Of a stretch of DNA of 64,000 nt, positions 1 through 64,000 are shown piece after piece. Position numbers and translations under genes: made by a program. Numbering within the stretch: position 1 is the stretch's first letter; every line of letters begins with the position of its first letter. The DNA lies in contig NZ_AP017560.1 in assembly GCF_003967015.1 (NCBI RefSeq), forward strand, positions 124,001 through 188,000. The letters are read 5' to 3'. The notes under the pieces were generated by a model. It did not search any database and was not told the DNA's origin. It was given only the letters and a program-made list of their open reading frames with translations. The DNA comes from Pseudanabaena sp. ABRG5-3 (GTDB lineage: Bacteria; Cyanobacteriota; Cyanobacteriia; Pseudanabaenales; Pseudanabaenaceae).

Positions 1-138
1 TTTGAGAGTTTCGGGAAATGCTTCAAGTTTCTTCCCGTATAAAATCAATTGCTCATAACGTAGCTTCGGATCGGAGAGCCTCTGAAATCGCTGGACAATG
101 CGATCGATGGCTTCAGGTAAATGGGTCGGGCTTGACAT
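1..138 (-). CDS. sufE: SufE family Fe-S assembly protein, 5' part only
   Basis: The first 46 codons of a gene that runs off the left edge, starting at an ATG at 136-138 on the minus strand. The translation begins MSSPTHLPEAIDRIVQRFQR and continues with LSDPKLRYEQLILYGKKLE, the N-terminal helix pattern of SufE (compare IVxRFQxxSDxxxRYEQLxxxxKKL). SufE proteins accept sulfane sulfur from the cysteine desulfurase SufS and pass it to the SufBCD scaffold for iron-sulfur cluster assembly in the cytosol. The acceptor cysteine lies further downstream, outside the window, so it cannot be checked. There is no frameshift in the visible part. Confidence 0.8.
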   Translation of the reverse strand, partial: MSSPTHLPEAIDRIVQRFQRLSDPKLRYEQLILYGKKLEAFPETLK

Positions 139-229
139 TAGCTTTGGAAATATTTGGAAATGATTTTCAAGATTTAGACAGAAAATCTTAGAGCTATTCC
201 AGTTTAAAGGATCTGATCGCATCTTGTGG

Positions 230-273
230 GGCGATCCCCTAAAATCTATCGTCACAAGTTAGCAAGGCGATCG
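230..273. repeat. HIP1-bounded interspersed repeat, copy 1
   Basis: About 43 bp beginning GGCGATC and ending AAGGCGATCG, with a shared middle of the form ATC-ATC/GTC-ACGA/ACAA-TTAGC. Related copies lie at 1160-1202 and 1867-1908. This copy is slightly degenerate (GGCGATCCCC instead of GGCGATCGCC). It lies downstream of the broken HNH gene. Confidence 0.55.
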
Positions 274-287
274 TAGTTGATGTAAAT

Positions 288-696
288 CTAAGGGTAAAGT
301 TTTTGCAATATTAAAGCTTGTCTGATCATTAAAAGCTTGGGTTCATTTAGCTTCAATAAAAATATTGTAGTTCTGCCAATAGTAGTTTTTCCTAAAATAT
401 ATCCTTGATCGATTTGAAAATGTTCATTCCATTCGTGCAATCGAGGGTTAAATAGAACCGTAATTTGTTTGGTAATTGGATCGATACTGGTTAAATCTGA
501 ACCTTTATATCGATTACATGGCAGGCAAGCCAGTACTAAATTTTCTTCGGTTGATAAGCCGCCATGCTTGTGCTGTGGCATGATCCACTTCATGGCTATA
601 AATTGAGAAATCTTGATGGATTAGGCAATATTCACATTTCCCATCTGCACGATCGCTTACTAATTGTCTAAGCTGATTGGAAATATAGAATGTCAT
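288..696 (-). pseudogene. HNH endonuclease, frameshifted
   Basis: Two reading frames on the minus strand together make one HNH nuclease. The upstream part (from ATG at 694-696) carries the first zinc-knuckle pair, GKCEYCLIH, and reaches EVDH. The downstream part then continues in another frame with HGGLSTEENLVLACLPCNRYKG, the classic second half (H, ENL, CxxC-like CLPCN). The frame changes near 580-592, where a few bases seem to be missing between EVDH and PQHKHGG. As written, neither frame makes a complete betabeta-alpha-Me finger, so the gene is probably inactive unless the shift is a sequencing error. It overlaps the preceding gene by 4 bp (ATGA), which indicates an original two-gene operon. 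Confidence 0.75.
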
Positions 697-1109
697 GCTG
701 AATGCGAAATACTGGAATTTTTAGTTTGTATTGAGGCGTAGGATCGAATTTTTAGCATGGTCATTAAAACATCAAGCTGTTCGTAGAGATTAAGTTCAGC
801 TATTTCAGAGGGGAGAAGATTTGAATCTCGATTCTTTTGTAGAAGTTCCTGTAGGCGAGTTTGCGATCGCTCGGAAACTTTGAAGTTAGCAATCTGTTCA
901 GATGTGGGACGATTTACTAAAAAGTCAATAATTTCTAGATAGGTTGGGAAGTCTGTGGGTAAAGGATTGCTGGGTAATTCAAGGCTATCTATAGCTTCGT
1001 TGAGGAGTGAGGCATTAATTAGACGCGCAAAAATTTCTGAGATTTGATTTTGATATGGGGCTAGCTTTTGGGCTAATTCATCTGGAATGTCAATGGTTAG
1101 CTGTGCCAT
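693..1109 (-). CDS. Uncharacterised partner of the HNH endonuclease gene
   Basis: 138 residues from an ATG at 1107-1109. An upstream in-frame extension to 1184 exists but would run through an interspersed repeat. The protein begins MAQLTIDIPDELAQKLAPYQ, like the short beta-strand plus helix of ribbon-helix-helix antitoxins, and ends in a helical region with LYEQLDVLMTMLKIRSYA. Its stop overlaps the HNH start (ATGA), so the two were translated together. From general knowledge, small proteins of this kind sit beside HNH genes in many cyanobacterial genomes. An antitoxin or control role is plausible but not shown by the sequence. No catalytic motif is visible. Confidence 0.6.
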   Translation of the reverse strand: MAQLTIDIPDELAQKLAPYQNQISEIFARLINASLLNEAIDSLELPSNPLPTDFPTYLEIIDFLVNRPTSEQIANFKVSERSQTRLQELLQKNRDSNLLPSEIAELNLYEQLDVLMTMLKIRSYASIQTKNSSISHSA

Positions 1110-1159
1110 TTGTTTGTTTTGGGCTGCAATGGTTACATTATAGACAAATGTTTGAATAG

Positions 1160-1202
1160 GGCGATCGCCTATATCCATCATCACGAATTAGCAAGGCGAT
1201 CG
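1160..1202. repeat. HIP1-bounded interspersed repeat, copy 2
   Basis: The best-preserved copy: GGCGATCGCC at the left, a middle with TCATCATCACGAATTAGCAA, and GGCGATCG at the right. It lies in the divergent gap between the HNH partner gene and the first mazE gene. Confidence 0.6.
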
Positions 1203-1272
1203 CTGCCAAGAAACCAAAGATCGTAAATTAAGCTAATGTAGATACAATATAGATACATTGACGGTGATTTTT

Positions 1273-1515
1273 ATGACTGCCGCGATCGCGAAGTGGGGTA
1301 ATAGTCTAGCTGTACGCATTCCTCAAGCTATAGCTGAACAGGTGCAAATTCAGGCTGGAAGCGAAATCAGTATTGATATTATTGATGGCAAGATTGTTTT
1401 GACTCCGCATCGGCGTAAGAAATACACTCTAGATGAATTACTGGATGGTATGGCTTCCGAGCATCTCCATGCAGAAGTTTCTACGGGTGTGTCTGTTGGG
1501 AATGAAGCATGGTAA
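1273..1515 (+). CDS. MazE-type antitoxin (AbrB/SpoVT fold)
   Basis: 80 residues from ATG 1273; a TTG at 1258 is in frame but less likely. The N-terminus AAIAKWGNSLAVRIPQAIAE is the swapped-hairpin DNA-binding domain of MazE/AbrB proteins, with the KWGNS and RIP motifs. The middle has the strand IDGKIVLTP. The C-terminal part (YTLDELLDGM onwards) is the flexible tail that occupies the MazF active site in this family. The gene overlaps the toxin gene by 7 bp. MazE proteins usually repress their own operon together with the toxin. An upstream run of repeated TAGATACAATATAGATACA at about 1239-1257 could be the operator. Confidence 0.85.
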   Translation: MTAAIAKWGNSLAVRIPQAIAEQVQIQAGSEISIDIIDGKIVLTPHRRKKYTLDELLDGMASEHLHAEVSTGVSVGNEAW

Positions 1516-1844
1516 AGCCATATATTCCCGATCGTGGTGATATTGTTTGGCTAGATTTTGATCCACAGGCTGGGCATGAACAATCTGGGCATCGTCCTGC
1601 TTTTGTAATTTCGCCGATCGCCTATAATCAAAGATCAAACTTAGCTCTGCTTTGTCCGATTACTTCTAAAACTAAGGGATGGAAGTTTGAGGTTCTACTC
1701 ACGGATACTAAGACTAAGGGAGTGATTCTTGCTGATCAGATTAAGAGTTTAGATTGGCAAGCGAGAAAGATAGATTTTATTGAGAAGGCTTCTGTAAGTA
1801 TTATTAATGAAGTTATCGACAAGATTGAAGCGTTATTAACATAG
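1509..1844 (+). CDS. mazF: MazF/PemK-family endoribonuclease toxin
   Basis: 111 residues. It has the full MazF pattern: RGDIVWLDFDPQAGHEQSGHRPAFVIS (strand 1, the GHEQ-GHRP loop), LALLCPITSKTKGWKFEV, and the VILADQIKSLDWQAR segment. The Arg in GHRP and the Thr/Ser in PITSK correspond to the catalytic residues of PemK/MazF enzymes, which cut single-stranded mRNA at short motifs. It starts within the antitoxin gene (7-bp overlap), the usual translational coupling of a type II toxin-antitoxin operon. It appears intact. A second, different MazEF pair lies 3 kb away on the other strand. Confidence 0.88.
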   Translation: MVKPYIPDRGDIVWLDFDPQAGHEQSGHRPAFVISPIAYNQRSNLALLCPITSKTKGWKFEVLLTDTKTKGVILADQIKSLDWQARKIDFIEKASVSIINEVIDKIEALLT

Positions 1845-1866
1845 TGTTGAAGTTGGGATTAATCAA

Positions 1867-1908
1867 GGCGATCGCCTAAGTTCATCATTACGATTAAAGA
1901 GGCGATCA
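1867..1908. repeat. HIP1-bounded interspersed repeat, copy 3
   Basis: GGCGATCGCCTAAG, then TTCATCATTACGATTAAAGA and GGCGATCA. It is the same layout as the copies at 230 and 1160, placed between mazF and the hsdS remnant. Confidence 0.55.
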
Positions 1909-1923
1909 GCCATTGACGGTTAA

Positions 1924-1992
1924 TACTTAACCCGCGCCCTCAAGCAAGGTATGATGCAAGAACTGCTGACGGGAAAGACACAATTAGTATGA
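1924..1992 (+). pseudogene. C-terminal remnant of a type I restriction S subunit (HsdS)
   Basis: An open stretch with no start codon reads YLTRALKQGMMQELLTGKTQ LV and then stops at 1990-1992. LKQGMMQELLTGKTRLV is the characteristic end of HsdS specificity subunits. A stop at 1921-1923 and the repeat just upstream show that the rest of the gene is gone. Its stop overlaps the next gene's start (ATGA at 1989-1992), so the ATPase gene was once the downstream, translationally coupled neighbour of a type I restriction-modification operon. Confidence 0.7.
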
Positions 1993-3182
1993 CTATGATC
2001 CGCAAGGTAGAAATTCGTGGCTTTAAATCGATCTACTCCTCCAACATTGAACTGGGGAGAGTCAATTGCTTTATAGGAGCCAACGGAGTCGGAAAAAGCA
2101 ACCTATTGGAAGCCATAGGCGTATTAGGATCTGCCGCCAACGGAGTCGTAGATGATGAAAGCTTACTCCGTCGAGGCGTTCGTGCAGGCTTACCCAGCCT
2201 ATACAAAAGCTCCTTTGACACCGAACGCACACCCGCCCACATCGATATTGGCATTGAAAGCGAATCTACAGCAGCCTATCGCGTTACCTTGCTTAACCCT
2301 CTAAAATCTCCAGAACCAGCTTGGTCTTACAAAACCGAAGTTCTCACTGACGGTCAAAAAAAGATCATCTCTGAGGGAGTCCGCAACAAGAACAAACTCA
2401 ACCCCAAAGTAGGATTTGCCGCTCTCCAACTCGTCAATCTCAAACCAACCAACCCCGCCGCCCAGTTAATGCAGCGCCTCCAAGAATTCGCCATTTATTG
2501 TCCTAATACCCCCACCCTGCGAGGCATTGTCCCAGATCAACAGTCCCGTTTTCCTCTAGGACTCAGTGGAGGACAACTCGCCGAAGGATTTGCCGCCTTG
2601 CGTAAGTACCTAGAAGAAGGCGACGAATCAAGCAATGACATCCTAGAGCAAATCTTGGAGCTAATCGACTGGGTCGCAGATATTCAAACCACCAGTCACA
2701 GTGCTGCCCTGCTATCCCCAAAAGTTCCCCGCACTAAATTGATTTTAAAATTTAGCGATCGCTTTATGAATAAAAGCCGCAACGAACTAACTGCCTACGA
2801 TGCCAGTGAGGGAGCGCTTTATGTGCTTTTTACTGCCATCCTCTGCTTACTACCCCAAGCACCCCAACTATTAGCGATCGATAACCTCGATCAAGCCCTG
2901 AATCCCCGCCTATTGACCAGACTCGTCTCCCATCTTCCTCAATGGCTCCAGCACAACGACAGCGATCGGCAACTCTTATTTACTACCCACAATCCCGCCA
3001 CTCTAGACGGACTTGACTTAGACGATCCCGAAGTACGCTTGCTCGTAGTAGAGAGAAACAGTAATGGACAAACCACCGTGCGCCGTCTGTCCCCCTCCCC
3101 CGAACTAACTAAACTCAACAAAGAGTATCCTCTATCTCGTTTGTGGTTAATGGGATATCTAGGAGCTGTACCAAATGTCTAA
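1989..3182 (+). CDS. ABC-type/OLD-like AAA ATPase, probable defence protein
   Basis: 397 residues. The N-terminus VEIRGFKSI...GRVNCFIGANGVGKSN is the Walker A region (about 27-38) of SMC/RecF/OLD-type ATPases (Pfam AAA_21-like). Later come a signature-like ASEGALYVLFTAIL, Walker B with LLAIDNLDQALNP, and the H-loop LLFTTHNPATLDGL. The protein ends soon after, without a fused nuclease. The neighbour, which overlaps by 8 bp, supplies a TOPRIM-like domain. This two-gene layout resembles defence systems that pair an ABC ATPase with a TOPRIM protein (for example the AriA/AriB type or split OLD systems), but I cannot assign a named system. Its origin downstream of hsdS supports a role in phage defence. 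Confidence 0.75.
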   Translation: MTMIRKVEIRGFKSIYSSNIELGRVNCFIGANGVGKSNLLEAIGVLGSAANGVVDDESLLRRGVRAGLPSLYKSSFDTERTPAHIDIGIESESTAAYRVTLLNPLKSPEPAWSYKTEVLTDGQKKIISEGVRNKNKLNPKVGFAALQLVNLKPTNPAAQLMQRLQEFAIYCPNTPTLRGIVPDQQSRFPLGLSGGQLAEGFAALRKYLEEGDESSNDILEQILELIDWVADIQTTSHSAALLSPKVPRTKLILKFSDRFMNKSRNELTAYDASEGALYVLFTAILCLLPQAPQLLAIDNLDQALNPRLLTRLVSHLPQWLQHNDSDRQLLFTTHNPATLDGLDLDDPEVRLLVVERNSNGQTTVRRLSPSPELTKLNKEYPLSRLWLMGYLGAVPNV

Positions 3183-3762
3183 CGAGTTGCGGATTGCCCT
3201 AGTAGCAGAAGGACCAACGGATTATGTAGTGATTGAGGCAGCACTCAGAGCCATACTACAACCCGCGTTTGTGATGTTACAACTACAACCCGAAGACACT
3301 AAGCCCAAAATGGGGAAGGGTTGGTGTGGTGTACTGAAATGGTGCAATGAGAGAATCGATCCCACCCTATTCGGTTTTGACCTAGTCATTATTCATGTAG
3401 ATGTCGATGTCGCAACTAAAAAATATGCAAACTGTGGATCATCAGTCGAAAATTGGGTAAATGAAAAATCTTGGGAAAACCTCCCCTGCAACAAGCCATG
3501 TCCCCCTGTATCCGATACAGTCAATGCTTTAGAGGATGTCATCAAAAGCTGGCTAGGAGGAATCAAACCAAACCATACTGTCTTTTGCCTACCCGCTCAG
3601 TCCTCAGGCACTTGGTTAGCATCGGCTTTACTCCCTCCATCTGATCACTTACTGATTAATACCGAGTGTAATCTCACTCTTGAGTCGAGGCTAGCGCTAT
3701 AGCAAAAAAAGGGAGAGATAGGACATAATATTAGAATAGGGAAGAGAGAAAAAGAAACGAAA

Positions 3763-4631
3763 ATGACAGCAGCTTACAGTATAGATTTAAGAGAGAAAGC
3801 AGTATCAGCCGTCGATAGAGGAGAAAGAAAGAGTCACATCTGCCGCACCTTGAACATCAGCAGAGATACATTAGATCAGTGGCTACAACTTAGAGAAGAG
3901 AAAGGAAACCTAGCCCCCCAAGAATATCGACGAGGACCGAAACCCAAAATCGATGACCTAGAAGCATTTAAAGCATTTGCCAAAGCCAATGGACATTTGA
4001 CGCAGAAAGAAATGGCGGAGCAATGGCATCAACCAGTTAGTCCAGTGCTGATCAGGCAGGCGTTACACAAAATCAACTTCACCCGTAAAAAAAAACTTAC
4101 GGCTACAAAGAAAGAGACGAACAGCAGCGACAAGAGTTTAAGCAACTAATCCGTACCTCTGCCAAAGAGAGATTCGTATACATTGATGAAGCGGGCATCG
4201 ATAATACCATTGATTATCCCTATGGATACTGTCACAAATCAGAGAGATTTCACGCTACAAAGCTAGGACATCGTACCGAGAGATTGAGCATGATTAGTGG
4301 TTGGCGAGATCACGAGATTATCGCACCAATGCTATTCGAGGGTTACTGTAATACTCACCTAGTATGTAAATGGGTAGAAGAGTTTCTTGTCCCAGAACTA
4401 TTACCAAATCAAATATTAGTGATCGACAATGCTAGTTTCCATCCTCAGGAAAGAATTAGGCAATTAGTCCGTCAGGCTGGATGTGAGGTGATATTTCTGC
4501 CACCCTATTCTCCTGACTTAAACAAAATTGAGAAATTCTGGGCTAGATTGAAGAACTATGTCAGTAAGATTATTGGACAATGTGAGAGTCTATGGGATGC
4601 TGTACAACAAGCTTTCTGCCACTTGTCCTAA
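3763..4631 (+). CDS. IS630-family transposase, two frames joined by -1 frameshift
   Basis: Frame A (3763-4149) has the N-terminal helix-turn-helix: YSIDLREKAVSAVDRGER, then HICRTLNISRDTLDQWL and a second HTH around LTQKEMAEQW. Frame B is open from 4095 to 4631 and carries the DDE catalytic core: FVYIDEAGIDN (first Asp), LVIDNASFHP (second Asp) and YSPDLNKIEKFWARLK (Glu). The frames overlap at a run of nine A (4087-4095); slipping back one base there gives KKTYGYKERD, the usual junction in this family. The enzyme cuts the element ends and inserts at TA. Either programmed slippage or a recent single-base loss would explain the split. The poly-A site favours the first. Confidence 0.88.
4087..4095 (+). 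promoter_or_regulatory. Probable programmed -1 frameshift site (A9) in the transposase gene
   Basis: Nine consecutive A follow CGT. Frame A reads CGT AAA AAA AAA CTT; frame B resumes at ACT TAC GGC one base back. This is a simple slippery run at the exact place where the two transposase frames join. No downstream stem-loop was confirmed. Confidence 0.6.
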
Positions 4632-4824
4632 CTATCCCTTCTTTTGCTATACTTCCAAAAAATCAGCTTCCAAAGAAAAAGAATCAGGGCAAGGGCATCA
4701 AGAAAAACGAATACCGTAATTATGCGCCAACAATTACCCAACAGTGGCAACAAGTCAAACAACTCTGTAGCCAAGCCGCTAATTTTGAGCAGTCCGTATT
4801 GAACGCCATAAACTCTATTTAGAC

Positions 4825-4947
4825 ATGTCACCCAATCCCGTCTCGAAAAACCTATTTGAATTAGCTCAGTTGCACATTAACTTGTTTGCGATCGCGATCG
4901 CACCTTCAGCATTATTCGCGATCGCAAAATTACTAGGAACTAAATAG
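4825..4947 (+). other. Short open frame of doubtful coding value
   Basis: An ATG-initiated frame of 40 codons (MSPNPVSKNLFELAQLHINL and onward) ends at TAG 4945-4947. Most of its C-terminal half is HIP1 octamers read as AIAIA. It overlaps the end of the minus-strand mazF gene by 15 bp. It could be a tiny membrane peptide, but the repetitive origin makes this unlikely. Confidence 0.2.
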
Positions 4948-5268
4948 AGTAACAATCCTAGCCAAAACATCATCAACGATCGTGTCTGGCACACTCTCCA
5001 ACTTTCGAGCCTTACGGGCAGATAAATCAATAGGACGAGGTTGATCGCAACGAACTACACCTTTAGTGCGAGTTCCCGCAGAATCTAGAGAAACAGCAAA
5101 ACCTGCGGTTCTTGCAAAACTTCCACCTGATGTAATTGGAACCACGATTGGAACTTTGGTTAAAGCATTGAATTGATCGGGAGACACAATCAAAACTGGT
5201 CTAGTTCCCTGTTGCTCATGACCTTCCGTTGGATCAAGCGAAACAAGATATATATCACCACGTTTCAC
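4933..5268 (-). CDS. mazF: MazF/PemK-family endoribonuclease toxin, second pair
   Basis: 111 residues with a GTG start at 5266-5268. It has the family motifs KRGDIYLVSLDPTEGHEQQG TRPVLIVS, IVVPITSGG and VVRCDQPRPIDLSARKARKL; the Arg of TRPV and the Thr of PITSG are the expected catalytic pair. It is closer to the ChpB/PemK group (long GGSFARTAGF loop) than the first toxin at 1509. The start overlaps the antitoxin stop (GTGA, 5265-5268), so the toxin is translated only after the antitoxin. It is apparently intact. Confidence 0.87.
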   Translation of the reverse strand: MKRGDIYLVSLDPTEGHEQQGTRPVLIVSPDQFNALTKVPIVVPITSGGSFARTAGFAVSLDSAGTRTKGVVRCDQPRPIDLSARKARKLESVPDTIVDDVLARIVTLFSS

Positions 5269-5519
5269 AGTTCATTCCCCACAGGCTCGACATCTAGCCA
5301 AATGCGATCGTCTTCCGTTATCGGAGCATTCGGATTGCACTGCGCCAAAAGCTCATTCAGTGAATATTGTGGTTTCGGTTGAGGTTCAATAATCAATCTG
5401 CCATTGTCAACAGCAACCCCCACAGTTGTACCTGATTGCAGATTCAGAATTTCGAGAATGGCGGGAGGAATCGCCAACATAATCGAGCCACCGACCTTAC
5501 GGAGATTTGTGGTGTGCAT
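5265..5519 (-). CDS. MazE/ChpBI-type antitoxin, second pair
   Basis: 84 residues from ATG 5517-5519. A 13-codon in-frame extension upstream is unlikely. The AbrB-fold N-terminus reads HTTNLRKVGGSIMLAIPPAI, with the RKVGGS and IPP motifs typical of the ChpS/PemI/MazE branch. The acidic C-terminal tail (EDDRIWLDVEPVGNEL) is the usual toxin-neutralising segment. The 4-bp overlap with the toxin start marks a two-gene operon, probably autoregulated by the complex. The upstream sequence holds ATTAGTTATATTTAAATATAAC, an AT-rich near-palindrome that could serve as operator. Confidence 0.85.
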   Translation of the reverse strand: MHTTNLRKVGGSIMLAIPPAILEILNLQSGTTVGVAVDNGRLIIEPQPKPQYSLNELLAQCNPNAPITEDDRIWLDVEPVGNEL

Positions 5520-5674
5520 AATTCCTCTATTAGTTATATTTAAATATAACATTAGCAAAAATCTTGAGAGTCATTACAGCAAAAAATAACTTGAACCTTT
5601 TGGCTAGGAGCAAATGTCTAAACCAGCGTAAATCGTTAAACATTCGATTCAAGGCGATCGCCAAAGGTAACATT

Positions 5675-5989
5675 ATGAAAAGCTTGATTCTGCCTATTCT
5701 TGCCATTACTTCAGTAGTCAGCACCTTCAGCCTAGTCAATCCCAGTTCCGCATCCGCAGGTACGATCTATAATCGCGAAGTTAACCAACAGGAACGCATT
5801 TACAAAGGCGTGCAGCAAGGCACAATCAGCCAGCAAGAATATAAAAACTTGCAAGCAAGAGAGGCAAAAATTGCGGCTCAGCGTCGAGCCTATCTTAAAG
5901 ATGGTGATTTGACTACAAAAGAAGCAGTTCGTTTGACTAATGCCCAAAATCGGACTTCGAGAGCAATTTATCGCGATCGCCATGATTAA
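5675..5989 (+). CDS. Small exported protein of unknown function
   Basis: 104 residues from ATG 5675; the open frame extends upstream to 5564, but the signal peptide fixes this start. Residues 1-28 (MKSLILPILAITSVVSTFSL onward to SSASA) are a Sec signal peptide with cleavage probably after ASA. The mature part is charged and helical, with RIYKGVQQGTISQQEYKNLQ and LKDGDLTTKEAVRLTNAQN. This is two repeats of a helix-turn-helix pattern seen in small periplasmic proteins of many bacteria. No enzyme motif is present. A periplasmic or outer-membrane stress role is possible but unproven. A strong terminator follows directly. Confidence 0.65.
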   Translation: MKSLILPILAITSVVSTFSLVNPSSASAGTIYNREVNQQERIYKGVQQGTISQQEYKNLQAREAKIAAQRRAYLKDGDLTTKEAVRLTNAQNRTSRAIYRDRHD

Positions 5990-5991
5990 TC

Positions 5992-6020
5992 AAAAAAGCA
6001 GTACTTGGTACTGCTTTTTT
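5992..6020 (+). terminator. Rho-independent terminator after the exported protein gene
   Basis: Perfect hairpin AAAAAAGCAGTAC / GGTACTGCTTTTTT with a two-base loop, ending in a run of six T. It starts three bases after the stop codon. Confidence 0.85.
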
Positions 6021-6120
6021 GATGAGATTGCTACACGGGGTGAAATCCGAATAACGAGAGAGGCTAGGGGTGATTACATATCAGTACAATAGACTGAGAG
6101 TAAACCGTAAAGATTAAATT

Positions 6121-6717
6121 ATGATCCCAACCGTAATCGAACAGTCTGGTCGTGGCGAAAGAGCCTTTGATATTTTTTCGCGCCTGCTGCGGGAGCGGAT
6201 CGTATTTTTGGGGCAACAGGTTGACGACAGCATTGCCAACATTATTGTTGCTCAGTTGCTTTTCCTCGAAGCCGACGATCCCGAAAAAGATATTTTCTTG
6301 TATATCAACTCCCCTGGGGGATCTGTGACCGCAGGTATGGCAATTTACGATACGATGCAGCACATTCGCCCTGATGTCTCCACTATTTGCGTGGGTCTGG
6401 CGGCAAGTATGGGGGCTTTTCTGCTCACTGGTGGCGCAAAGGGCAAGAGACTATCTTTGCCCCATACCCGTATCATGATTCACCAACCTCTCGGCGGCGC
6501 ACAGGGTCAAGCAACAGATATCGAAATCCAAGCTAAGGAAATCCTGTATCACAAGAATCGTCTGAATGAGTTGATGGCTTTCCATACTGGGCAGCCGATT
6601 GATCGCATTGCCGAGGATACTGATCGCGATTTCTTCATGGCTCCCGATGAGGCAAAGGCTTACGGCTTGATCGATGAAGTTGTGAACCAACGTCCAAAGT
6701 TTGAAGTTGCTGCATAG
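6121..6717 (+). CDS. clpP: ATP-dependent Clp protease proteolytic subunit
   Basis: 198 residues. The serine protease triad of ClpP is present: Ser96 in [10 protein letters not shown], His121 in MIHQPLGG and Asp170 in DTDRDFFM. The N-terminus [20 protein letters not shown] and the oligomer handle [15 protein letters not shown] are canonical. ClpP forms a double heptamer that degrades proteins fed by ClpC or ClpX in the cytosol. Cyanobacteria carry several clpP paralogues and ClpR; the intact triad shows this is a true ClpP rather than ClpR. It is monocistronic: its own terminator follows at 6727 and another precedes it at 5992. Confidence 0.97.
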
Positions 6718-6726
6718 TTTTTTCCC

Positions 6727-6753
6727 AAGAAGGCTCACATCGTGAGCCTTCTT
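6727..6753 (+). terminator. Terminator of clpP
   Basis: AAGAAGGCTCAC, loop ATC, GTGAGCCTTCTT: a 12-bp perfect stem directly after the gene, followed by GTTTATT. Confidence 0.8.
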
Positions 6754-6836
6754 GTTTATTGCTATTGACTTTCATGGCAACTTGATTAGAAATATATAGG
6801 TCATTAATTTCTATCAGGTTGGCTCGTACATCTAAG

Positions 6837-6967
6837 GTTACGTGGAACCCTCATCCCCCAACCCCTTCTCCCGCAGGAGAAGGGGAGCAAAGCCCATATT
6901 ATTTTCTTGTTCCCCTCTCCTGCGGGAGAGGGGCTAGGGGTGAGGGCTTTACAACCTTCCACGTAAC
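6837..6967. repeat. Inverted-repeat element with GTTACGTGGAA ends (family A, copy 1)
   Basis: Starts GTTACGTGGAA and ends TTCCACGTAAC, an 11-bp perfect terminal inverted repeat. The inside is a long palindrome of CCCTCATCCCCC and GGGGTGAGGG arms, each arm containing a smaller CTCCTGCGGGAG-type hairpin. Related termini occur at 15433-15567 and 29386-29521 around different interiors. It is a MITE-like, non-coding element in the clpP-glmM gap. Confidence 0.65.
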
Positions 6968-7012
6968 ATTAGTTGCAGGTTGAATTTGATAAAAGGTCAT
7001 CAAAATTTTCTA

Positions 7013-7041
7013 GCAGGTTGGCTCCGTAGGCGCCAACCTGC
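7013..7041. repeat. Hairpin in the glmM leader
   Basis: GCAGGTTGGC, about nine bases, GCCAACCTGC: a 10-bp perfect stem roughly 45 bp before glmM. A shorter related piece, CAGGTTGGCTC, lies at 6816-6826. It could influence glmM expression, but more likely belongs to a dispersed repeat. Confidence 0.4.
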
Positions 7042-7084
7042 TCAGAGTTCATCAAAATACTTTCTGGTGTGTGGAGTTTAGGTT

Positions 7085-8464
7085 ATGAAATTGTTTGGTA
7101 CGGATGGCATTCGTGGACATGTCGGTAGTTTTTTGACTGCCCCATTAGCCCTAGAAGTAGGAATTAGTGCGGGTAAGATTTTAAAAGAGCGGGTGGAATT
7201 GGAGCGCGATCGCCAGAATGCGGCAAAGGTAATTGCGATCGGGCAAGATTCTCGGACATCGGGCGATATGCTATCGGCAGCAATTTCCGCAGGCTTGACG
7301 GCAGCAGGATGGGATGTGTGGCATATTGGGCTATGTCCTACGCCTGCGGTAGCCTATCTCACGGCAAATTCCCCCGAAATCTTTGGCGGCGTAATGATTT
7401 CCGCTAGCCATAACCCTCCCGAAGACAATGGTATTAAGTTCTTTGGCGACAATGGCACTAAGCTTTGTAGTGAAACTCAACAGGCGATCGAAGCTTTGCT
7501 CGAATCACGACTTCACGCCGACTTGGTTAATTCCTCTACGGATTGGGGTAAGTATCACGAAAAAGCGCATTTAATTTCGGATTATCAGGATTCCCTCCAA
7601 AATTCGATCGCTACAGATTTACAAGGCATCAAAGTTGTCCTCGATCTCGCTCACGGTTCCGCCACTCGCGTTTCCCTAGAGGTATTTCGTAATTTGGGCG
7701 CAGAGGTAATTTGTCTGCATCAAGAACCCGATGGCGATCGCATTAATGTTAATTGCGGCTCTACCCATCTGGAACCTCTCCGCGCTGCCGTCAAAGAACA
7801 TAATGCAGATATGGGCTTTGCCTTTGATGGCGATGCCGATCGCGTTTTAGCCGTTGATAGCAATGGGCGCGTCGTTGATGGTGATTACATCCTGTACCTT
7901 TGGGGGCAGGAATTGCTGGAAAACAATCAACTTCCTAACAGTGCGATCGTCACAACAGTGATGGCAAATCTCGGCTTTGAACGCGCATGGCAAAAGCTAG
8001 GTGGTAACTTAGTGCGGACTGCTGTAGGCGATCAATACGTCCATGCGGAAATGGTGCGATCGGGCGCAATGCTCGGTGGTGAACAGTCAGGTCACGTCCT
8101 CTGTCGTCACTATGCGGTCAGTGGTGATGGTTTACTTGCCGCTTTGCATCTTGCGGCTCTAGCAAAACAAAAAGCCCCTCTCGCCGAACTGATGGATCAG
8201 AGCTTCCATCCCTATCCCCAATTGCTCAAGAATGTGCGTGTCGAAGATCGGGAATTGCGCCGCAATTGGCAGACCTGTGATGCGCTCGTTCAGGCGATCG
8301 CTTTAGCGGAACAGGATTTAGGCGATCGCGGTCGAGTGTTAGTCCGTGCTTCAGGTACAGAGCCATTGATGCGGGTCATGGTGGAAGCGGAAACCCTTGA
8401 TCTCGCTCAACATTGGACAAGTAGCCTCACGGGACTAATTGAAAAACAACTAGTTAAAGTCTAA
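7085..8464 (+). CDS. glmM: Phosphoglucosamine mutase
   Basis: 459 residues, the usual length. GlmM interconverts glucosamine-6-phosphate and glucosamine-1-phosphate for UDP-GlcNAc, peptidoglycan and lipopolysaccharide synthesis. Visible landmarks: start [11 protein letters not shown]; the phosphoserine loop [13 protein letters not shown] with Ser108; the magnesium loop [14 protein letters not shown]; the sugar-binding LGGEQSGH; and the phosphate-binding [15 protein letters not shown]. All key residues are present. It stands alone between the clpP terminator and its own terminator. Confidence 0.97.
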
Positions 8465-8495
8465 AAAATAGGGAGCTGTAGCTCCCTATTTTTTT
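8465..8495 (+). terminator. Terminator of glmM
   Basis: AAAAATAGGGAGCT, loop GT, AGCTCCCTATTTTTTT, beginning immediately after the glmM stop codon. Strong stem with a seven-base T run. Confidence 0.88.
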
Positions 8496-8543
8496 AGACA
8501 TGTTACCTATAATAAATATAGCTGTTGCCGCTTGAGTTCAGAT

Positions 8544-11500
8544 ATGAGTCACGTCCAAGCATTCATTCATCCGTCTGAAAGTTGGGGAAATCAGATTATG
8601 GATAACCTTGACGCGATGATTTGGTCACTGGCTCTGCCTGATCTCACTCCCCTTTATTTCAATGCAACTGCTACCCAAATTTATCAATGCGATCGCGAGG
8701 AATTACTTGCCAATTCACAGCTTTGGTTAGAGGCGATCGCTACTGAAGATCGCCCAAAAATGCAGGAGGCGATCGCCCAAGCCCAGTTGACAGGTTCCTC
8801 GCGACTGAACTATCGCCTTCAGCCACCTCATAGGGAGATCCGTTGGTTTTCGGTGCGTTGGAAAATATATAAAGATGCTTCAGGCTTGCCCATCCGTCTT
8901 GATGCGATCGCCACTGAAATTAGCGATCAGCATAAAGTTGAGGATAACAAGCAACAGGGAGTAGAAATTATTTTGGAGGGGGAAAGTCGTTACTATGACC
9001 TTATTCAAAGACAAACTGACTTAATTCTGCGTTCACTACCTGACACTACGATCATCTTTGCGAATGAATCCCTTTGTCACATGTTGGGATGTGGCTTAGA
9101 CCAAGTTTTAGGACAAAAATGGATTGATTTTGCCGATCCCGATGATTTACAAAGAGTCCTAACAAATATAGATTTGCTAAATCCAGATCAAGCCAGTTTT
9201 ATTGCCGTCAATCGTGATCGTCGTGCTGATGGTCAAATCGGCTGGACACAATGGATTAATCAAGGGATTTTTAATGATCAGGGGCAACTGATTGAGATTC
9301 AATCAGTTGGTCGGGATATCACGGAACTCAAGCAATCAGAGCTATCCCTACAGCAACTTAATCTCGAACTAGAGAAGAGAATTGAACAAAGTAGTACTGA
9401 TTTGCGCCAAAGCGAAGCCCGAAATCTAGCAATTCTCCATGCCCTGCCCGATCTATTACTCCTGCTCAAGCCCGATGGCACTTGCCTCCAGTGCATCATG
9501 CCTTCATCTCAAGACAAGTCTAAATATCTACCAATTCAACATCACATCTCAGAGGTATTAGATCCAGAGGATCTCCAAACTCAGTTAAAAATCTATGAGA
9601 CGGCGATCGCTACAGGAGAGGTGCAAATCTATGAACATCAGTTAACTAAATTTGGCAAAACTGTCTATGAAGAAGTGCGAATTGCTCCCTATTGTGAAAA
9701 TGAACTCTTAGTGATTGTGCGTGATATTACCGATCGCAAACAAACTGAACAAGAGCTTCAAAATGTCACTGAGCGTCTTACCCTTGCCTTAAAATCAGCA
9801 TCCATCGGCATTTGGGAATGGAATATTGCTAACAACTGTCTAATTTGGGATGAGCGCACCTATGAACTCTATGGCGTAAACCCCGATCATGAACCTGATG
9901 CCTATTTAGCATGGGTGAGTCGCGTGCATCCAAGCGATCGCCAATTCGCTGAGAACGAAGTGCAGCTAGCTTTAAGTGGTGCAAAAGACTACGAACCCGA
10001 ATTTCGGATTGTGCTACAAGATGGTCGTATTCGCTATATTAAAGCCTATGCAACTGTTCAGCGTAATGATGAGGGTGTACCCCAGCGTATGCTCGGCATC
10101 AACTTTGATATTACCAATCGCAAGTTAGCCGAAGCACAGTTAATTAAGACTGACACCCATCTGAAAACAGCTCAGAGGATCGGGAAGCTAGGCAGTTGGG
10201 AATTTGAAGTCAATACAGGGATTCTCACTTGGTCAGAAGAAGTATTTCGGATTTATGGACTAGAGCCTAATACAGCGCCACCCAGTTATGAAGAACTCCA
10301 GCAATATATCTATCCAGATGACTGGGAGCATTTTCATCATACAGTCCAAACAGCCATCAATCATCAGAAAGCCTACGACCTAGAACATCGCATCATTCAA
10401 CCTAACGGCAGATTGGTCTACATATTAGCCAAGGGAGAAATGGTGTATGACAACTCAGGTCAATTAACTCACATCATCGGCACTGCTATTGATATTACCG
10501 ATAGCAAAATGGCTGAGCAAAATCTCCAAAATCTCACCGATCGCTTAACTCTCGCATTAAGATCGGCTGCGATCGGTATTTGGGAATGGGATGTTCCTAA
10601 CAATATTCTCATCTGGGATGAACGGATGTATGAGCTTTATGGAGTTGTCCCCGACAGCTCTACTAATACTTATTTAACTTGGGCAAATTGTCTGCATCCA
10701 AGCGATCGGGCAAGCGCTGAATCCTCAGTTCAACTAGCCTTCCAAGGGGCAAGAGATTTCGATATCGAGTTTCGGATTATACTTCCTGACGATAGCATCC
10801 GCCATATTAAAGCCTATGCCCTAATTCAGAGAAATAGAGAAGGAAAGCCAAAGAAGATGATAGGCATTAACTTTGATATCACTGCGCGCAAATTAGCAGA
10901 AGCAGAACTAAAGCGTAGTCACGATTTGCGTGAAGCTATTTTTAACGAATCTACGGATGCCCTATTTTTAGTGGATCCTCACACTTTAGTGACCACTGAC
11001 TGCAATCGTCCTGCTGTCCATTTGTTTGAAGCTTCGGACAAATCAGAACTAATGGGAATCGAAGGGCATATCCTACAAGAACATCTATTTGCTCCAGCAG
11101 AACTGGAGCAAATAGATTTAGAACTAGCAACCAAAGGTTTTTGGAGTCAAGAAATTGTCTATATCAGTCTCAAAGGTCACCGTTTTTGGGGCAATCTCGC
11201 AGTTAAGCAAATTATCGTCGCTGGTCAAACTACCAACCTAGTTAGAGTTACGGACATTAGCGCTCAAAAGCAATCTGAAGCTAAAATCTTGCAAACATCA
11301 AGACAACTAGAAAATACCAATCGAGAATTAGAATCTTTTTGTTACTCTGTCTCCCATGATCTCCGAGCGCCATTACGTCACATCAATGGATTTGTAAATG
11401 CATTACAACAGCAGCTAAATAAACAGAAGTTATTAAATGACCCCAAAATTGCACATTACTTGCAGGTAATTGATAGCAGTAGTCAAAAAATGGGAAATTT

Positions 11501-11984
11501 AATCGATGGGTTGCTGATTTTATCCCGCTACGGACGAAAACCCTTAGAGTCCAAACCAATATCAATTCGTGAACTAGTTGATGAGGCGATCGAGATTGTT
11601 CGCAGTGACCCTAACCATAATTCTCTCGTTGAGTTTGTAATCGGTGAATTACCCAATACCGTTGGCGATCCAACGCTTTTACAGCAGGTTTTTCGCAATC
11701 TCATCGGCAATGCCATCAAATTTAGCCGCAATCAACCCCAACCTCGGATCGAAATCGATAGTCTGCCAGATCAGACAATTAGAATTAAAGATAATGGCGT
11801 AGGGTTTCAAATGGAATATGCGGATAAACTTTTTGGAGTTTTTCAAAGGTTACATAACGAAAAAGACTTTGAAGGTACAGGAATCGGCTTAGCGATCGTT
11901 CAACGCATTATCCAACGTCATGGTGGCTCCATTTGGGCAGAAGGATATCCTAATCAAGGCGCAACTTTTTTTATCAAACTTTAA
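8544..11984 (+). CDS. Seven-PAS sensor histidine kinase, phytochrome-kinase type
   Basis: 1146 residues from ATG 8544; a TTG at 8532 is an alternative. About seven PAS/PAC modules fill residues 15-905: three diverse ones, then PAS_3 copies near 405, 530 and 660, and a last PAS near 790. The copies near 405 and 660 are close internal duplicates (RLTLAL-SA-IGIWEW...). The kinase core has HisKA SVSHDLRAPLRH (His938), an N-box FRNLIGNAIKFS, G1 IKDNGVGF and G2 FEGTGIGLAIV. No receiver, GAF or membrane segment is visible, so it is a soluble sensor that may bind haem, flavin or other ligands. The next gene is an Rcp1-like receiver 57 bp downstream, its likely phosphate acceptor. Confidence 0.9.
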   Translation: MSHVQAFIHPSESWGNQIMDNLDAMIWSLALPDLTPLYFNATATQIYQCDREELLANSQLWLEAIATEDRPKMQEAIAQAQLTGSSRLNYRLQPPHREIRWFSVRWKIYKDASGLPIRLDAIATEISDQHKVEDNKQQGVEIILEGESRYYDLIQRQTDLILRSLPDTTIIFANESLCHMLGCGLDQVLGQKWIDFADPDDLQRVLTNIDLLNPDQASFIAVNRDRRADGQIGWTQWINQGIFNDQGQLIEIQSVGRDITELKQSELSLQQLNLELEKRIEQSSTDLRQSEARNLAILHALPDLLLLLKPDGTCLQCIMPSSQDKSKYLPIQHHISEVLDPEDLQTQLKIYETAIATGEVQIYEHQLTKFGKTVYEEVRIAPYCENELLVIVRDITDRKQTEQELQNVTERLTLALKSASIGIWEWNIANNCLIWDERTYELYGVNPDHEPDAYLAWVSRVHPSDRQFAENEVQLALSGAKDYEPEFRIVLQDGRIRYIKAYATVQRNDEGVPQRMLGINFDITNRKLAEAQLIKTDTHLKTAQRIGKLGSWEFEVNTGILTWSEEVFRIYGLEPNTAPPSYEELQQYIYPDDWEHFHHTVQTAINHQKAYDLEHRIIQPNGRLVYILAKGEMVYDNSGQLTHIIGTAIDITDSKMAEQNLQNLTDRLTLALRSAAIGIWEWDVPNNILIWDERMYELYGVVPDSSTNTYLTWANCLHPSDRASAESSVQLAFQGARDFDIEFRIILPDDSIRHIKAYALIQRNREGKPKKMIGINFDITARKLAEAELKRSHDLREAIFNESTDALFLVDPHTLVTTDCNRPAVHLFEASDKSELMGIEGHILQEHLFAPAELEQIDLELATKGFWSQEIVYISLKGHRFWGNLAVKQIIVAGQTTNLVRVTDISAQKQSEAKILQTSRQLENTNRELESFCYSVSHDLRAPLRHINGFVNALQQQLNKQKLLNDPKIAHYLQVIDSSSQKMGNLIDGLLILSRYGRKPLESKPISIRELVDEAIEIVRSDPNHNSLVEFVIGELPNTVGDPTLLQQVFRNLIGNAIKFSRNQPQPRIEIDSLPDQTIRIKDNGVGFQMEYADKLFGVFQRLHNEKDFEGTGIGLAIVQRIIQRHGGSIWAEGYPNQGATFFIKL

Positions 11985-12041
11985 TCAAACTTTAGGTTGT
12001 GCATTGTTGAAATATTTTAGAAAATATCACAGGCTAAGTAT

Positions 12042-12476
12042 ATGGAACCAACTCAAATTCTACTAGTTGAAGATGATCCTAATGATGTCGAGCTAATTCA
12101 ATTAGCTTTAGATAGTTATAACTTTGTTAATAAAATTGATATCGCCTCAGATGGTGAGCAAGCAATTCATTATCTATTTGGACGCGATGGTAATCCTCCC
12201 ATTCAACCATTGCCAAAACTGGTGCTTTTAGATTTAAAGCTGCCAAAAATTGATGGTATTCAGGTATTAGAGATGATTCGGAGTTCTCCCCGCACCCATA
12301 ACCTCGTAGTTGTAGTGATGACTTCCTCTGCGGAAAATCGTGATTTAAAAGCTTGTTACGATTTAGGAGTTAATAGTTACATTGTCAAGCCTTTAGACTT
12401 CCAACAATTTGTGGAGATGTCGCGCCAAGTAGGATTTTACTGGATGATGCTCAATCAGTTACCATCCAGCACTTAG
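12042..12476 (+). CDS. Single-domain response regulator, Rcp1-like
   Basis: 144 residues, a receiver domain only. Acidic pocket Asp11-Asp12 (LLVEDDPNDVE), phospho-acceptor Asp64 (LVLLDLKLPK), Thr94 (VVMTSS) and Lys116 (YIVKPLD) are all present. The DPNDVEL start and the C-terminal FQQFVEMSRQVGFYWMMLNQ are features of Rcp1-type regulators, which pair with phytochrome-like kinases in cyanobacteria. It has no output domain. The position behind the seven-PAS kinase makes it the likely cognate partner, passing phosphate to other proteins by contact or phosphorelay. Confidence 0.93.
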   Translation: MEPTQILLVEDDPNDVELIQLALDSYNFVNKIDIASDGEQAIHYLFGRDGNPPIQPLPKLVLLDLKLPKIDGIQVLEMIRSSPRTHNLVVVVMTSSAENRDLKACYDLGVNSYIVKPLDFQQFVEMSRQVGFYWMMLNQLPSST

Positions 12477-13063
12477 AATTCTAGGATTTAATAAAGAGCC
12501 AGATTTTTTATGTACGTCCTCCGGAATACAAAAGCATTGCATAGCAATGCTTTTGTATTCTGACTTTGTGAAAATTTGTAAGCTTGACGTTAATTAAACA
12601 AAAACTGTAGTAAACGTGCAGAGTCAGTCACAGTTTTTTTGTTTTTTATATTTAATTCGTCCAGCTACTTATTCTTTTTAGATATACTTGAAGTTAAGCA
12701 TCAATACTTAATGCTTCATTAATAGCAATTTTCAGATCTATAGCATTTTCCAGTTCATCGAAGGTCAGATTTGTGTTCCTCTATCGGTAGGAATACAAGT
12801 TTTATAATTCATGCACTGGGAAAGTCCGCGATGAGATAATGAATATCTGGGTAAAATAGGAGGTGTCAGCCTTCTTGTCTGCAACTCCCCAAATTACGCA
12901 CTGCTATAAATAATTAGGATCTAACTTAGCTATAGCGGTTTTCAAATGGGTATACAGTCATTTGAAAACAAAAATCAATCGCAGCAAGGCTTTTGAGTTT
13001 TTGTGTAGTCTAAGGCGAGACAAAAATTTCAAAGCTCTAAACTTTTGTCTTTGTCTGTAAACC
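12477..13063. other. Non-coding gap with hairpins and a degraded reading frame
   Basis: 587 bp without a convincing gene. A 17-bp-stem hairpin lies at 12524-12560 (GAATACAAAAGCATTGC and its complement). A second palindrome is at about 12944-12971 (TTTTCAAATG ... CATTTGAAAA). On the minus strand, 12694-12775 reads TNLTFDELENAIDLKIAINE and stops, which looks like the tail of a small antitoxin-type protein, but upstream stops break it. No promoter could be assigned for the downstream gene. Confidence 0.5.
12524..12560. terminator. Hairpin after the response regulator gene
   Basis: GAATACAAAAGCATTGC and GCAATGCTTTTGTATTC around a three-base loop, about 48 bp after the stop. It has no strong T run after it, so it may act as a bidirectional or 3'-stabilising structure. 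Confidence 0.5.
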
Positions 13064-15397
13064 ATGAGTAATGTGATATCAGAGTTTGGAGAATTTGCGG
13101 GGTCAACCGAACAACGATCACAGCGATCGCTGCATATTTTGATGATTGAAGATGTTGAAGCGGATGTGGAGTTAATTTTACTGACGCTCGAATCAGCAAA
13201 TATATCCTTTACCTATGATGTAACGGCAACACTAGTTGAGTGCCAGAACTATTTACACAGTACAACCTACGATGTCGTACTTTCGGATTACCGATTACCT
13301 AGTTTTAACGGATTACAAGCTTTTAAATTACTCAAAGCCTCAGGTCAGGATATTCCTTTTATCTTAATTACGGGGAGCTTAGGGGAAGAGGCCGCCGTAG
13401 AATGTATCAAGGCAGGAATGACTGATTATGTTCTCAAGGATCGGTTGTTTCGGTTGCCCAGTGTCCTAGAACGTGCCCTGCAAGAATTTACGCTGCGCCG
13501 TCAACAAAAAGAAGCGATCGCCAAAATTGAACAGCAAGCATGGCGGGAAAGCATCATCAATCGTATTGTCCAAGCGATGCGGGAAACTTTAGTTTTAGAA
13601 GATGTCTTGCAAACAACGGCAAATCTGTTACATGAGGCTCTAAAAGTTACCTATTGCTTGATCCTTCAGCCAAATAGTGACCAGCAAATACTTGTAAGTT
13701 ATGTGAATAATGCAAACAATGATCACAATAAGAAGAAGATACTGGGACTACCCTGCGACTTTTTCACCAATTATCATGCTGATTTAATAAGGGGAAAGCA
13801 GATTGCAATTCATCAAATCAACGAGATTGTGAAGGAAGAAGTTCGCCAAGTTGCTAATAACTATGGTGTGCGATCATTTGTACTGACACCACTGTTTTAT
13901 CAACAAGTTTATTTTGGGGGCATTAGTATTTATCAAAATGATCGCGAACGTACTTGGACAGATAACGAACTATCTCTAGTTAAAGAAATCGCCGATCAAT
14001 GCGCGATCGCCATTCATCAATCAGAACTTTATCAAAATGCACAATCTGAACTGATGGAGCGCAAAAGGATGGAAGAGCAACTTCGCCATGATGCGTTTCA
14101 TGATGTGTTAACAGGTTTGCCAAATCGAGCCTTATTCCTCGATCGCCTTAGTCATGCTTTACAACTCTTACAAAGGCGATCTCATATCACTGCTGAAGGT
14201 TTTACTGAAAAGTTTGCAGTTCTCTTCTTAGATTTAGATCGGTTTAAGGTGATCAATGATAGCCTCGGACATTTAGCGGGCGATCAGTTGCTCAAGGTTG
14301 TGGCAAATCGTTTAATTGACTGCTTGAGGGGTGGTGATACGGTAGCAAGGCTAGGCGGTGATGAGTTTGTGATGTTGCTGGAAGATATTCAAGATCTTGA
14401 TGATGTCATTGAAGTTGTCCATAGAATTCAAGATGCTTTAAAGGTTCCAATATCCTTGGATGGCAGTGAAGTATTTATAAGTACTAGTATTGGTATTGCG
14501 CTCAGTTCCAGCGACTATACCCAACCTGATCAACTGCTGCGTGATGCAGATACCGCAATGTATCAGGCAAAGGAACAGGGCCGAGAACGGTATGAAATCT
14601 TTAATCCAGCGATGCACAAAGAAGCACTCAAAAAGCTCCGCTTAGAGAATGAGTTGCGAAGAGCAATTGAACGACAAGAGCTACGAGTATATTACCAACC
14701 AATTATTTGTCTGAAATCAGGACATATATTAGGGTTTGAAGCTCTTGTGCGTTGGCAACATCCTGAGGAAGGTTTGATTTCACCTGCGGAATTTATTCCT
14801 CTGGCGGAGGATATTGGACTAATTGGAGCGATCGACTTTTGGGTATTGCAAGAGGCTTGCACCCAACTACACAACTGGCAATCTCAGTTTCCTCTGGCAA
14901 AAACTATGACAATGAATGTTAACTTATCTGGAAAGCATTTCAGTAAGCCAGATTTGATTCGTAAAATCGAACAAATACTAGAAAGCAGCAATCTAGATAG
15001 CTCTCATTTAAAGATAGAAGTTACGGAAAGTATCTTAATTGAAAAAACTTCCTTAGCGACACAAATTTTAAGTGATCTCAATGCCAGAAACATTCAAGTT
15101 TGTATTGATGATTTTGGGACAGGCTATTCTTCGTTAAGCTATTTGCATCGTTTTCCCATCCATACGCTCAAAATTGATCGTTCATTTATTACAAGTCTTA
15201 AAAATGAGTCTGAGCATTGTGAAATCGTCAAAGCGATTATTATTTTAGGGATCAATCTGGGTTTAAATGTGATTGCTGAGGGGGTAGAGACGGCGGAACA
15301 GTTAGACTTTTTGGAGATGAATAATTGTCATGCTTGTCAGGGATATTATTTGTTTAAGCCTTTAGAAGCAGAGGCGATCGCCGCATTATTAAACTAA
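13064..15397 (+). CDS. REC-GAF-GGDEF-EAL cyclic-di-GMP regulator
   Basis: 777 residues. The receiver (about 22-150) has MIEDVEADVE and the acceptor Asp in VLSDYRLPS. The GAF (about 165-325) lacks a bilin cysteine. The diguanylate cyclase domain (about 345-510) has an intact GGDEF at 431-435 and an inhibitory RxxD (RGGD, 422-425) five residues before it. The phosphodiesterase domain (about 525-777) has EAL at 559-561, NVNLS, VTES, IDDFGTGYSS, LKIDRSFI, IAEGVET and QGYYLFKP. Both active sites look competent, so it could make or degrade c-di-GMP. The receiver implies control by one of the neighbouring kinases. A likely target process is motility, with the pilus motor genes also in this window. 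Confidence 0.95.
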   Translation: MSNVISEFGEFAGSTEQRSQRSLHILMIEDVEADVELILLTLESANISFTYDVTATLVECQNYLHSTTYDVVLSDYRLPSFNGLQAFKLLKASGQDIPFILITGSLGEEAAVECIKAGMTDYVLKDRLFRLPSVLERALQEFTLRRQQKEAIAKIEQQAWRESIINRIVQAMRETLVLEDVLQTTANLLHEALKVTYCLILQPNSDQQILVSYVNNANNDHNKKKILGLPCDFFTNYHADLIRGKQIAIHQINEIVKEEVRQVANNYGVRSFVLTPLFYQQVYFGGISIYQNDRERTWTDNELSLVKEIADQCAIAIHQSELYQNAQSELMERKRMEEQLRHDAFHDVLTGLPNRALFLDRLSHALQLLQRRSHITAEGFTEKFAVLFLDLDRFKVINDSLGHLAGDQLLKVVANRLIDCLRGGDTVARLGGDEFVMLLEDIQDLDDVIEVVHRIQDALKVPISLDGSEVFISTSIGIALSSSDYTQPDQLLRDADTAMYQAKEQGRERYEIFNPAMHKEALKKLRLENELRRAIERQELRVYYQPIICLKSGHILGFEALVRWQHPEEGLISPAEFIPLAEDIGLIGAIDFWVLQEACTQLHNWQSQFPLAKTMTMNVNLSGKHFSKPDLIRKIEQILESSNLDSSHLKIEVTESILIEKTSLATQILSDLNARNIQVCIDDFGTGYSSLSYLHRFPIHTLKIDRSFITSLKNESEHCEIVKAIIILGINLGLNVIAEGVETAEQLDFLEMNNCHACQGYYLFKPLEAEAIAALLN

Positions 15398-15427
15398 AGG
15401 GAGCGCTAGCGCTCCCTTTAGTTTTTA
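15394..15427 (+). terminator. Terminator of the GGDEF-EAL gene
   Basis: CTAAAGGGAGCGCTAGCGCTCCCTTTAG, a 14-bp perfect palindrome that includes the stop codon, followed by TTTTTAT. Confidence 0.85.
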
Positions 15428-15432
15428 TTTAC

Positions 15433-15567
15433 TGACGTTACGTGGAAGTTTCTAAAGTAGGGGCGGGTTTTGCATATAGATCTTACTTCAGCACAGAATT
15501 CTCAACTAAACCTGCTCCTATATGTACAGGATAGACTGAAGGCTTTACAGACTTACGCGTAACATCA
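15433..15567. repeat. Family A element, copy 2
   Basis: Left end TGACGTTACGTGGAAG, right end CTTACGCGTAACATCA. The interior begins TTTCTAAAGTAGGGGCGGG, nearly the same as the copy at 29386, and its right half has the complementary CCTGCTCCTA. About 135 bp, non-coding. Confidence 0.65.
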
Positions 15568-15575
15568 GTTATTTA

Positions 15576-15691
15576 TATAGCAATGAAAGAGATAGCTAGG
15601 ACAAATCAAAACCCAAATAAACAAAGGCAGCGCCTAGCGCTGCCTTTGTTTATTTGGGTTTTATGTCCTAAGCAAAACTTTCACTGCTATA
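15576..15691. mobile_element. MITE-like palindromic element with IS630-type ends, copy 1
   Basis: 116 bp that folds into one long hairpin. Each end reads TATAGC, then 15 nt, then TAGGACA, the same layout as both ends of the IS630 element at 3700. The inner stem is AAACCCAAATAAACAAAGGC with its complement around a GCGCCTAGCGC core. It ends four bases before the fabD stop and could also act as a terminator for both convergent genes. Confidence 0.65.
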
Positions 15692-15695
15692 CAAG

Positions 15696-16577
15696 CTAAA
15701 ATGCGATCGCCTTTTCTAGAGTACTGATGTTTACTAGTGCCAAGCTTGGGGCAGTGCGCTTGACTAGTCCTGTCAAAACCTTGCCTGTACCAACTTCGAT
15801 CGCTTGTTCATAGCCTTGCTCAGCGAGATACAAACATATTTCGCGCCAACGCACGGGGGAGGTCATCTGTTGGGTGAGCAGATCGCGCAGAGCCTGTCCT
15901 GATGTCGTCGCATCATTTGGCTCAACATTAGAAATCACAGGGATTTCCGCATCATTAAAGATTGTCCGTTCGAGAATTGTCGCAAACTTCGCTGCTGCCT
16001 CTGCCATTAGGGGAGAATGAAATGCTCCACTCACAGCCAGAGGAATCGCCCGCTTCGTTTTTACCTGGGCCACAATCGATTTGACAGCAGCTTCTGTTCC
16101 TGAAATTACGACCTGATCGGCGCTATTGTCATTGGCAAGAATGACATTTTCGGTTTGGGCGATCGCTGTTTCTAATTGTGTGCGATCAAAACCAATCAAA
16201 GCGGTCATTGCCCCACCACTTGCCTCTGACATCAGGAGCGATCGCTGTTTGACTAGTTCTAAACCTGTGGCAAAGTCCACCACACCTGCCGCATAGAGTG
16301 CACTATATTCACCCAAGCTATGCCCTGTTACGGCATTGGGTTTTGCTCCTTTAGCTTTTAGGACATCGGCAAGAATTGCGGATATTACATACAAACTGGG
16401 CTGAGTAAATTGCGTTTTAGAAAGTTCGGCGGCATCAGTTTGCGACTTTTCTAAAATTGACCAACCCAGAATTTGCTCTGCCTTAGCAAATTTATCCTTG
16501 CCCACTTCCGCTAGATCTAAGCCCATGCCTACAGCTTGCGATCCCTGTCCGGGAAATATCCATACATTTTTTGTCAT
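15696..16577 (-). CDS. fabD: Malonyl-CoA:ACP transacylase
   Basis: 293 residues. FabD moves malonyl groups from CoA to acyl carrier protein to start and extend fatty acids. The N-terminus VWIFPGQGSQAVGMG, the nucleophile motif VTGHSLGEYSAL (Ser87) and the catalytic His in VSGAFHSPLM (His187) are all canonical, as are the oxyanion glutamine of GQGSQ and the C-terminal EVGTGKVLTGLVKR. No acyl carrier or ketosynthase gene is next to it. It is alone, between a palindromic element and a 1.1-kb repeat-rich gap. Confidence 0.97.
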   Translation of the reverse strand: MTKNVWIFPGQGSQAVGMGLDLAEVGKDKFAKAEQILGWSILEKSQTDAAELSKTQFTQPSLYVISAILADVLKAKGAKPNAVTGHSLGEYSALYAAGVVDFATGLELVKQRSLLMSEASGGAMTALIGFDRTQLETAIAQTENVILANDNSADQVVISGTEAAVKSIVAQVKTKRAIPLAVSGAFHSPLMAEAAAKFATILERTIFNDAEIPVISNVEPNDATTSGQALRDLLTQQMTSPVRWREICLYLAEQGYEQAIEVGTGKVLTGLVKRTAPSLALVNISTLEKAIAF

Positions 16578-16796
16578 TTTTTATCAGTATTTTTTAGTAA
16601 TGATCTGAGAGTTAGGATTGGCAGCACCAAGCGCCGCTGATCACCTTTGTTAAAAATCAGTTAGTTATTGATCTTCGCATATATTTAACAGTGACAGGAG
16701 AAGTTGTCGATGCGGTGCTTACACCATCTTGGTTGTGGCGAAATTATCCCTTGCCGAATTTCATCAAATCATCCTAAAAATACCTAAAAATAACGT

Positions 16797-16934
16797 CAGT
16801 TCGGGTTAAGCTGGCAAATTTTAAAAGCCCAAGAGTAAAAGCCTTGCGTAGCAAGGCTTTTACTCTTGGGCTTTAAGAGAGGGTTTGCGTAGCAAACCCT
16901 CTCTCAAAGCCCGTTTCAAATTATCCTGAACTCG
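16797..16934. repeat. Composite inverted-repeat element with two inner hairpins
   Basis: Outer arms AGTTCGGGTTAA and TTATCCTGAACT, imperfectly complementary. Inside are a long perfect hairpin at 16823-16874 (AAAGCCCAAGAGTAAAAGCC and complement around TTGCGTAGCAA) and a second at 16876-16904 (AGAGAGGGTTTG and complement around CGTAG). Both inner loops contain the same GCGTAGC core. Confidence 0.6.
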
Positions 16935-16977
16935 CGTTAAGAATACCTAAAAATAATTTATGCAGGAAGAAGCCATA

Positions 16978-17074
16978 TTAAGTAGCTGGGTGCAATTAAA
17001 TATAAAAATCCAAAACCTGTAGCGCACGCGCTACAGGTTTTGGCTCTATTTTTTAATTATGCCTAGCTACTTAA
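16978..17074. repeat. 97-bp inverted-repeat element
   Basis: Termini TTAAGTAGCTGGGTGCAATT and the near-complement AATTATGCCTAGCTACTTAA. The centre is a perfect hairpin of CCAAAACCTGTAGCGC and its complement. The ends differ from family A and from the IS630-like MITEs, so it is a separate family with one copy here. Confidence 0.6.
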
Positions 17075-17390
17075 TAAGTGCAGATTGATCTAATGCACAT
17101 TGATCTAAGTTAAATTGGTAAAATATTGACAGGGTTTAGAATATTCTTAGTAGCAAATTTTAAGAATTGCTTAGGCTATCTTAAAAATTTGCATCCTAAT
17201 ACACAAAACCTACAAGCCTACACATCTCCCTAGAGAATCTTTTACAAAGACAATCCTCGTTTTTGTAAAAGATGCAATCTATATAAAAGTGTGTATATTA
17301 GGTAGAGTTTAGATAGGGGGGGTGGGAAAATAATTATTTATAACATCTGTATTGTTAGCAACTATCACGATGTGTAGCTTAGCAACCGTC

Positions 17391-17426
17391 AAAAAAAGAT
17401 CCAAAAAAAGATCCAAAAAAAGATCC
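17391..17426 (+). repeat. Tandem repeat, three copies of a 12-mer
   Basis: AAAAAAAGATCC occurs three times without interruption (17391-17402, 17403-17414, 17415-17426). Such a tract can vary in copy number by slippage. It lies about 310 bp upstream of the giant kinase gene. Confidence 0.8.
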
Positions 17427-17550
17427 AAACCTGCTGAGACTGATTTCAATCTTGCAAGTTAGTATGTACTACTTAATTTGTAAGCTCTCATACCTAAATA
17501 TTGGTATATAGACAAATCATAAAAGCAATCATTTGGTTGATTTTTAGATC

Positions 17551-17681
17551 GTGTTTGAGAGGTTTTTACCCCCTCTAACTCCCCCTTTGTAAGGGGGAGG
17601 ATTTGAGTTTTCCCACTTTGTAAGGGGGGATTAAGGGGGTAAAAGCAGAAATTTATGATAAATAGGGTACTTCTCAAACAC
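17551..17681. repeat. Inverted-repeat element with CCCCCTCTAACTCCCC core (family B, copy 1)
   Basis: Outer arms GTGTTTGAGA and TCTCAAACAC are perfect complements. The core is TTACCCCCTCTAACTCCCCC and a complementary GGGGGATTAAGGGGGTAA with a short internal hairpin. The same core occurs at 37930-38011. This core type is widespread between cyanobacterial genes (general knowledge). Confidence 0.6.
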
Positions 17682-17734
17682 ACTCTTAACGTGAACATCT
17701 CGTGAATATCTAAAGTATCTATTGGGAAGTATTT

Positions 17735-20700
17735 GTGAACATATCGCCACTCACAGTATCTGAATTGAAATCGGCAATTGTGCGTGATCCTTTAGTGGTT
17801 CAGCCTGATTTGATGGTCAGCGATGCGATCGCCAAAATGACTAGTGAGCGATCGCACTGCCACTCATCTTTTAGTACTGCTCATATTGATGAACACCTTA
17901 CAGAAGCCAGATCAAGCTGTGTATTGGTAGTTGAAAACGACCAATTCATTGGCATTTTGACCGAGCGCGATATTGTCCGCCTCAGTGGTCAGCAAATCCC
18001 CCTTGATCAATTAAGGATCCGCGATGTGATGGTGCATCCAGTCATCAGCCTCCGCGAATCGAACTTCACCGATGTTTTATTAACGATTAACTTACTGCAA
18101 CAGCACCATATCCGACATCTGCCCATCGTCGATGAACAAGATCGCCTTGTGGGACTCATCACCCATGCAAGTTTACGGCAAATCTTCAAACCGATGAACT
18201 TGCTGCGTTTACGGACAGTTACCGATGTCATGACTAGCAATGTGGTTTGTGCTGCACCCCATAGCTCGATGTTAGAGATCGCGCAACAGATGACCAAATA
18301 CAAGGTCAGTTGCATCATACTTGTGGAGCCATTGAAAGATCCTTCTAGCGGAAAATCTTTGCAGCGTCCTGTGGGTATGGTAACTGAGCGAGATCTAGTG
18401 CAATTTCAATCCTTGGGATTAAACCTCAAAAATTGCACAGCCGCATCGGTGATGAGTACGCCTGTTTTTGCGATCGGCCCCGATGACTCACTATTGTCAG
18501 TGCAGGAGTTGATGGACAGGCGATTGATTCACCGCTTAGCAGTCACAGGTCAACAGGGTGAGCTATTAGGAATTATTACTCAGAGCAGTTTGTTGCAGGC
18601 TCTTAATCCTCTAGAGCTATATAACTTAGCAGAGATTTTAGAAAGTAAGGTATCGCGCCTCGAAGCGGAAAAAATGGCGCTACTGGAAAACCGCAATACT
18701 GAATTAACGCAAGAGGTCGAAGTTCGCACCAACTCCTTAGTCACCAAAGCTGCAAGGGAAAAATTGGTCGCCGAAATTGCCGATCGCATTCGGAGATCCC
18801 TAAATCTCCAAGAAATTTTGGACACCTGTGTGGCGGAAATAAGGGAATTTATCAAGGGCGATCGCGTATTGGTATATCAGTTCCAGCCTGACTGGAGTGG
18901 GATCATTCTCTCGGAATCAGTGGAGGATGGCGTAATTGCTTCGTTAGGCAATCAGATTAATGACTTTTGTTTTCATAATCGGGCGATCGCTTTATATAAC
19001 CAAAATCAACCCATCTTAGTAAACAACATCTATGCCGTCGGCTATAGCCCTTGCCATATTGAACAACTAGAAAAATATCAAGTTAAAGCTAATCTCGTTG
19101 TTCCGATTAGCTTATCAGGGCAATTATGGGGACTGTTAATCGCCCATCAATGTAATGACTATCGCCATTGGCTGAATGATGACGCAAGGTTGTTACAGGA
19201 TATTTCTGTACATTTAGCGATCGCGATTCAGCAATCCCTTGCCTATCAACAAGTCCAGAATCAATTAGCGGAATTGACCACATGGCGCAATCGCTACGAA
19301 GCTGCCGAACGAGCAAGTGGACAGATGCTCTATGAATATGATTTTGTGAATGATGCTATCGTTTTGGGCGCAAATGCTGAGCTAATTACGGGTTATTCCC
19401 CCGCGTCAATGCCTAACACCTTTAATGATTGGCTAGCGTTGATTCACCCCGAAGATCAAGTCAGTTTTCAGCAACTAGTTGAGCCATCTTTTACTAACAA
19501 AACTCCATTTTTTGGGCAATACCGAATCAGACATCAAGCAGGGCATTACATCTGGGTAGAAGATCGTAATCAGTGGTTGATGAATGGTGAAGGCGAAGGT
19601 ATAGGCTTAATTGGGATGATCGCTGATATTAGCGATCGCAAACAAGCAGAAGAGGCTATCAAGGCAAGTGAAGCCCATCAACGCGCCTTACTTCAGGCAA
19701 TACCTGATCTATTTATGCGAGCTAATCGTGAAGGTATCTATTTAGAGTTTGCGAGTATGCCTGAGCAGCATCGCATTGTGGGTAACTTAGCTGATATGAA
19801 GGGAACTCATGTATCAGAGACCCTCCCACCTGAGATCGCGCAACAACGCATGGAGTTTGTAGAGCGAGCATTACAAACCCAGTCAGTGCAAACCTATGAG
19901 CAGGACTTTTCGACGGAAGGTAATATCCACATTGAAGAAGTCCGCGTTGTTCCCTATAACGACAATGAAGTATTGTTAATGGCTCGAGACATTAGCGATC
20001 GCAAACAAAATGAGCTAAAGCTTGCCGCGAGTGAAGCTCGCTTCCAGAAAATTGCGGCAACCTTACCGGGGACTCTATATACATCAATTCAAAATTCAGA
20101 TGGCTCAATCCAGTTTACCTATGCTAGTCCAATGGCATCGGAAATTACAGAGATAGAAGTTGATGCGATACTTGCAGATGCGAGTCTTGCATTCAATCTA
20201 TTTCATCCCGATGATATTGCTGCTTATCAAGCTGCTATGGAACAAAGCATCGCCACAATGCAAACATTTCGTCACGAATGGCGAATTATTACACCATCGG
20301 GTAAAACTAAATGGTTACAGGTCAATGCCCAACCTGAAAGAATCAATGATCAGCAAATTCAATGGTTTGGAATTACCCTTGATGTTACCGTTCGCAAACA
20401 AGCTGAGCTAGAGTTGGCACGTATCAATATAGAGCTAGAGGAGCGAGTCAACCGATTAGTCCAAGAACGCGAAACCCGCTATCGTACCCTCATGGATGGA
20501 GCCAGCGATGCGATTATGTTGGCTGATACACAGGGGCAAATCTTGGAGGTCAATAGTAAGGCAGAAGAGCTATTGGGCTATAGCCGTGATGAGCTTGCCG
20601 CAATGCACTTTGGCCAACTGCATCCCCCAGAGGATTTGCCCAATATCATCAATGCCTTTGAGAATCTAGCTAATCAACAAATTGCTCAAGTATTTAATGT

Positions 20701-23700
20701 CAATTTCCTGACCAAGAATGGAGAAGTCATTCCCGTTGATATTTCGGCTGCGGTGATCGAATTGGATGGCAAACCCATCGTTCAAGGAATTTTCCGTGAT
20801 ATTCGCGATCGCAAAGTCATGCAAACTGCTCTCAAAAAGAGCGAAGAACGTTTCCGTCGGATGTTTGATTCTAAAGTAGTCGGTATGATTTTTGCTGATT
20901 TCCAAGGAAATATTATCGATGCGAACGATTACTTTTTAGATATGGTGGGCTATTCTAGACAAGAGCTAGAGTCTGATGCAATTGATTGGATAGCTATGAC
21001 ACCAGAAGAATATCTGGCTAAAGATTATGAGTGCATGGAACGTTTAATTAAATATGGTAAAATAACTCCTTGGGAAAAGGAATATTACCGTAAAGATGGT
21101 AGTCGAATTGCAATTTTAATTGGGGCTGCATTCTTGCAAGGAAGCAATAATGAAACCATTTGTGTAGTGATAGACATCAGCGATCGCAAACAAACCGAAG
21201 ATCAACTCCGCCTCCTCTCTAATCGCCTCAATCTATCTTTACAGGCTGGAGCGATCGGCTCTTGGGAATGGACTTTAGGGAATGAAGTAGTTTGGGATCA
21301 GCGCAGCTATGAGATTCACGGTTTACAAAATCTAGATCGTCCTGCTACATATCAGGACTGGTTTACAATGCTACATCCTGATGATGCTCCAGTAATTAAT
21401 CAAAAGCTTCAGGAAATAGCCTCAGGTAAACAGGAAATCGATATGGAATTTCGTATTCACCGACCTGATGGGGAATTGCGCTGGATCAGGTCGATGGCGT
21501 TAGGACAATTTGATGCCCAAGGTCAGCTTGTTAAGTTGACAGGTATTAATCAAGACATTACCGATCGCAAGCAGGTAGAAGAACAACTCCAACTGCAAGC
21601 AAAGCAAAAACAATTACTCTTTAATATCACTAAGGCTATTCGTCAGTCCCTGAATACTGATGACATTCTCCAAACAGCCGTAACTGAAGTAAGACATCTA
21701 TTAGAAGTAGATCGTGTTGCGATATATCGATTTCAGGCTGATTGGAGTGGTGAATTTATTATCGAATCTAGAGCCAATGGTTGGATAGAACTAGTAGGCG
21801 ATGATGTTAAACAGATTTGGGAAGATACCTATCTCCAAGAAACCCAAGGTGGGCGCTTCCGTCGCCATGAAACCATGACGGTTAATGATATTTATCAGGC
21901 GGAATTACAGATATGTCATATTGACCTATTAGAACAATTCCAAGCTAGAGCCTATGTGATCACTCCAATTTTTGTGGGGGATACCCTATGGGGACTCTTT
22001 GCGATGTATCACAATGACAAACCCTATGTTTGGGAAACATGGGAAATTGAACTGTTAGAGCAAATTGCCAGTCAATTAGCGATCGCTATCTACCAAGCTA
22101 ATCTCTATCAACAAGTCCAAACAGAGCTAAAGATCCGTCAGCAAGCTGAATCTGCCATTGCCCAACAACTCAACCAACAACGTACCTTAGGAGCGATTAC
22201 GCAACGCATTCGCGAATCCCTCGATCTCAACGAAATCCTTGCAACCGTAACCCAACAGATCAAAAATGTCTTGCAATGCGATCGCGTAATTGTCTTCCGT
22301 CTCTATCCCGATGGGCGCAGTCAAATCGTGGAAGAAAGCGTATCCAGAGAATTTACCAGTCTCAAAAATCAACATTGGGATGATGAAGTTTGGTCTCAAG
22401 AAATTCTTGATTGCTACTGGCAAGGTCAGCCCCGCATTGTCCCTGATGTGATGAATGATATTTGGACAGATTGCTTAGTGGACTATTCCCGCGAAGGTCA
22501 GATCCAGTCTAAAATCGTTGCCCCCATCCTACAGGAGCTACATGATCGAGAAAATCATCGCTGGGTTGACACTTCCCAAGACAATAAACTTTGGGGGGTT
22601 GTAGTTGTCCATGCTTGCCAAGAAAAAAGGGTATGGGAGGATGCAGAAGCCCAACTACTGCAACAAATCGCCAATCAATTAGCGATCGCTATTCAGCAAG
22701 CAAGCCTATTTGAGCAAGTCCAACGTGAATTAAGCGATCGGCAAAAAGCTCAACAACAACTAACGCGCACCAATCAACAATTAGCCCTCTCCAACGAAGA
22801 ACTAGCCCGTGCGACCAGACTTAAAGATGAATTTCTTGCCAATATGAGCCATGAACTACGAACACCGCTCAATGCGATTTTAGGAATTACTGAGGGCTTA
22901 GCTGAGGAAGTCTTTGGGATACTCAATGATCAACAAAAAAATGTCTTGCAAACAATTGAACGAAGTGGCAACCATTTACTAGAACTAATTAATGACATTC
23001 TCGACCTTGCCAAAATCGAATCAGGTAAAGTCCTCCTAGAGTTTGCCTCAACGAATATTCATCAGCTTTGTCAGTCCAGTGTGGTGTTTGTCAACCAACA
23101 GGCAATCCAAAAACAAATACAACTAAAGCTAAATATCGCCTCCACAATCCCTGACCTGATAATCGACGAGCGACGGATTCGCCAAGTGTTAATCAATCTG
23201 CTCAACAATGCCGTAAAATTTACTCAATCAGGAGGACGCATTAACCTAGATGTAGCCTTAGAGTCCAAGGCTAACCTCAATATTAATGATGACAATAATG
23301 CTGGTAATGTTAATTACTGGGTGACTTTTACTGTAACGGATACAGGAATCGGTATTACTCCTGAAGACCTCAAAAAACTATTCCAGCCTTTCATCCAAGT
23401 TGATAGCGCCCTCAATCGTAAGTATGAGGGTACTGGCTTAGGGCTAGCCCTAGTCAAACGCATCGTAGAATTACATGGTGGTTATGTTTACGCATCTAGT
23501 GAGTTTGGTGTTGGTAGTCGCTTTACGATTGCTCTGCCCTATAACTCTGATCACCTACCGCCCAACCTTACGGAATTAACTAACATATCCATAGAATCTA
23601 TGACTCTTTCTGTAAACGACGAAGATAAGATCGCTGCTCCTCTGATTTTGCTAGCAGAAGATAACGAAGCTAATATCATCACCATTTCTAGCTATTTGCA

Positions 23701-23992
23701 AGCAAAGGGCTATCGACTGATCATCGCCAAAGATGGAAAAGAGGCAGTTGATTTAGTCATATCCGAACAGCCAGATCTGGTGCTGATGGATATTCAAATG
23801 CCTGGTATGGATGGGATTGAAGCAATCAAACAGATTCGTAGTAGGAATTTCACAGATTTACCGATTATTGCGGTAACAGCGCTTGCGATGACAGGCGATC
23901 GCGAACGATGTATAGAGGCAGGAGCTACTGACTACCTAAGTAAACCGATTAAGCTCAAGCAACTCGCCGCCACAATTCAACAATTCTTATAA
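17735..23992 (+). CDS. Giant CBS-GAF-PAS hybrid histidine kinase, probable photoreceptor
   Basis: 2085 residues, GTG start. Order: four CBS domains (about 5-290), GAF1 (355-500), six PAS domains (about 525-1285), GAF2 (1295-1455), GAF3 (1470-1660), HisKA with His1706 (NMSHELRTPLNAILG), HATPase (about 1805-1935) and a receiver with Asp2019 (LVLMDIQMPGMDG). GAF1 has Cys440-His441 at the bilin position and a DFCF motif with Cys412, exactly 28 residues apart as in DXCF cyanobacteriochromes. GAF2 has Cys1394-His with an LQETQGGRF segment resembling the red/green class. GAF3 has Cys1580-Leu. The CBS part may bind adenine nucleotides. It is probably a soluble multi-input light and energy sensor passing phosphate to its own receiver. 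No output domain is present. Confidence 0.9.
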   Translation: MNISPLTVSELKSAIVRDPLVVQPDLMVSDAIAKMTSERSHCHSSFSTAHIDEHLTEARSSCVLVVENDQFIGILTERDIVRLSGQQIPLDQLRIRDVMVHPVISLRESNFTDVLLTINLLQQHHIRHLPIVDEQDRLVGLITHASLRQIFKPMNLLRLRTVTDVMTSNVVCAAPHSSMLEIAQQMTKYKVSCIILVEPLKDPSSGKSLQRPVGMVTERDLVQFQSLGLNLKNCTAASVMSTPVFAIGPDDSLLSVQELMDRRLIHRLAVTGQQGELLGIITQSSLLQALNPLELYNLAEILESKVSRLEAEKMALLENRNTELTQEVEVRTNSLVTKAAREKLVAEIADRIRRSLNLQEILDTCVAEIREFIKGDRVLVYQFQPDWSGIILSESVEDGVIASLGNQINDFCFHNRAIALYNQNQPILVNNIYAVGYSPCHIEQLEKYQVKANLVVPISLSGQLWGLLIAHQCNDYRHWLNDDARLLQDISVHLAIAIQQSLAYQQVQNQLAELTTWRNRYEAAERASGQMLYEYDFVNDAIVLGANAELITGYSPASMPNTFNDWLALIHPEDQVSFQQLVEPSFTNKTPFFGQYRIRHQAGHYIWVEDRNQWLMNGEGEGIGLIGMIADISDRKQAEEAIKASEAHQRALLQAIPDLFMRANREGIYLEFASMPEQHRIVGNLADMKGTHVSETLPPEIAQQRMEFVERALQTQSVQTYEQDFSTEGNIHIEEVRVVPYNDNEVLLMARDISDRKQNELKLAASEARFQKIAATLPGTLYTSIQNSDGSIQFTYASPMASEITEIEVDAILADASLAFNLFHPDDIAAYQAAMEQSIATMQTFRHEWRIITPSGKTKWLQVNAQPERINDQQIQWFGITLDVTVRKQAELELARINIELEERVNRLVQERETRYRTLMDGASDAIMLADTQGQILEVNSKAEELLGYSRDELAAMHFGQLHPPEDLPNIINAFENLANQQIAQVFNVNFLTKNGEVIPVDISAAVIELDGKPIVQGIFRDIRDRKVMQTALKKSEERFRRMFDSKVVGMIFADFQGNIIDANDYFLDMVGYSRQELESDAIDWIAMTPEEYLAKDYECMERLIKYGKITPWEKEYYRKDGSRIAILIGAAFLQGSNNETICVVIDISDRKQTEDQLRLLSNRLNLSLQAGAIGSWEWTLGNEVVWDQRSYEIHGLQNLDRPATYQDWFTMLHPDDAPVINQKLQEIASGKQEIDMEFRIHRPDGELRWIRSMALGQFDAQGQLVKLTGINQDITDRKQVEEQLQLQAKQKQLLFNITKAIRQSLNTDDILQTAVTEVRHLLEVDRVAIYRFQADWSGEFIIESRANGWIELVGDDVKQIWEDTYLQETQGGRFRRHETMTVNDIYQAELQICHIDLLEQFQARAYVITPIFVGDTLWGLFAMYHNDKPYVWETWEIELLEQIASQLAIAIYQANLYQQVQTELKIRQQAESAIAQQLNQQRTLGAITQRIRESLDLNEILATVTQQIKNVLQCDRVIVFRLYPDGRSQIVEESVSREFTSLKNQHWDDEVWSQEILDCYWQGQPRIVPDVMNDIWTDCLVDYSREGQIQSKIVAPILQELHDRENHRWVDTSQDNKLWGVVVVHACQEKRVWEDAEAQLLQQIANQLAIAIQQASLFEQVQRELSDRQKAQQQLTRTNQQLALSNEELARATRLKDEFLANMSHELRTPLNAILGITEGLAEEVFGILNDQQKNVLQTIERSGNHLLELINDILDLAKIESGKVLLEFASTNIHQLCQSSVVFVNQQAIQKQIQLKLNIASTIPDLIIDERRIRQVLINLLNNAVKFTQSGGRINLDVALESKANLNINDDNNAGNVNYWVTFTVTDTGIGITPEDLKKLFQPFIQVDSALNRKYEGTGLGLALVKRIVELHGGYVYASSEFGVGSRFTIALPYNSDHLPPNLTELTNISIESMTLSVNDEDKIAAPLILLAEDNEANIITISSYLQAKGYRLIIAKDGKEAVDLVISEQPDLVLMDIQMPGMDGIEAIKQIRSRNFTDLPIIAVTALAMTGDRERCIEAGATDYLSKPIKLKQLAATIQQFL

Positions 23993-24035
23993 CCATAGGA
24001 ATTCCTAAATTGCTTCTTCTCTTTTCTTCATTCAG

Positions 24036-27000
24036 ATGGGATTTATGAGAGCTAACTTGTCAGTCAGTAATCCATTCAGCGTCAAGGTTTTATATGTAGA
24101 GGATGACCTGCTTGATCAAATTGCCTTCAAGCGACATGTAAAACAATTTGCATTACCCTATGACTATGTACTAGCTAGCTCAATCGCTGAGGCACAGGGG
24201 CTTCTCGAAAGACCAAATTTTCAGATTGTAGTTTTAGACTATCAATTGAGTGATGGCTATTCTTCAGAAATATTTCCTATCCTGAAATCCCAAAATTGTC
24301 CGTTTATTATATTGACGGGTAGAGGTGATGAGGAAACTGTCATCAGGCTCATCAATCAAGGGGCTGCTGACTATTTGATTAAGGATGCCGATCGCGATTA
24401 TCTAAAAACTTTATCGATAACCATCGAAAAGGCTCTAAATCGCCATCAAATCGAGGAGCAGTTAAATTTGCTCAAGCGTGCAATGCAAAGTATTGGGGAT
24501 GGCATCTACATTATTGATCAAGCGGGATGCCTAAAATTTATCAATAACACCCTTGCGAAACTTAGTAATATCTCTGAGCAAGAAGTGATCGGTCACCCCA
24601 TTAGCATTTTAGGGCAGCCCCACCTTGAAAACTGGTCAAATTCTCATAGTGCTTGTTCCGTAATTGGTAATACCATCGAAGGGCAAATTGAGATGTATCG
24701 CAGCGATGGTACATCCTTTACAGCCTTAGTCTCCGAGTCTTGTATCCAAGAGCATTCATGCTCAAATAGAGTTGGTGTAATTCGGGATATCACCGCCCTC
24801 AAGCAAACTGAAATTGACTTAAGAAATTCTCAAGACAATTTAGAGAAAATAGTTCGAGAACGGACTATTCAACTAGAGCAAGCGATCGCTGATTTGCAAC
24901 AGGAAAATCAAGAACGCTTGCAAACAGAAGCATCATTGCGATCGAGTCGAGACCTACTTCAGCAACAGCAAGAATTCTTTCGTTTAGTAATTGATAGCAA
25001 TCCTAACTTTATTTTTGTCAAGGACTGGGAAGGTCGCTTTATTTTAGCCAATAAAGCGATCGCCGATTTACATAACCTCACGGTTGAGGAAATACTAGGC
25101 AAAACTGATGCTGACCTTAATATCGATCCTGAAGAAGCCGCCTGTTATCTTCGCGAAAATAAGCTAGTAATTGAAACTCAACAAAATCTATTACTACCCG
25201 AAGAAAAAGCCTATCGTGAAGGTGTTGGTGAGCAATGGCAGCAATGGCAAAAACGACCAATCAAGTTGCCTAATTCAGATAGCATAGGGGTTTTAGGCGT
25301 TGGGATTAGTATTGACGAGATCAAAAAGATCGAGATTTCCTTGCGGGAAAGTCAGCAACTTTTTGCATCTTTAGCCGAAACTGCCCCTGTGGGAATTTAT
25401 CGCACGGATACAATAGGTGATTGCATCTACGTTAATGATCGCTGGTGTCAAATTGCAGGACTCCGCCCTGAAGAAGTTACAGGTGGTAACTGGTCAAGAG
25501 CCTTGCATCCTGAAGATCGCGAGATGGTTGCCGCCGCATGGTATGAAGCGGTGAAAGCCAATCGTCCATTTAAGATCGAGTGTCGTTTTTTGCGCCCAGA
25601 TGGGGTGACGACTTGGGTATTCACGCAAGCTCGCTCGGAGCAAAATATCCACGGGGAAATCATCGGCTATGTGGGGACGATTACAGATATTAGCGATCGC
25701 AAAAGAGCAGAGTTGACTCTGCAAAAAATCATCACTGGAACTGCTGCTGTTATAGGGGAAGACTTTTTCCCTGCCCTAGTGCGACACATTGCCGAAGCCT
25801 TAGATATAAGCTATGCAGTGATTACAGAACTCGTCGAAGATCGGCTCTACACATTAGGATTTTGGGCAAATGGTAGCTTACAGCCTGCAATTTCCTATAT
25901 ACCTGCACGTACCCCCTGCGAAATTTCTTTGCAAAAAGGAGAATATCATTGCGAGAAATCTGTGCAATCTCTTTTCCCAGAAGACTTTGACCTTGTAACG
26001 ATGAATGCCGAAAGCTATTTAGGCATGTCTCTTAAAGATGAACATGGTAATGGGATTGGCAACCTTTGCATTTTAGATACCCATCCCATCCCAGAAAGCA
26101 AACGCGCCGAAGCTAACTCTATTTTGCAAGTATTTGCGGCAAGAGCCTCTGCCGAATTGCAGCGCAAAATCGCCAATGACAAACTCCAGCGCTGGAACCA
26201 AGACTTAGAAATGCGGGTACAACAGAGGACTAAAGAACTACAAGAGCGTGAACAATTTCTAAAAACTGTATTAGATACTTTCCCGCTATTTGTATTTTGG
26301 AAAGATCGCGACTTGGCGTATTTAGGTTGCAATCAAAACTTTGCCATATCCGCAGGTATGGAAGATTCTACGGCAATTGTTGGCAAAACAGACTATGAAA
26401 TGCCTTGGGGAGAGACTGAAGCGGAGCTTTACCGTAAGGATGATCGCTTAGTGATCAAAAGTGGTAGCGCAAAACTAGGCATTATCGAACCCCAACAGCG
26501 CCCAGATGGGCAAACGATCTGGTTAGAGACGAACAAATTACCCTTGAGAGATCTCCAAGGTGAAATAATAGGCGTATTGGGAACCTATCAAGATATTAGC
26601 GATCGCAAACATGCAGAAGAACAACTACAACAAACCAATGAGCAGCTAATGCGGGCAACCCGACTCAAGGATGAATTTCTCGCCAACATGAGTCATGAAC
26701 TTCGTACCCCGTTAAATGCGATTTTAGGTATGACCGAAAGCTTGCAGGAAGAGATTTTTGGGGCAGTATCTCCAGAACAAATTAAAGCCTTGCAACTCAT
26801 TGAGGAGAGTGGAACTCATCTTTTATCACTGATCGACGACATTCTAGATTTATCAAAAATCGAAGCGGGACAAATTGTTTTAAATTTAACTCCTATTGCT
26901 ATTGTCGATCTATGCAAGTCGAGTATGGCATTTGTCAAACAACAGGCCATGCAAAGACGGATTCAGCTTGAAACTAAACTTGAGCAGAATCTAGCTGATA

Positions 27001-27878
27001 TTGTTGTTGATGAACGCCGCATCCGTCAGGTACTAATCAATTTGCTCAATAATGCCGTCAAATTCACACCAGAAGGCGGAAAAATCACCTTAGAAGTTAC
27101 AAGCTTTTATCCCGATTCTCAAAGTGCGATCGATGCTCCATCGAGGCAGGAATTTCTGCGTATTACTGTGAGCGATACTGGGATTGGCATTGCTCCCGAA
27201 AATATCAAAAAACTATTTCAACCCTTTGTCCAAATTGATAGCGCTCTCAATCGTCAATATAATGGCACTGGGCTAGGACTCGCCTTAACTAAGCGCATCA
27301 TTGAGTTACATGACGGCTGGGTGGAGTTAACTAGTGAATTGGGTATGGGTAGTCAATTTACGATTGCCTTGCCCTATATCCAGCCGCCATTATCTCAAGA
27401 AATTGCAATGGCATCTGCAAAAGCGATCATTGACGAAATATCTGATGAAATATCTTCTGCAACCAATTCTGAAATAACTTCTGGCACAAACGAGAGTAAG
27501 CCTAACGCTTCACCTCTAATTCTGCTAGCAGAAGACAACGACATCAATATTATGGCAATTTCCAATTATCTCAAGAGCAAGGGTTATCGGATGCTCATAG
27601 CCAAAGATGGTAAAGAGGCAGTTGATATCGTGTTATCAGAGTCACCAGATTTAGTCCTGATGGATATCCAAATGCCGCGAATGGATGGGATAGAAGCAAT
27701 TAAACAGATCCGTAATCAAAATTTCCATGATTTACCAATCATCGCAGTGACAGCACTAAATATGTCAAATGATCGCCAGAGATGTTTAGAAGCTGGTGCA
27801 GATGAGTACCTTTCCAAGCCTATCAAGCTAAAGCAATTGGACAATATGATTCAAGATCTTTTAATTTCAAAGGTTTAG
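24036..27878 (+). CDS. REC-PAS-GAF hybrid histidine kinase
   Basis: 1280 residues, ATG 24036. An N-terminal receiver (about 17-135, acceptor Asp68 in VVLDYQLSDG) is followed by PAS domains near 148, 320 and 445, a GAF near 565-715 without a bilin cysteine, a fourth PAS near 745, HisKA with His887 (NMSHELRTPLNAILG), HATPase, and a C-terminal receiver with Asp1210. Coiled-coil linkers (ERTIQLEQAIADLQQENQER) separate modules. With receivers at both ends, it can both accept and pass phosphate. It starts 43 bp after the giant kinase gene and is followed 4 bp later by another kinase gene, so these are probably co-transcribed. The kinase-receiver half closely resembles its neighbours, implying duplication. 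Confidence 0.93.
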   Translation: MGFMRANLSVSNPFSVKVLYVEDDLLDQIAFKRHVKQFALPYDYVLASSIAEAQGLLERPNFQIVVLDYQLSDGYSSEIFPILKSQNCPFIILTGRGDEETVIRLINQGAADYLIKDADRDYLKTLSITIEKALNRHQIEEQLNLLKRAMQSIGDGIYIIDQAGCLKFINNTLAKLSNISEQEVIGHPISILGQPHLENWSNSHSACSVIGNTIEGQIEMYRSDGTSFTALVSESCIQEHSCSNRVGVIRDITALKQTEIDLRNSQDNLEKIVRERTIQLEQAIADLQQENQERLQTEASLRSSRDLLQQQQEFFRLVIDSNPNFIFVKDWEGRFILANKAIADLHNLTVEEILGKTDADLNIDPEEAACYLRENKLVIETQQNLLLPEEKAYREGVGEQWQQWQKRPIKLPNSDSIGVLGVGISIDEIKKIEISLRESQQLFASLAETAPVGIYRTDTIGDCIYVNDRWCQIAGLRPEEVTGGNWSRALHPEDREMVAAAWYEAVKANRPFKIECRFLRPDGVTTWVFTQARSEQNIHGEIIGYVGTITDISDRKRAELTLQKIITGTAAVIGEDFFPALVRHIAEALDISYAVITELVEDRLYTLGFWANGSLQPAISYIPARTPCEISLQKGEYHCEKSVQSLFPEDFDLVTMNAESYLGMSLKDEHGNGIGNLCILDTHPIPESKRAEANSILQVFAARASAELQRKIANDKLQRWNQDLEMRVQQRTKELQEREQFLKTVLDTFPLFVFWKDRDLAYLGCNQNFAISAGMEDSTAIVGKTDYEMPWGETEAELYRKDDRLVIKSGSAKLGIIEPQQRPDGQTIWLETNKLPLRDLQGEIIGVLGTYQDISDRKHAEEQLQQTNEQLMRATRLKDEFLANMSHELRTPLNAILGMTESLQEEIFGAVSPEQIKALQLIEESGTHLLSLIDDILDLSKIEAGQIVLNLTPIAIVDLCKSSMAFVKQQAMQRRIQLETKLEQNLADIVVDERRIRQVLINLLNNAVKFTPEGGKITLEVTSFYPDSQSAIDAPSRQEFLRITVSDTGIGIAPENIKKLFQPFVQIDSALNRQYNGTGLGLALTKRIIELHDGWVELTSELGMGSQFTIALPYIQPPLSQEIAMASAKAIIDEISDEISSATNSEITSGTNESKPNASPLILLAEDNDINIMAISNYLKSKGYRMLIAKDGKEAVDIVLSESPDLVLMDIQMPRMDGIEAIKQIRNQNFHDLPIIAVTALNMSNDRQRCLEAGADEYLSKPIKLKQLDNMIQDLLISKV

Positions 27879-27882
27879 GTGT

Positions 27883-29382
27883 ATGGAATCTCCTAGTTTT
27901 GCCCTAAATGACCCAAACCCCAATGATGCAAACCTAAATGACCTCAATAGAAATAGGGCATCTTCTTTATTGAATACCCATGACATCTTAAAGATTGATG
28001 AACCTAACGATAAGCAAGCTTGGCTTGAAAGGGTTGGCTATGCCCTAAATCAAACAGCGATCGTCGCCATTACCGATCCTCAAGGCTCCATTGTTTTTGT
28101 CAATGACAAATTTTGCGAGATCTCTAAATATAGTCGTGAAGAGCTAATTGGGCAGAACCATCGCATCCTCAATTCTGGCTATCATCCCCGTCAGTTTTTT
28201 ATAGAAATGTGGCAAGCGATCGCCCTTGGACAAACTTGGCGAGCTGAAATCAAAAATCGTGCTAAGGATGGTTCATTCTATTGGGTAGATACCACCATCG
28301 TTCCTTTTTTAAATGAGCAAGGTCATCCCTATCAATACATGGCAATTCGGAATGATATTACCGAGCGCAAGATTTTAGAAATTTCCCGTGAACAAATTGC
28401 AGCCATTGTGGAATCCTCCGATGATGCCATTATTAGTAAAACCCTAGAAGGAATCATCACCAGTTGGAATTCTGGAGCAGAGAAAATTTTTGGATATTCC
28501 GCAGAGGAAGCGATCGGGCAACCGATGATGCTCATTATTCCCCCAGAGAGAGCCGCAGAAGAACCGCAAATTCTTGCCAAAATTGCTCAGGGCGATCGCG
28601 TCGAGCATTTTGAGACTGTCCGTCGCCGAAAAGATGGTCAACTCATCGATATTTCCGTAACTATTTCGCCAGTGCGGGATAAATCTGGGAACATCTCCCA
28701 TGCGTCAAAAATTGCACGAGATATCACCAATCGCAAACAGTCGGAAATTCAATTGAGAGATGCCTACGATCGCGAAGTTGTACTGATCAAGGAGATCCAT
28801 CATCGGGTAAAAAACAATTTGCAGATTATCTCAGGTCTATTATATCTACAATCTAGGCAAGTCCAAGATGAGCAAATTAGAACCATTATCCAAAGCTGCC
28901 GTCATCGCATCCTATCAATGGCATTACTTCATGAAAAGCTTTATCGATCGCAGGATTTAGAAAATATCGATTTTATTGGTTATATCCGCAGTCTGACGCT
29001 AAATTTGCAGGGTTCCTACGCATCGCCATCGACATCTATTACTTTAAATATCCAATCTGAAAACGTTAGGGTGGATATCGATACTGCCATGTACTGTGGC
29101 TTAATCATTAATGAGCTAGTATCTAACTCCTTAAAATATGCGTTTCCTGAAGGTCGCGCTGGAGAGATTATAATTGAGTTTAATCAGGATGCTGATAATC
29201 GCTATACGCTTATCATTCGAGATAATGGGATTGGTATGCCCGAAGCGATCGATCTCAAACATGCCAAAAGCCTTGGACTACAGCTTGTTTATTCTCTTGC
29301 CGTCCAACAGCTAAAAGGACAAATTGTGTTAGAACATCGTGGTGGGATGGCATTCCAGATTTCCTTTACAATCAAATCTTAA
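27883..29382 (+). CDS. PAS-PAS histidine kinase of the HisKA_2 type
   Basis: 499 residues. Asn/Asp-rich N-terminus (repeated NDxNxND), PAS at about 55-165 (ITDPQGSIVFVNDKFCEISK), PAS at about 170-290, then a HisKA_2 dimerisation domain LIKEIHHRVKNNLQIISGLL with the phospho-acceptor in the HHR motif, and HATPase with INELVSNSLKYAFPEG and IIRDNGIGMP. This kinase class differs from the HisKA type of all other kinases here. It lacks its own receiver. It begins 4 bp after the preceding hybrid kinase stop, so it shares its transcript and might phosphorylate the N-terminal receiver of that protein or of the next one (29741). Confidence 0.93.
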   Translation: MESPSFALNDPNPNDANLNDLNRNRASSLLNTHDILKIDEPNDKQAWLERVGYALNQTAIVAITDPQGSIVFVNDKFCEISKYSREELIGQNHRILNSGYHPRQFFIEMWQAIALGQTWRAEIKNRAKDGSFYWVDTTIVPFLNEQGHPYQYMAIRNDITERKILEISREQIAAIVESSDDAIISKTLEGIITSWNSGAEKIFGYSAEEAIGQPMMLIIPPERAAEEPQILAKIAQGDRVEHFETVRRRKDGQLIDISVTISPVRDKSGNISHASKIARDITNRKQSEIQLRDAYDREVVLIKEIHHRVKNNLQIISGLLYLQSRQVQDEQIRTIIQSCRHRILSMALLHEKLYRSQDLENIDFIGYIRSLTLNLQGSYASPSTSITLNIQSENVRVDIDTAMYCGLIINELVSNSLKYAFPEGRAGEIIIEFNQDADNRYTLIIRDNGIGMPEAIDLKHAKSLGLQLVYSLAVQQLKGQIVLEHRGGMAFQISFTIKS

Positions 29383-29385
29383 TAT

Positions 29386-29521
29386 CTGATGTTACGTGGA
29401 AGTTTCTAAAGTAGGGGCGGGTTTTGCCTATAGATCTTGCTTTAGCCCAGCATTATCAACTAAACCCGCCCCTACTGTACACACGATTACCTTACAGAGT
29501 GATGGTTCCACTTAACATCAG
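29386..29521. repeat. Family A element, copy 3
   Basis: CTGATGTTACGTGGAA at the left and TTCCACTTAACATCAG at the right, near-perfect inverted ends. The interior starts GTTTCTAAAGTAGGGGCGGG, as in copy 2, with complementary AAACCCGCCCCTAC. It begins four bases after a stop codon. Confidence 0.65.
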
Positions 29522-29740
29522 TTAATATCACTAAAAACACACAAACTATAGTGTAATCTGAACTTAAGCGGCGCTTCACCCCTCCACGCATCTTTTGGAT
29601 TTGTATTCTCACAAGATTAGCGACAGCTATAAATCGCAAAAAACGAAGCAAATGGTGATATGGATTAGTTTGCTTCAGGAGGATTCAGATTATTCCCATA
29701 TCCAAGCATTCAAAATCGAAAAAGAGAGAATTGATTATCA
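29522..29740. other. Leader region of the next kinase gene
   Basis: No gene is visible. An interrupted GAAGCAAA ... TTTGCTTC pair lies at about 29644-29675. The start region has GAAAAAGAGAGAATTG before ATG 29741, with a weak AGAGA ribosome site. Confidence 0.4.
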
Positions 29741-32185
29741 ATGCCACCAATCAAAGTTTTAGTTGTTGAAGATGAGGTGATTACTGGAAGAGTTATTTCA
29801 GAAGAGTTAACCCTGCTTGGCTATGCTGTCACCGATCTAGCGACCTCTGATGAAGAGACACTTGCTAGCATATCCGAAAATATACCTGACATGGTGTTAA
29901 TGGATATCATTTTGAAAGGCTCGATAAGAGATGGCATTGAAATCGCTACGATTCTGCGTCAGGAATATCACCTTCCCGTAATCTATATCACTGCCCATAC
30001 CGATGATGCCACCCTAGAGCGAGCAAGAAGATCTGAACCCTATGGCTATCTTGTTAAGCCCTTTGATGAGAAAGACTTACGGGTAGCGATCGAAACTGCT
30101 TCATACAAGCACAGCATGGAAAGGCAACTTGCTTTACGCGAAGCACAACTCTCTACGATTCTCAAGTCAACCCATGATGCTGTGATCGCGACAGATCGGA
30201 TTGCTGAAGTTACCTACATGAATACCTCTGCGGAAAATCTGACAGGATGGCAGGTTAATGAGGCGCTAGGGAAAGACGTAACCGAGATTTTGCATCTGGT
30301 CGATGAATATAGCGGTGAAGAAATTGCTAATCCTGTTCCCCAAGTCCTGAGATCTGGACAAGTAACCTATCTCAATGATTCTACGGCAATCATCGATCGC
30401 TACGGGATTCAAAAACCAGTCTGCGACAGTGCATCCCCCATCTATTTAACGTCAGGAGAAATCGATGGCGCTGTGATGGTGCTTTGGGATATGAGCGATC
30501 GCAAAAGAGCCGAAGCGGCCCTACGCGAATCGGAATTGCGCTTCCGTAATGCCTTTGAGAATGCGGCGATCGGTATGGCGTTAAATATGATCGATGGCAA
30601 ATTCTTCAAGGTTAATCAAGCTCTATGTGAGATATTTGGCTATTCCGAATCAGAGTTATTATCTCTAACTTACCAAGAAATCACCCATGCAGATGACAGG
30701 CAATCAGACCTAGATGCCATCAACAGCCTATTAACAGGAGAGATCAGTTCTTTTAAACTAGAGAAGCGATTTTGGCATAAAGATGGATATATCGTCTGGA
30801 TCTTGTTGAGTGTTTCCCTAGTCCGTGATATTAGACAACAGCCCATGTATCTGATCGCCCAAATGCAGAATATTAGCGATCGCAAGCAAGCTGAAATAGC
30901 TCTCTATCAACTTAACAAAGAACTTGAAGACCGAGTTTCCCAACGCACAGAAGCTTTAAAACAGACTGAAGTTAACCTCATCGCCGCCAATGCCCAACTC
31001 GAAAAAACCAATGCCGAACTTGCCCATGCAACCCGACTTAAAGATGAATTTCTTGCCAACATGAGCCACGAGTTCCGCACACCGCTCAATGCGATCTTAG
31101 GAATGACTGAGGGGATGCAAGCCAAGGTGTTTGGGGAAGTAAATGATTCACAAATTAGAGCTTTGCAAACGATTGAGAGCAGTGGTACTCACCTACTAGA
31201 ATTGATTAATGACATTCTTGATATTGCCAAAATCGAATCGGGGCGGATCGAACTCGAATACTCTCCTATTTCTGTAGAAGCTCTCTGTCAATCTAGTCTT
31301 ATTTTTATCACCCAGCAAGCCCTGAAAAAAAATATCCTGATAGAGACGAAACTGCAATCCAACTTGCCCAACCTCATCGCAGACGAGAGGCGCATCCGTC
31401 AAGTATTAATCAATCTACTCAACAATGCGGTGAAATTCACATCAGAGAGAGGACACATCACCATAGAAGTTAAAATACTACCTCCCGAATTAGTCACTAC
31501 TGCTTCGACCCAACAACATTTCTTACAAATTTCTGTGATCGACACAGGCATAGGTATTGCACCAGAAAATATACAGAAGCTATTTCAGCCTTTCATCCAA
31601 ATAGATAGTGCGCTCAACCGTCAATATCAAGGAACTGGATTGGGTTTGGCGCTAGTAAAACATATTGTCGAACTTCATTCTGGTAGGGTCGGACTAACCA
31701 GTGAACTGGGAGTGGGAAGTTGCTTCTCCATCGATTTACCCTGTACTCCTAATGTTCTTTTGCCACCAATAACAGACAACACAAATATTAAGCCTAGATT
31801 ACCAGATCAAATTATTAATACATCTCGATTGATCTTTCTCATAGATGATAATGAAGCCTATATCAATACAGTTTCTAACTACTTAGAAGCCAAAAATTAT
31901 CGCATCTTCTTAGCAAGGAATGCTCAGGAGACGATCGCACTTGCCAAAATCTATCAACCAGATCTGATGTTGATGGATATCCAAATGCCAGTCACGAATG
32001 GACTAGAAGTACTTAAACAAATTCGATGCGAACTTAGCTTAGCTAAGGTACCAGTTATTGTCCTAACGGGCTTAGGCATGGCAGGCGATCGCGAGAGATA
32101 TCTCGAAGCAGGCGCGACGGCATATCTAATCAAACCGATTAAACTCAATCAACTTACCGCAACAATTCAAGAACTTTTACAGTGA
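29741..32185 (+). CDS. REC-PAS-PAS hybrid histidine kinase
   Basis: 814 residues. N-terminal receiver (4-120, acceptor Asp55 in VLMDIILKGS), two PAS domains (about 130-250 and 260-375), a coiled coil (about 380-430), HisKA with His443 (NMSHEFRTPLNAILG), HATPase (GTGLGLALVKHIVELHSG) and a second receiver with Asp746 (LMLMDIQMPVTNG). The last receiver is more diverged than those of its paralogues: it begins LIFLIDDNEAYIN where the others have AEDNEANI. No GAF or CBS modules. It is separated from the upstream kinase by a family A repeat, so it is probably a separate transcription unit. It is the shortest of the four hybrid kinases. Confidence 0.93.
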   Translation: MPPIKVLVVEDEVITGRVISEELTLLGYAVTDLATSDEETLASISENIPDMVLMDIILKGSIRDGIEIATILRQEYHLPVIYITAHTDDATLERARRSEPYGYLVKPFDEKDLRVAIETASYKHSMERQLALREAQLSTILKSTHDAVIATDRIAEVTYMNTSAENLTGWQVNEALGKDVTEILHLVDEYSGEEIANPVPQVLRSGQVTYLNDSTAIIDRYGIQKPVCDSASPIYLTSGEIDGAVMVLWDMSDRKRAEAALRESELRFRNAFENAAIGMALNMIDGKFFKVNQALCEIFGYSESELLSLTYQEITHADDRQSDLDAINSLLTGEISSFKLEKRFWHKDGYIVWILLSVSLVRDIRQQPMYLIAQMQNISDRKQAEIALYQLNKELEDRVSQRTEALKQTEVNLIAANAQLEKTNAELAHATRLKDEFLANMSHEFRTPLNAILGMTEGMQAKVFGEVNDSQIRALQTIESSGTHLLELINDILDIAKIESGRIELEYSPISVEALCQSSLIFITQQALKKNILIETKLQSNLPNLIADERRIRQVLINLLNNAVKFTSERGHITIEVKILPPELVTTASTQQHFLQISVIDTGIGIAPENIQKLFQPFIQIDSALNRQYQGTGLGLALVKHIVELHSGRVGLTSELGVGSCFSIDLPCTPNVLLPPITDNTNIKPRLPDQIINTSRLIFLIDDNEAYINTVSNYLEAKNYRIFLARNAQETIALAKIYQPDLMLMDIQMPVTNGLEVLKQIRCELSLAKVPVIVLTGLGMAGDRERYLEAGATAYLIKPIKLNQLTATIQELLQ

Positions 32186-32376
32186 TTTTTTGTGATTTTT
32201 ATGCGTAACATCACTGATTATTGTGCATATTAAAGTTTAGACTGCTACGATGATCTAGGGGGACTGTAATCCTAAATCACAAAATTTAAGAATTACTTTC
32301 TAAGATTAAAAACACTAAGAGATTCATCTAGAATCAATTTTTAGGCGACCCTCTTATAATATTGTCGGGAAAAGTT

Positions 32377-35300
32377 GTGATCACATCGACGCTCACATTA
32401 TCTGAACTGAAATTAGCAATTATTCGTGAGCCGTTAGTAGTTCCTGCTGATGCAACTGTCATGTCGGCGATCGCCTTAATGAGTAGTGGGCGATCGCAAT
32501 GTGATGCAGAAAATTATAGCGACAAGCATCAGCAACAATTTCAGCAAGAGGCAAGATCTAGCTGTGTCTTGGTGTTAGAAGATGAAAAGGTGATTGGCGT
32601 AATGACCGAGCGCGATGTGGTACGTCTCAGCGCTCAACAGCAAAACCTCAATCATCTTCTAGTAAGCGAGGTAATGGCGCAGCCTGTGATTACTTTGCGC
32701 GAGTCTGACCTAACGGATTTGTTTTTAGCGATTAATTTACTCCAGCAATACCACATTCGCCATTTGCCACTCCTCGATGATCATGGTCTGCTTGTGGGAA
32801 TGGTAACTCACGAAAGTTTACGGCAAATTTCTCGACCCATCGATCTCATGCGGTTGCGATTGGTATCGGAGGTGATGACTCCTGATGTCATGTGTGCTGC
32901 GCCTGATTTTTCGATGTTAGCGATCGCGCAAATCATGGCAGAGCAGAAAATTAGCTCAGTCATGATTGTTGAGACAAGCAGGACTGATGCCTCCCTACAG
33001 ATTCCCGTGGGCATAGTGACCGAGCGCGATATTGTGCAGTTTCAAGCTCTAGGTCTAAATCTTGAAACCTGTATTGCGAATACAGTAATGAGTACGCCGA
33101 TTTTTGCGGTTACGCCAGAGGATACTCTCTTGACGGTACAGCAAATTATGGAACAACGATTAATTCGACGCTTGGCGGTGACAGGTGAATTTGGCGAACT
33201 ATTAGGAATTGTCACTCAAACCAGTTTGCTCCAAGCTCTCAATCCGACTGAAATATATAATTTAGCCAAGAATTTAGAAGCAAAGGTAGAACAACTAGAG
33301 GCAGAAAGAGTAAAGCTGCTAGAAAACCGCAATATTGAGCTAGAACATAAAGTTCGTGAAAGAACGGCCTCATTGTCGGAAGCAGAGAAAGCATTGCAAA
33401 AGCTCAATCAATCACTAGAGTTGACAGTTCAAGAGAGAACTCAAGAGTTATGGCAAGTCAATAAACTGCAACGAGCAATCCTCGATAGTACAGATTACGC
33501 AATTATCACTACTGACTTGAATGGCATTATTCTGACCTTTAATGCAGGGGCAGAAACAATGTTGGGTTATAGCATGGAAGAAGTGGTCGGTAAAATTACG
33601 CCCGAAATCTTCTTCGATCATCAAGAACTTATCAATAGGACTTCTGATATTTCAACCGAAGGAAAAGAAAATACTTGGGGGTTTAGCTCATTCTTATCTA
33701 TGGTGAACCAAGGTCTTCTTAGTGGTGAATGGACGCATATTCGCAAAGATGGCTCTCGCTTTTTTGTGGAGTTATCAGTAACACCCCTTAAGGACGATGA
33801 TGGGAAAACGATTGGCTTTTTAGGTGTCAGGAAAGATATTAGCGATCGCAAAATGACTGAAGCACAACTACAAAACTTGAATGATCAGCTGACAATTTCT
33901 TATGACAAGCTTGCTGAATCAATTGTAAACTTACAGAGGAGTAATGCCTTATTAACTGCTGAGCAAGAAGCATCCTTTGATGGAGTTTTAGTGATTGATG
34001 AACACCGTAAGGTAGTCACTTACAATCAGAAATTGTTGAGGCTTTGGAATACTTCTCTTGAGCTAATCGCTAAGGGAGATGATCAAGAACTTGTCAGCTC
34101 AATCTTAAATCAACTAACCCATCCAACTGAGTTTTTACAGAAGGTGGAATATCTATATTCTCATCCAACAGAAATCAGTCGTGATGAGATCAGCCTCCTT
34201 GACGGACGCTTTTTTGATCGATATTCTGCGCCTATTTATTGGTCAAATAGTAGTTACGGTCGGGTTTGGTTTTTTCGAGACATTAGCGATCGCAAACAAG
34301 CTGAGCAAACTATTCTCCAACAGGCAAATCGAGAAGCTTTATTACGCGGAATTACTCAACGTATCCGCCAATCCCTCGATCTTCCCATAATTTTTGATAC
34401 CGCTTGTCAAGAAATTCGGCAATTGCTGCAATGCGATCGCGTCGGCATTTTCAAGTTCTATCCCGAATCCAATTTTGATGATGGTGAATTTGTTGCTGAA
34501 ACTGTTGGCGATGGATTTAGCTCAGCGATGGCAGTTCATATTCATGACCATTGCTTTGGCGAAAACTATGCCGCCGCCTATGCCCAAGGTCGGATGCAGG
34601 TCGTGAATGATATTGATAATGCTGGACTAGCTGACTGTCATCGTGATGTCTTGGCACAGTTTCAGGTACGGGCAAATCTAGTCATTCCATTACTCTGTGA
34701 CAACAACCTGTGGGGATTACTGTGCATCCATCAATGCGCTCATACTCGCCAATGGCAAGAACATGAGATTGATTTAATTCAACAAATTGCGAACCAATTA
34801 ACGATCGCCATTCAGCAAGCTAATCTCTACGCGCAGCTCCATGCAGAGCTATTAATCCGTCAGCAAACCGAAGCGAAAATATCGATACAATTGCAACGGC
34901 AACAAATTTTAGAGGAAATTACCCAGAAAATTCGCGAGTCATTAGATATTAAAGAAATCCTTGCGACAGCAACTCGAAAAATCCAAGATGTGCTGTATTG
35001 CGATCGCGTGATTGTCTTCCAGTTATTTAAGGATGGTCGCAGCCAAATTGTCGAAGAATCTGTTCATAGTGATTTCCCTACACTCAAAGACATGAGTTGG
35101 GATAACGAAGTTTGGTCACAGGAAATTCTCGATAACTATTGGCAAGGCATTCCTCGCATCGTCCCTGATGTTATGAATGATGTCTGGACAGAATGCTTAG
35201 TCGAATATTCCATTGCAGGTCGGATTCAGTCCAAAATTGTTGCACCAATTATCCAAGATACGCATACCGACCAATCCCATCGCTGGGTTGCAACCTCAGG

Positions 35301-36711
35301 CACTAAAAAACTATGGGGTGTTTTGGTTGTCCATGCCTGTACCAAACAACGACAATGGCAAGAGTCCGAAGCCCAACTCCTGCAACAAGTGGCAAATCAA
35401 CTAGCGATCGCCATTCAGCAAGCTAGTCTATTCGAGCAATCTCAACAAGAAATTGCGGAACGTAAACTCACCCAACAACAATTGACGCAAACCAATCAAC
35501 AGCTATCAATCTCTAATCACGAACTTGCCCGTGCGACCCGACTCAAAGATGAATTTCTCGCTAATATGAGCCATGAACTTCGCACTCCCCTCAATGCGAT
35601 CTTAGGTATTACGGAAGGGCTAATGGAAGAAGTTTTTGGCTCGATCAATCAACAACAAAACAAAATGTTGCAAACAGTCGAAAAAAGCAGCAATCACCTA
35701 TTGGAGCTAATCAACGATATCCTCGATCTATCCAAAATCGAAGCAGGCAAACTGACCTTGGAATGCACAGATACCAATATCAAGCAGCTCTGTCAGTCCA
35801 GCATTATGTTTGTTAAGCAACAGGCAATGCAAAAGCAGATCCAACTGGAAATGCAGATATCTCAAGCTATACCCGATCTAGAGATCGATGAGCGTCGTAT
35901 TCGCCAAGTCCTCATCAACCTGCTCAATAATGCTGTGAAATTTACACCAGAGGGAGGACGCATTAACCTCGAAGTGACCTTAGAAAATGTGACAGATCGA
36001 GATGACATGCCAATGCCTATATCTTTACAATCTGCACAATGGGTAAGATTTTCCGTAATCGATACAGGTATTGGCATTGATTCTGAAGGATTAAAAGCAT
36101 TATTCCAACCCTTTATCCAAATCGATAGCGCTCTCAATCGTCAATATGAAGGTACTGGATTAGGTTTAGCATTAGTCAAACGTATTGTCGAACTACATGG
36201 TGGTCATGTGAGTGTTACTAGTGAGATAGGTGTTGGTAGTTGCTTTATGATCGAGCTTCCCTGCCGTGAAGGAAAGCATCAATTCTCTAAAGATTTAGAA
36301 AATACCACCCCATCCTCTGCAAACTCCATTGAATATGATGACAGTAATAGTAAATCACCGCTCATTCTATTAGCCGAAGATAACGAAGCCAATATTGTTA
36401 CTATTTCCTGCTATCTAGAGGCAAAGGGATATCGGTTGATTGTCGCTAGAGATGGACAACAAGCGATTAATTTAGTGCGATCGCAAAATCCTGACTTGGT
36501 ACTCATGGATATCCAGATGCCCAAGGTAGATGGATTAGACGCAATCAAATGGATTCGCAGCAACCATTCTACTGATTTACCGATCATTGCGATTACGGCT
36601 CTCGCGATGACAGGCGATCGCGAGAGATGTTTAGAAGCAGGTGCTAATGATTATCTGAGTAAGCCAATTAAACTCAAGCAACTCGCCGCCACCATTCAAC
36701 AATTTTTATAA
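32377..36711 (+). CDS. CBS-PAS-GAF hybrid histidine kinase with cyanobacteriochrome-type GAF
   Basis: 1444 residues from GTG 32377, chosen because it aligns with the GTG start of the paralogue at 17735 (both then read ...TLTLSELK/PLTVSELK-type sequence). A TTG at 32362 is the longer option. Order: four CBS domains, a coiled coil, two PAS domains (about 365-485 and 515-625), GAF1 (about 635-810), GAF2 (about 830-1015), HisKA with His1066, HATPase and a receiver with Asp1378. GAF1 has DHCF (Cys726) and Cys754-His755 in LADCHRDVLAQFQVRANLVI, spaced 28 apart as in DXCF cyanobacteriochromes. GAF2 has Cys940-Leu. It is a shorter sister of the 2085-residue kinase. Confidence 0.9.
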   Translation: MITSTLTLSELKLAIIREPLVVPADATVMSAIALMSSGRSQCDAENYSDKHQQQFQQEARSSCVLVLEDEKVIGVMTERDVVRLSAQQQNLNHLLVSEVMAQPVITLRESDLTDLFLAINLLQQYHIRHLPLLDDHGLLVGMVTHESLRQISRPIDLMRLRLVSEVMTPDVMCAAPDFSMLAIAQIMAEQKISSVMIVETSRTDASLQIPVGIVTERDIVQFQALGLNLETCIANTVMSTPIFAVTPEDTLLTVQQIMEQRLIRRLAVTGEFGELLGIVTQTSLLQALNPTEIYNLAKNLEAKVEQLEAERVKLLENRNIELEHKVRERTASLSEAEKALQKLNQSLELTVQERTQELWQVNKLQRAILDSTDYAIITTDLNGIILTFNAGAETMLGYSMEEVVGKITPEIFFDHQELINRTSDISTEGKENTWGFSSFLSMVNQGLLSGEWTHIRKDGSRFFVELSVTPLKDDDGKTIGFLGVRKDISDRKMTEAQLQNLNDQLTISYDKLAESIVNLQRSNALLTAEQEASFDGVLVIDEHRKVVTYNQKLLRLWNTSLELIAKGDDQELVSSILNQLTHPTEFLQKVEYLYSHPTEISRDEISLLDGRFFDRYSAPIYWSNSSYGRVWFFRDISDRKQAEQTILQQANREALLRGITQRIRQSLDLPIIFDTACQEIRQLLQCDRVGIFKFYPESNFDDGEFVAETVGDGFSSAMAVHIHDHCFGENYAAAYAQGRMQVVNDIDNAGLADCHRDVLAQFQVRANLVIPLLCDNNLWGLLCIHQCAHTRQWQEHEIDLIQQIANQLTIAIQQANLYAQLHAELLIRQQTEAKISIQLQRQQILEEITQKIRESLDIKEILATATRKIQDVLYCDRVIVFQLFKDGRSQIVEESVHSDFPTLKDMSWDNEVWSQEILDNYWQGIPRIVPDVMNDVWTECLVEYSIAGRIQSKIVAPIIQDTHTDQSHRWVATSGTKKLWGVLVVHACTKQRQWQESEAQLLQQVANQLAIAIQQASLFEQSQQEIAERKLTQQQLTQTNQQLSISNHELARATRLKDEFLANMSHELRTPLNAILGITEGLMEEVFGSINQQQNKMLQTVEKSSNHLLELINDILDLSKIEAGKLTLECTDTNIKQLCQSSIMFVKQQAMQKQIQLEMQISQAIPDLEIDERRIRQVLINLLNNAVKFTPEGGRINLEVTLENVTDRDDMPMPISLQSAQWVRFSVIDTGIGIDSEGLKALFQPFIQIDSALNRQYEGTGLGLALVKRIVELHGGHVSVTSEIGVGSCFMIELPCREGKHQFSKDLENTTPSSANSIEYDDSNSKSPLILLAEDNEANIVTISCYLEAKGYRLIVARDGQQAINLVRSQNPDLVLMDIQMPKVDGLDAIKWIRSNHSTDLPIIAITALAMTGDRERCLEAGANDYLSKPIKLKQLAATIQQFL

Positions 36712-36741
36712 AGCTGATTATGTCTATAGCAATCCTAAAAT

Positions 36742-36833
36742 GGCTTGTGGAAGCGCACCCCTTCGGGGTACGCTTCCACAAGCCCAAAAAATATAAGAAG
36801 AGAAAGGCGGCAAGCGCCGCCTTTCTCTTCTTA
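36742..36833. repeat. Two long hairpins after the kinase array
   Basis: First hairpin 36742-36784: GGCTTGTGGAAGCG and complement around ACCCCTTCGGGGTA. Second 36794-36833: TAAGAAGAGAAAGGCGGC and complement around AAGC. They end the kinase transcript and abut the MITE-like element that follows. The stems share no sequence, only the GC-rich core style. Confidence 0.65.
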
Positions 36834-36951
36834 TAGCTATCGCCAAGTGTACTAGGACATAAAACCCAAGAATTGATTGGCGGCGCTCCGCGCCGCCAAT
36901 CAATTCTTGGGTTTTGATTTGTCCTAAGACAAGTGACTGACTGTAGCTATA
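36832..36951. mobile_element. MITE-like palindromic element with IS630-type ends, copy 2
   Basis: 120 bp. Left end TATAGC, 15 nt, TAGGACATAAAACCC. Right end (reverse complement) TATAGC, 19 nt, TAGGACAAATCAAAACCC. Inner stem AAGAATTGATTGGCGGCG and complement. The ends match the IS630 element at 3700 in sequence and spacing, but the stem is different from copy 1. Confidence 0.65.
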
Positions 36952-37020
36952 TATGCTTGAAAAGTACTACACACACAAATTGCTGTATCTTTAAATTCAA
37001 TATTTGCAAGTTATTTCAAC

Positions 37021-37923
37021 ATGACTCAAAAGATTGCATTTCTTGGTTTGGGATTAATGGGTGGGGCAATGGCTGCCAATCTAGTAAAACGGGGTTATTC
37101 AGTCATCGGATGGAATCGTACCCAAGGTCGCCCCACAATCGCCCCATTTACAAATGCAGGTGGTACATTAGCCCAGACTTTACAAGAAGCAGTCAGCGAT
37201 GCCGATGTCATATTTTCCTGTCTCGGTGATGTACCTGATGTTACTGAGGTACTAATTGGCGAATATGGGGCAATGAGTTTTGCCAAAGCCAATACCCTAT
37301 TTATCGATACCAGTACCATCGGTAGTGATGCTGCCAAAGTAATTGCCAATGCTTTAATGCATGATGGTTTGCGATTTTTAGATGCACCAGTCTCGGGTGG
37401 AGATGTAGGCGCACGCAATGGCACATTAACCTTTATGGTCGGGGGCAATCCTGAGGATTTACAGGAATGTAGACCACTCTTTGAGGCGATGGGCAGCAAT
37501 ATTAAACATTGTGGAGCGATCGGCAGCGGTCAAGCTGTAAAACTCTGCAATCAAACCCTTGTATCTGTGTATATGCTTGCCCTTTGCGAAACGATGCAGA
37601 TGGCGAAAACAATGGGTATCGATCCACAATTGGTCGTCGATGTCTGTGGTAGTGGCGCGGCTGGATCATGGGCGTTGAATAATCTCGGTATGAAAGTTGC
37701 CACAGGCGATTATCAACCAGGGTTTGCAATTAAACATATGCTCAAAGACTTGCGCCTCGTCCAAGAAATCAGTCAGGGAATTGGTCAAGATTCAGATCCC
37801 AAGGATTTTGCCACCAATTTACCTGCGATCGCCTTAGCTATAGAAAAATTCCAAAAAGTAAGCCAACTCGATGATGGTCAAGGCGCAGAGCAAGGCACAC
37901 AAGCGATGGTTCGTGCTTATTAA
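37021..37923 (+). CDS. NAD(P)-dependent beta-hydroxyacid dehydrogenase
   Basis: 300 residues. Rossmann start IAFLGLGLMGGAMAANLVKR, substrate motif FLDAPVSGGDVGARNGTLTF, and catalytic Lys174 in GSGQAVKLCNQ are the signatures of the 3-hydroxyisobutyrate dehydrogenase / tartronate semialdehyde reductase / glyoxylate reductase family. The Lys acts as general acid in reducing or oxidising a beta-hydroxyacid at C3. The motifs alone do not fix the substrate; a glyoxylate or succinic semialdehyde reductase role in photorespiratory carbon salvage is possible. It stands alone, between repeat elements on both sides. Confidence 0.9.
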   Translation: MTQKIAFLGLGLMGGAMAANLVKRGYSVIGWNRTQGRPTIAPFTNAGGTLAQTLQEAVSDADVIFSCLGDVPDVTEVLIGEYGAMSFAKANTLFIDTSTIGSDAAKVIANALMHDGLRFLDAPVSGGDVGARNGTLTFMVGGNPEDLQECRPLFEAMGSNIKHCGAIGSGQAVKLCNQTLVSVYMLALCETMQMAKTMGIDPQLVVDVCGSGAAGSWALNNLGMKVATGDYQPGFAIKHMLKDLRLVQEISQGIGQDSDPKDFATNLPAIALAIEKFQKVSQLDDGQGAEQGTQAMVRAY

Positions 37924-37929
37924 GTTTGA

Positions 37930-38011
37930 ACCCCCCTCTAACTCCCCCCTTTCAAGGGGGGAGGAGAATTTGTATTTCCCCGCCTTTCAAGGGGGGACTG
38001 AGGGGGGTGAA
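37930..38011. repeat. Family B inverted-repeat element, copy 2
   Basis: ACCCCCCTCTAACTCCCCCC ... GGGGGGACTGAGGGGGGT, with inner TTTCAAGGGGGGAGG hairpins. It is the same core as at 17551-17681 but without the GTGTTTGAGA outer arms. Confidence 0.6.
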
Positions 38012-38158
38012 AATTTGCACGGTTTGTCACAAGTATTATGAATGCCGTTAATAAGCGTACTTTTGTTACTTTGTTATAAATCTAGCAAACTCAAACAAGT
38101 ATGCTTTGATACAATGCCAAGTGAATCCCGTAAAGATGCCTCCGCTCCTCCAGAAAAA

Positions 38159-39328
38159 ATGCAACTGGCAAAACGACTTCGTAATATTCAGCCTTCCTTA
38201 ACTTTAGCGATCGACGCAAAAGCTAAGGCAATGAAGGCTAGTGGAATTGATGTTTGTAGCTTTAGTGCTGGCGAACCCGACTTTGATACTCCCGATCACA
38301 TCAAGGCTGCTGCTAAATTAGCCCTCGATCAAGGCAAAACTCGCTATACGGCTGCCTCAGGTATACCCGAACTTAAACAAGCGATCGCCGCCAAACTCCT
38401 GCGCGAAAATCACCTAACTTACAAGCCCGAACAAATCATTGTCACCAATGGTGGTAAGCACTCGCTCTATAATCTGATGATGGCGATCTTGGATGAAGGC
38501 GACGAAGTCATTATTCCTGTGCCTTTCTGGGTGAGCTATCCCGAAATGGCAAAACTTGCTGAGGCGACACCCATATTTGTCGTTACTTCTGAAGAAAATG
38601 GCTACAAAATTACCCCTGAGCAATTAGAAGCGGCGATCACTCCTAAGACCAAGCTATTTGTTCTCAATTCTCCCTCTAATCCCACGGGCATGGTCTACTC
38701 ACCTGCGGAAATTAAAGCTCTAGCAGATGTCCTAGAACGACATCCTCAGGTTTATATCGTCTCCGATGAGATTTACGAAAAGATTCTCTACGATGGTGCA
38801 ACCCATCTCAGCATCGCCACTATTAGCCAGACTATGTACGATCGCACGATCATTAGTAATGGCTTTGCTAAGGGCTACTCGATGACGGGTTGGCGGATTG
38901 GCTATCTTGCAGCCTCACAGGAAATCATCAAGGCAGCTACCACCATTCAAGGTCATAGCACCTCGAATGTCTGTACCTTTGCTCAGTATGGTGCGGTCAC
39001 TGCCCTCAATAGCTCTCAAGACTGCGTTGAAACAATGCGAAAAGCCTTTGAGGAACGTCGTGATGTCATGTATGACCTGTTGACTTCCATTTCAGGCATT
39101 ACCTGCCCGAAACCCGATGGAGCCTTCTATCTATTTCCTAGTATCAAAGCCTTTGGACTACCTTCTTTAGAATTTTGCGATAAACTCCTAGAAGGATTTC
39201 AGGTTGCAGTGATTCCAGGGATTGCCTTTGGTCTGGATAATTGTATTCGTCTTTCCTACGCAACTGATTTAGGCACAATTCGCGAGGGCTGCGATCGTAT
39301 TCGTCAATTTATCGAAAAAAATTTTTAG
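38159..39328 (+). CDS. Aspartate aminotransferase, class I
   Basis: 389 residues from ATG 38159, the usual length and start ([20 protein letters not shown]). ATGs at 38114 and 38042 give longer, less typical N-termini. The PLP lysine is Lys238 in [18 protein letters not shown]. Other landmarks: [35 protein letters not shown] (Asn contacting PLP), [13 protein letters not shown] (Asp and Tyr) and IRLSYAT with the substrate-binding Arg. It converts aspartate and 2-oxoglutarate to oxaloacetate and glutamate; many cyanobacterial class I-beta enzymes also act on prephenate. A strong terminator follows. Confidence 0.93.
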
Positions 39329-39338
39329 TTTCTAAATA

Positions 39339-39374
39339 AACAGAAAAGGCGGCGCATTGCGCCGCCTTTTCTGT
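39339..39374 (+). terminator. Terminator of the aminotransferase gene
   Basis: AACAGAAAAGGCGGCGCA and TGCGCCGCCTTTTCTGTT, a perfect 18-bp palindrome ten bases after the stop. It has a GC core like the other hairpins of this window. Confidence 0.8.
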
Positions 39375-39388
39375 TAGTAGCCTTAATT

Positions 39389-40156
39389 ATGAACAAAATT
39401 TATTTCACTATAACAATCATTGTGATTTTGATTTGTGGATATTTGGGTCTAAATTTGGGGCTTCTAGATGATCGCACTCTCAGAAATAGCATAAATGAAG
39501 CTCTAGGCTCAGATCCCTACGAATTGAAAACCTATCCTGTCAATCCCGATTTATCAAAACGTAATCTCAACAAACCCTTAGTCGTATTTTTTGGGGACTC
39601 CCGTACCGTGGATTGGCCAGAGATCCCCAATATCCCCTTTGAATTTATCAATCGCGGCATTAATGGACAAACTACTGACCAAGTATTAGGAAGGCTCTCT
39701 GCTCATGTTGCATCATTATCACCCCAAATCGTCGTAGTCCAAGTTGGCGTAAATGATCTAGCAGATTTGGCGATATTGCCCAATGCACCACGTAATATCA
39801 TCAATAACTGCAAACAAAATATTCAAAAAATTGTTGATAAATTAGCCAAAGAAATAAAGGCAACTGTCATTCTTACTACGATTTTCCCGACGGGTGAGTC
39901 GCAATCCTTCCAATGGTCGGAAGAAGCTGATCGCGCAATTATTGAGGTTAATCAATTTATCAAATCACTCAAAAGCGATCACGTTATTATTTTAGACTCG
40001 GCGACTCTGTTGGCAGATGAGCGTGGCAAAGTTCGCCAAATTTATAGCCGTGATCTTCTGCATCTCAATAAACGAGGTTATACAATGCTTAATGAGGAGT
40101 TATTGAAAATACTTACGAATTACAGAAATAGTACTTCACAAAGATTGGATAGTTAA
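39389..40156 (+). CDS. SGNH/GDSL-type hydrolase, membrane-anchored
   Basis: 255 residues. Residues 4-26 (IYFTITIIVILICGYLGLNL) are a signal anchor. The catalytic blocks are VVFFGDSRTVDWP (block I, Ser in GDSR), INRGINGQTT (block II Gly), VVQVGVNDLAD (block III Asn) and SRDLLHLNKRGY (block V Asp and His). The family contains esterases, lysophospholipases and acetylxylan-type deacetylases; the substrate is unknown. The active site would face the periplasm. The next gene starts 4 bp downstream, suggesting a small operon. Confidence 0.88.
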   Translation: MNKIYFTITIIVILICGYLGLNLGLLDDRTLRNSINEALGSDPYELKTYPVNPDLSKRNLNKPLVVFFGDSRTVDWPEIPNIPFEFINRGINGQTTDQVLGRLSAHVASLSPQIVVVQVGVNDLADLAILPNAPRNIINNCKQNIQKIVDKLAKEIKATVILTTIFPTGESQSFQWSEEADRAIIEVNQFIKSLKSDHVIILDSATLLADERGKVRQIYSRDLLHLNKRGYTMLNEELLKILTNYRNSTSQRLDS

Positions 40157-40160
40157 ACGG

Positions 40161-40697
40161 ATGGCTAAATTTTATGACCGCCTGACAACTGAGCTACAAA
40201 CATTCATCGAATCCCAACATATTTTCTTTGTAGCAACGGCTCCTAAGGAGGGGCGTGTCAATCTTTCCCCAAAGGGGATGGATGCGCTGCGAATTATTAA
40301 TGAATCAGAAATTGCCTATCTCGACCTCACAGGCAGTGGTAATGAAACCGCCGCCCATCTGCTGGAAAATGGCAGAATTACGATCATGCTCTGTAGCTTT
40401 ACCGAAAAGCCCCTAATTCTGCGGCTCTATGGTCAAGGTGTATCCCTCCGTGCCAAAGATGAGCAATGGCAAGAATATCTATCCCTATTTCCCGCGATCG
40501 CAGGTACAAGACAAATCGTGCGCGTCAACGTCGAATCAGTGCAAACCTCCTGTGGGTTTGCGGTTCCCTTTTATGAATTTCTAGGTGATCGCCCCACCCT
40601 CAAGGAATGGGCAGAAACAAAAGGTGAAGAGGGTGTTCACGAATATCGTCAGAACAAGAATCGCCAGAGCATCGATGGTTTACCAACTGGGATTTAA
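40161..40697 (+). CDS. Pyridoxamine 5'-phosphate oxidase-like flavoprotein
   Basis: 178 residues. FYDRLTTELQTFIESQHIFF, then VATAPKEGRVNLSPKGMDAL and ETAAHLLENGRITIMLCSF match the split-barrel FMN-binding family of PNPOx-like proteins often annotated as general stress or pyridoxamine oxidase-family proteins. The C-terminal part (AETKGEEGVHEYRQNKNRQS) is the typical tail of this subgroup. It probably binds FMN or F420-like cofactors; the substrate is unknown. It lies 4 bp after the SGNH hydrolase gene. Confidence 0.85.
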   Translation: MAKFYDRLTTELQTFIESQHIFFVATAPKEGRVNLSPKGMDALRIINESEIAYLDLTGSGNETAAHLLENGRITIMLCSFTEKPLILRLYGQGVSLRAKDEQWQEYLSLFPAIAGTRQIVRVNVESVQTSCGFAVPFYEFLGDRPTLKEWAETKGEEGVHEYRQNKNRQSIDGLPTGI

Positions 40698-40744
40698 TGA
40701 TATTGTGTAGTTATTCGTTCAGTAAGTAAACGAGAGGGATTTGT

Positions 40745-41248
40745 TTGACTCAGTCAATTAATCTACCCAAGCTAGACGACTTTTTGCAGGAGCTTGCGAC
40801 GATCCAGCAGCAAGGCTCGAAGCGGATCGCGTTTTTAGGTTCCCGCCATGTGCCATTGACTCACCAACTGCTGATCGAACTGCTCAGCTATGCCTTGGCG
40901 CTATCTGGAAACAGTATTATTACCTCTGGGGCAACAGGTACAAATTTTGCTGCCATTCGGGGGGCTTTGCGTGCCGACCCCAATCTATTGACTGTGATTT
41001 TGCCTCAAAGTCTCGATAGACAGCCCTATGAGTCTCGTGAGCAGTTAGAAAATGTCATTCATTTAATTGAACATAGCGAGAATGACACATTGTCTCTGGC
41101 AGAAGCAAGTAGCCGATGTAACCAAGAAATTATTTCTAAATGTCAGCAACTAATTTGCTTTGCTTTTCATGGCAGTGAGACCTTACTACAGACCTGTCAT
41201 GATGCCGAAGAACAGCGCAAGGTAGTCACCTTATTTTATTTTGATTAA
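40745..41248 (+). CDS. SLOG/DprA-like Rossmann protein
   Basis: 167 residues with a TTG start at 40745, preceded by a good ribosome site (GAGAGGGA). IAFLGSRHVPLTHQLLIELL and SIITSGATGTNFAAIRGAL resemble the nucleotide-binding core shared by LOG, DprA and other SLOG-fold proteins (a first strand with a GSR loop and a second GGAxG-like loop, here SGATGTN). VILPQSLDRQPYESREQLEN follows. It is shorter than DprA and lacks the PGGxGTxxE motif of LOG enzymes. A ligand-sensing or nucleotide-processing role is the most that can be said. Confidence 0.6.
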   Translation: MTQSINLPKLDDFLQELATIQQQGSKRIAFLGSRHVPLTHQLLIELLSYALALSGNSIITSGATGTNFAAIRGALRADPNLLTVILPQSLDRQPYESREQLENVIHLIEHSENDTLSLAEASSRCNQEIISKCQQLICFAFHGSETLLQTCHDAEEQRKVVTLFYFD

Positions 41249-41269
41249 GCTAAGAAGGCTTAATTATTT

Positions 41270-41345
41270 GTAGGATGTGTTAGTGCAACGTAACGCATCA
41301 ATTGATTTAAAGATGATGGGTTACGCGATCGCTAACCCATCCTAC
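41270..41345. repeat. Inverted-repeat element with GTAGGATG ends
   Basis: GTAGGATGTGTTAG at the left and CTAACCCATCCTAC at the right, with a second imperfect pair (CGTAACGCATCA / TGATGGGTTACG) inside. Elements with these ends are common between cyanobacterial genes (general knowledge). Confidence 0.65.
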
Positions 41346-41368
41346 GTTTAATTCCAACAACCTAAATT

Positions 41369-41917
41369 ATGAGTACGACAATTAAAGGCAAAGTATTTGT
41401 CTTGGATGACAATATTGATACCGACCAAATTATTCCTGCGGAATATCTGACCCTTGTACCATCTAAGCCCGATGAATACGAGAAGCTTGGTAGCTATGCC
41501 TTGATTGGTCTACCCGATCGCTACGCTCGCTTTATTGCCGAAGGTGAAAGCAAGACTGTTTACTCGATTATTGTGGCTGGCGAAAATTTCGGTTGCGGCT
41601 CCTCCCGTGAACATGCGCCGATCGCCCTTGGTGCGGCGGGACTCGAAGCCGTAGTTGCTCAGTCCTACGCACGGATTTTCTTCCGTAACTGTACGGCGAC
41701 AGGTGAGCTATATCCTTGGGAATCGGTTGAGCGCTTAGTTGATCACTTTAAGACTGGTGAAGAAGCGACGATTGACTTTGATAACAATGTCATTATTAAT
41801 GAGACAACGGGCCAAACCTTTATATTGAAATCCTTAGGCGATGTCCGTCCTGTAATTGATGCTGGCGGCTTATTTGACTATGCACGTCAAACGGGCATGA
41901 TTCCTACTCGCGTTTAA
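41369..41917 (+). CDS. leuD: 3-isopropylmalate dehydratase small subunit
   Basis: 182 residues. VFVLDDNIDTDQIIPAEYLT and GENFGCGSSREHAPIALGAA are the swivel-domain signatures of LeuD. With LeuC it isomerises 2-isopropylmalate to 3-isopropylmalate in leucine synthesis; the Fe-S cluster sits in LeuC. The length fits the stand-alone small subunit. LeuC is not nearby, as is common in cyanobacteria. A long hairpin follows directly. Confidence 0.95.
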   Translation: MSTTIKGKVFVLDDNIDTDQIIPAEYLTLVPSKPDEYEKLGSYALIGLPDRYARFIAEGESKTVYSIIVAGENFGCGSSREHAPIALGAAGLEAVVAQSYARIFFRNCTATGELYPWESVERLVDHFKTGEEATIDFDNNVIINETTGQTFILKSLGDVRPVIDAGGLFDYARQTGMIPTRV

Positions 41918-41924
41918 ATACAGA

Positions 41925-41979
41925 CCCAGAGAAATTTTTGAAAGCGCGGCGAAGCCGCGCTTTCAAAAATTTCTCTGGG
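41925..41979. terminator. Long perfect hairpin after leuD
   Basis: CCCAGAGAAATTTTTGAAAG plus CGCGGC and its full complement around GAA: a 26-bp stem. It probably ends leuD transcription. There is no T run after it. Confidence 0.65.
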
Positions 41980-42025
41980 GTTCATCCAGAGCAAAGTATT
42001 GAACATCTTTTAAAGATAAAAAACT

Positions 42026-42397
42026 ATGTCCTATCACATCCGCATTCACGATCGCCAAAATGACAAGCTCTACGAAGCTGACATCGAAGGTGATCGCTAT
42101 ATTCTGGAATCCTTAGAAGATCAAGGAATTAACCTACCTTTTTCCTGTTTGAATGGTGCTTGTACTGCCTGTGCCATGCGGGTTAAGTCTGGGAAAATCG
42201 ATCAGCATGAGGTCATTGGTTTGTCTAAGACCTTACAGGATGAGGGATATGCGCTGATTTGCTCTGGATATGCGCTCTCAGATCTAGATCTGGAAACTCA
42301 GGACGAAGATGAGGTCTACCGCTTACAGTTTGGTAACTTCTTTGCTCAGCGTAAGAGGCGTTGGTTTGAGTTTAGTTTACCGATTGAGGCTGACTAA
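42026..42397 (+). CDS. Plant-type [2Fe-2S] ferredoxin with C-terminal extension
   Basis: 123 residues. Cluster cysteines Cys41, Cys46, Cys49 and Cys79 in CLNGACTAC and LICSGYALSD give the CX4CX2CX29C pattern of photosynthetic-type ferredoxins. Unlike PetF (about 97 residues) it has an extra basic tail of about 25 residues, FGNFFAQRKRRWFEFSLPIE. This layout resembles the extended ferredoxins called FdC, which alter electron partitioning; the match is by architecture only. It may be a specialised electron donor rather than the main photosynthetic ferredoxin. Confidence 0.88.
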   Translation: MSYHIRIHDRQNDKLYEADIEGDRYILESLEDQGINLPFSCLNGACTACAMRVKSGKIDQHEVIGLSKTLQDEGYALICSGYALSDLDLETQDEDEVYRLQFGNFFAQRKRRWFEFSLPIEAD

Positions 42398-42431
42398 TTG
42401 ATAAAGAGGTTTGCTTATGGACATGCAGGAA

Positions 42432-42492
42432 AATAAGGAACCGATTTTTTGTGGCGCGGCGAAGCCGCGCCACAAAAAATCGGTTCCTTATT
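42432..42492. terminator. Long perfect hairpin between the ferredoxin and SNase-like genes
   Basis: AATAAGGAACCGATTTTTTG plus TGGCGCGGC and its complement around GAA: a 29-bp stem. The GGCGCGGCGAAGCCGCGCC core is the same as in the hairpin at 41925, but the outer stem is different. Confidence 0.65.
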
Positions 42493-42541
42493 AAATCGCA
42501 CAAACCTAAGCAAACCTCTTTATCGATTTTTAGGCTTTAAT

Positions 42542-43150
42542 ATGACTGCTGCGAATATGCAAAAGTTGATGAATTCTAAAACTGGGCAGAAGCGATCGCT
42601 TGATAATTCTTTGACCCGTCCATTAATTTTAGTTGCCGTATTACTTGCTTTCCTAATCATCGCCAATATTGCGATCGCGGTGATGCAGCCCAAGGAAAAG
42701 GTGAATGGTGAGCTATGGCTAATTAATCGCGTGGTGAGTGGGCAAACCGTCGAAGCTTCAATTTTGAGCAATCCGAATATGACGGTGCAGCGAGTACGAT
42801 TGCTCGGTATCAGTGCGCCACTCAAAGAACAGTCCCCTTGGGGCGATCGCGCTCGTCAACGCCTATCAGACTTGGTCAAGGAGCAGAAGGTCATCCTCGA
42901 ATTTGATGTGAAGCAAAAGGATAACTCCGATCGCCTGCTTGCCTATATTTGGAAAGATAATTTATTAGTGAATCAATATTTAGTCTCGGAAGGCTTAGCG
43001 ATCGCTGATCCCTATCCGCCCAATGTCAAGTATGACGCAAGGATTAGCCGCGCCCAATCAAAGGCAAGATTGCAAGAGTTAGGCATTTGGGACACGCAAA
43101 ACCCTCTACGTCTCAGTCCTAGAGACTTCCGCCGCCAATTAGGGAATTAA
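42542..43150 (+). CDS. Membrane-anchored SNase-like protein, probably inactive
   Basis: 202 residues from ATG 42542; the longer in-frame start at 42449 would translate the hairpin. Residues 27-48 (PLILVAVLLAFLIIANIAIA) are a membrane segment. The rest is a staphylococcal nuclease fold: VNGELWLINRVVSGQTVEAS, VRLLGISAPL, DNSDRLLAYIW, LLVNQYLVSEGLA and LGIW. Aligned to staphylococcal nuclease, Arg86 and Arg131 match the catalytic arginines. The calcium ligands Asp21 and Asp40 are Gln68 and Ser91, and the general base Glu43 is Leu94. Thermonuclease activity is therefore doubtful; it may bind nucleic acid or protein at the membrane. Confidence 0.8.
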   Translation: MTAANMQKLMNSKTGQKRSLDNSLTRPLILVAVLLAFLIIANIAIAVMQPKEKVNGELWLINRVVSGQTVEASILSNPNMTVQRVRLLGISAPLKEQSPWGDRARQRLSDLVKEQKVILEFDVKQKDNSDRLLAYIWKDNLLVNQYLVSEGLAIADPYPPNVKYDARISRAQSKARLQELGIWDTQNPLRLSPRDFRRQLGN

Positions 43151-43176
43151 ATACACTGCTTTGCAATGTATTTAAT

Positions 43177-43641
43177 TTAGTCGGCGATCGCAAGGTTATA
43201 GTTCGCGCCAGTAAAATCTGCACCTGTGACGTTAGCATTTTTGAAAATAGTGCTATTTACGTTTGCCCGATGCAAGTTGGCATGGAGCAATGAAGCATTC
43301 GTAAAATTCGCACTTGCCAAATTACTATCATCCAGAATGGCATTGGTCATATACGCATTGGTGAGATTGGCATGGTCGAGTTTTGCACCTGTAAGATCCG
43401 CACCCTCAAGATTTGCGCCTGTGAGATTGGCTTTGCTCAAGTTCGCACCCATGAGCGATGCACCGATCAAATGCGCTTGACTGAGATTGACACCTACAAG
43501 GTTGGCATTAGTTAAGTCACAGCCGCCACATTGTTTCGTCTTGAGCAGTTGTTGTACTTGCACAGGATCATAGGCTTCTACAGGTGTTGCCCACCAAATC
43601 CCGCAGAGTAAAACTAGAATCGCGATGAATTTAGTTTTCAT
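43177..43641 (-). CDS. Exported pentapeptide-repeat protein
   Basis: 154 residues. Residues 1-23 (MKTKFIAILVLLCGIWWATP) are a signal peptide. YDPVQVQQLLKTKQCGGCDL is the short cap found in many cyanobacterial proteins of this type. From there A(N/D)LxxA repeats run to the C-terminus (ANLVGVNLSQAHLIGASLMG and so on, about 20 units), forming a right-handed quadrilateral beta-helix. The protein is probably lumenal or periplasmic. The function of these proteins is mostly unknown. Confidence 0.92.
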   Translation of the reverse strand: MKTKFIAILVLLCGIWWATPVEAYDPVQVQQLLKTKQCGGCDLTNANLVGVNLSQAHLIGASLMGANLSKANLTGANLEGADLTGAKLDHANLTNAYMTNAILDDSNLASANFTNASLLHANLHRANVNSTIFKNANVTGADFTGANYNLAIAD

Positions 43642-43726
43642 TTTGCCCTCCTCTCTCCGAGGAATGCCTTGCTTTTATTATCGATTTAACTAATATTTAT
43701 GTCTTCATCCATCTGTAGTAAGTTAA

Positions 43727-43771
43727 GACATAAAACCGTTGTGACGCTAAGCGTCACAACGGTTTTATGTC
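43727..43771. repeat. Perfect hairpin, GACATAAAACC arms
   Basis: GACATAAAACCGTTGTGACG and complement around CTAAG. The outer GACATAAAACC is the same as the inner arms of the MITE-like elements at 15576 and 36832, but the TATAGC ends are missing. Confidence 0.6.
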
Positions 43772-43841
43772 AGCACAAAGTGCTGTATTTAATTAAAATT
43801 ATCTTGTTTTTTGGTAGTCCTAAAAAAGAAAGGATTTATAT

Positions 43842-43880
43842 GGTAAGGATGAGCGGTGCTTCGCGCCGCTCATCCTTACC
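43842..43880. repeat. Perfect hairpin upstream of miaA
   Basis: GGTAAGGATGAGCGG and complement around TGCTTCGCG (ends 43842 and 43880). It lies about 50 bp before the miaA start, so it may be in the leader transcript. Confidence 0.6.
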
Positions 43881-43928
43881 TATTTAGTTTTGATGGGGAC
43901 TTTAGAGTTAATTTAGGATGAATCAGTT

Positions 43929-44858
43929 ATGGAATCTGTAAAACAGAATGTTGGGTTAATTGTAATTTTAGGAGCCACGGCAACGGGGAAGACAAACTTA
44001 GCGATCGCTCTGGCGAAACATCTCAATGCGCCAATTTTGAGTGCTGACTCGCGCCAAGTTTATCGCTATCTAGACATTGGGACAGCCAAGCCAACCGTCG
44101 AGGAGCGTCAAGGCGTTCCCCATTACTTAATTGATATTATTGAACCTGACCAAACCTTTACCCTTGCTGATTATCAAGATCAAGCCCAGACTTTAATTGC
44201 TAAGTTCCATGCGGAGGGAGTTACACCAATCTTGGTTGGTGGTTCGGGACTATACATTAAGGCAATTACCGCAGGGCTAAAAATTCCCCGTGTACCGCCA
44301 CAACCGCATTTGCGATCGCAACTTGAGGAATTAGGACAACGCTATTGCTACCAAGTCTTACAACAGGTCGATCCTGTCGGTGCAAAGAAAATCCATGCCA
44401 ATGATCAAGTCAGAACTTTGCGATCGCTAGAAGTTTTTTATGTAACAGGTCAACCACTGTCAGCACAGCAGTACGAGCAACCTCCTAGTTATCCGATTGT
44501 GCAGATTGGTTTGGAATGTGTAGATCTGGATGCTTATCAAAAATTAGTTAGCGATCGCACTGAGCAAATGTTGGCACAGGGATGGCTTGATGAAATTCGT
44601 GATTTGCAACAGCGCTATGGTGATTTACCACTTTTAAAAACCCTTGGCTATAGTGAAATGTCGGACTATTTAGCCAATAAAACTGATTTAGCAACGGCAA
44701 AGGAACTCACAATTACGCATACCTGCCAATTTGCTAAACGCCAGCGCACATGGTTTCGAGGTTCGGGAAATGGAACTTTACCGATTCATTGGTTGCGATC
44801 AGGAAGTACTTGGGAAGATGCGATAAATATATGTCTCAATAGGAGTTTGCGGATTTAG
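43929..44858 (+). CDS. miaA: tRNA dimethylallyltransferase
   Basis: 309 residues. P-loop GATATGKT at 15-22, then LSADSRQVYRYLDIGTAKP and GVPHYLIDIIEPDQTFTLAD, VGGSGLYIKAITAGL, NDQVRTLRSLEVFYVTGQPL and TCQFAKRQRTWFRG: all MiaA hallmarks. The enzyme attaches a dimethylallyl group to A37 of tRNAs that read UNN codons, improving decoding accuracy. Both the substrate Asp (DSRQ) and the Thr of the P-loop are present. The gene is single. Confidence 0.97.
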   Translation: MESVKQNVGLIVILGATATGKTNLAIALAKHLNAPILSADSRQVYRYLDIGTAKPTVEERQGVPHYLIDIIEPDQTFTLADYQDQAQTLIAKFHAEGVTPILVGGSGLYIKAITAGLKIPRVPPQPHLRSQLEELGQRYCYQVLQQVDPVGAKKIHANDQVRTLRSLEVFYVTGQPLSAQQYEQPPSYPIVQIGLECVDLDAYQKLVSDRTEQMLAQGWLDEIRDLQQRYGDLPLLKTLGYSEMSDYLANKTDLATAKELTITHTCQFAKRQRTWFRGSGNGTLPIHWLRSGSTWEDAINICLNRSLRI

Positions 44859-44932
44859 GATCGCTGGCAGTTTGAAGAATAAAGTTTAAAATGGTTTGCA
44901 GGAACTAAATTGAACACTTTAGAAGGTTAGTG

Positions 44933-45541
44933 ATGGCATACAGCGATTTTGATCTGAAAAAAGTTAAACAAAATCTTAGGGTCAACTTGATCGAAAAAGA
45001 GAATCTTTTTATCGGTATTAAGTCTGTTGAAATTACAGCCTATCTTAAAGAATCTTTAGCAGAAAATATTCCGCTTGCCCGCGCAATTAATACGGAAAAA
45101 GCGCGATCGGAGTTAATAATTGCTAACATTTTGGTTGAATTGAGAAAAATCCTACAGCATAAAATTAGTTTGTTTTCTGGAATTGAATTTAATGTAGACA
45201 AAGACAAAGGACTCAATGGGTTTTGTGATTTCATTATCAGTGCTTCGCCAGAACAGTTAATGTTATGTAGTCCAGTTGTTGCGGTAGTAGAAGCAAAAAA
45301 TGAAAATATTATTGGCGGATTAGGTCAATGTATAGCGGAAATGGTTGCTGCCACAATCTTTAATGAACTAGAGAAGGATGAAAGTGTCAAAAGGGTCTAT
45401 GGTGTCGTGACAACGGGGACAACATGGAAATTTTTAAAAATGGATGGCAGTGATGTATACATAGATTTAGATGAGTATTCAATTGAAAGCCCTCATAAAA
45501 TCATTGGTATTTTATTGGCAATGGTGTCTCAAAAAGCTTGA
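44933..45541 (+). CDS. Uncharacterised protein with PD-(D/E)XK-like core
   Basis: 202 residues from ATG 44933 (a GTG is directly before it), with ribosome site AGAAGG. It begins AYSDFDLKKVKQNLRVNLIE. The middle reads GLNGFCDFIISASPE and VVAVVEAKNENIIGGLGQCI, a strand-Asp followed by E-x-K as in the restriction-endonuclease-like fold (D, ExK). Proteins of this type are common in cyanobacteria and mostly called hypothetical. The motif suggests nuclease ancestry, but activity is unproven. It overlaps the end of the convergent araC-type gene by 13 bp. Confidence 0.7.
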   Translation: MAYSDFDLKKVKQNLRVNLIEKENLFIGIKSVEITAYLKESLAENIPLARAINTEKARSELIIANILVELRKILQHKISLFSGIEFNVDKDKGLNGFCDFIISASPEQLMLCSPVVAVVEAKNENIIGGLGQCIAEMVAATIFNELEKDESVKRVYGVVTTGTTWKFLKMDGSDVYIDLDEYSIESPHKIIGILLAMVSQKA

Positions 45542-46512
45542 GATTTCTCCCTCGCTGCTTCTCGTAGCCGCTCCACATCGCGCATCGGTGGTGAGCCAAA
45601 GAGTCGTTTGTACTCTCGGTTGAAGTGTGAGGAATCCTCATAACCCACATTGTAAGCAGCACTGGTAGCATCAAGATTTTGTCCTAGCATCAAACGGCGA
45701 GCTTCCTGAAGTCGCAGTTGTTTCTGAAACTGCAAGGGACTCATCGCAGTGATAGCCTTAAAATGATGGTGGAAGCTAGAGACGCTCATGCCAAGCTCTT
45801 GGGCGATGCTTTCAATCCGCAATGGCTGATTAAAGTCTTTACGAAGGCGATCGACGGCTCTGGCAATTTGGTGGGTGTTGCCACCTAGAACGGCAATATG
45901 ACAAAGCCGCCCACCTTGATCTCCCATTAGCAGTCGGTAAATAATTTCCCTTGTAATCATGGGTGCGAGTATATGAGCTTCAGCAGAAGAATCTATCAGT
46001 CTGACTAGCCTTACCGTAGCGTCCAAAAGATTTACATCCAATGGACTTACATTAAGTGCTTTCACATTAGTACGGCTTTGTGGTGAGGGATACCCTGCTT
46101 CGACCATCACTGAGCCAACGAGGGCAGGATCGAGATCGAGGCGAAGGCTAAGGTACGGTTTTGCTTTGGATGCTTCCAGAATCTCGCTCACAATCGGCAG
46201 TTCCACCGTCGCTAGTAGATAGTGCATTGGGTCATACTGATAGCGATCGCTGCCCAGAAGAATTTCTTTGCTGCCCTGAGCAATTACACAAAAGGCAGGG
46301 ATGGAGACACTATGAATACATTCCGAAGGTGAGGAGGCGCGGTTAAAGTGCAGTCCTTTCAGTGGCTCAATCTTTCCATCATGATGAATAGTCTGTGCAA
46401 TCCGCTCCGTCAGTTCGTCTCTATAGGCTTGTGCTCTGTCTGCCTCGCGCTTTGTCTGCTGATCATTGACTAAATTCATATCAGACTTGGCTCCCGTTCT
46501 GACAGCATTCAT
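45529..46512 (-). CDS. AraC-family transcriptional regulator
   Basis: 327 residues. The N-terminal part (about 45-210) matches the cupin-like AraC_N domain (SIPAFCVIAQGSKEILLG, YLLATVELPIVSEI). The C-terminus has two HTH motifs: RIESIAQELGMSVSSFHHHF and ATSAAYNVGYEDSSHFNREY with FGSPPMRD. It is divergent from the aldo/keto reductase genes that begin at 46931. This resembles E. coli yqhC, whose product activates an adjacent aldehyde reductase and the reductase gene dkgA. A role in aldehyde or electrophile response is therefore likely, by analogy. Confidence 0.9.
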   Translation of the reverse strand: MNAVRTGAKSDMNLVNDQQTKREADRAQAYRDELTERIAQTIHHDGKIEPLKGLHFNRASSPSECIHSVSIPAFCVIAQGSKEILLGSDRYQYDPMHYLLATVELPIVSEILEASKAKPYLSLRLDLDPALVGSVMVEAGYPSPQSRTNVKALNVSPLDVNLLDATVRLVRLIDSSAEAHILAPMITREIIYRLLMGDQGGRLCHIAVLGGNTHQIARAVDRLRKDFNQPLRIESIAQELGMSVSSFHHHFKAITAMSPLQFQKQLRLQEARRLMLGQNLDATSAAYNVGYEDSSHFNREYKRLFGSPPMRDVERLREAAREKSQAF

Positions 46513-46695
46513 TTTTAAGATTTGCAGGATCGTACAACTATCTTAGACGATCGTTCTATTGCTTTAGCTTCAGGATGCCTAGAATAAACCTAAAGCAATG
46601 ACAAATAATTCCTAATTCTTACAGGCATTCTGGATTTTTATTCAAGAGAGAGTAATACAGTTTTGACCTTTAATTCAAAGACAGGAGTTCAAAAA

Positions 46696-46746
46696 ATGCA
46701 AAAGTGCAAACTTGGCAATAGCAACGATTGCTCACAAAGGAGGTAA
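46696..46746 (+). pseudogene. 5' remnant of an aldo/keto reductase gene
   Basis: ATG-initiated MQKCKLGNSNDCSQRR and stop. The first ten codons and the ribosome-site region (46684-46725) are almost identical to the start of the reductase gene at 49107 ([14 protein letters not shown]). After AGCAAC the similarity ends abruptly. It is the broken start of a second copy, probably left by a recombination event. Confidence 0.7.
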
Positions 46747-46748
46747 AT

Positions 46749-47782
<1,034 letters not shown>

Positions 47783-47867
47783 GCCCCTGAAGATAATAAA
47801 GGGCTACACGCGGAACGATTTTATTCCAGATAACTGGGCGTTACAGCCCAAAGAAGGAGTCACTGAC

Positions 47868-49087
<1,220 letters not shown>

Positions 49088-49094
49088 CTAATAA

Positions 49095-50114
<1,020 letters not shown>

Positions 50115-50117
50115 CTG

Positions 50118-50151
50118 CAAAAAAAGGGGGGCTTAGCCCCCCCTTTTTTTG
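50118..50151. terminator. Terminator between the reductase cluster and pilC
   Basis: AAAAAAAGGGGGGCT and AGCCCCCCCTTTTTTT around a two-base loop. The T run at each end makes it usable from both convergent directions. Confidence 0.9.
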
Positions 50152-50164
50152 AAAAGATTTGTGA

Positions 50165-51373
50165 TTACTTGATCTTGTCCATAATCGAGAAGATCGGTAA
50201 GTACATACCAACGATAATCGAACCGACCATGCCACCTAAGACCACGATCATCAAAGGTTCCATTAAACTTGTCAGTGCTTTGACCGCTTCCTCAACTTCG
50301 TTTTCATAGAAGTCAGCGACCTTCATCAACATCTTATCGATTTCCCCAGTTTCTTCACCGATGCTGACCATTTGCAAAGCCATTACAGGAAATACTTCCG
50401 TTTTTTCCATTGCAGGTGCAATTTGACCACCTTCGCGCACCGCATTTCTGGCGGACTCGATCGCATTACAGATCACCAGATTACCTGCGGTCTCAGCAGT
50501 AATTTCCAGTGAAGCCAAAATCGGTACACCTGCACGGGAGAGCGAGCCAAACGTCCGTGCAAATCGAGCAACGGCAGTTTTAACAACAAGATCGCCAAAC
50601 AAAGGAAACTTCAAGAACAGACCATCAAAATAGAGCTTACCAGCAGGAGTTGCATACACGCGATTGTAAGCAAAACCCAGTCCAAAGAAAGTAATCGGCA
50701 AGATCAAGACCGAGGGACTCTTTAAGAAGTTACTGATATTGACCAATATTTGGGTAAATGCAGGTAACTCACCACCTAAGCTCTTGAATACACCATCAAA
50801 GATCGGAATGATGAAAATACACATCGCTAAGAAGATGATGACAGCGATCGAAGTAACTACGATCGGATAGGTCATTGCTGACTTAATCTGGTTATTTAAG
50901 CGGGCTGAATCCTCAAGCAATGTTGCTAGACGAGCTAATACATCATCAAGCACACCACCCGTTTCCCCTGCTTGCACCATCGCACAATAGAGTTTGTCAA
51001 AAACCTTGGGGTGCTTCCGCAGCGCATCGGAAAAGTTAGTACCTTGCTGCACATCATCAAGAACTTCCGTAAGGGCGATTTTCAGTCGAGGATTGGAGCA
51101 TTGATCAACCATAACGCCCAAACCACGCACCATTGATACCCCTGCATTGACCAAGGTCGCTAATTGTCGTGAAAATAACGCTAAGTCCTTGACCGTCACC
51201 TTTTTCATCGTGATAGCAGAAAAACTAAATCCGCTCTTCACTTCTTTGATTTCTTGAATAACAAAACCTTTTTGTCTCCAAGTATCACGCGCCTCTTTGA
51301 GAGATTCGGCAACCATGGTCTGCTGTACAGATTTGCCCTTAGAGTCCTTTAAATTGGCTTGAAACTTTGCCAT
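50165..51373 (-). CDS. pilC: Type IV pilus inner-membrane platform protein PilC
   Basis: 402 residues. Two T2SSF domains (about 70-195 and 270-395) with VKDLALFSRQLATLVNAGVS and PLMEPLMIVVLGGMVGSIIV, and three membrane segments (near 170-190, 225-245 and 375-395). PilC connects the cytoplasmic motor ATPases to the pilus base and is needed for pilin polymerisation. The N-terminal MAKFQANLKDSKGKSVQQTM is the usual cyanobacterial form. It is third in the operon pilB-pilT-pilC, 63 bp after pilT. Confidence 0.95.
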   Translation of the reverse strand: MAKFQANLKDSKGKSVQQTMVAESLKEARDTWRQKGFVIQEIKEVKSGFSFSAITMKKVTVKDLALFSRQLATLVNAGVSMVRGLGVMVDQCSNPRLKIALTEVLDDVQQGTNFSDALRKHPKVFDKLYCAMVQAGETGGVLDDVLARLATLLEDSARLNNQIKSAMTYPIVVTSIAVIIFLAMCIFIIPIFDGVFKSLGGELPAFTQILVNISNFLKSPSVLILPITFFGLGFAYNRVYATPAGKLYFDGLFLKFPLFGDLVVKTAVARFARTFGSLSRAGVPILASLEITAETAGNLVICNAIESARNAVREGGQIAPAMEKTEVFPVMALQMVSIGEETGEIDKMLMKVADFYENEVEEAVKALTSLMEPLMIVVLGGMVGSIIVGMYLPIFSIMDKIK

Positions 51374-51436
51374 GATGACACCTCTTTATAAAGAAATTAC
51401 AGGTTAAAACAGGTAAGAATAGATCAAAACCAAAAG

Positions 51437-52597
51437 CTAACCACTAATTGATCTTGAGCGCACCATATCTGGCGATCGCAGATCTCCCACAGCTTTGCGT
51501 TTCATTACAGGTGCAGGGTTAGGACCAACTACCCGTAGTAATTCTTCAGGACGTGAAGTTTTAGACATCGCCGCTTCAAAGGTAATATCTCCATCCAGAT
51601 ATAACTTGGCTAAAACCGATTCAAGGGTCTGCATGGAATCCTTACCACCTGTTTGGATAAAGCCATACATTTGGGCAGTCTTCCCTTCACGAATCAGGTT
51701 AGAGATCGCAGGTGTAACCACCATAATTTCCTGAGCCATTACCCGTCCAAACTGCCCCGGTTGAGGATTATGACGAGGGACAAGGGTTTGACTCAATACC
51801 GCCACGAGGGAGTTAGAAAGCTGTACACGAATTTGTCCTTGCTGCTCAGGAGGAAATACATCCACCATGCGATCGACAGTCTGAGAAGCAGAACTAGTAT
51901 GCAATGTCCCAAATACGAGATGTCCTGTTTCGGCAGCAGATACCGCAAGCTGAATTGTTTCTAAGTCACGCATTTCCCCAACAAGGATTACGTCTGGATC
52001 TTCTCTCAGGGCAGCCTTAAGTGCATTGGCAAAGGTTTTGGTATCTTCGCCAACTTGGCGTTGGTGAATCACACTTTTTACGGATTCGTAGACAAACTCA
52101 ATGGGATCTTCTACGGTGAGGATATGTTCAGCACGGGTTTTGTTGATGGTTTGAATCATCGCCGCTAGAGTTGTGGTTTTGCCTGATCCCGTAGGACCTG
52201 TCACCAGTACTAATCCTCGTGGTTTTTCGCTCAGTTCACGGACAATCGGTGGCAGATTGAGATCATCCATATCAGGAATTTTGGAAGAAAGCGCACGTAA
52301 GCAAGCTGCATAGGTTCCGCGATCCTTGTACACATTGACCCGAAATCTTGCTAATCCTTTTACCCCATAGGAGCAGTCTAGTTCCCAACTTTGTTCGAGG
52401 GTTTTGCGCTGGTTGTTATTCAACATTGCAAAAATTAAACGCTGACATTCTTCGGGTGTAAGAGGGTCGCGATCGGTACGGGTGAGATGACCATTGATGC
52501 GAATATAGGGTGGAAGCCCTGCGGAGAGGTGCAAATCAGACCCCTTACGCTCTACCACCTCTTCCATCAAATCCTCGATGATATAGTCCATTACCAT
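51437..52597 (-). CDS. pilT: Type IV pilus retraction ATPase PilT
   Basis: 386 residues from ATG 52597 (ribosome site GGAGAA); TTG 52606 and ATG 52591 are alternatives. Walker A LVTGPTGSGKTTTLAAMIQT, Asp box HILTVEDPIEFVYE, Walker B DVILVGEMRDLETIQLA and the His box TGHLVFGTLHTSSA are canonical. PilT powers pilus retraction and thus twitching motility and DNA uptake. The AIRNLIRE-like motif (AISNLIREGKTAQMY) needed for retraction is present. It lies between pilB and pilC on the same strand. Confidence 0.95.
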   Translation of the reverse strand: MVMDYIIEDLMEEVVERKGSDLHLSAGLPPYIRINGHLTRTDRDPLTPEECQRLIFAMLNNNQRKTLEQSWELDCSYGVKGLARFRVNVYKDRGTYAACLRALSSKIPDMDDLNLPPIVRELSEKPRGLVLVTGPTGSGKTTTLAAMIQTINKTRAEHILTVEDPIEFVYESVKSVIHQRQVGEDTKTFANALKAALREDPDVILVGEMRDLETIQLAVSAAETGHLVFGTLHTSSASQTVDRMVDVFPPEQQGQIRVQLSNSLVAVLSQTLVPRHNPQPGQFGRVMAQEIMVVTPAISNLIREGKTAQMYGFIQTGGKDSMQTLESVLAKLYLDGDITFEAAMSKTSRPEELLRVVGPNPAPVMKRKAVGDLRSPDMVRSRSISG

Positions 52598-52744
52598 AGC
52601 GGGCAATTCTCCTGATCAAATCCTAATAAGTTGCATAGTTCCCTGTATCTCGGCTGAAACTTGCGGTTTATAAAAATTGTTTCGCACAAGTTATCTCAAA
52701 AACGTTATCTAGAGGAGAAGATCTCTAGACCGACTAGATAGATC

Positions 52745-52797
52745 AATTTGTAGCGTTTAAAACCTACACCTAGAGCAAGTTTTAAATGCTACAAATT
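52745..52797. repeat. Imperfect inverted repeat directly after pilB
   Basis: AATTTGTAGCGTTTAAAAC ... GTTTTAAATGCTACAAATT, a 19-bp arm with one mismatch. A separate palindrome CTAGAGGAGAAGATCTCTAG lies nearby at about 52710. They may modulate read-through from pilB to pilT. Confidence 0.5.
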
Positions 52798-54810
52798 TTA
52801 GAAGGTTCTCGGTGTGGTGCAGTAAGGACATTCGACAGTTTCAGGTGTGAGCATAGCATCACAGTTGTCGCATTCAAGCCCTTTGCCTCGACGAGCGCGT
52901 TCTTCGGCTTCTCTTCCTTTGTCTGTGTAAACCACACGTAGTACTTCATCAAGAGTAGTTGCGCCCTGTCTGACCAAATCAAAGGCATATGCCATCAAGG
53001 TTTTCATCCCTTCTTGGACAGCAATTTCTTTGATCACTTCAGTGGTTGCCCCCTTGTTGATCGCGCTTTGCAGACGTTCGGTCATTTTCATGATCTCGTA
53101 GACACCTGCCCGACCCTTGTATCCAGAGCCGTTACATTTTGGACATACGCGCTGACCGGGGAGCATGGCTTCACGGTTAACGATATTAGCTCGGTAGAAG
53201 GTTTTTTCGAGGTCAGTACTGGGCAAGCCAAAGCGATCGAGTTCCTCTTGCGATGGATTGTAGGGGATGCGGCAGTTGTCACAGACTCGGCGGAGTAGAC
53301 GCTGAGCTAGCACACCAATAATCGCTGTACTTGCCATGAATGGTTCGACACCCATTTCTTCAAGACGGGCAATACAACTAGGTGCATCGTTGGTATGTAG
53401 TGTTGTTAAGACTAAGTGACCTGTTAGCGCCGCTTCGATCGCGGTTTTGGCAGTTTCTGCGTCGCGAGTCTCACCCACAAGGATTACGTCAGGATCTTGG
53501 CGGAGGAAAGCGCGGAGAATACTGGCAAAGGTCATGCCTTTTTCCCGTAGAACTTGGCATTGAGTCAGTCCAGGAAGATTATATTCAACGGGATCTTCGG
53601 CAGTACTAATGTTAATGCCTGGATCGTTACATTCAGCGAGGGTTGAGTAGAGAGTGGTGGTTTTACCTGACCCCGTAGGACCTGTAACTAGAATCAGTCC
53701 ATAGGGACGTTTGGCAAAACTTTGCATCAGTTCCAAACTTTCGGGATCGCTGATCAGTTTATTCAGTCCAAGTTGGGTATTGGAGTTGTCGAGAATCCGT
53801 AGACATACTTTTTCACCGTTTTGGGTGGGGCAGGTATTGACACGGAAATCTACACGACGACCTTGGAAGTTACGCTTCAGCTTGCCATCTTGGGGAACCC
53901 GTTTCTCCGCGATATTGAGGTTAGAAATAATCTTGAAGCGAGAAATAACAGCGTTGATAATGTTCTTGGGTAAACGCTTGTTGTCACTGAGGAAGAAGTA
54001 TTCTCGCAATACACCATCCTTACGCAGACGAATGCAGAGATCTTTTTCCTGTGGCTCGATGTGAATATCTGAGCATCCTTCTTTGAGCGCTCTGACTAAG
54101 ATTTTGTCTACAAGGCTAATGATTGGGGCGGAGTTTTCGCCCCCAACCATGAGTTCATCGCCTTGATCTGCATCTGTTATATCTTCACCAAAGACATCAT
54201 CTTTAACTTGGAGATCTTCGTCACTGATTGCGCCTTCAGCCTTGGAACTCTTGTTGATTTGAAATTGCACAATATTATCAAATGTGCGATGAAAATCCTC
54301 GCGAGCAATCACTCGCCTAATCACCGTTATATTTTTGAGCAGTCGTGCAATTTCATTTTGGACTTTATAACTGTCGGGCGCAACTACTGCAAGGGTAATG
54401 CTGTTTTCACTTTTGGATAGAGGGAGAATCTCACAGTCGCGGCAACTAGAAACGGGGATAATATTGGAGTCGAGTAAGGTACTGAGGGTGGGGATATCAA
54501 ATTTGTCAACTTCAACATCGGGGTCGATCGGTTCGATGCCGTAAAGGACACGCAGTTCAAAAAGCTGTTGGCGCTTGTAATAGCGGGTAATGTCTGGGGC
54601 AAGTTGTTGACCCAAAATTTGCTCTAGGGCCATGAGAAATGGAACATTCTGTTCTTGACTATCCTTGACAGCGCGATCGAACTGGTCTGAGGTAGCATGT
54701 CCTTCTTGAATGAGTTTGCTCTCAAAAGGAGTGCGACCTCCCCGTTTAGCAAGAGCTTTGGTTCTGTTTCTGCTCGCGGCAGTATTTGGCGCTTGATCTG
54801 ATGTATTCAT
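52798..54810 (-). CDS. pilB: Type IV pilus extension ATPase PilB with C-terminal zinc ribbon
   Basis: 670 residues. N-terminal MshEN-type domain, then GSPII_E with IVTGPTGSGK-type Walker A (Lys383), the Asp box ISTAEDPVEYNLPG, Walker B DPDVILVGETRDAETAK and the His box TGHLVLTTLHTNDAPS. The tetracysteine metal site CDNCRIPYN ... CPKCNGSGYKGR is present. Beyond the usual end there is an extra tail, ECDNCDAMLTPETVECPYC, a CxxC-x10-CxxC zinc ribbon. PilB drives pilin assembly. MshEN domains bind c-di-GMP in related ATPases, which may connect this motor to the GGDEF and EAL proteins in the window. Confidence 0.95.
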   Translation of the reverse strand: MNTSDQAPNTAASRNRTKALAKRGGRTPFESKLIQEGHATSDQFDRAVKDSQEQNVPFLMALEQILGQQLAPDITRYYKRQQLFELRVLYGIEPIDPDVEVDKFDIPTLSTLLDSNIIPVSSCRDCEILPLSKSENSITLAVVAPDSYKVQNEIARLLKNITVIRRVIAREDFHRTFDNIVQFQINKSSKAEGAISDEDLQVKDDVFGEDITDADQGDELMVGGENSAPIISLVDKILVRALKEGCSDIHIEPQEKDLCIRLRKDGVLREYFFLSDNKRLPKNIINAVISRFKIISNLNIAEKRVPQDGKLKRNFQGRRVDFRVNTCPTQNGEKVCLRILDNSNTQLGLNKLISDPESLELMQSFAKRPYGLILVTGPTGSGKTTTLYSTLAECNDPGINISTAEDPVEYNLPGLTQCQVLREKGMTFASILRAFLRQDPDVILVGETRDAETAKTAIEAALTGHLVLTTLHTNDAPSCIARLEEMGVEPFMASTAIIGVLAQRLLRRVCDNCRIPYNPSQEELDRFGLPSTDLEKTFYRANIVNREAMLPGQRVCPKCNGSGYKGRAGVYEIMKMTERLQSAINKGATTEVIKEIAVQEGMKTLMAYAFDLVRQGATTLDEVLRVVYTDKGREAEERARRGKGLECDNCDAMLTPETVECPYCTTPRTF

Positions 54811-55142
54811 AGCCCAAGAGTTCCTAAGATTTCATTACCCAAGTAATTTGCAAACATATGAAACCATATATGGTAGAGATTTGGCTAAGCCATGTCTGTA
54901 CTTTTATAGTGGTTTTGATGTTTTGGACGTTTTTGTAATTAGTTTACGATCGCCTAGAATTGTAGATATTTATTTGATGATTTCTTTAGATATTTTAGTT
55001 AAAGGATCGTAAAGAAATATTGCAAAAAACTTCCCAATCCTGATTGATAGCAAAGCGATGTAAGGCGATCATAACTGTTTACATAACTATATGGGGCAAA
55101 AATACCATAACTGTTTCGTAGTTTTTACAAAATATCGATATT
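54811..55142. other. Upstream region of pilB, AT-rich
   Basis: No reading frame of note. It is AT-rich, with TGTTTACATAACTATA and CCATAACTGTTT repeated twice (about 55070-55110). It probably contains the leftward pilB promoter, but I cannot place it with confidence. Confidence 0.35.
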
Positions 55143-55210
55143 TATAGCTGTCGCCAAGTCTATAGGACATAAATAAAGAGAATGGCGGCGCTTCGCGCCG
55201 CCATTCTCTT
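55143..55210. mobile_element. Truncated MITE-like element with an IS630-type left end, copy 3
   Basis: TATAGC, 14 nt, TAGGACATAAATAAAGAGAA, then the hairpin GAGAATGGCGGCG and complement around CTT. Left half as in the copy at 36832 (both have CGCCAAGT in the spacer). The right end with GCTATA is not found; the DUF1574 gene ends here instead. Confidence 0.55.
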
Positions 55211-55220
55211 AAAAATTTTG

Positions 55221-57281
55221 CTAACGGTTTTTGAGAGCTTGCCAAGGAATTTTGGGGTTTTGGGCAAGCATTTGGGCGATCGCGATCGCGCCTTTTTGAT
55301 TCAAGTGGCTAGGGTCAGAAAAAAACTCCGCTTGATTGGGGATTGCTTGGGAAATATCAAGATAGGTAAAACCTTCCCGCAGGGCAAGCTCCTGCATCCT
55401 GCTATTAAAACTAGCCTCATAGCGGGTGCGAATAGCATCAAGATAGGTGTTATGTAAGGGCATATTCACCACCAAAAGCTCAACATTATTGCGGCGGCAA
55501 AAATCGACGACATTAGCAAAGGCATCGAACTGGGAGCCACTGGTATCGAAATTACGATAGTCGAGATCATAATCCCCAGGGACTTGGGGATATTTTTGGA
55601 AATAGGTATTGGGATCGAAGGTAACGTCAAAGGCAACAAATCCTTTGGAATCAAGGGCAGTTGCAGTGCTAGGCATCGTCGCCGCAATCAAGGCTTCACT
55701 ATTGCTGAGTAGATGGGTATTGCGATCAAAGCCTTTAACGACAGAAGTCCTTACCTCTTGGCGTTTGCTAGAAGTGGCAAAAATTGTACTGAATGCTTGT
55801 GAAATTGGATTTTCGGGTTTGGTAGCAATGTTGGGAGAGAGAGGCTCAGGATTAATCCCATTGTTTTTTAATGTTTCCTGCAATTGTTTATAGCCTGTAG
55901 AAGCCGTAATTTCATCATAGGTAATATCGCTACGACTACTATTAAAAGCCCGCAATCCATCTGCCCAAATAATCATCCTCGGAAGTTGGGGGCGTGACAG
56001 AATTTGCGTGACTTGCAGGTTCACCACCTTAGCAGTAGCGCCATCAATACCTAGATTGAAAACACTAGCGCCTTTGAATCCCTTATTGATCAAGGCTGTT
56101 TCTAATACACTGGGTTCTATACCCCGCAATGCTCTAGAACTACCAACGATCAACACATCGGGCGATCGCTTTTTATTAGTGATTTGCCAATCTAGCAGTG
56201 CTAATTTTTCATTAAATAACGCGATATTAAAATTTAGCGCAGGTTTATTGGCAATCCCTTTATCAGGAGCATTGTCTTGCAGATTGATTTTAGGATCAGT
56301 GATTACCAGCTTAGTTTGCTCATGGGGTTGGGCGTAATGATTGAGGGTGCGATCGAGCATTACAGTCGCCCCTAAACCGATCGCTAAACTTGCCACACAT
56401 ATCGCCACTGAAGGTACTTGGGGAGAAGTTTGACCAATTAATTTCCAAGCTTGTTTGCAGCAAATCCAGCAATTGTCAGCGTAGGCAAGCACCTGTTGCC
56501 AAGGTTGAAGTTCAATGGATTCGGGACTGCTAATTTCGGCTACTTCGTGATGAGATGCTTCCAATGACTCGGATATTTCAAGGTTAGGGCTTTGCACGCC
56601 GATCGCCAGCAGATCAATCTCAAAAGACCAATTAGGCTTTTTTTCGCCAATAACACGATTGGAAACAGTCACCGCCTGAAAATATTCCGATGACTTGACA
56701 GTTCGCAAAGTATTTAACATCGGTATTGCCATCTCTGCTTGCAAGATCTTGGTACTTGTTTCACATAGCAAATTGAGGCAATTGTTTTGTAACAGCAACT
56801 TCAGCTTAGTTTGGGCTAGTTTTGGATCTTGCTGAAAACTGGTGAGTAAGGTAGCAATGACTTCTGCGGCAATAATCGCTGATGGGGCGATCGGTAAGTC
56901 CACACCTAAAGCCCAAGTATTTCCTTGTAATTTGAGGCGGCGAATTCCTTCTGCAAATAAAACTGAACTATCTAGATCCTGTGTACTAGGAGCGATCGCT
57001 TCTAAAATTTGAGTAGCGCAACCAACCTCTCGATCTTTACTATAAATATATAAGCAATCGCCTTTTTGCTTGGTATGCGAAATTTTCAGCCCTGATAGAC
57101 CTTCTGGCAAAGCACTTGGAGCTTCTGTCCTTGGGAATGATGCGAGATCTGATGCGGGATTTTTATCAGTAATTTCACTCAATCGACTTATCGCCAAATC
57201 TGAGTTTAAGCTGGCTAAATCTGGGCTTGCTTCTGTGGATATGGGGGGTGCATCTTTCGCATCTAAGGATGTTATTTCCAT
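55221..57281 (-). CDS. DUF1574 family protein
   Basis: 686 residues from ATG 57281; TTG 57308 would add nine residues. The N-terminal half (1-290) is low-similarity cytoplasmic sequence rich in acidic residues. A membrane segment lies near 300-325 (VPSVAICVASLAIGLGATVM). The C-terminal domain is SGNH-like: VLIVGSSRALRGIEPSVLE (GSSR block I), FNLGIDGATAKV and FFSDPSHLNQKGAIAIAQML (Asp and His). DUF1574 proteins are cyanobacterial and related to the acyl-esterase/AlgX fold; a role in exopolysaccharide modification is possible. It is divergent from the GAF-GGDEF gene. Confidence 0.85.
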   Translation of the reverse strand: MEITSLDAKDAPPISTEASPDLASLNSDLAISRLSEITDKNPASDLASFPRTEAPSALPEGLSGLKISHTKQKGDCLYIYSKDREVGCATQILEAIAPSTQDLDSSVLFAEGIRRLKLQGNTWALGVDLPIAPSAIIAAEVIATLLTSFQQDPKLAQTKLKLLLQNNCLNLLCETSTKILQAEMAIPMLNTLRTVKSSEYFQAVTVSNRVIGEKKPNWSFEIDLLAIGVQSPNLEISESLEASHHEVAEISSPESIELQPWQQVLAYADNCWICCKQAWKLIGQTSPQVPSVAICVASLAIGLGATVMLDRTLNHYAQPHEQTKLVITDPKINLQDNAPDKGIANKPALNFNIALFNEKLALLDWQITNKKRSPDVLIVGSSRALRGIEPSVLETALINKGFKGASVFNLGIDGATAKVVNLQVTQILSRPQLPRMIIWADGLRAFNSSRSDITYDEITASTGYKQLQETLKNNGINPEPLSPNIATKPENPISQAFSTIFATSSKRQEVRTSVVKGFDRNTHLLSNSEALIAATMPSTATALDSKGFVAFDVTFDPNTYFQKYPQVPGDYDLDYRNFDTSGSQFDAFANVVDFCRRNNVELLVVNMPLHNTYLDAIRTRYEASFNSRMQELALREGFTYLDISQAIPNQAEFFSDPSHLNQKGAIAIAQMLAQNPKIPWQALKNR

Positions 57282-57369
57282 TGGATATTGAGAGGTCAGC
57301 AGGATCAAAATTTTGCTATAAGGTTAACACGGTGAATTCACGACGGTATAAAAAGTTATTAGGGTTTCT

Positions 57370-58356
57370 ATGCAAGAACCAAGCTACCCAGAAAACGAAT
57401 CTATTCGGATTGAGACCTTGCGATCGCTAAATATTCTCGATACACCTTCAGAAGAACGTTTTGATCGTCTAACAAGACTAGCTAAACGGCTATTTGCAGT
57501 ACCAATCGCGATGGTTAGCTTGATTGACTCTAATCGTCAATGGTTCAAGTCCTGTGTAGGCGCAGATTTCAAAGAAACACCAAGAAATATCTCCTTTTGT
57601 GGTCACGCGATCCTAGGCAATGACATTTTAGTTATTCCTGATGCCACCCTTGATGAGCGCTTTCATGATAATCCTCTGGTGACAGATGAACCAAAAATTC
57701 GTTTCTATGCTGGAGTTCCCCTCGTTGTTGCCGATAGCAGTAAAGTTGGTACGCTCTGTTTGATTGATCAACAACCTCGGACACTCAGTGATGATGAGCA
57801 AGAATTACTACGCGATTTGGGACATTTGGCAGAGCAAGAGTTAGCCGCTATCCGACTTGCTACCATCGATGAATTAACCCAAATTTCTAATCGGCGTGGG
57901 TTCAAATCCTTGGCAACCCATGCCCTAAATCTCTGTAAGCGGATGAATAAACCTGCCTCACTTTTCTTCTTTGATCTTGATTTGTTTAAAGAAATTAATG
58001 ATCGCTATGGACATGCAGAAGGCGATCGCGCCTTGATTGGTTTCAGCAAAATTTTACAAGAGACTTTTCGGGAATCAGATGTCATCGGTAGACTTGGTGG
58101 GGATGAGTTTGTCGCCTTATTAACCAATGCAGATCTAAAAGAGAGCCAATTAATTCTCCATCGTCTAGATCAAATACGGGAAACCTTCAATAAACAGGAG
58201 GCGCGTGGCTACGATATCCTTTGCAGTGTCGGCACAATTGAGTTTGATGTAAACAGACATCAATCCGTTGACGATCTTCTACAGGATGGCGATCGCCTCA
58301 TGTACAAACAAAAACAAGCAAAGCGAACAAAGGCATCTGTCAGCAAAGACCTATAG
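57370..58356 (+). CDS. GAF-GGDEF diguanylate cyclase
   Basis: 328 residues. The GAF (about 25-155) has FAVPIAMVSLIDSNRQWFKS and SFCGHAILGNDILVIPDATL, the form found in many cyclases and not the bilin type. The GGDEF domain (about 165-320) has DELTQISNRRGF, FFDLDLFKEINDRYGHAEGD and RLGGDEFVALL, with the inhibitory RESD motif five residues before it. It makes c-di-GMP from two GTP and is probably subject to product inhibition. A terminator follows. It is divergent from the DUF1574 gene. Confidence 0.94.
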   Translation: MQEPSYPENESIRIETLRSLNILDTPSEERFDRLTRLAKRLFAVPIAMVSLIDSNRQWFKSCVGADFKETPRNISFCGHAILGNDILVIPDATLDERFHDNPLVTDEPKIRFYAGVPLVVADSSKVGTLCLIDQQPRTLSDDEQELLRDLGHLAEQELAAIRLATIDELTQISNRRGFKSLATHALNLCKRMNKPASLFFFDLDLFKEINDRYGHAEGDRALIGFSKILQETFRESDVIGRLGGDEFVALLTNADLKESQLILHRLDQIRETFNKQEARGYDILCSVGTIEFDVNRHQSVDDLLQDGDRLMYKQKQAKRTKASVSKDL

Positions 58357-58360
58357 AAAA

Positions 58361-58391
58361 GAATAGCGGCGCAAAGCGCCGCTATTCTTTA
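58361..58391. terminator. Terminator after the diguanylate cyclase gene
   Basis: AAGAATAGCGGCGC, AAA loop, GCGCCGCTATTCTT, a 14-bp stem. It separates this gene from the convergent psb32-like gene. Confidence 0.75.
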
Positions 58392-58399
58392 TCTGGGGT

Positions 58400-59236
58400 T
58401 TATCGGGCCTCTGGCGTTGGGGTAACTCTCTTTGGCGAAGGAATCAGATAAGCAATCACTGCACCACCTACAAATCCTGCGACATTCCGCACAATGGGAA
58501 CCCATTCACTAGTCCGCGTGAGGACAGGACCTAAACCAAAGGAAATAAACAACATGCCCCACAGGGGTGTGAAAATCAAGGCCCATTTCCAAGCAAAAAT
58601 TTCACCTTCCTTCCGTGGATGTCCTGCAAAGCCAAAAACAACACCACCAACAATGGAAGTAATCAAGGTCAGAATCCATTGCTCTTGGGGAATTCCGGGG
58701 ACGACCGCACAACCATCTTGCTCAAGACAATTAGTAATAGCATCAATGGAAGACAAAATTGCTTGATCGTAACCCTGCTCGCGTACATAAAATTGATTGC
58801 CATAGCGGGATTGCAATTCAATCCAGAAACCACGGGATAGTAAGGGATAAACCTCGTCACCAACACTAAAATTCAGTAAATTGCGCCCCCGTGAGTCCGC
58901 AACCAACATCACACTGCGATCATCAAGTCCCCAAAAATCCTTAACTGCACGACCGGGGGTACGGTCTACCTGAGTCAGCACCCTCAATTTCCAACCTGTT
59001 AATTCTTCAAATCGCATTAACTTTTGATCAAGCGCCAACTCTTCAGAATCTGTCAAAAATCGACCCAGATCAATCACATTGGTATATTTTTCTGGCAATA
59101 GCTCTGGTGCATCATAGGCTTGAGCCGCAGGAACATGGGTAAAGACAAGCGCTAAGGGTAGGATTATGGCGATCGCGATCGCGCCAAATCTCTGCGTCAA
59201 TTTCTGGACAAATCTCTGTAGGGTGGGCTTAATCAT
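58400..59236 (-). CDS. psb32: TPM-domain protein, Psb32/TLP18.3-like
   Basis: 278 residues. Signal peptide or anchor at 17-40 (FGAIAIAIILPLALVFTHVP, cleavage near AQA), then a TPM domain: VIDLGRFLTDSEELALDQKL, WKLRVLTQVDRTPGRAVKDF, DRSVMLVADSRGRNLLNFSV and LSRGFWIELQSRYGNQFYVR. Two or three C-terminal membrane helices follow (IVGGVVFGFA, ALIFTPLWGM, VAGFVGGAVIAY). Psb32 (cyanobacteria) and TLP18.3 (plants) help photosystem II assembly and repair and may have a phosphatase activity. It is probably thylakoid-membrane with the TPM part in the lumen. Confidence 0.85.
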   Translation of the reverse strand: MIKPTLQRFVQKLTQRFGAIAIAIILPLALVFTHVPAAQAYDAPELLPEKYTNVIDLGRFLTDSEELALDQKLMRFEELTGWKLRVLTQVDRTPGRAVKDFWGLDDRSVMLVADSRGRNLLNFSVGDEVYPLLSRGFWIELQSRYGNQFYVREQGYDQAILSSIDAITNCLEQDGCAVVPGIPQEQWILTLITSIVGGVVFGFAGHPRKEGEIFAWKWALIFTPLWGMLFISFGLGPVLTRTSEWVPIVRNVAGFVGGAVIAYLIPSPKRVTPTPEAR

Positions 59237-59335
59237 GATTTTTATTAAAAGTTAAACTAACGGCTGATCTTAATATTTCTTAATATCTTAACAAGAGTAT
59301 ATAGTTAAAAATACTCCTTCTCCGTATTATTTCCT

Positions 59336-60175
59336 ATGGCAAGCCCAATTCAGTGGTATCCAGGTCATATCGCCAAAGCTGAAAAGCAGTTGTTAGAACA
59401 ACTAAAATTGGTTGATGTGGTCATTGAGGTGCGTGATTCGCGCATCTTGATGTCTAGCAGACATCCCAAAATTGAAAAATGGGTAGAAGGAAAATCACAT
59501 ATTCTTGTGTGCAATCGCATTGATGCCATATCCTCAACGGCAAAATCGCAGTGGACACGTTGGTTTACAGAACAAGATCGCATGGCATACTTTACCGACG
59601 CTCAAGCAGGTAAGGGAATGGTCGATTTACTCAAGGCTGCCCAAGTTGCTGGCGAAAAGGTCAACGAAAGACGGCATAATCGGGGAATGTTACCGCGCCC
59701 TGTGCGGGCTGTGGTGGTCGGATTTCCTAATGTGGGCAAGTCAGCCCTAATCAACCGTTTGCTCAAGAAAAAAGTCGTAGCAAGTGCGAATAAACCGGGG
59801 GTGACGCGCCAATTGCGTTGGATCAGGATTTCCGATGAAATTGAGTTGTTAGATACCCCTGGGGTAATTCCACCTTTGTTACATGATCAAGATGCGGCAC
59901 TGAAGTTGGCGATATGTGATGACATCGGACAAGCTGCCTATGACAATGTCTTAGTTGCGGCTGAAGCCGTAGAGCTGTTAATTCAGTTAAATGCAAAGTT
60001 GAGTAGTCGATATCTGATTGACCCCGCAACCGTAACATCAGGGATTGAATATATTCATGAAGTCGCGGCTTTAAACAAATTTCAAGGTGATCTCGATAAA
60101 GTCGCAAGGCTAATTTTGTACGATTTCCGTAAAGGCAAATTGGGCGCGATCGCCTTGGAATTACCGCCATCCTAG
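59336..60175 (+). CDS. rbgA: Ribosome biogenesis GTPase RbgA/YlqF
   Basis: 279 residues. It is a circularly permuted GTPase: the G4 motif (VCNRID, here NRID for NKxD) comes first, then G1 GFPNVGKSALINRLL, G2/G3 ANKPGVTRQLRWI and LLDTPGVIPP. The start MASPIQWYPGHIAKAEKQLL and the C-terminal ANTAR-like helical region are typical. In Bacillus, RbgA acts in late assembly of the 50S ribosomal subunit. No neighbours of related function. Confidence 0.93.
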   Translation: MASPIQWYPGHIAKAEKQLLEQLKLVDVVIEVRDSRILMSSRHPKIEKWVEGKSHILVCNRIDAISSTAKSQWTRWFTEQDRMAYFTDAQAGKGMVDLLKAAQVAGEKVNERRHNRGMLPRPVRAVVVGFPNVGKSALINRLLKKKVVASANKPGVTRQLRWIRISDEIELLDTPGVIPPLLHDQDAALKLAICDDIGQAAYDNVLVAAEAVELLIQLNAKLSSRYLIDPATVTSGIEYIHEVAALNKFQGDLDKVARLILYDFRKGKLGAIALELPPS

Positions 60176-60257
60176 GTTTGTGGATTTTACATGAAGAGAT
60201 CTGGCGATCGCGATCGCTTAAGTCATAATGATTGTCTGAAAAGAAGTTCAAGCAATT

Positions 60258-61163
60258 ATGACAAGCAAAATCTACTTAAAAGGCGTAAAAGCATACGGAT
60301 ACATAGGATACCTACCTGAAGAGAATGTATTAGGACAATGGTTTGAGGTTGATGCAACCCTGTGGGTCGATTTTGAAAAAGCCAGCTATAGCGATGACAT
60401 CGAAGATACAGTTAACTATATTTCTTGTATTCGGAAAATCGAGAATCTAATTCAGACTCAGAAATTTAAGTTGATTGAACGCTTAGCTGGGGCGATCGCT
60501 GACAGCCTCCTTGAAGATGAAAAAATTGCTCAGGCTGAAGTAAAAATCATCAAGCATCCCCCAATTCCCAATTTCTTAGGTTCCGTCGCTGTCGAAATTG
60601 TGCGATCGCGCATTCAATCCCAATCAACAAAGGTCACTAACCAACTAGAATCCACCCCAATCCCCAATTCCCAATCCCCAATTCCCAATTCCCAATCCCC
60701 GATTCCTAATTCCACTGAATCCAAAATCATTAGCATCCACACCGACGGAGCCTGTTCTAAAAATCCAGGTCCTGGAGGTTGGGGTGTAGTTGTTCACTTC
60801 TCTGATGGCAGCACTAAAGAACTTGGTGGTGGACTGCGCGAAACTACGAATAACCAAATGGAGTTACAGGGTGCGATCGCTGCTTTAGAATTTCTCGCTA
60901 CTCACAAGCAATCCACGCCTGTCGATCTCTATACCGATAGTAAATACGTCCTAGATGGCATTACCAAATGGATTAAAGGCTGGAAAAAGAATGGCTGGAA
61001 AACCAAAGATAATAAGCCCGTCAAAAATCAAGAATATTGGCAACAACTCGATCCCCTCAATACTTCTAATATCCGATGGCATTGGGTAGAGGGACATTCA
61101 GGTGATCCTGATAACGAGAGATGCGATGCGATCGCCCGCAGCTATACAGCTAAGTTTGCTTAA
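60258..61163 (+). CDS. Fusion of dihydroneopterin aldolase (FolB) and ribonuclease HI
   Basis: 301 residues in one uninterrupted frame. Residues 1-118 are Fol[21 protein letters not shown] with the catalytic Glu near 22, Tyr54 (TVNYISC) and Lys99 ([10 protein letters not shown]). It makes 6-hydroxymethyl-dihydropterin for folate. Residues 119-155 are a linker with [17 protein letters not shown], encoded by a CCCAATTCC tandem repeat. Residues 156-301 are RNase HI with all catalytic acids: Asp163 ([16 protein letters not shown]), Glu202 (MELQGA), Asp227 (YTDSKYV) and Asp290 (RCDAIA). There is no internal ATG near the junction. The two activities are unrelated, so the fusion probably arose when an intergenic repeat lost its stop. 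Confidence 0.9.
60656..60712 (+). repeat. Tandem CCCAATTCC repeat inside the fusion gene
   Basis: Variants of CCCAATTCCCAATCC repeat about four times. Repeats of this type are usually intergenic in cyanobacteria. Here they lie in frame and encode the (IPNSQSP) linker between FolB and RNase HI. Confidence 0.8.
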
Positions 61164-61197
61164 ACAAAGAGACTCGCACTGCGAGTCTCTCTGTTTA
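61164..61197. terminator. Terminator after the folB-rnhA fusion
   Basis: AGAGACTCGC, loop ACT, GCGAGTCTCT with flanking AAACAA and CTGTTT; it starts right after the stop. Confidence 0.8.
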
Positions 61198-61207
61198 TAA
61201 ATATCGT

Positions 61208-61780
61208 TTAAGCGTATTTTTCTTCAAAAGCTGTCATCGCATCCAACTGCGAATCTATTAACAAACATTTTTCTAAATGTTCAACTTCCAACTCAGGTAG
61301 CCATTCACTGCGATCGCGTTTTACATATTCATCTTCAACTAAGTGATAAATACTAATTTTGCCGTCTACCCAAAACCAAACTTCTGGAATACCCCTTAGT
61401 TGATATTTCCTTAACTTTTTAACGCTTCCGCTAGTAACCACAATTTCAATACATAGATCAGTCTTTGCAGGATCATTACCAAAAGCAAAGGACAAATCAG
61501 CCTGAAACTCAAGACTAGGTTCAATTTTTTGGGTATAAGCACCTGTTGATGTAAAGCGGATGCGTTTGAGTACAAAGTAATAGCCTAACAAAAGTCCTAG
61601 CAGACTGGATATCATTTCATGCTGCAAACCGATACCCATAATTTCTAGTTCTCCCTCACAATAAGTCATCCGCACTCCACCAATTTCCTCAAAGGCGGAT
61701 TGCAAGGTTTTAAACTGTTCCCAAGTGACTCCCCATTTAACGAGATATTGATTTTCTGCCTTAGCTAAAGTTTGGATCAT
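61208..61780 (-). CDS. Uma2/DUF820 family putative nuclease
   Basis: 190 residues from ATG 61780 (GTG is directly before). RMTYCEGELEIMGIGLQHE, FQADLSFAFG and DLCIEIVVTSGSVKKLRKY-type sequence gives the D...ExV pattern of Uma2 (DUF820) proteins, which have a restriction-endonuclease-like fold and are highly expanded in cyanobacteria. LRGIPEVWFWVDGKISIYHL completes the fold. The real function is unknown. It is a stand-alone gene. Confidence 0.88.
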   Translation of the reverse strand: MIQTLAKAENQYLVKWGVTWEQFKTLQSAFEEIGGVRMTYCEGELEIMGIGLQHEMISSLLGLLLGYYFVLKRIRFTSTGAYTQKIEPSLEFQADLSFAFGNDPAKTDLCIEIVVTSGSVKKLRKYQLRGIPEVWFWVDGKISIYHLVEDEYVKRDRSEWLPELEVEHLEKCLLIDSQLDAMTAFEEKYA

Positions 61781-61906
61781 CACTTTATCCTTGTTGCTGA
61801 GTATTTTCAGTATAGTTAGTTAGTATCAATTGACTAACAAGAAAAATGATTATAATTCTTTTGTGATGAAGAAATTAGCGAAAGTTATTCTTAAAATAAA
61901 GTTAGA

Positions 61907-62746
61907 TTACTTTTTGCGAATATATAAGTCTTTAGCAGCAGAGTTAGGAATACTTCTTTCATCTATTTGAAAAATATCAGTATGCTTTCTAACCATGTCA
62001 CTCAACTTTTTAAAACCATATAATCTTACATCAAAATCAGGTTTTAATTTTGTTAAGTAACTACCAAAGGTTCCAAGATTTGTCCAACCTGCATCATCAC
62101 TAGCTGTTGTTTCAAGAGCTTTTAGAATAAATTCTTTTGGAAGATTATCGTTTGTTTCTTGAACTGCACATTCAGTTACTGACTCCTGTTTTTTTAGATT
62201 GCTTGCTGATGATATATTAGTTTCGACTTGTTGGTTCTTTATGTTTAAGTCAGACTCAATTTTAGTAACTGTAGATTGCCTTAAGACCTCAGTAAATACA
62301 AATTTATGACAGGCATTTTTAAATGCTTCTGGAGTTTTTTGTTCACCAAATCCAAAAACTGTTAAACCTTCTTCCCTAATTCGTAATGCTAAACCTGTAA
62401 AATCGCTATCACTTGAAACTAGGCAAAATCCATCAAAACGTCTTGTATATAATAAATCCATTGCATCAATAATTAGCGTACTATCAGTAGCATTTTTGCC
62501 TGTGGTATATGCGAATTGTTGAACAGGTTTAATTGCATATTTGTTTAATACTTTTTTCCATTGTGAACTTGTTGGTGATGTAAAATCACCATAGATTCTT
62601 TTAACGGTGGCTTCACCCAAACGAGCTATTTCTTCCAGCAAACCTTCAATTATAGAAGCCTGTGCATTATCGGCATCTATTAAAACTGCAAGTCTATGAG
62701 TTGCTTCCTCTGATTCAATTTTAGCAACTATTTTGGGGCTTGGCAT
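61907..62746 (-). CDS. NYN-domain ribonuclease-like protein with LOTUS/OST-HTH domain
   Basis: 279 residues. The NYN domain (about 15-155) has RLAVLIDADNAQASIIEGLL, ATVKRIYGDFTSPTSSQWK, KNATDSTLIIDAMDLLYTRR and GFCLVSSDSDFTGLALRIRE. The conserved Asp residues of IDADN, ATDS and SSDSD form a PIN-like metal site. After a Ser/Thr-rich linker, residues about 205-279 (FILKALETTASDDAGWTNLG, LYGFKKLSDMVRKHTDIFQI) match the OST-HTH/LOTUS fold, thought to bind RNA. It is probably a specific RNA nuclease. Similar proteins are widespread; the targets are unknown. Confidence 0.88.
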   Translation of the reverse strand: MPSPKIVAKIESEEATHRLAVLIDADNAQASIIEGLLEEIARLGEATVKRIYGDFTSPTSSQWKKVLNKYAIKPVQQFAYTTGKNATDSTLIIDAMDLLYTRRFDGFCLVSSDSDFTGLALRIREEGLTVFGFGEQKTPEAFKNACHKFVFTEVLRQSTVTKIESDLNIKNQQVETNISSASNLKKQESVTECAVQETNDNLPKEFILKALETTASDDAGWTNLGTFGSYLTKLKPDFDVRLYGFKKLSDMVRKHTDIFQIDERSIPNSAAKDLYIRKK

Positions 62747-62924
62747 AACATTAATACTGAGTGATTTGTTTGATTGCTTTAAACAATAACTATAATAAAT
62801 ATCTATCTTGAGTATTTCTTAAATAAAACTATCATAAATTTGCTTGTAAAAACTATGTGCATTTCCCACAATAATTATTTTCTTGATTTTGTTATGGGCA
62901 CTCACGCTCAAAAGCCAAAACAAT

Positions 62925-62965
62925 TACTCTCAAGTATTTTTTAGATACTCTCAAGTATTTTTAGA
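62925..62965 (+). repeat. Direct repeat, two copies of about 21 bp
   Basis: TACTCTCAAGTATTTTTTAG and TACTCTCAAGTATTTTTAGA lie one after the other, just before the end of the XRE gene. They look like a small tandem duplication. The intergenic stretch 62747-62987 otherwise holds nothing recognisable. Confidence 0.7.
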
Positions 62966-62987
62966 CTTGACTAACTTCACCTCTAAC

Positions 62988-63254
62988 TCACAACTCACAC
63001 CCGACAGCCTGAGCATATCGTCGCAAAGTTATTAAAGAAGGCGAATGCTTACCACTACTCAGAGATGACTCCAATCGATTAATTGCCGTAGCCTTAGTTC
63101 CCATTCGACTGGCTACTTGTGCCTGAGACAACCCAGCCTTCTCACGAGCAGCTAACATTTGCCGCAATATCGAAAACTCAACATCCATACTTTCATAAGC
63201 CGCAAGAGTTTCAGGATTAGATAGAGCCTTAGCTTTTAGTTCAGCGTGATTCAT
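62988..63254 (-). CDS. XRE-family HTH regulator, HigA-like antitoxin
   Basis: 88 residues from ATG 63254; ATG 63266 adds four residues. The N-terminal helix NHAELKAKALSNPETLAAYE precedes an XRE HTH, LRQMLAAREKAGLSQAQVAS and AINRLESSLSSGKHSPSLIT. This is the layout of HigA-type antitoxins usually preceded by a RelE/HigB toxin. Here the upstream gene is xisI and no HigB gene is visible, so it is an orphan. It ends at AVGCEL, somewhat earlier than usual in this family. Confidence 0.8.
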   Translation of the reverse strand: MNHAELKAKALSNPETLAAYESMDVEFSILRQMLAAREKAGLSQAQVASRMGTKATAINRLESSLSSGKHSPSLITLRRYAQAVGCEL

Positions 63255-63290
63255 TATTCTTAACATCCAATAGACGCGATCGCCTAGTAA

Positions 63291-63629
63291 TTATGAAATA
63301 GCAAACCCCGTATATTGTCGAACTTTCGGATGGCGAAATCCAAGAACAATATCATTTTTAGAAACTCCAGCATCTGTCAAATCATTGACAATCCCCTCTT
63401 CAGTATCATCATACTGAACCCAAATTTTCTCGCCAATTAAACTAAGATGAATAGGTGTAGCATGAAGGTAATGATCGCCATTCCAGCCAATATCTAAAAT
63501 TAAATATTGTCCTCGTTCATCGTCAAATAGCACTTGAGAAGTATAGGCATCAGGAAGAGAAGCACGATAATTAGCCTGATCTTGAAGTACTTTCTTAATG
63601 ATTTCTCGATATTTTAGCTGGGTATCCAT
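63291..63629 (-). CDS. xisI: XisI family protein
   Basis: 112 residues. KYREIIKKVLQDQANYRASL, VLFDDERGQYLILDIGWNGD, HATPIHLSLIGEKIWVQYDD and VLGFRHPKVRQYTGFAIS match XisI. In Anabaena, xisH and xisI are needed with xisF for excision of the fdxN element, but most cyanobacterial homologues lie far from such elements. It overlaps xisH by 16 bp and is thus co-translated with it. A small XRE gene follows 36 bp later. Confidence 0.93.
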   Translation of the reverse strand: MDTQLKYREIIKKVLQDQANYRASLPDAYTSQVLFDDERGQYLILDIGWNGDHYLHATPIHLSLIGEKIWVQYDDTEEGIVNDLTDAGVSKNDIVLGFRHPKVRQYTGFAIS

Positions 63630-64000
63630 TGCACAATTACCTCACTTTCATCATCAAAAACAACTAGTTTGATAATCTGATTTGTAAGTAAAATCTGACC
63701 TAATTGTATCGTGAATACACTATTAAAAGTTAAGCGAGAAACTGCAAGGTAAAGCTCTCGCTTAATTCCTGTTTCGTTGAGAATTTGGCGATATAGGACA
63801 TATTGCCCTAATGCCTGTTCTAAATCTTTGACATCAGACTGACCGACAAAACTTTTGACCTCAACAACAATTTTTTGAAGCCCTTTTTCAGCACTGATCA
63901 GACGTTCTGCTCCTAAATCCGCAGACAACCGCTTTTTCCCAATTTGTAATGGGAAAGGATCGTGCGTAATTGTCCAACCATCTTTCTCTAAAGCCGTTTT
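63614..64000 (-). CDS. xisH: XisH family protein, 5' end outside the window
   Basis: 128 codons visible, open to the right edge. The start codon lies beyond 64000; the internal TTG at 63928 is not the start. Sequence: LEKDGWTITHDPFPLQIGKK, LSADLGAERLISAEKGLQKI, VVEVKSFVGQSDVKDLEQAL and GQYVLYRQIL. XisH is the standard partner of XisI. The pattern D-x(n)-E-V-K (ADLGAE ... VEVKS) resembles the restriction-endonuclease-like fold, so XisH may be a nuclease. No nitrogen fixation genes are in the window. Confidence 0.92.
   Translation of the reverse strand, partial: KTALEKDGWTITHDPFPLQIGKKRLSADLGAERLISAEKGLQKIVVEVKSFVGQSDVKDLEQALGQYVLYRQILNETGIKRELYLAVSRLTFNSVFTIQLGQILLTNQIIKLVVFDDESEVIVQWIPS

Follow-up and report, generated by a model that had tools for sequence, protein, structure and literature searches.

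In mycobacteria, RNase HI is fused to CobC (MSMEG_4305 / Rv2228c); the two domains of this protein were shown to be functionally dissociated, and drift was considered to have fixed their fusion (PMC7466739). FolB, the dihydroneopterin aldolase, is also found in multidomain proteins, namely at the N-terminus of FolB-FolK and FolB-FolK-FolP (PMC4224340; structure 2CG8), where its partners catalyse neighbouring folate steps. The joining of reading frames by recoding is illustrated by Thermus thermophilus dnaX, with transcriptional slippage on nine A's, and by Shigella mxiE, in which the run is made of T's and the long product needs slippage (PMC1088944). Finally, filamentous cyanobacteria are known for the STRR heptanucleotide repeats, tandem 7-bp units rich in C and A; the literature examples found come from promoters, intergenic regions or the gene for RNase P RNA. 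No report of a FolB-RNase H fusion was found in literature searches.

Such a fusion is encoded at positions 60258-61163, on the forward strand, of the window, i.e., the whole stretch of 64,000 nucleotides of Pseudanabaena sp. ABRG5-3 analysed here. The ORF comprises 301 codons plus a stop, and its product has a mass of 33.6 kDa, calculated from the sequence. On the sequence the fusion is genuine, given that the Pfam domains PF02152 (FolB) and PF00075 (RNase_H) share a single frame within this ORF. The FolB domain (60258-60611, residues 1-118) contains the Pfam match at residues 5-114 (E 6e-33), a full-length one covering profile positions 1-112 of 113, with 114 bits vs. a curated cut-off of 31.8. 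Its catalytic residues E22, Y54 and K99 align to those of Staphylococcus aureus 1DHN and of other solved FolB chains. The RNase HI domain (60720-61160, residues 155-301) is matched by PF00075 at residues 158-295 (E 3e-44), again in full length (profile positions 4-138 of 141; 151 bits vs. a curated cut-off of 25.8). Among solved structures its top match is Escherichia coli RNase HI, to which the catalytic set D163, E202, D227 and D290, together with the active-site H280, is aligned. All these residues are invariant in the 26 Pseudanabaena genomes compared. Between the domains lies a linker (60612-60719, residues 119-154), predicted to be disordered and quick to diverge, part of which is encoded by a tandem repeat. 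The first-pass annotation had proposed precisely this arrangement, two enzymes with complete active sites in one frame and a partly repeat-encoded linker, and is borne out on these points.

The similarity to RNase HI-CobC is extensive: in both cases RNase HI is joined to an unrelated enzyme of cofactor biosynthesis, the fusion is restricted to a clade, the rates of the domains differ and the linker is highly variable, with a mycobacterial mean of 55.5 residues (PMC7466739). However, RNase HI is the N-terminal domain in mycobacteria, whereas here this position is taken by FolB; moreover, the mycobacterial domains were dissociated by experiment, while the Pseudanabaena fusion is known from sequence. 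The N-terminal placement of FolB recalls FolB-FolK and FolB-FolK-FolP, but RNase HI, unlike FolK and FolP, stands outside the folate pathway.

A single FolB and a single RNase HI are found in the whole genome, both of them in this ORF, and one copy of RNase HII is encoded elsewhere. The favoured explanation, given a probability of about 0.82, is that the locus encodes a one-chain FolB-RNase HI serving as the sole FolB and the sole RNase HI of the cell, RNase HII being separate. A single polypeptide would be made, with both activities working. By analogy with the mycobacterial protein, the chain most likely combines two housekeeping functions that are independent of each other. No sign of a dependence between the activities was seen; a neutral join is possible, as is one that merely ties the level of RNase HI to that of FolB. 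In the AlphaFold model both domains are confidently predicted (pLDDT ~80-97), residues 120-153 fall below a pLDDT of 50, and the domains have no fixed mutual arrangement (pTM 0.50). FolB forms octamers. In an octamer of the fusion protein, eight RNase HI domains would be tethered together, and the assembly would thus be eight-valent for RNase HI.

When relatives were compared for separate or fused genes, FolB and RNase HI were found fused in one frame in 26 of the 26 Pseudanabaena genomes searched, that of the window included. Among the carriers are P. biceps PCC 7429, P. mucicola FACHB-723 and P. cinerea FACHB-1277, and the named relatives show 71-88% identity. No broken frame was found in these 26 species, which sets a 95% upper bound of ~11%. 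Median dN/dS vs. the window sequence is ~0.035 for FolB and ~0.022 for RNase HI, values that are rough because dS is near saturation, and these estimates point to strong purifying selection on each domain. The linker, which is small and partly saturated, gives ~0.57. In the genus alignment mean modal identity is 0.92 and 0.96 in the domains and 0.45 in the linker, which has no invariant position. Counted from the FolB end to the RNase H motif, the length of the linker ranges from ~43 to 72 residues across relatives, and the frame is always kept.

The repeat within the linker is a heptanucleotide array at 60655-60713, made of about 8.3 CCCCAAT/TCCCAAT units and coding for PIPNSQS repeats (TRF period 7, 8.3 copies, score 97; 21 bases correspond to three units together). 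The first-pass annotation had read the unit as the 9-mer CCCAATTCC. TRF and the listing of registers give a unit of 7 bp instead (CCCAATT/CCCCAAT), and a 9-bp unit is ruled out by the period. Since 7 and 3 share no factor, the array codes for the same peptide cycle in all three forward frames. As a tandem, C- and A-rich 7-bp repeat of a filamentous cyanobacterium it resembles the STRR repeats, but differs from their literature examples in being coding. Furthermore, no other run of at least three consecutive perfect CCCAATY units occurs in the genome, and the many intergenic copies expected of an STRR repeat were not found when CCCAATY runs were searched genome-wide. The earlier description of the repeat as usually intergenic fits the general literature on cyanobacterial STRRs, but not this genus, in which most of the arrays examined overlap long ORFs.

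The linker of the nearest relative compared (G002, 91% identical) has no array, and in other relatives the corresponding position has shorter heptamer stretches or heptamers of a different spelling. Of 27 linkers, 10 showed strong self-similarity at lag 7; no FolB or RNase H domain sequence did. The linker is thus a recurring site of heptamer repeats, which decorate an older fusion. The G002 linker also contains an in-frame run of eight A's, possibly prone to slippage. Elsewhere in Pseudanabaena, CCCAATY arrays are found in frame inside or between the domains of housekeeping and other proteins: in GcvP, the glycine decarboxylase P protein, of six genomes (L163, L169, L170, L172, L174 and L181), in a kinase-GUN4 protein of three (L168, L171 and L173), in UvrC of two (L178 and L180) and in a WD40 protein (L166). 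One genome, G001, has 39 matches to the heptamer-array pattern, far above the rest of the genus (loci including L164-L167 and L182).

A different arrangement is found in two related genera, g4 (G028) and g7 (G031 and G253, both fragmented assemblies). In these three genomes the FolB frame crosses exactly nine consecutive A's and ends inside the 22-37 bases that it shares with the RNase HI frame, itself at -1 relative to FolB (overlaps with the A9 run at L118:2081-2102 in G028, L119:973-1009 in G031 and L212:1496-1532, minus strand, in G253). No ATG, GTG or TTG precedes the RNase HI domain in its own frame in any of the three, in the g7 pair a TAA in this frame is placed right where the A run starts, and one added A produces a complete fusion in each case. 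Exact A9 runs are rare, 34 in G028, 14 in G031 and 14 in G253, and therefore the chance of one being placed in the overlap is ~1e-4 per genome. The features that mark a gene dependent on slippage or frameshifting, i.e., the A9 run, the -1 frame and the lack of a start, are thus found together in three genomes of two genera, and consequently these organisms seem to produce their sole RNase HI as part of a fusion with FolB, apparently by slippage or -1 frameshifting on A9. No stimulatory RNA structure was found downstream of the run, where the sequence folds no better than its shuffles (z 0.6 to 1.5), and this favours transcriptional slippage over ribosomal -1 frameshifting.

The nine-A run within an ORF overlap is comparable to dnaX, with its own A9, and to the T run of mxiE, and the dependence of the long product on slippage is comparable to mxiE (PMC1088944). 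In dnaX and mxiE, however, parts of one protein are joined, while the join here would be between two complete enzymes unrelated to each other, and the folB-rnhA gene of the window, unlike either of them, needs no slippage. With a confidence somewhat above even, it can be proposed that recoding joins two unrelated housekeeping enzymes in this family: at least two genera would reach their sole RNase HI only via A9 slippage at the end of folB, transcriptional slippage would set the ratio of FolB to FolB-RNase HI, and in Pseudanabaena the same join is hard-wired in frame. Set against this is the reading that the nine A's are a miscounted A10, the genera being plainly fused in frame with slippage uninvolved. 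Miscounts of homopolymers are common, one more A completes the fusion in all three genomes, and in the fragmented G031 and G253 assemblies an A9/A10 miscall would leave ordinary in-frame fusions. Yet exactly nine A's recur in three separate assemblies and two genera, one of the three genomes is nearly closed, with two contigs, and the g7 pair has diverged around the run while retaining both the A9 and the stops flanking it before and after; a miscount is thus rather unlikely, although it is the main alternative. Recoding on A9 remains the preferred reading for g4 and g7.

For the window itself, the array raises the possibility of length changes, and the first-pass annotation had held that slippage could split or join the enzymes, the repeat length keeping the frame. 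With a 7-bp unit the frame is kept for changes of three units and lost for those of 1, 2, 4 or 5: in simulated slips, gains or losses of 1, 2, 4 or 5 units truncated the protein soon after FolB, while those of 3 and 6 left the fusion intact. A slip would therefore keep FolB and abolish RNase HI, and the proposed splitting and joining is also unsupported because the fusion predates the repeat. From FolB to the RNase H domain the only ATG, GTG or TTG of the window, in any frame, is a GTG at residue 115, replaced by ACG, GGG or another non-start codon in several relatives. As there is no usable internal start, a one-unit slip loses RNase HI rather than releasing it, and the freeing of RNase HI as its own protein by slippage is ruled out. 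The repeat can likewise be discarded as the origin of the fusion, which occurs without the array in sister species and in other genera. A phase-variable switch is still conceivable, in which array slips would turn RNase HI off (1 or 2 units) or on (3 units) with FolB constant; if true, it would create subpopulations differing in R-loop handling or mutation rate. The unit length agrees with this, in that single-unit slips shift the frame and the simulated products keep FolB and lose RNase HI, as a contingency locus requires, and heptamer periodicity recurs at the same linker position in several relatives. The idea is nevertheless very improbable: no off-state was seen in the 26 species (0/26, with the upper bound of ~11% given above), the dN/dS of RNase HI is 0.022, the 8-unit array, which many species lack, is degenerate, with C/T variants, and GcvP and UvrC, for which no switching would be expected, contain arrays of a similar kind.

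The two activities could also reside on separate proteins, either through cleavage of the linker or through an RNase HI start at GTG115 or at an unusual codon, the joined frame being an operon without a stop. A disordered linker is an easy protease target, and a GTG or other start-type codon stands at residue 115 in many, though not all, members of the genus. This start codon is, however, replaced in the several species mentioned above, and initiation there would leave ~40 linker residues on RNase HI; moreover, the RNase HI frame of G031 and G253 is closed by a stop immediately ahead of the A run and offers no ATG, GTG or TTG, and separate initiation in these genomes would require an unusual codon. 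Separate proteins are therefore considered quite unlikely, and the one-chain FolB-RNase HI is retained as the explanation of the locus.

Within the family, the two genes are found in several states. In g5 and g2 FolB and RNase HI are fused in frame through different linkers, in g8 folB and rnhA are adjacent but separate, and in g3 and g6 they are far apart or on different contigs. In the tree of both domains the family is held together (support 100), as are g1 and g5 (100), while deep nodes have supports of 39-74; the order of the slipped and the in-frame form is uncertain because of this low support. The pair would probably have been joined in or near the ancestor of the family, the join being encoded in frame in Pseudanabaena, g5 and g2 and achieved, apparently, via slippage or a -1 frameshift on A9 in g4 and g7. 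The greater age of the fusion relative to the repeat follows from its presence in all 26 genomes of the genus and in g2 and g5, in most cases with no array of this kind; the Pseudanabaena linker would have grown and decayed later by heptamer repeats, and only net length changes divisible by three bases would have survived. An in-frame FolB-RNase HI fusion is also found in a genome of another cyanobacterial family (G054, L126, 1777-2850), which has a second RNase HI elsewhere; this fusion is probably independent because the tree places it outside the clade of the family, although with low support.

Heptamer repeats are seen here to supply protein linkers. Moreover, one family offers a natural series in which the genes are distant, adjacent, joined by an apparent A9 slip or fused in frame, and how neighbouring genes become a fusion protein is therefore testable. 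The series suggests that recoding can be an intermediate step in this process.
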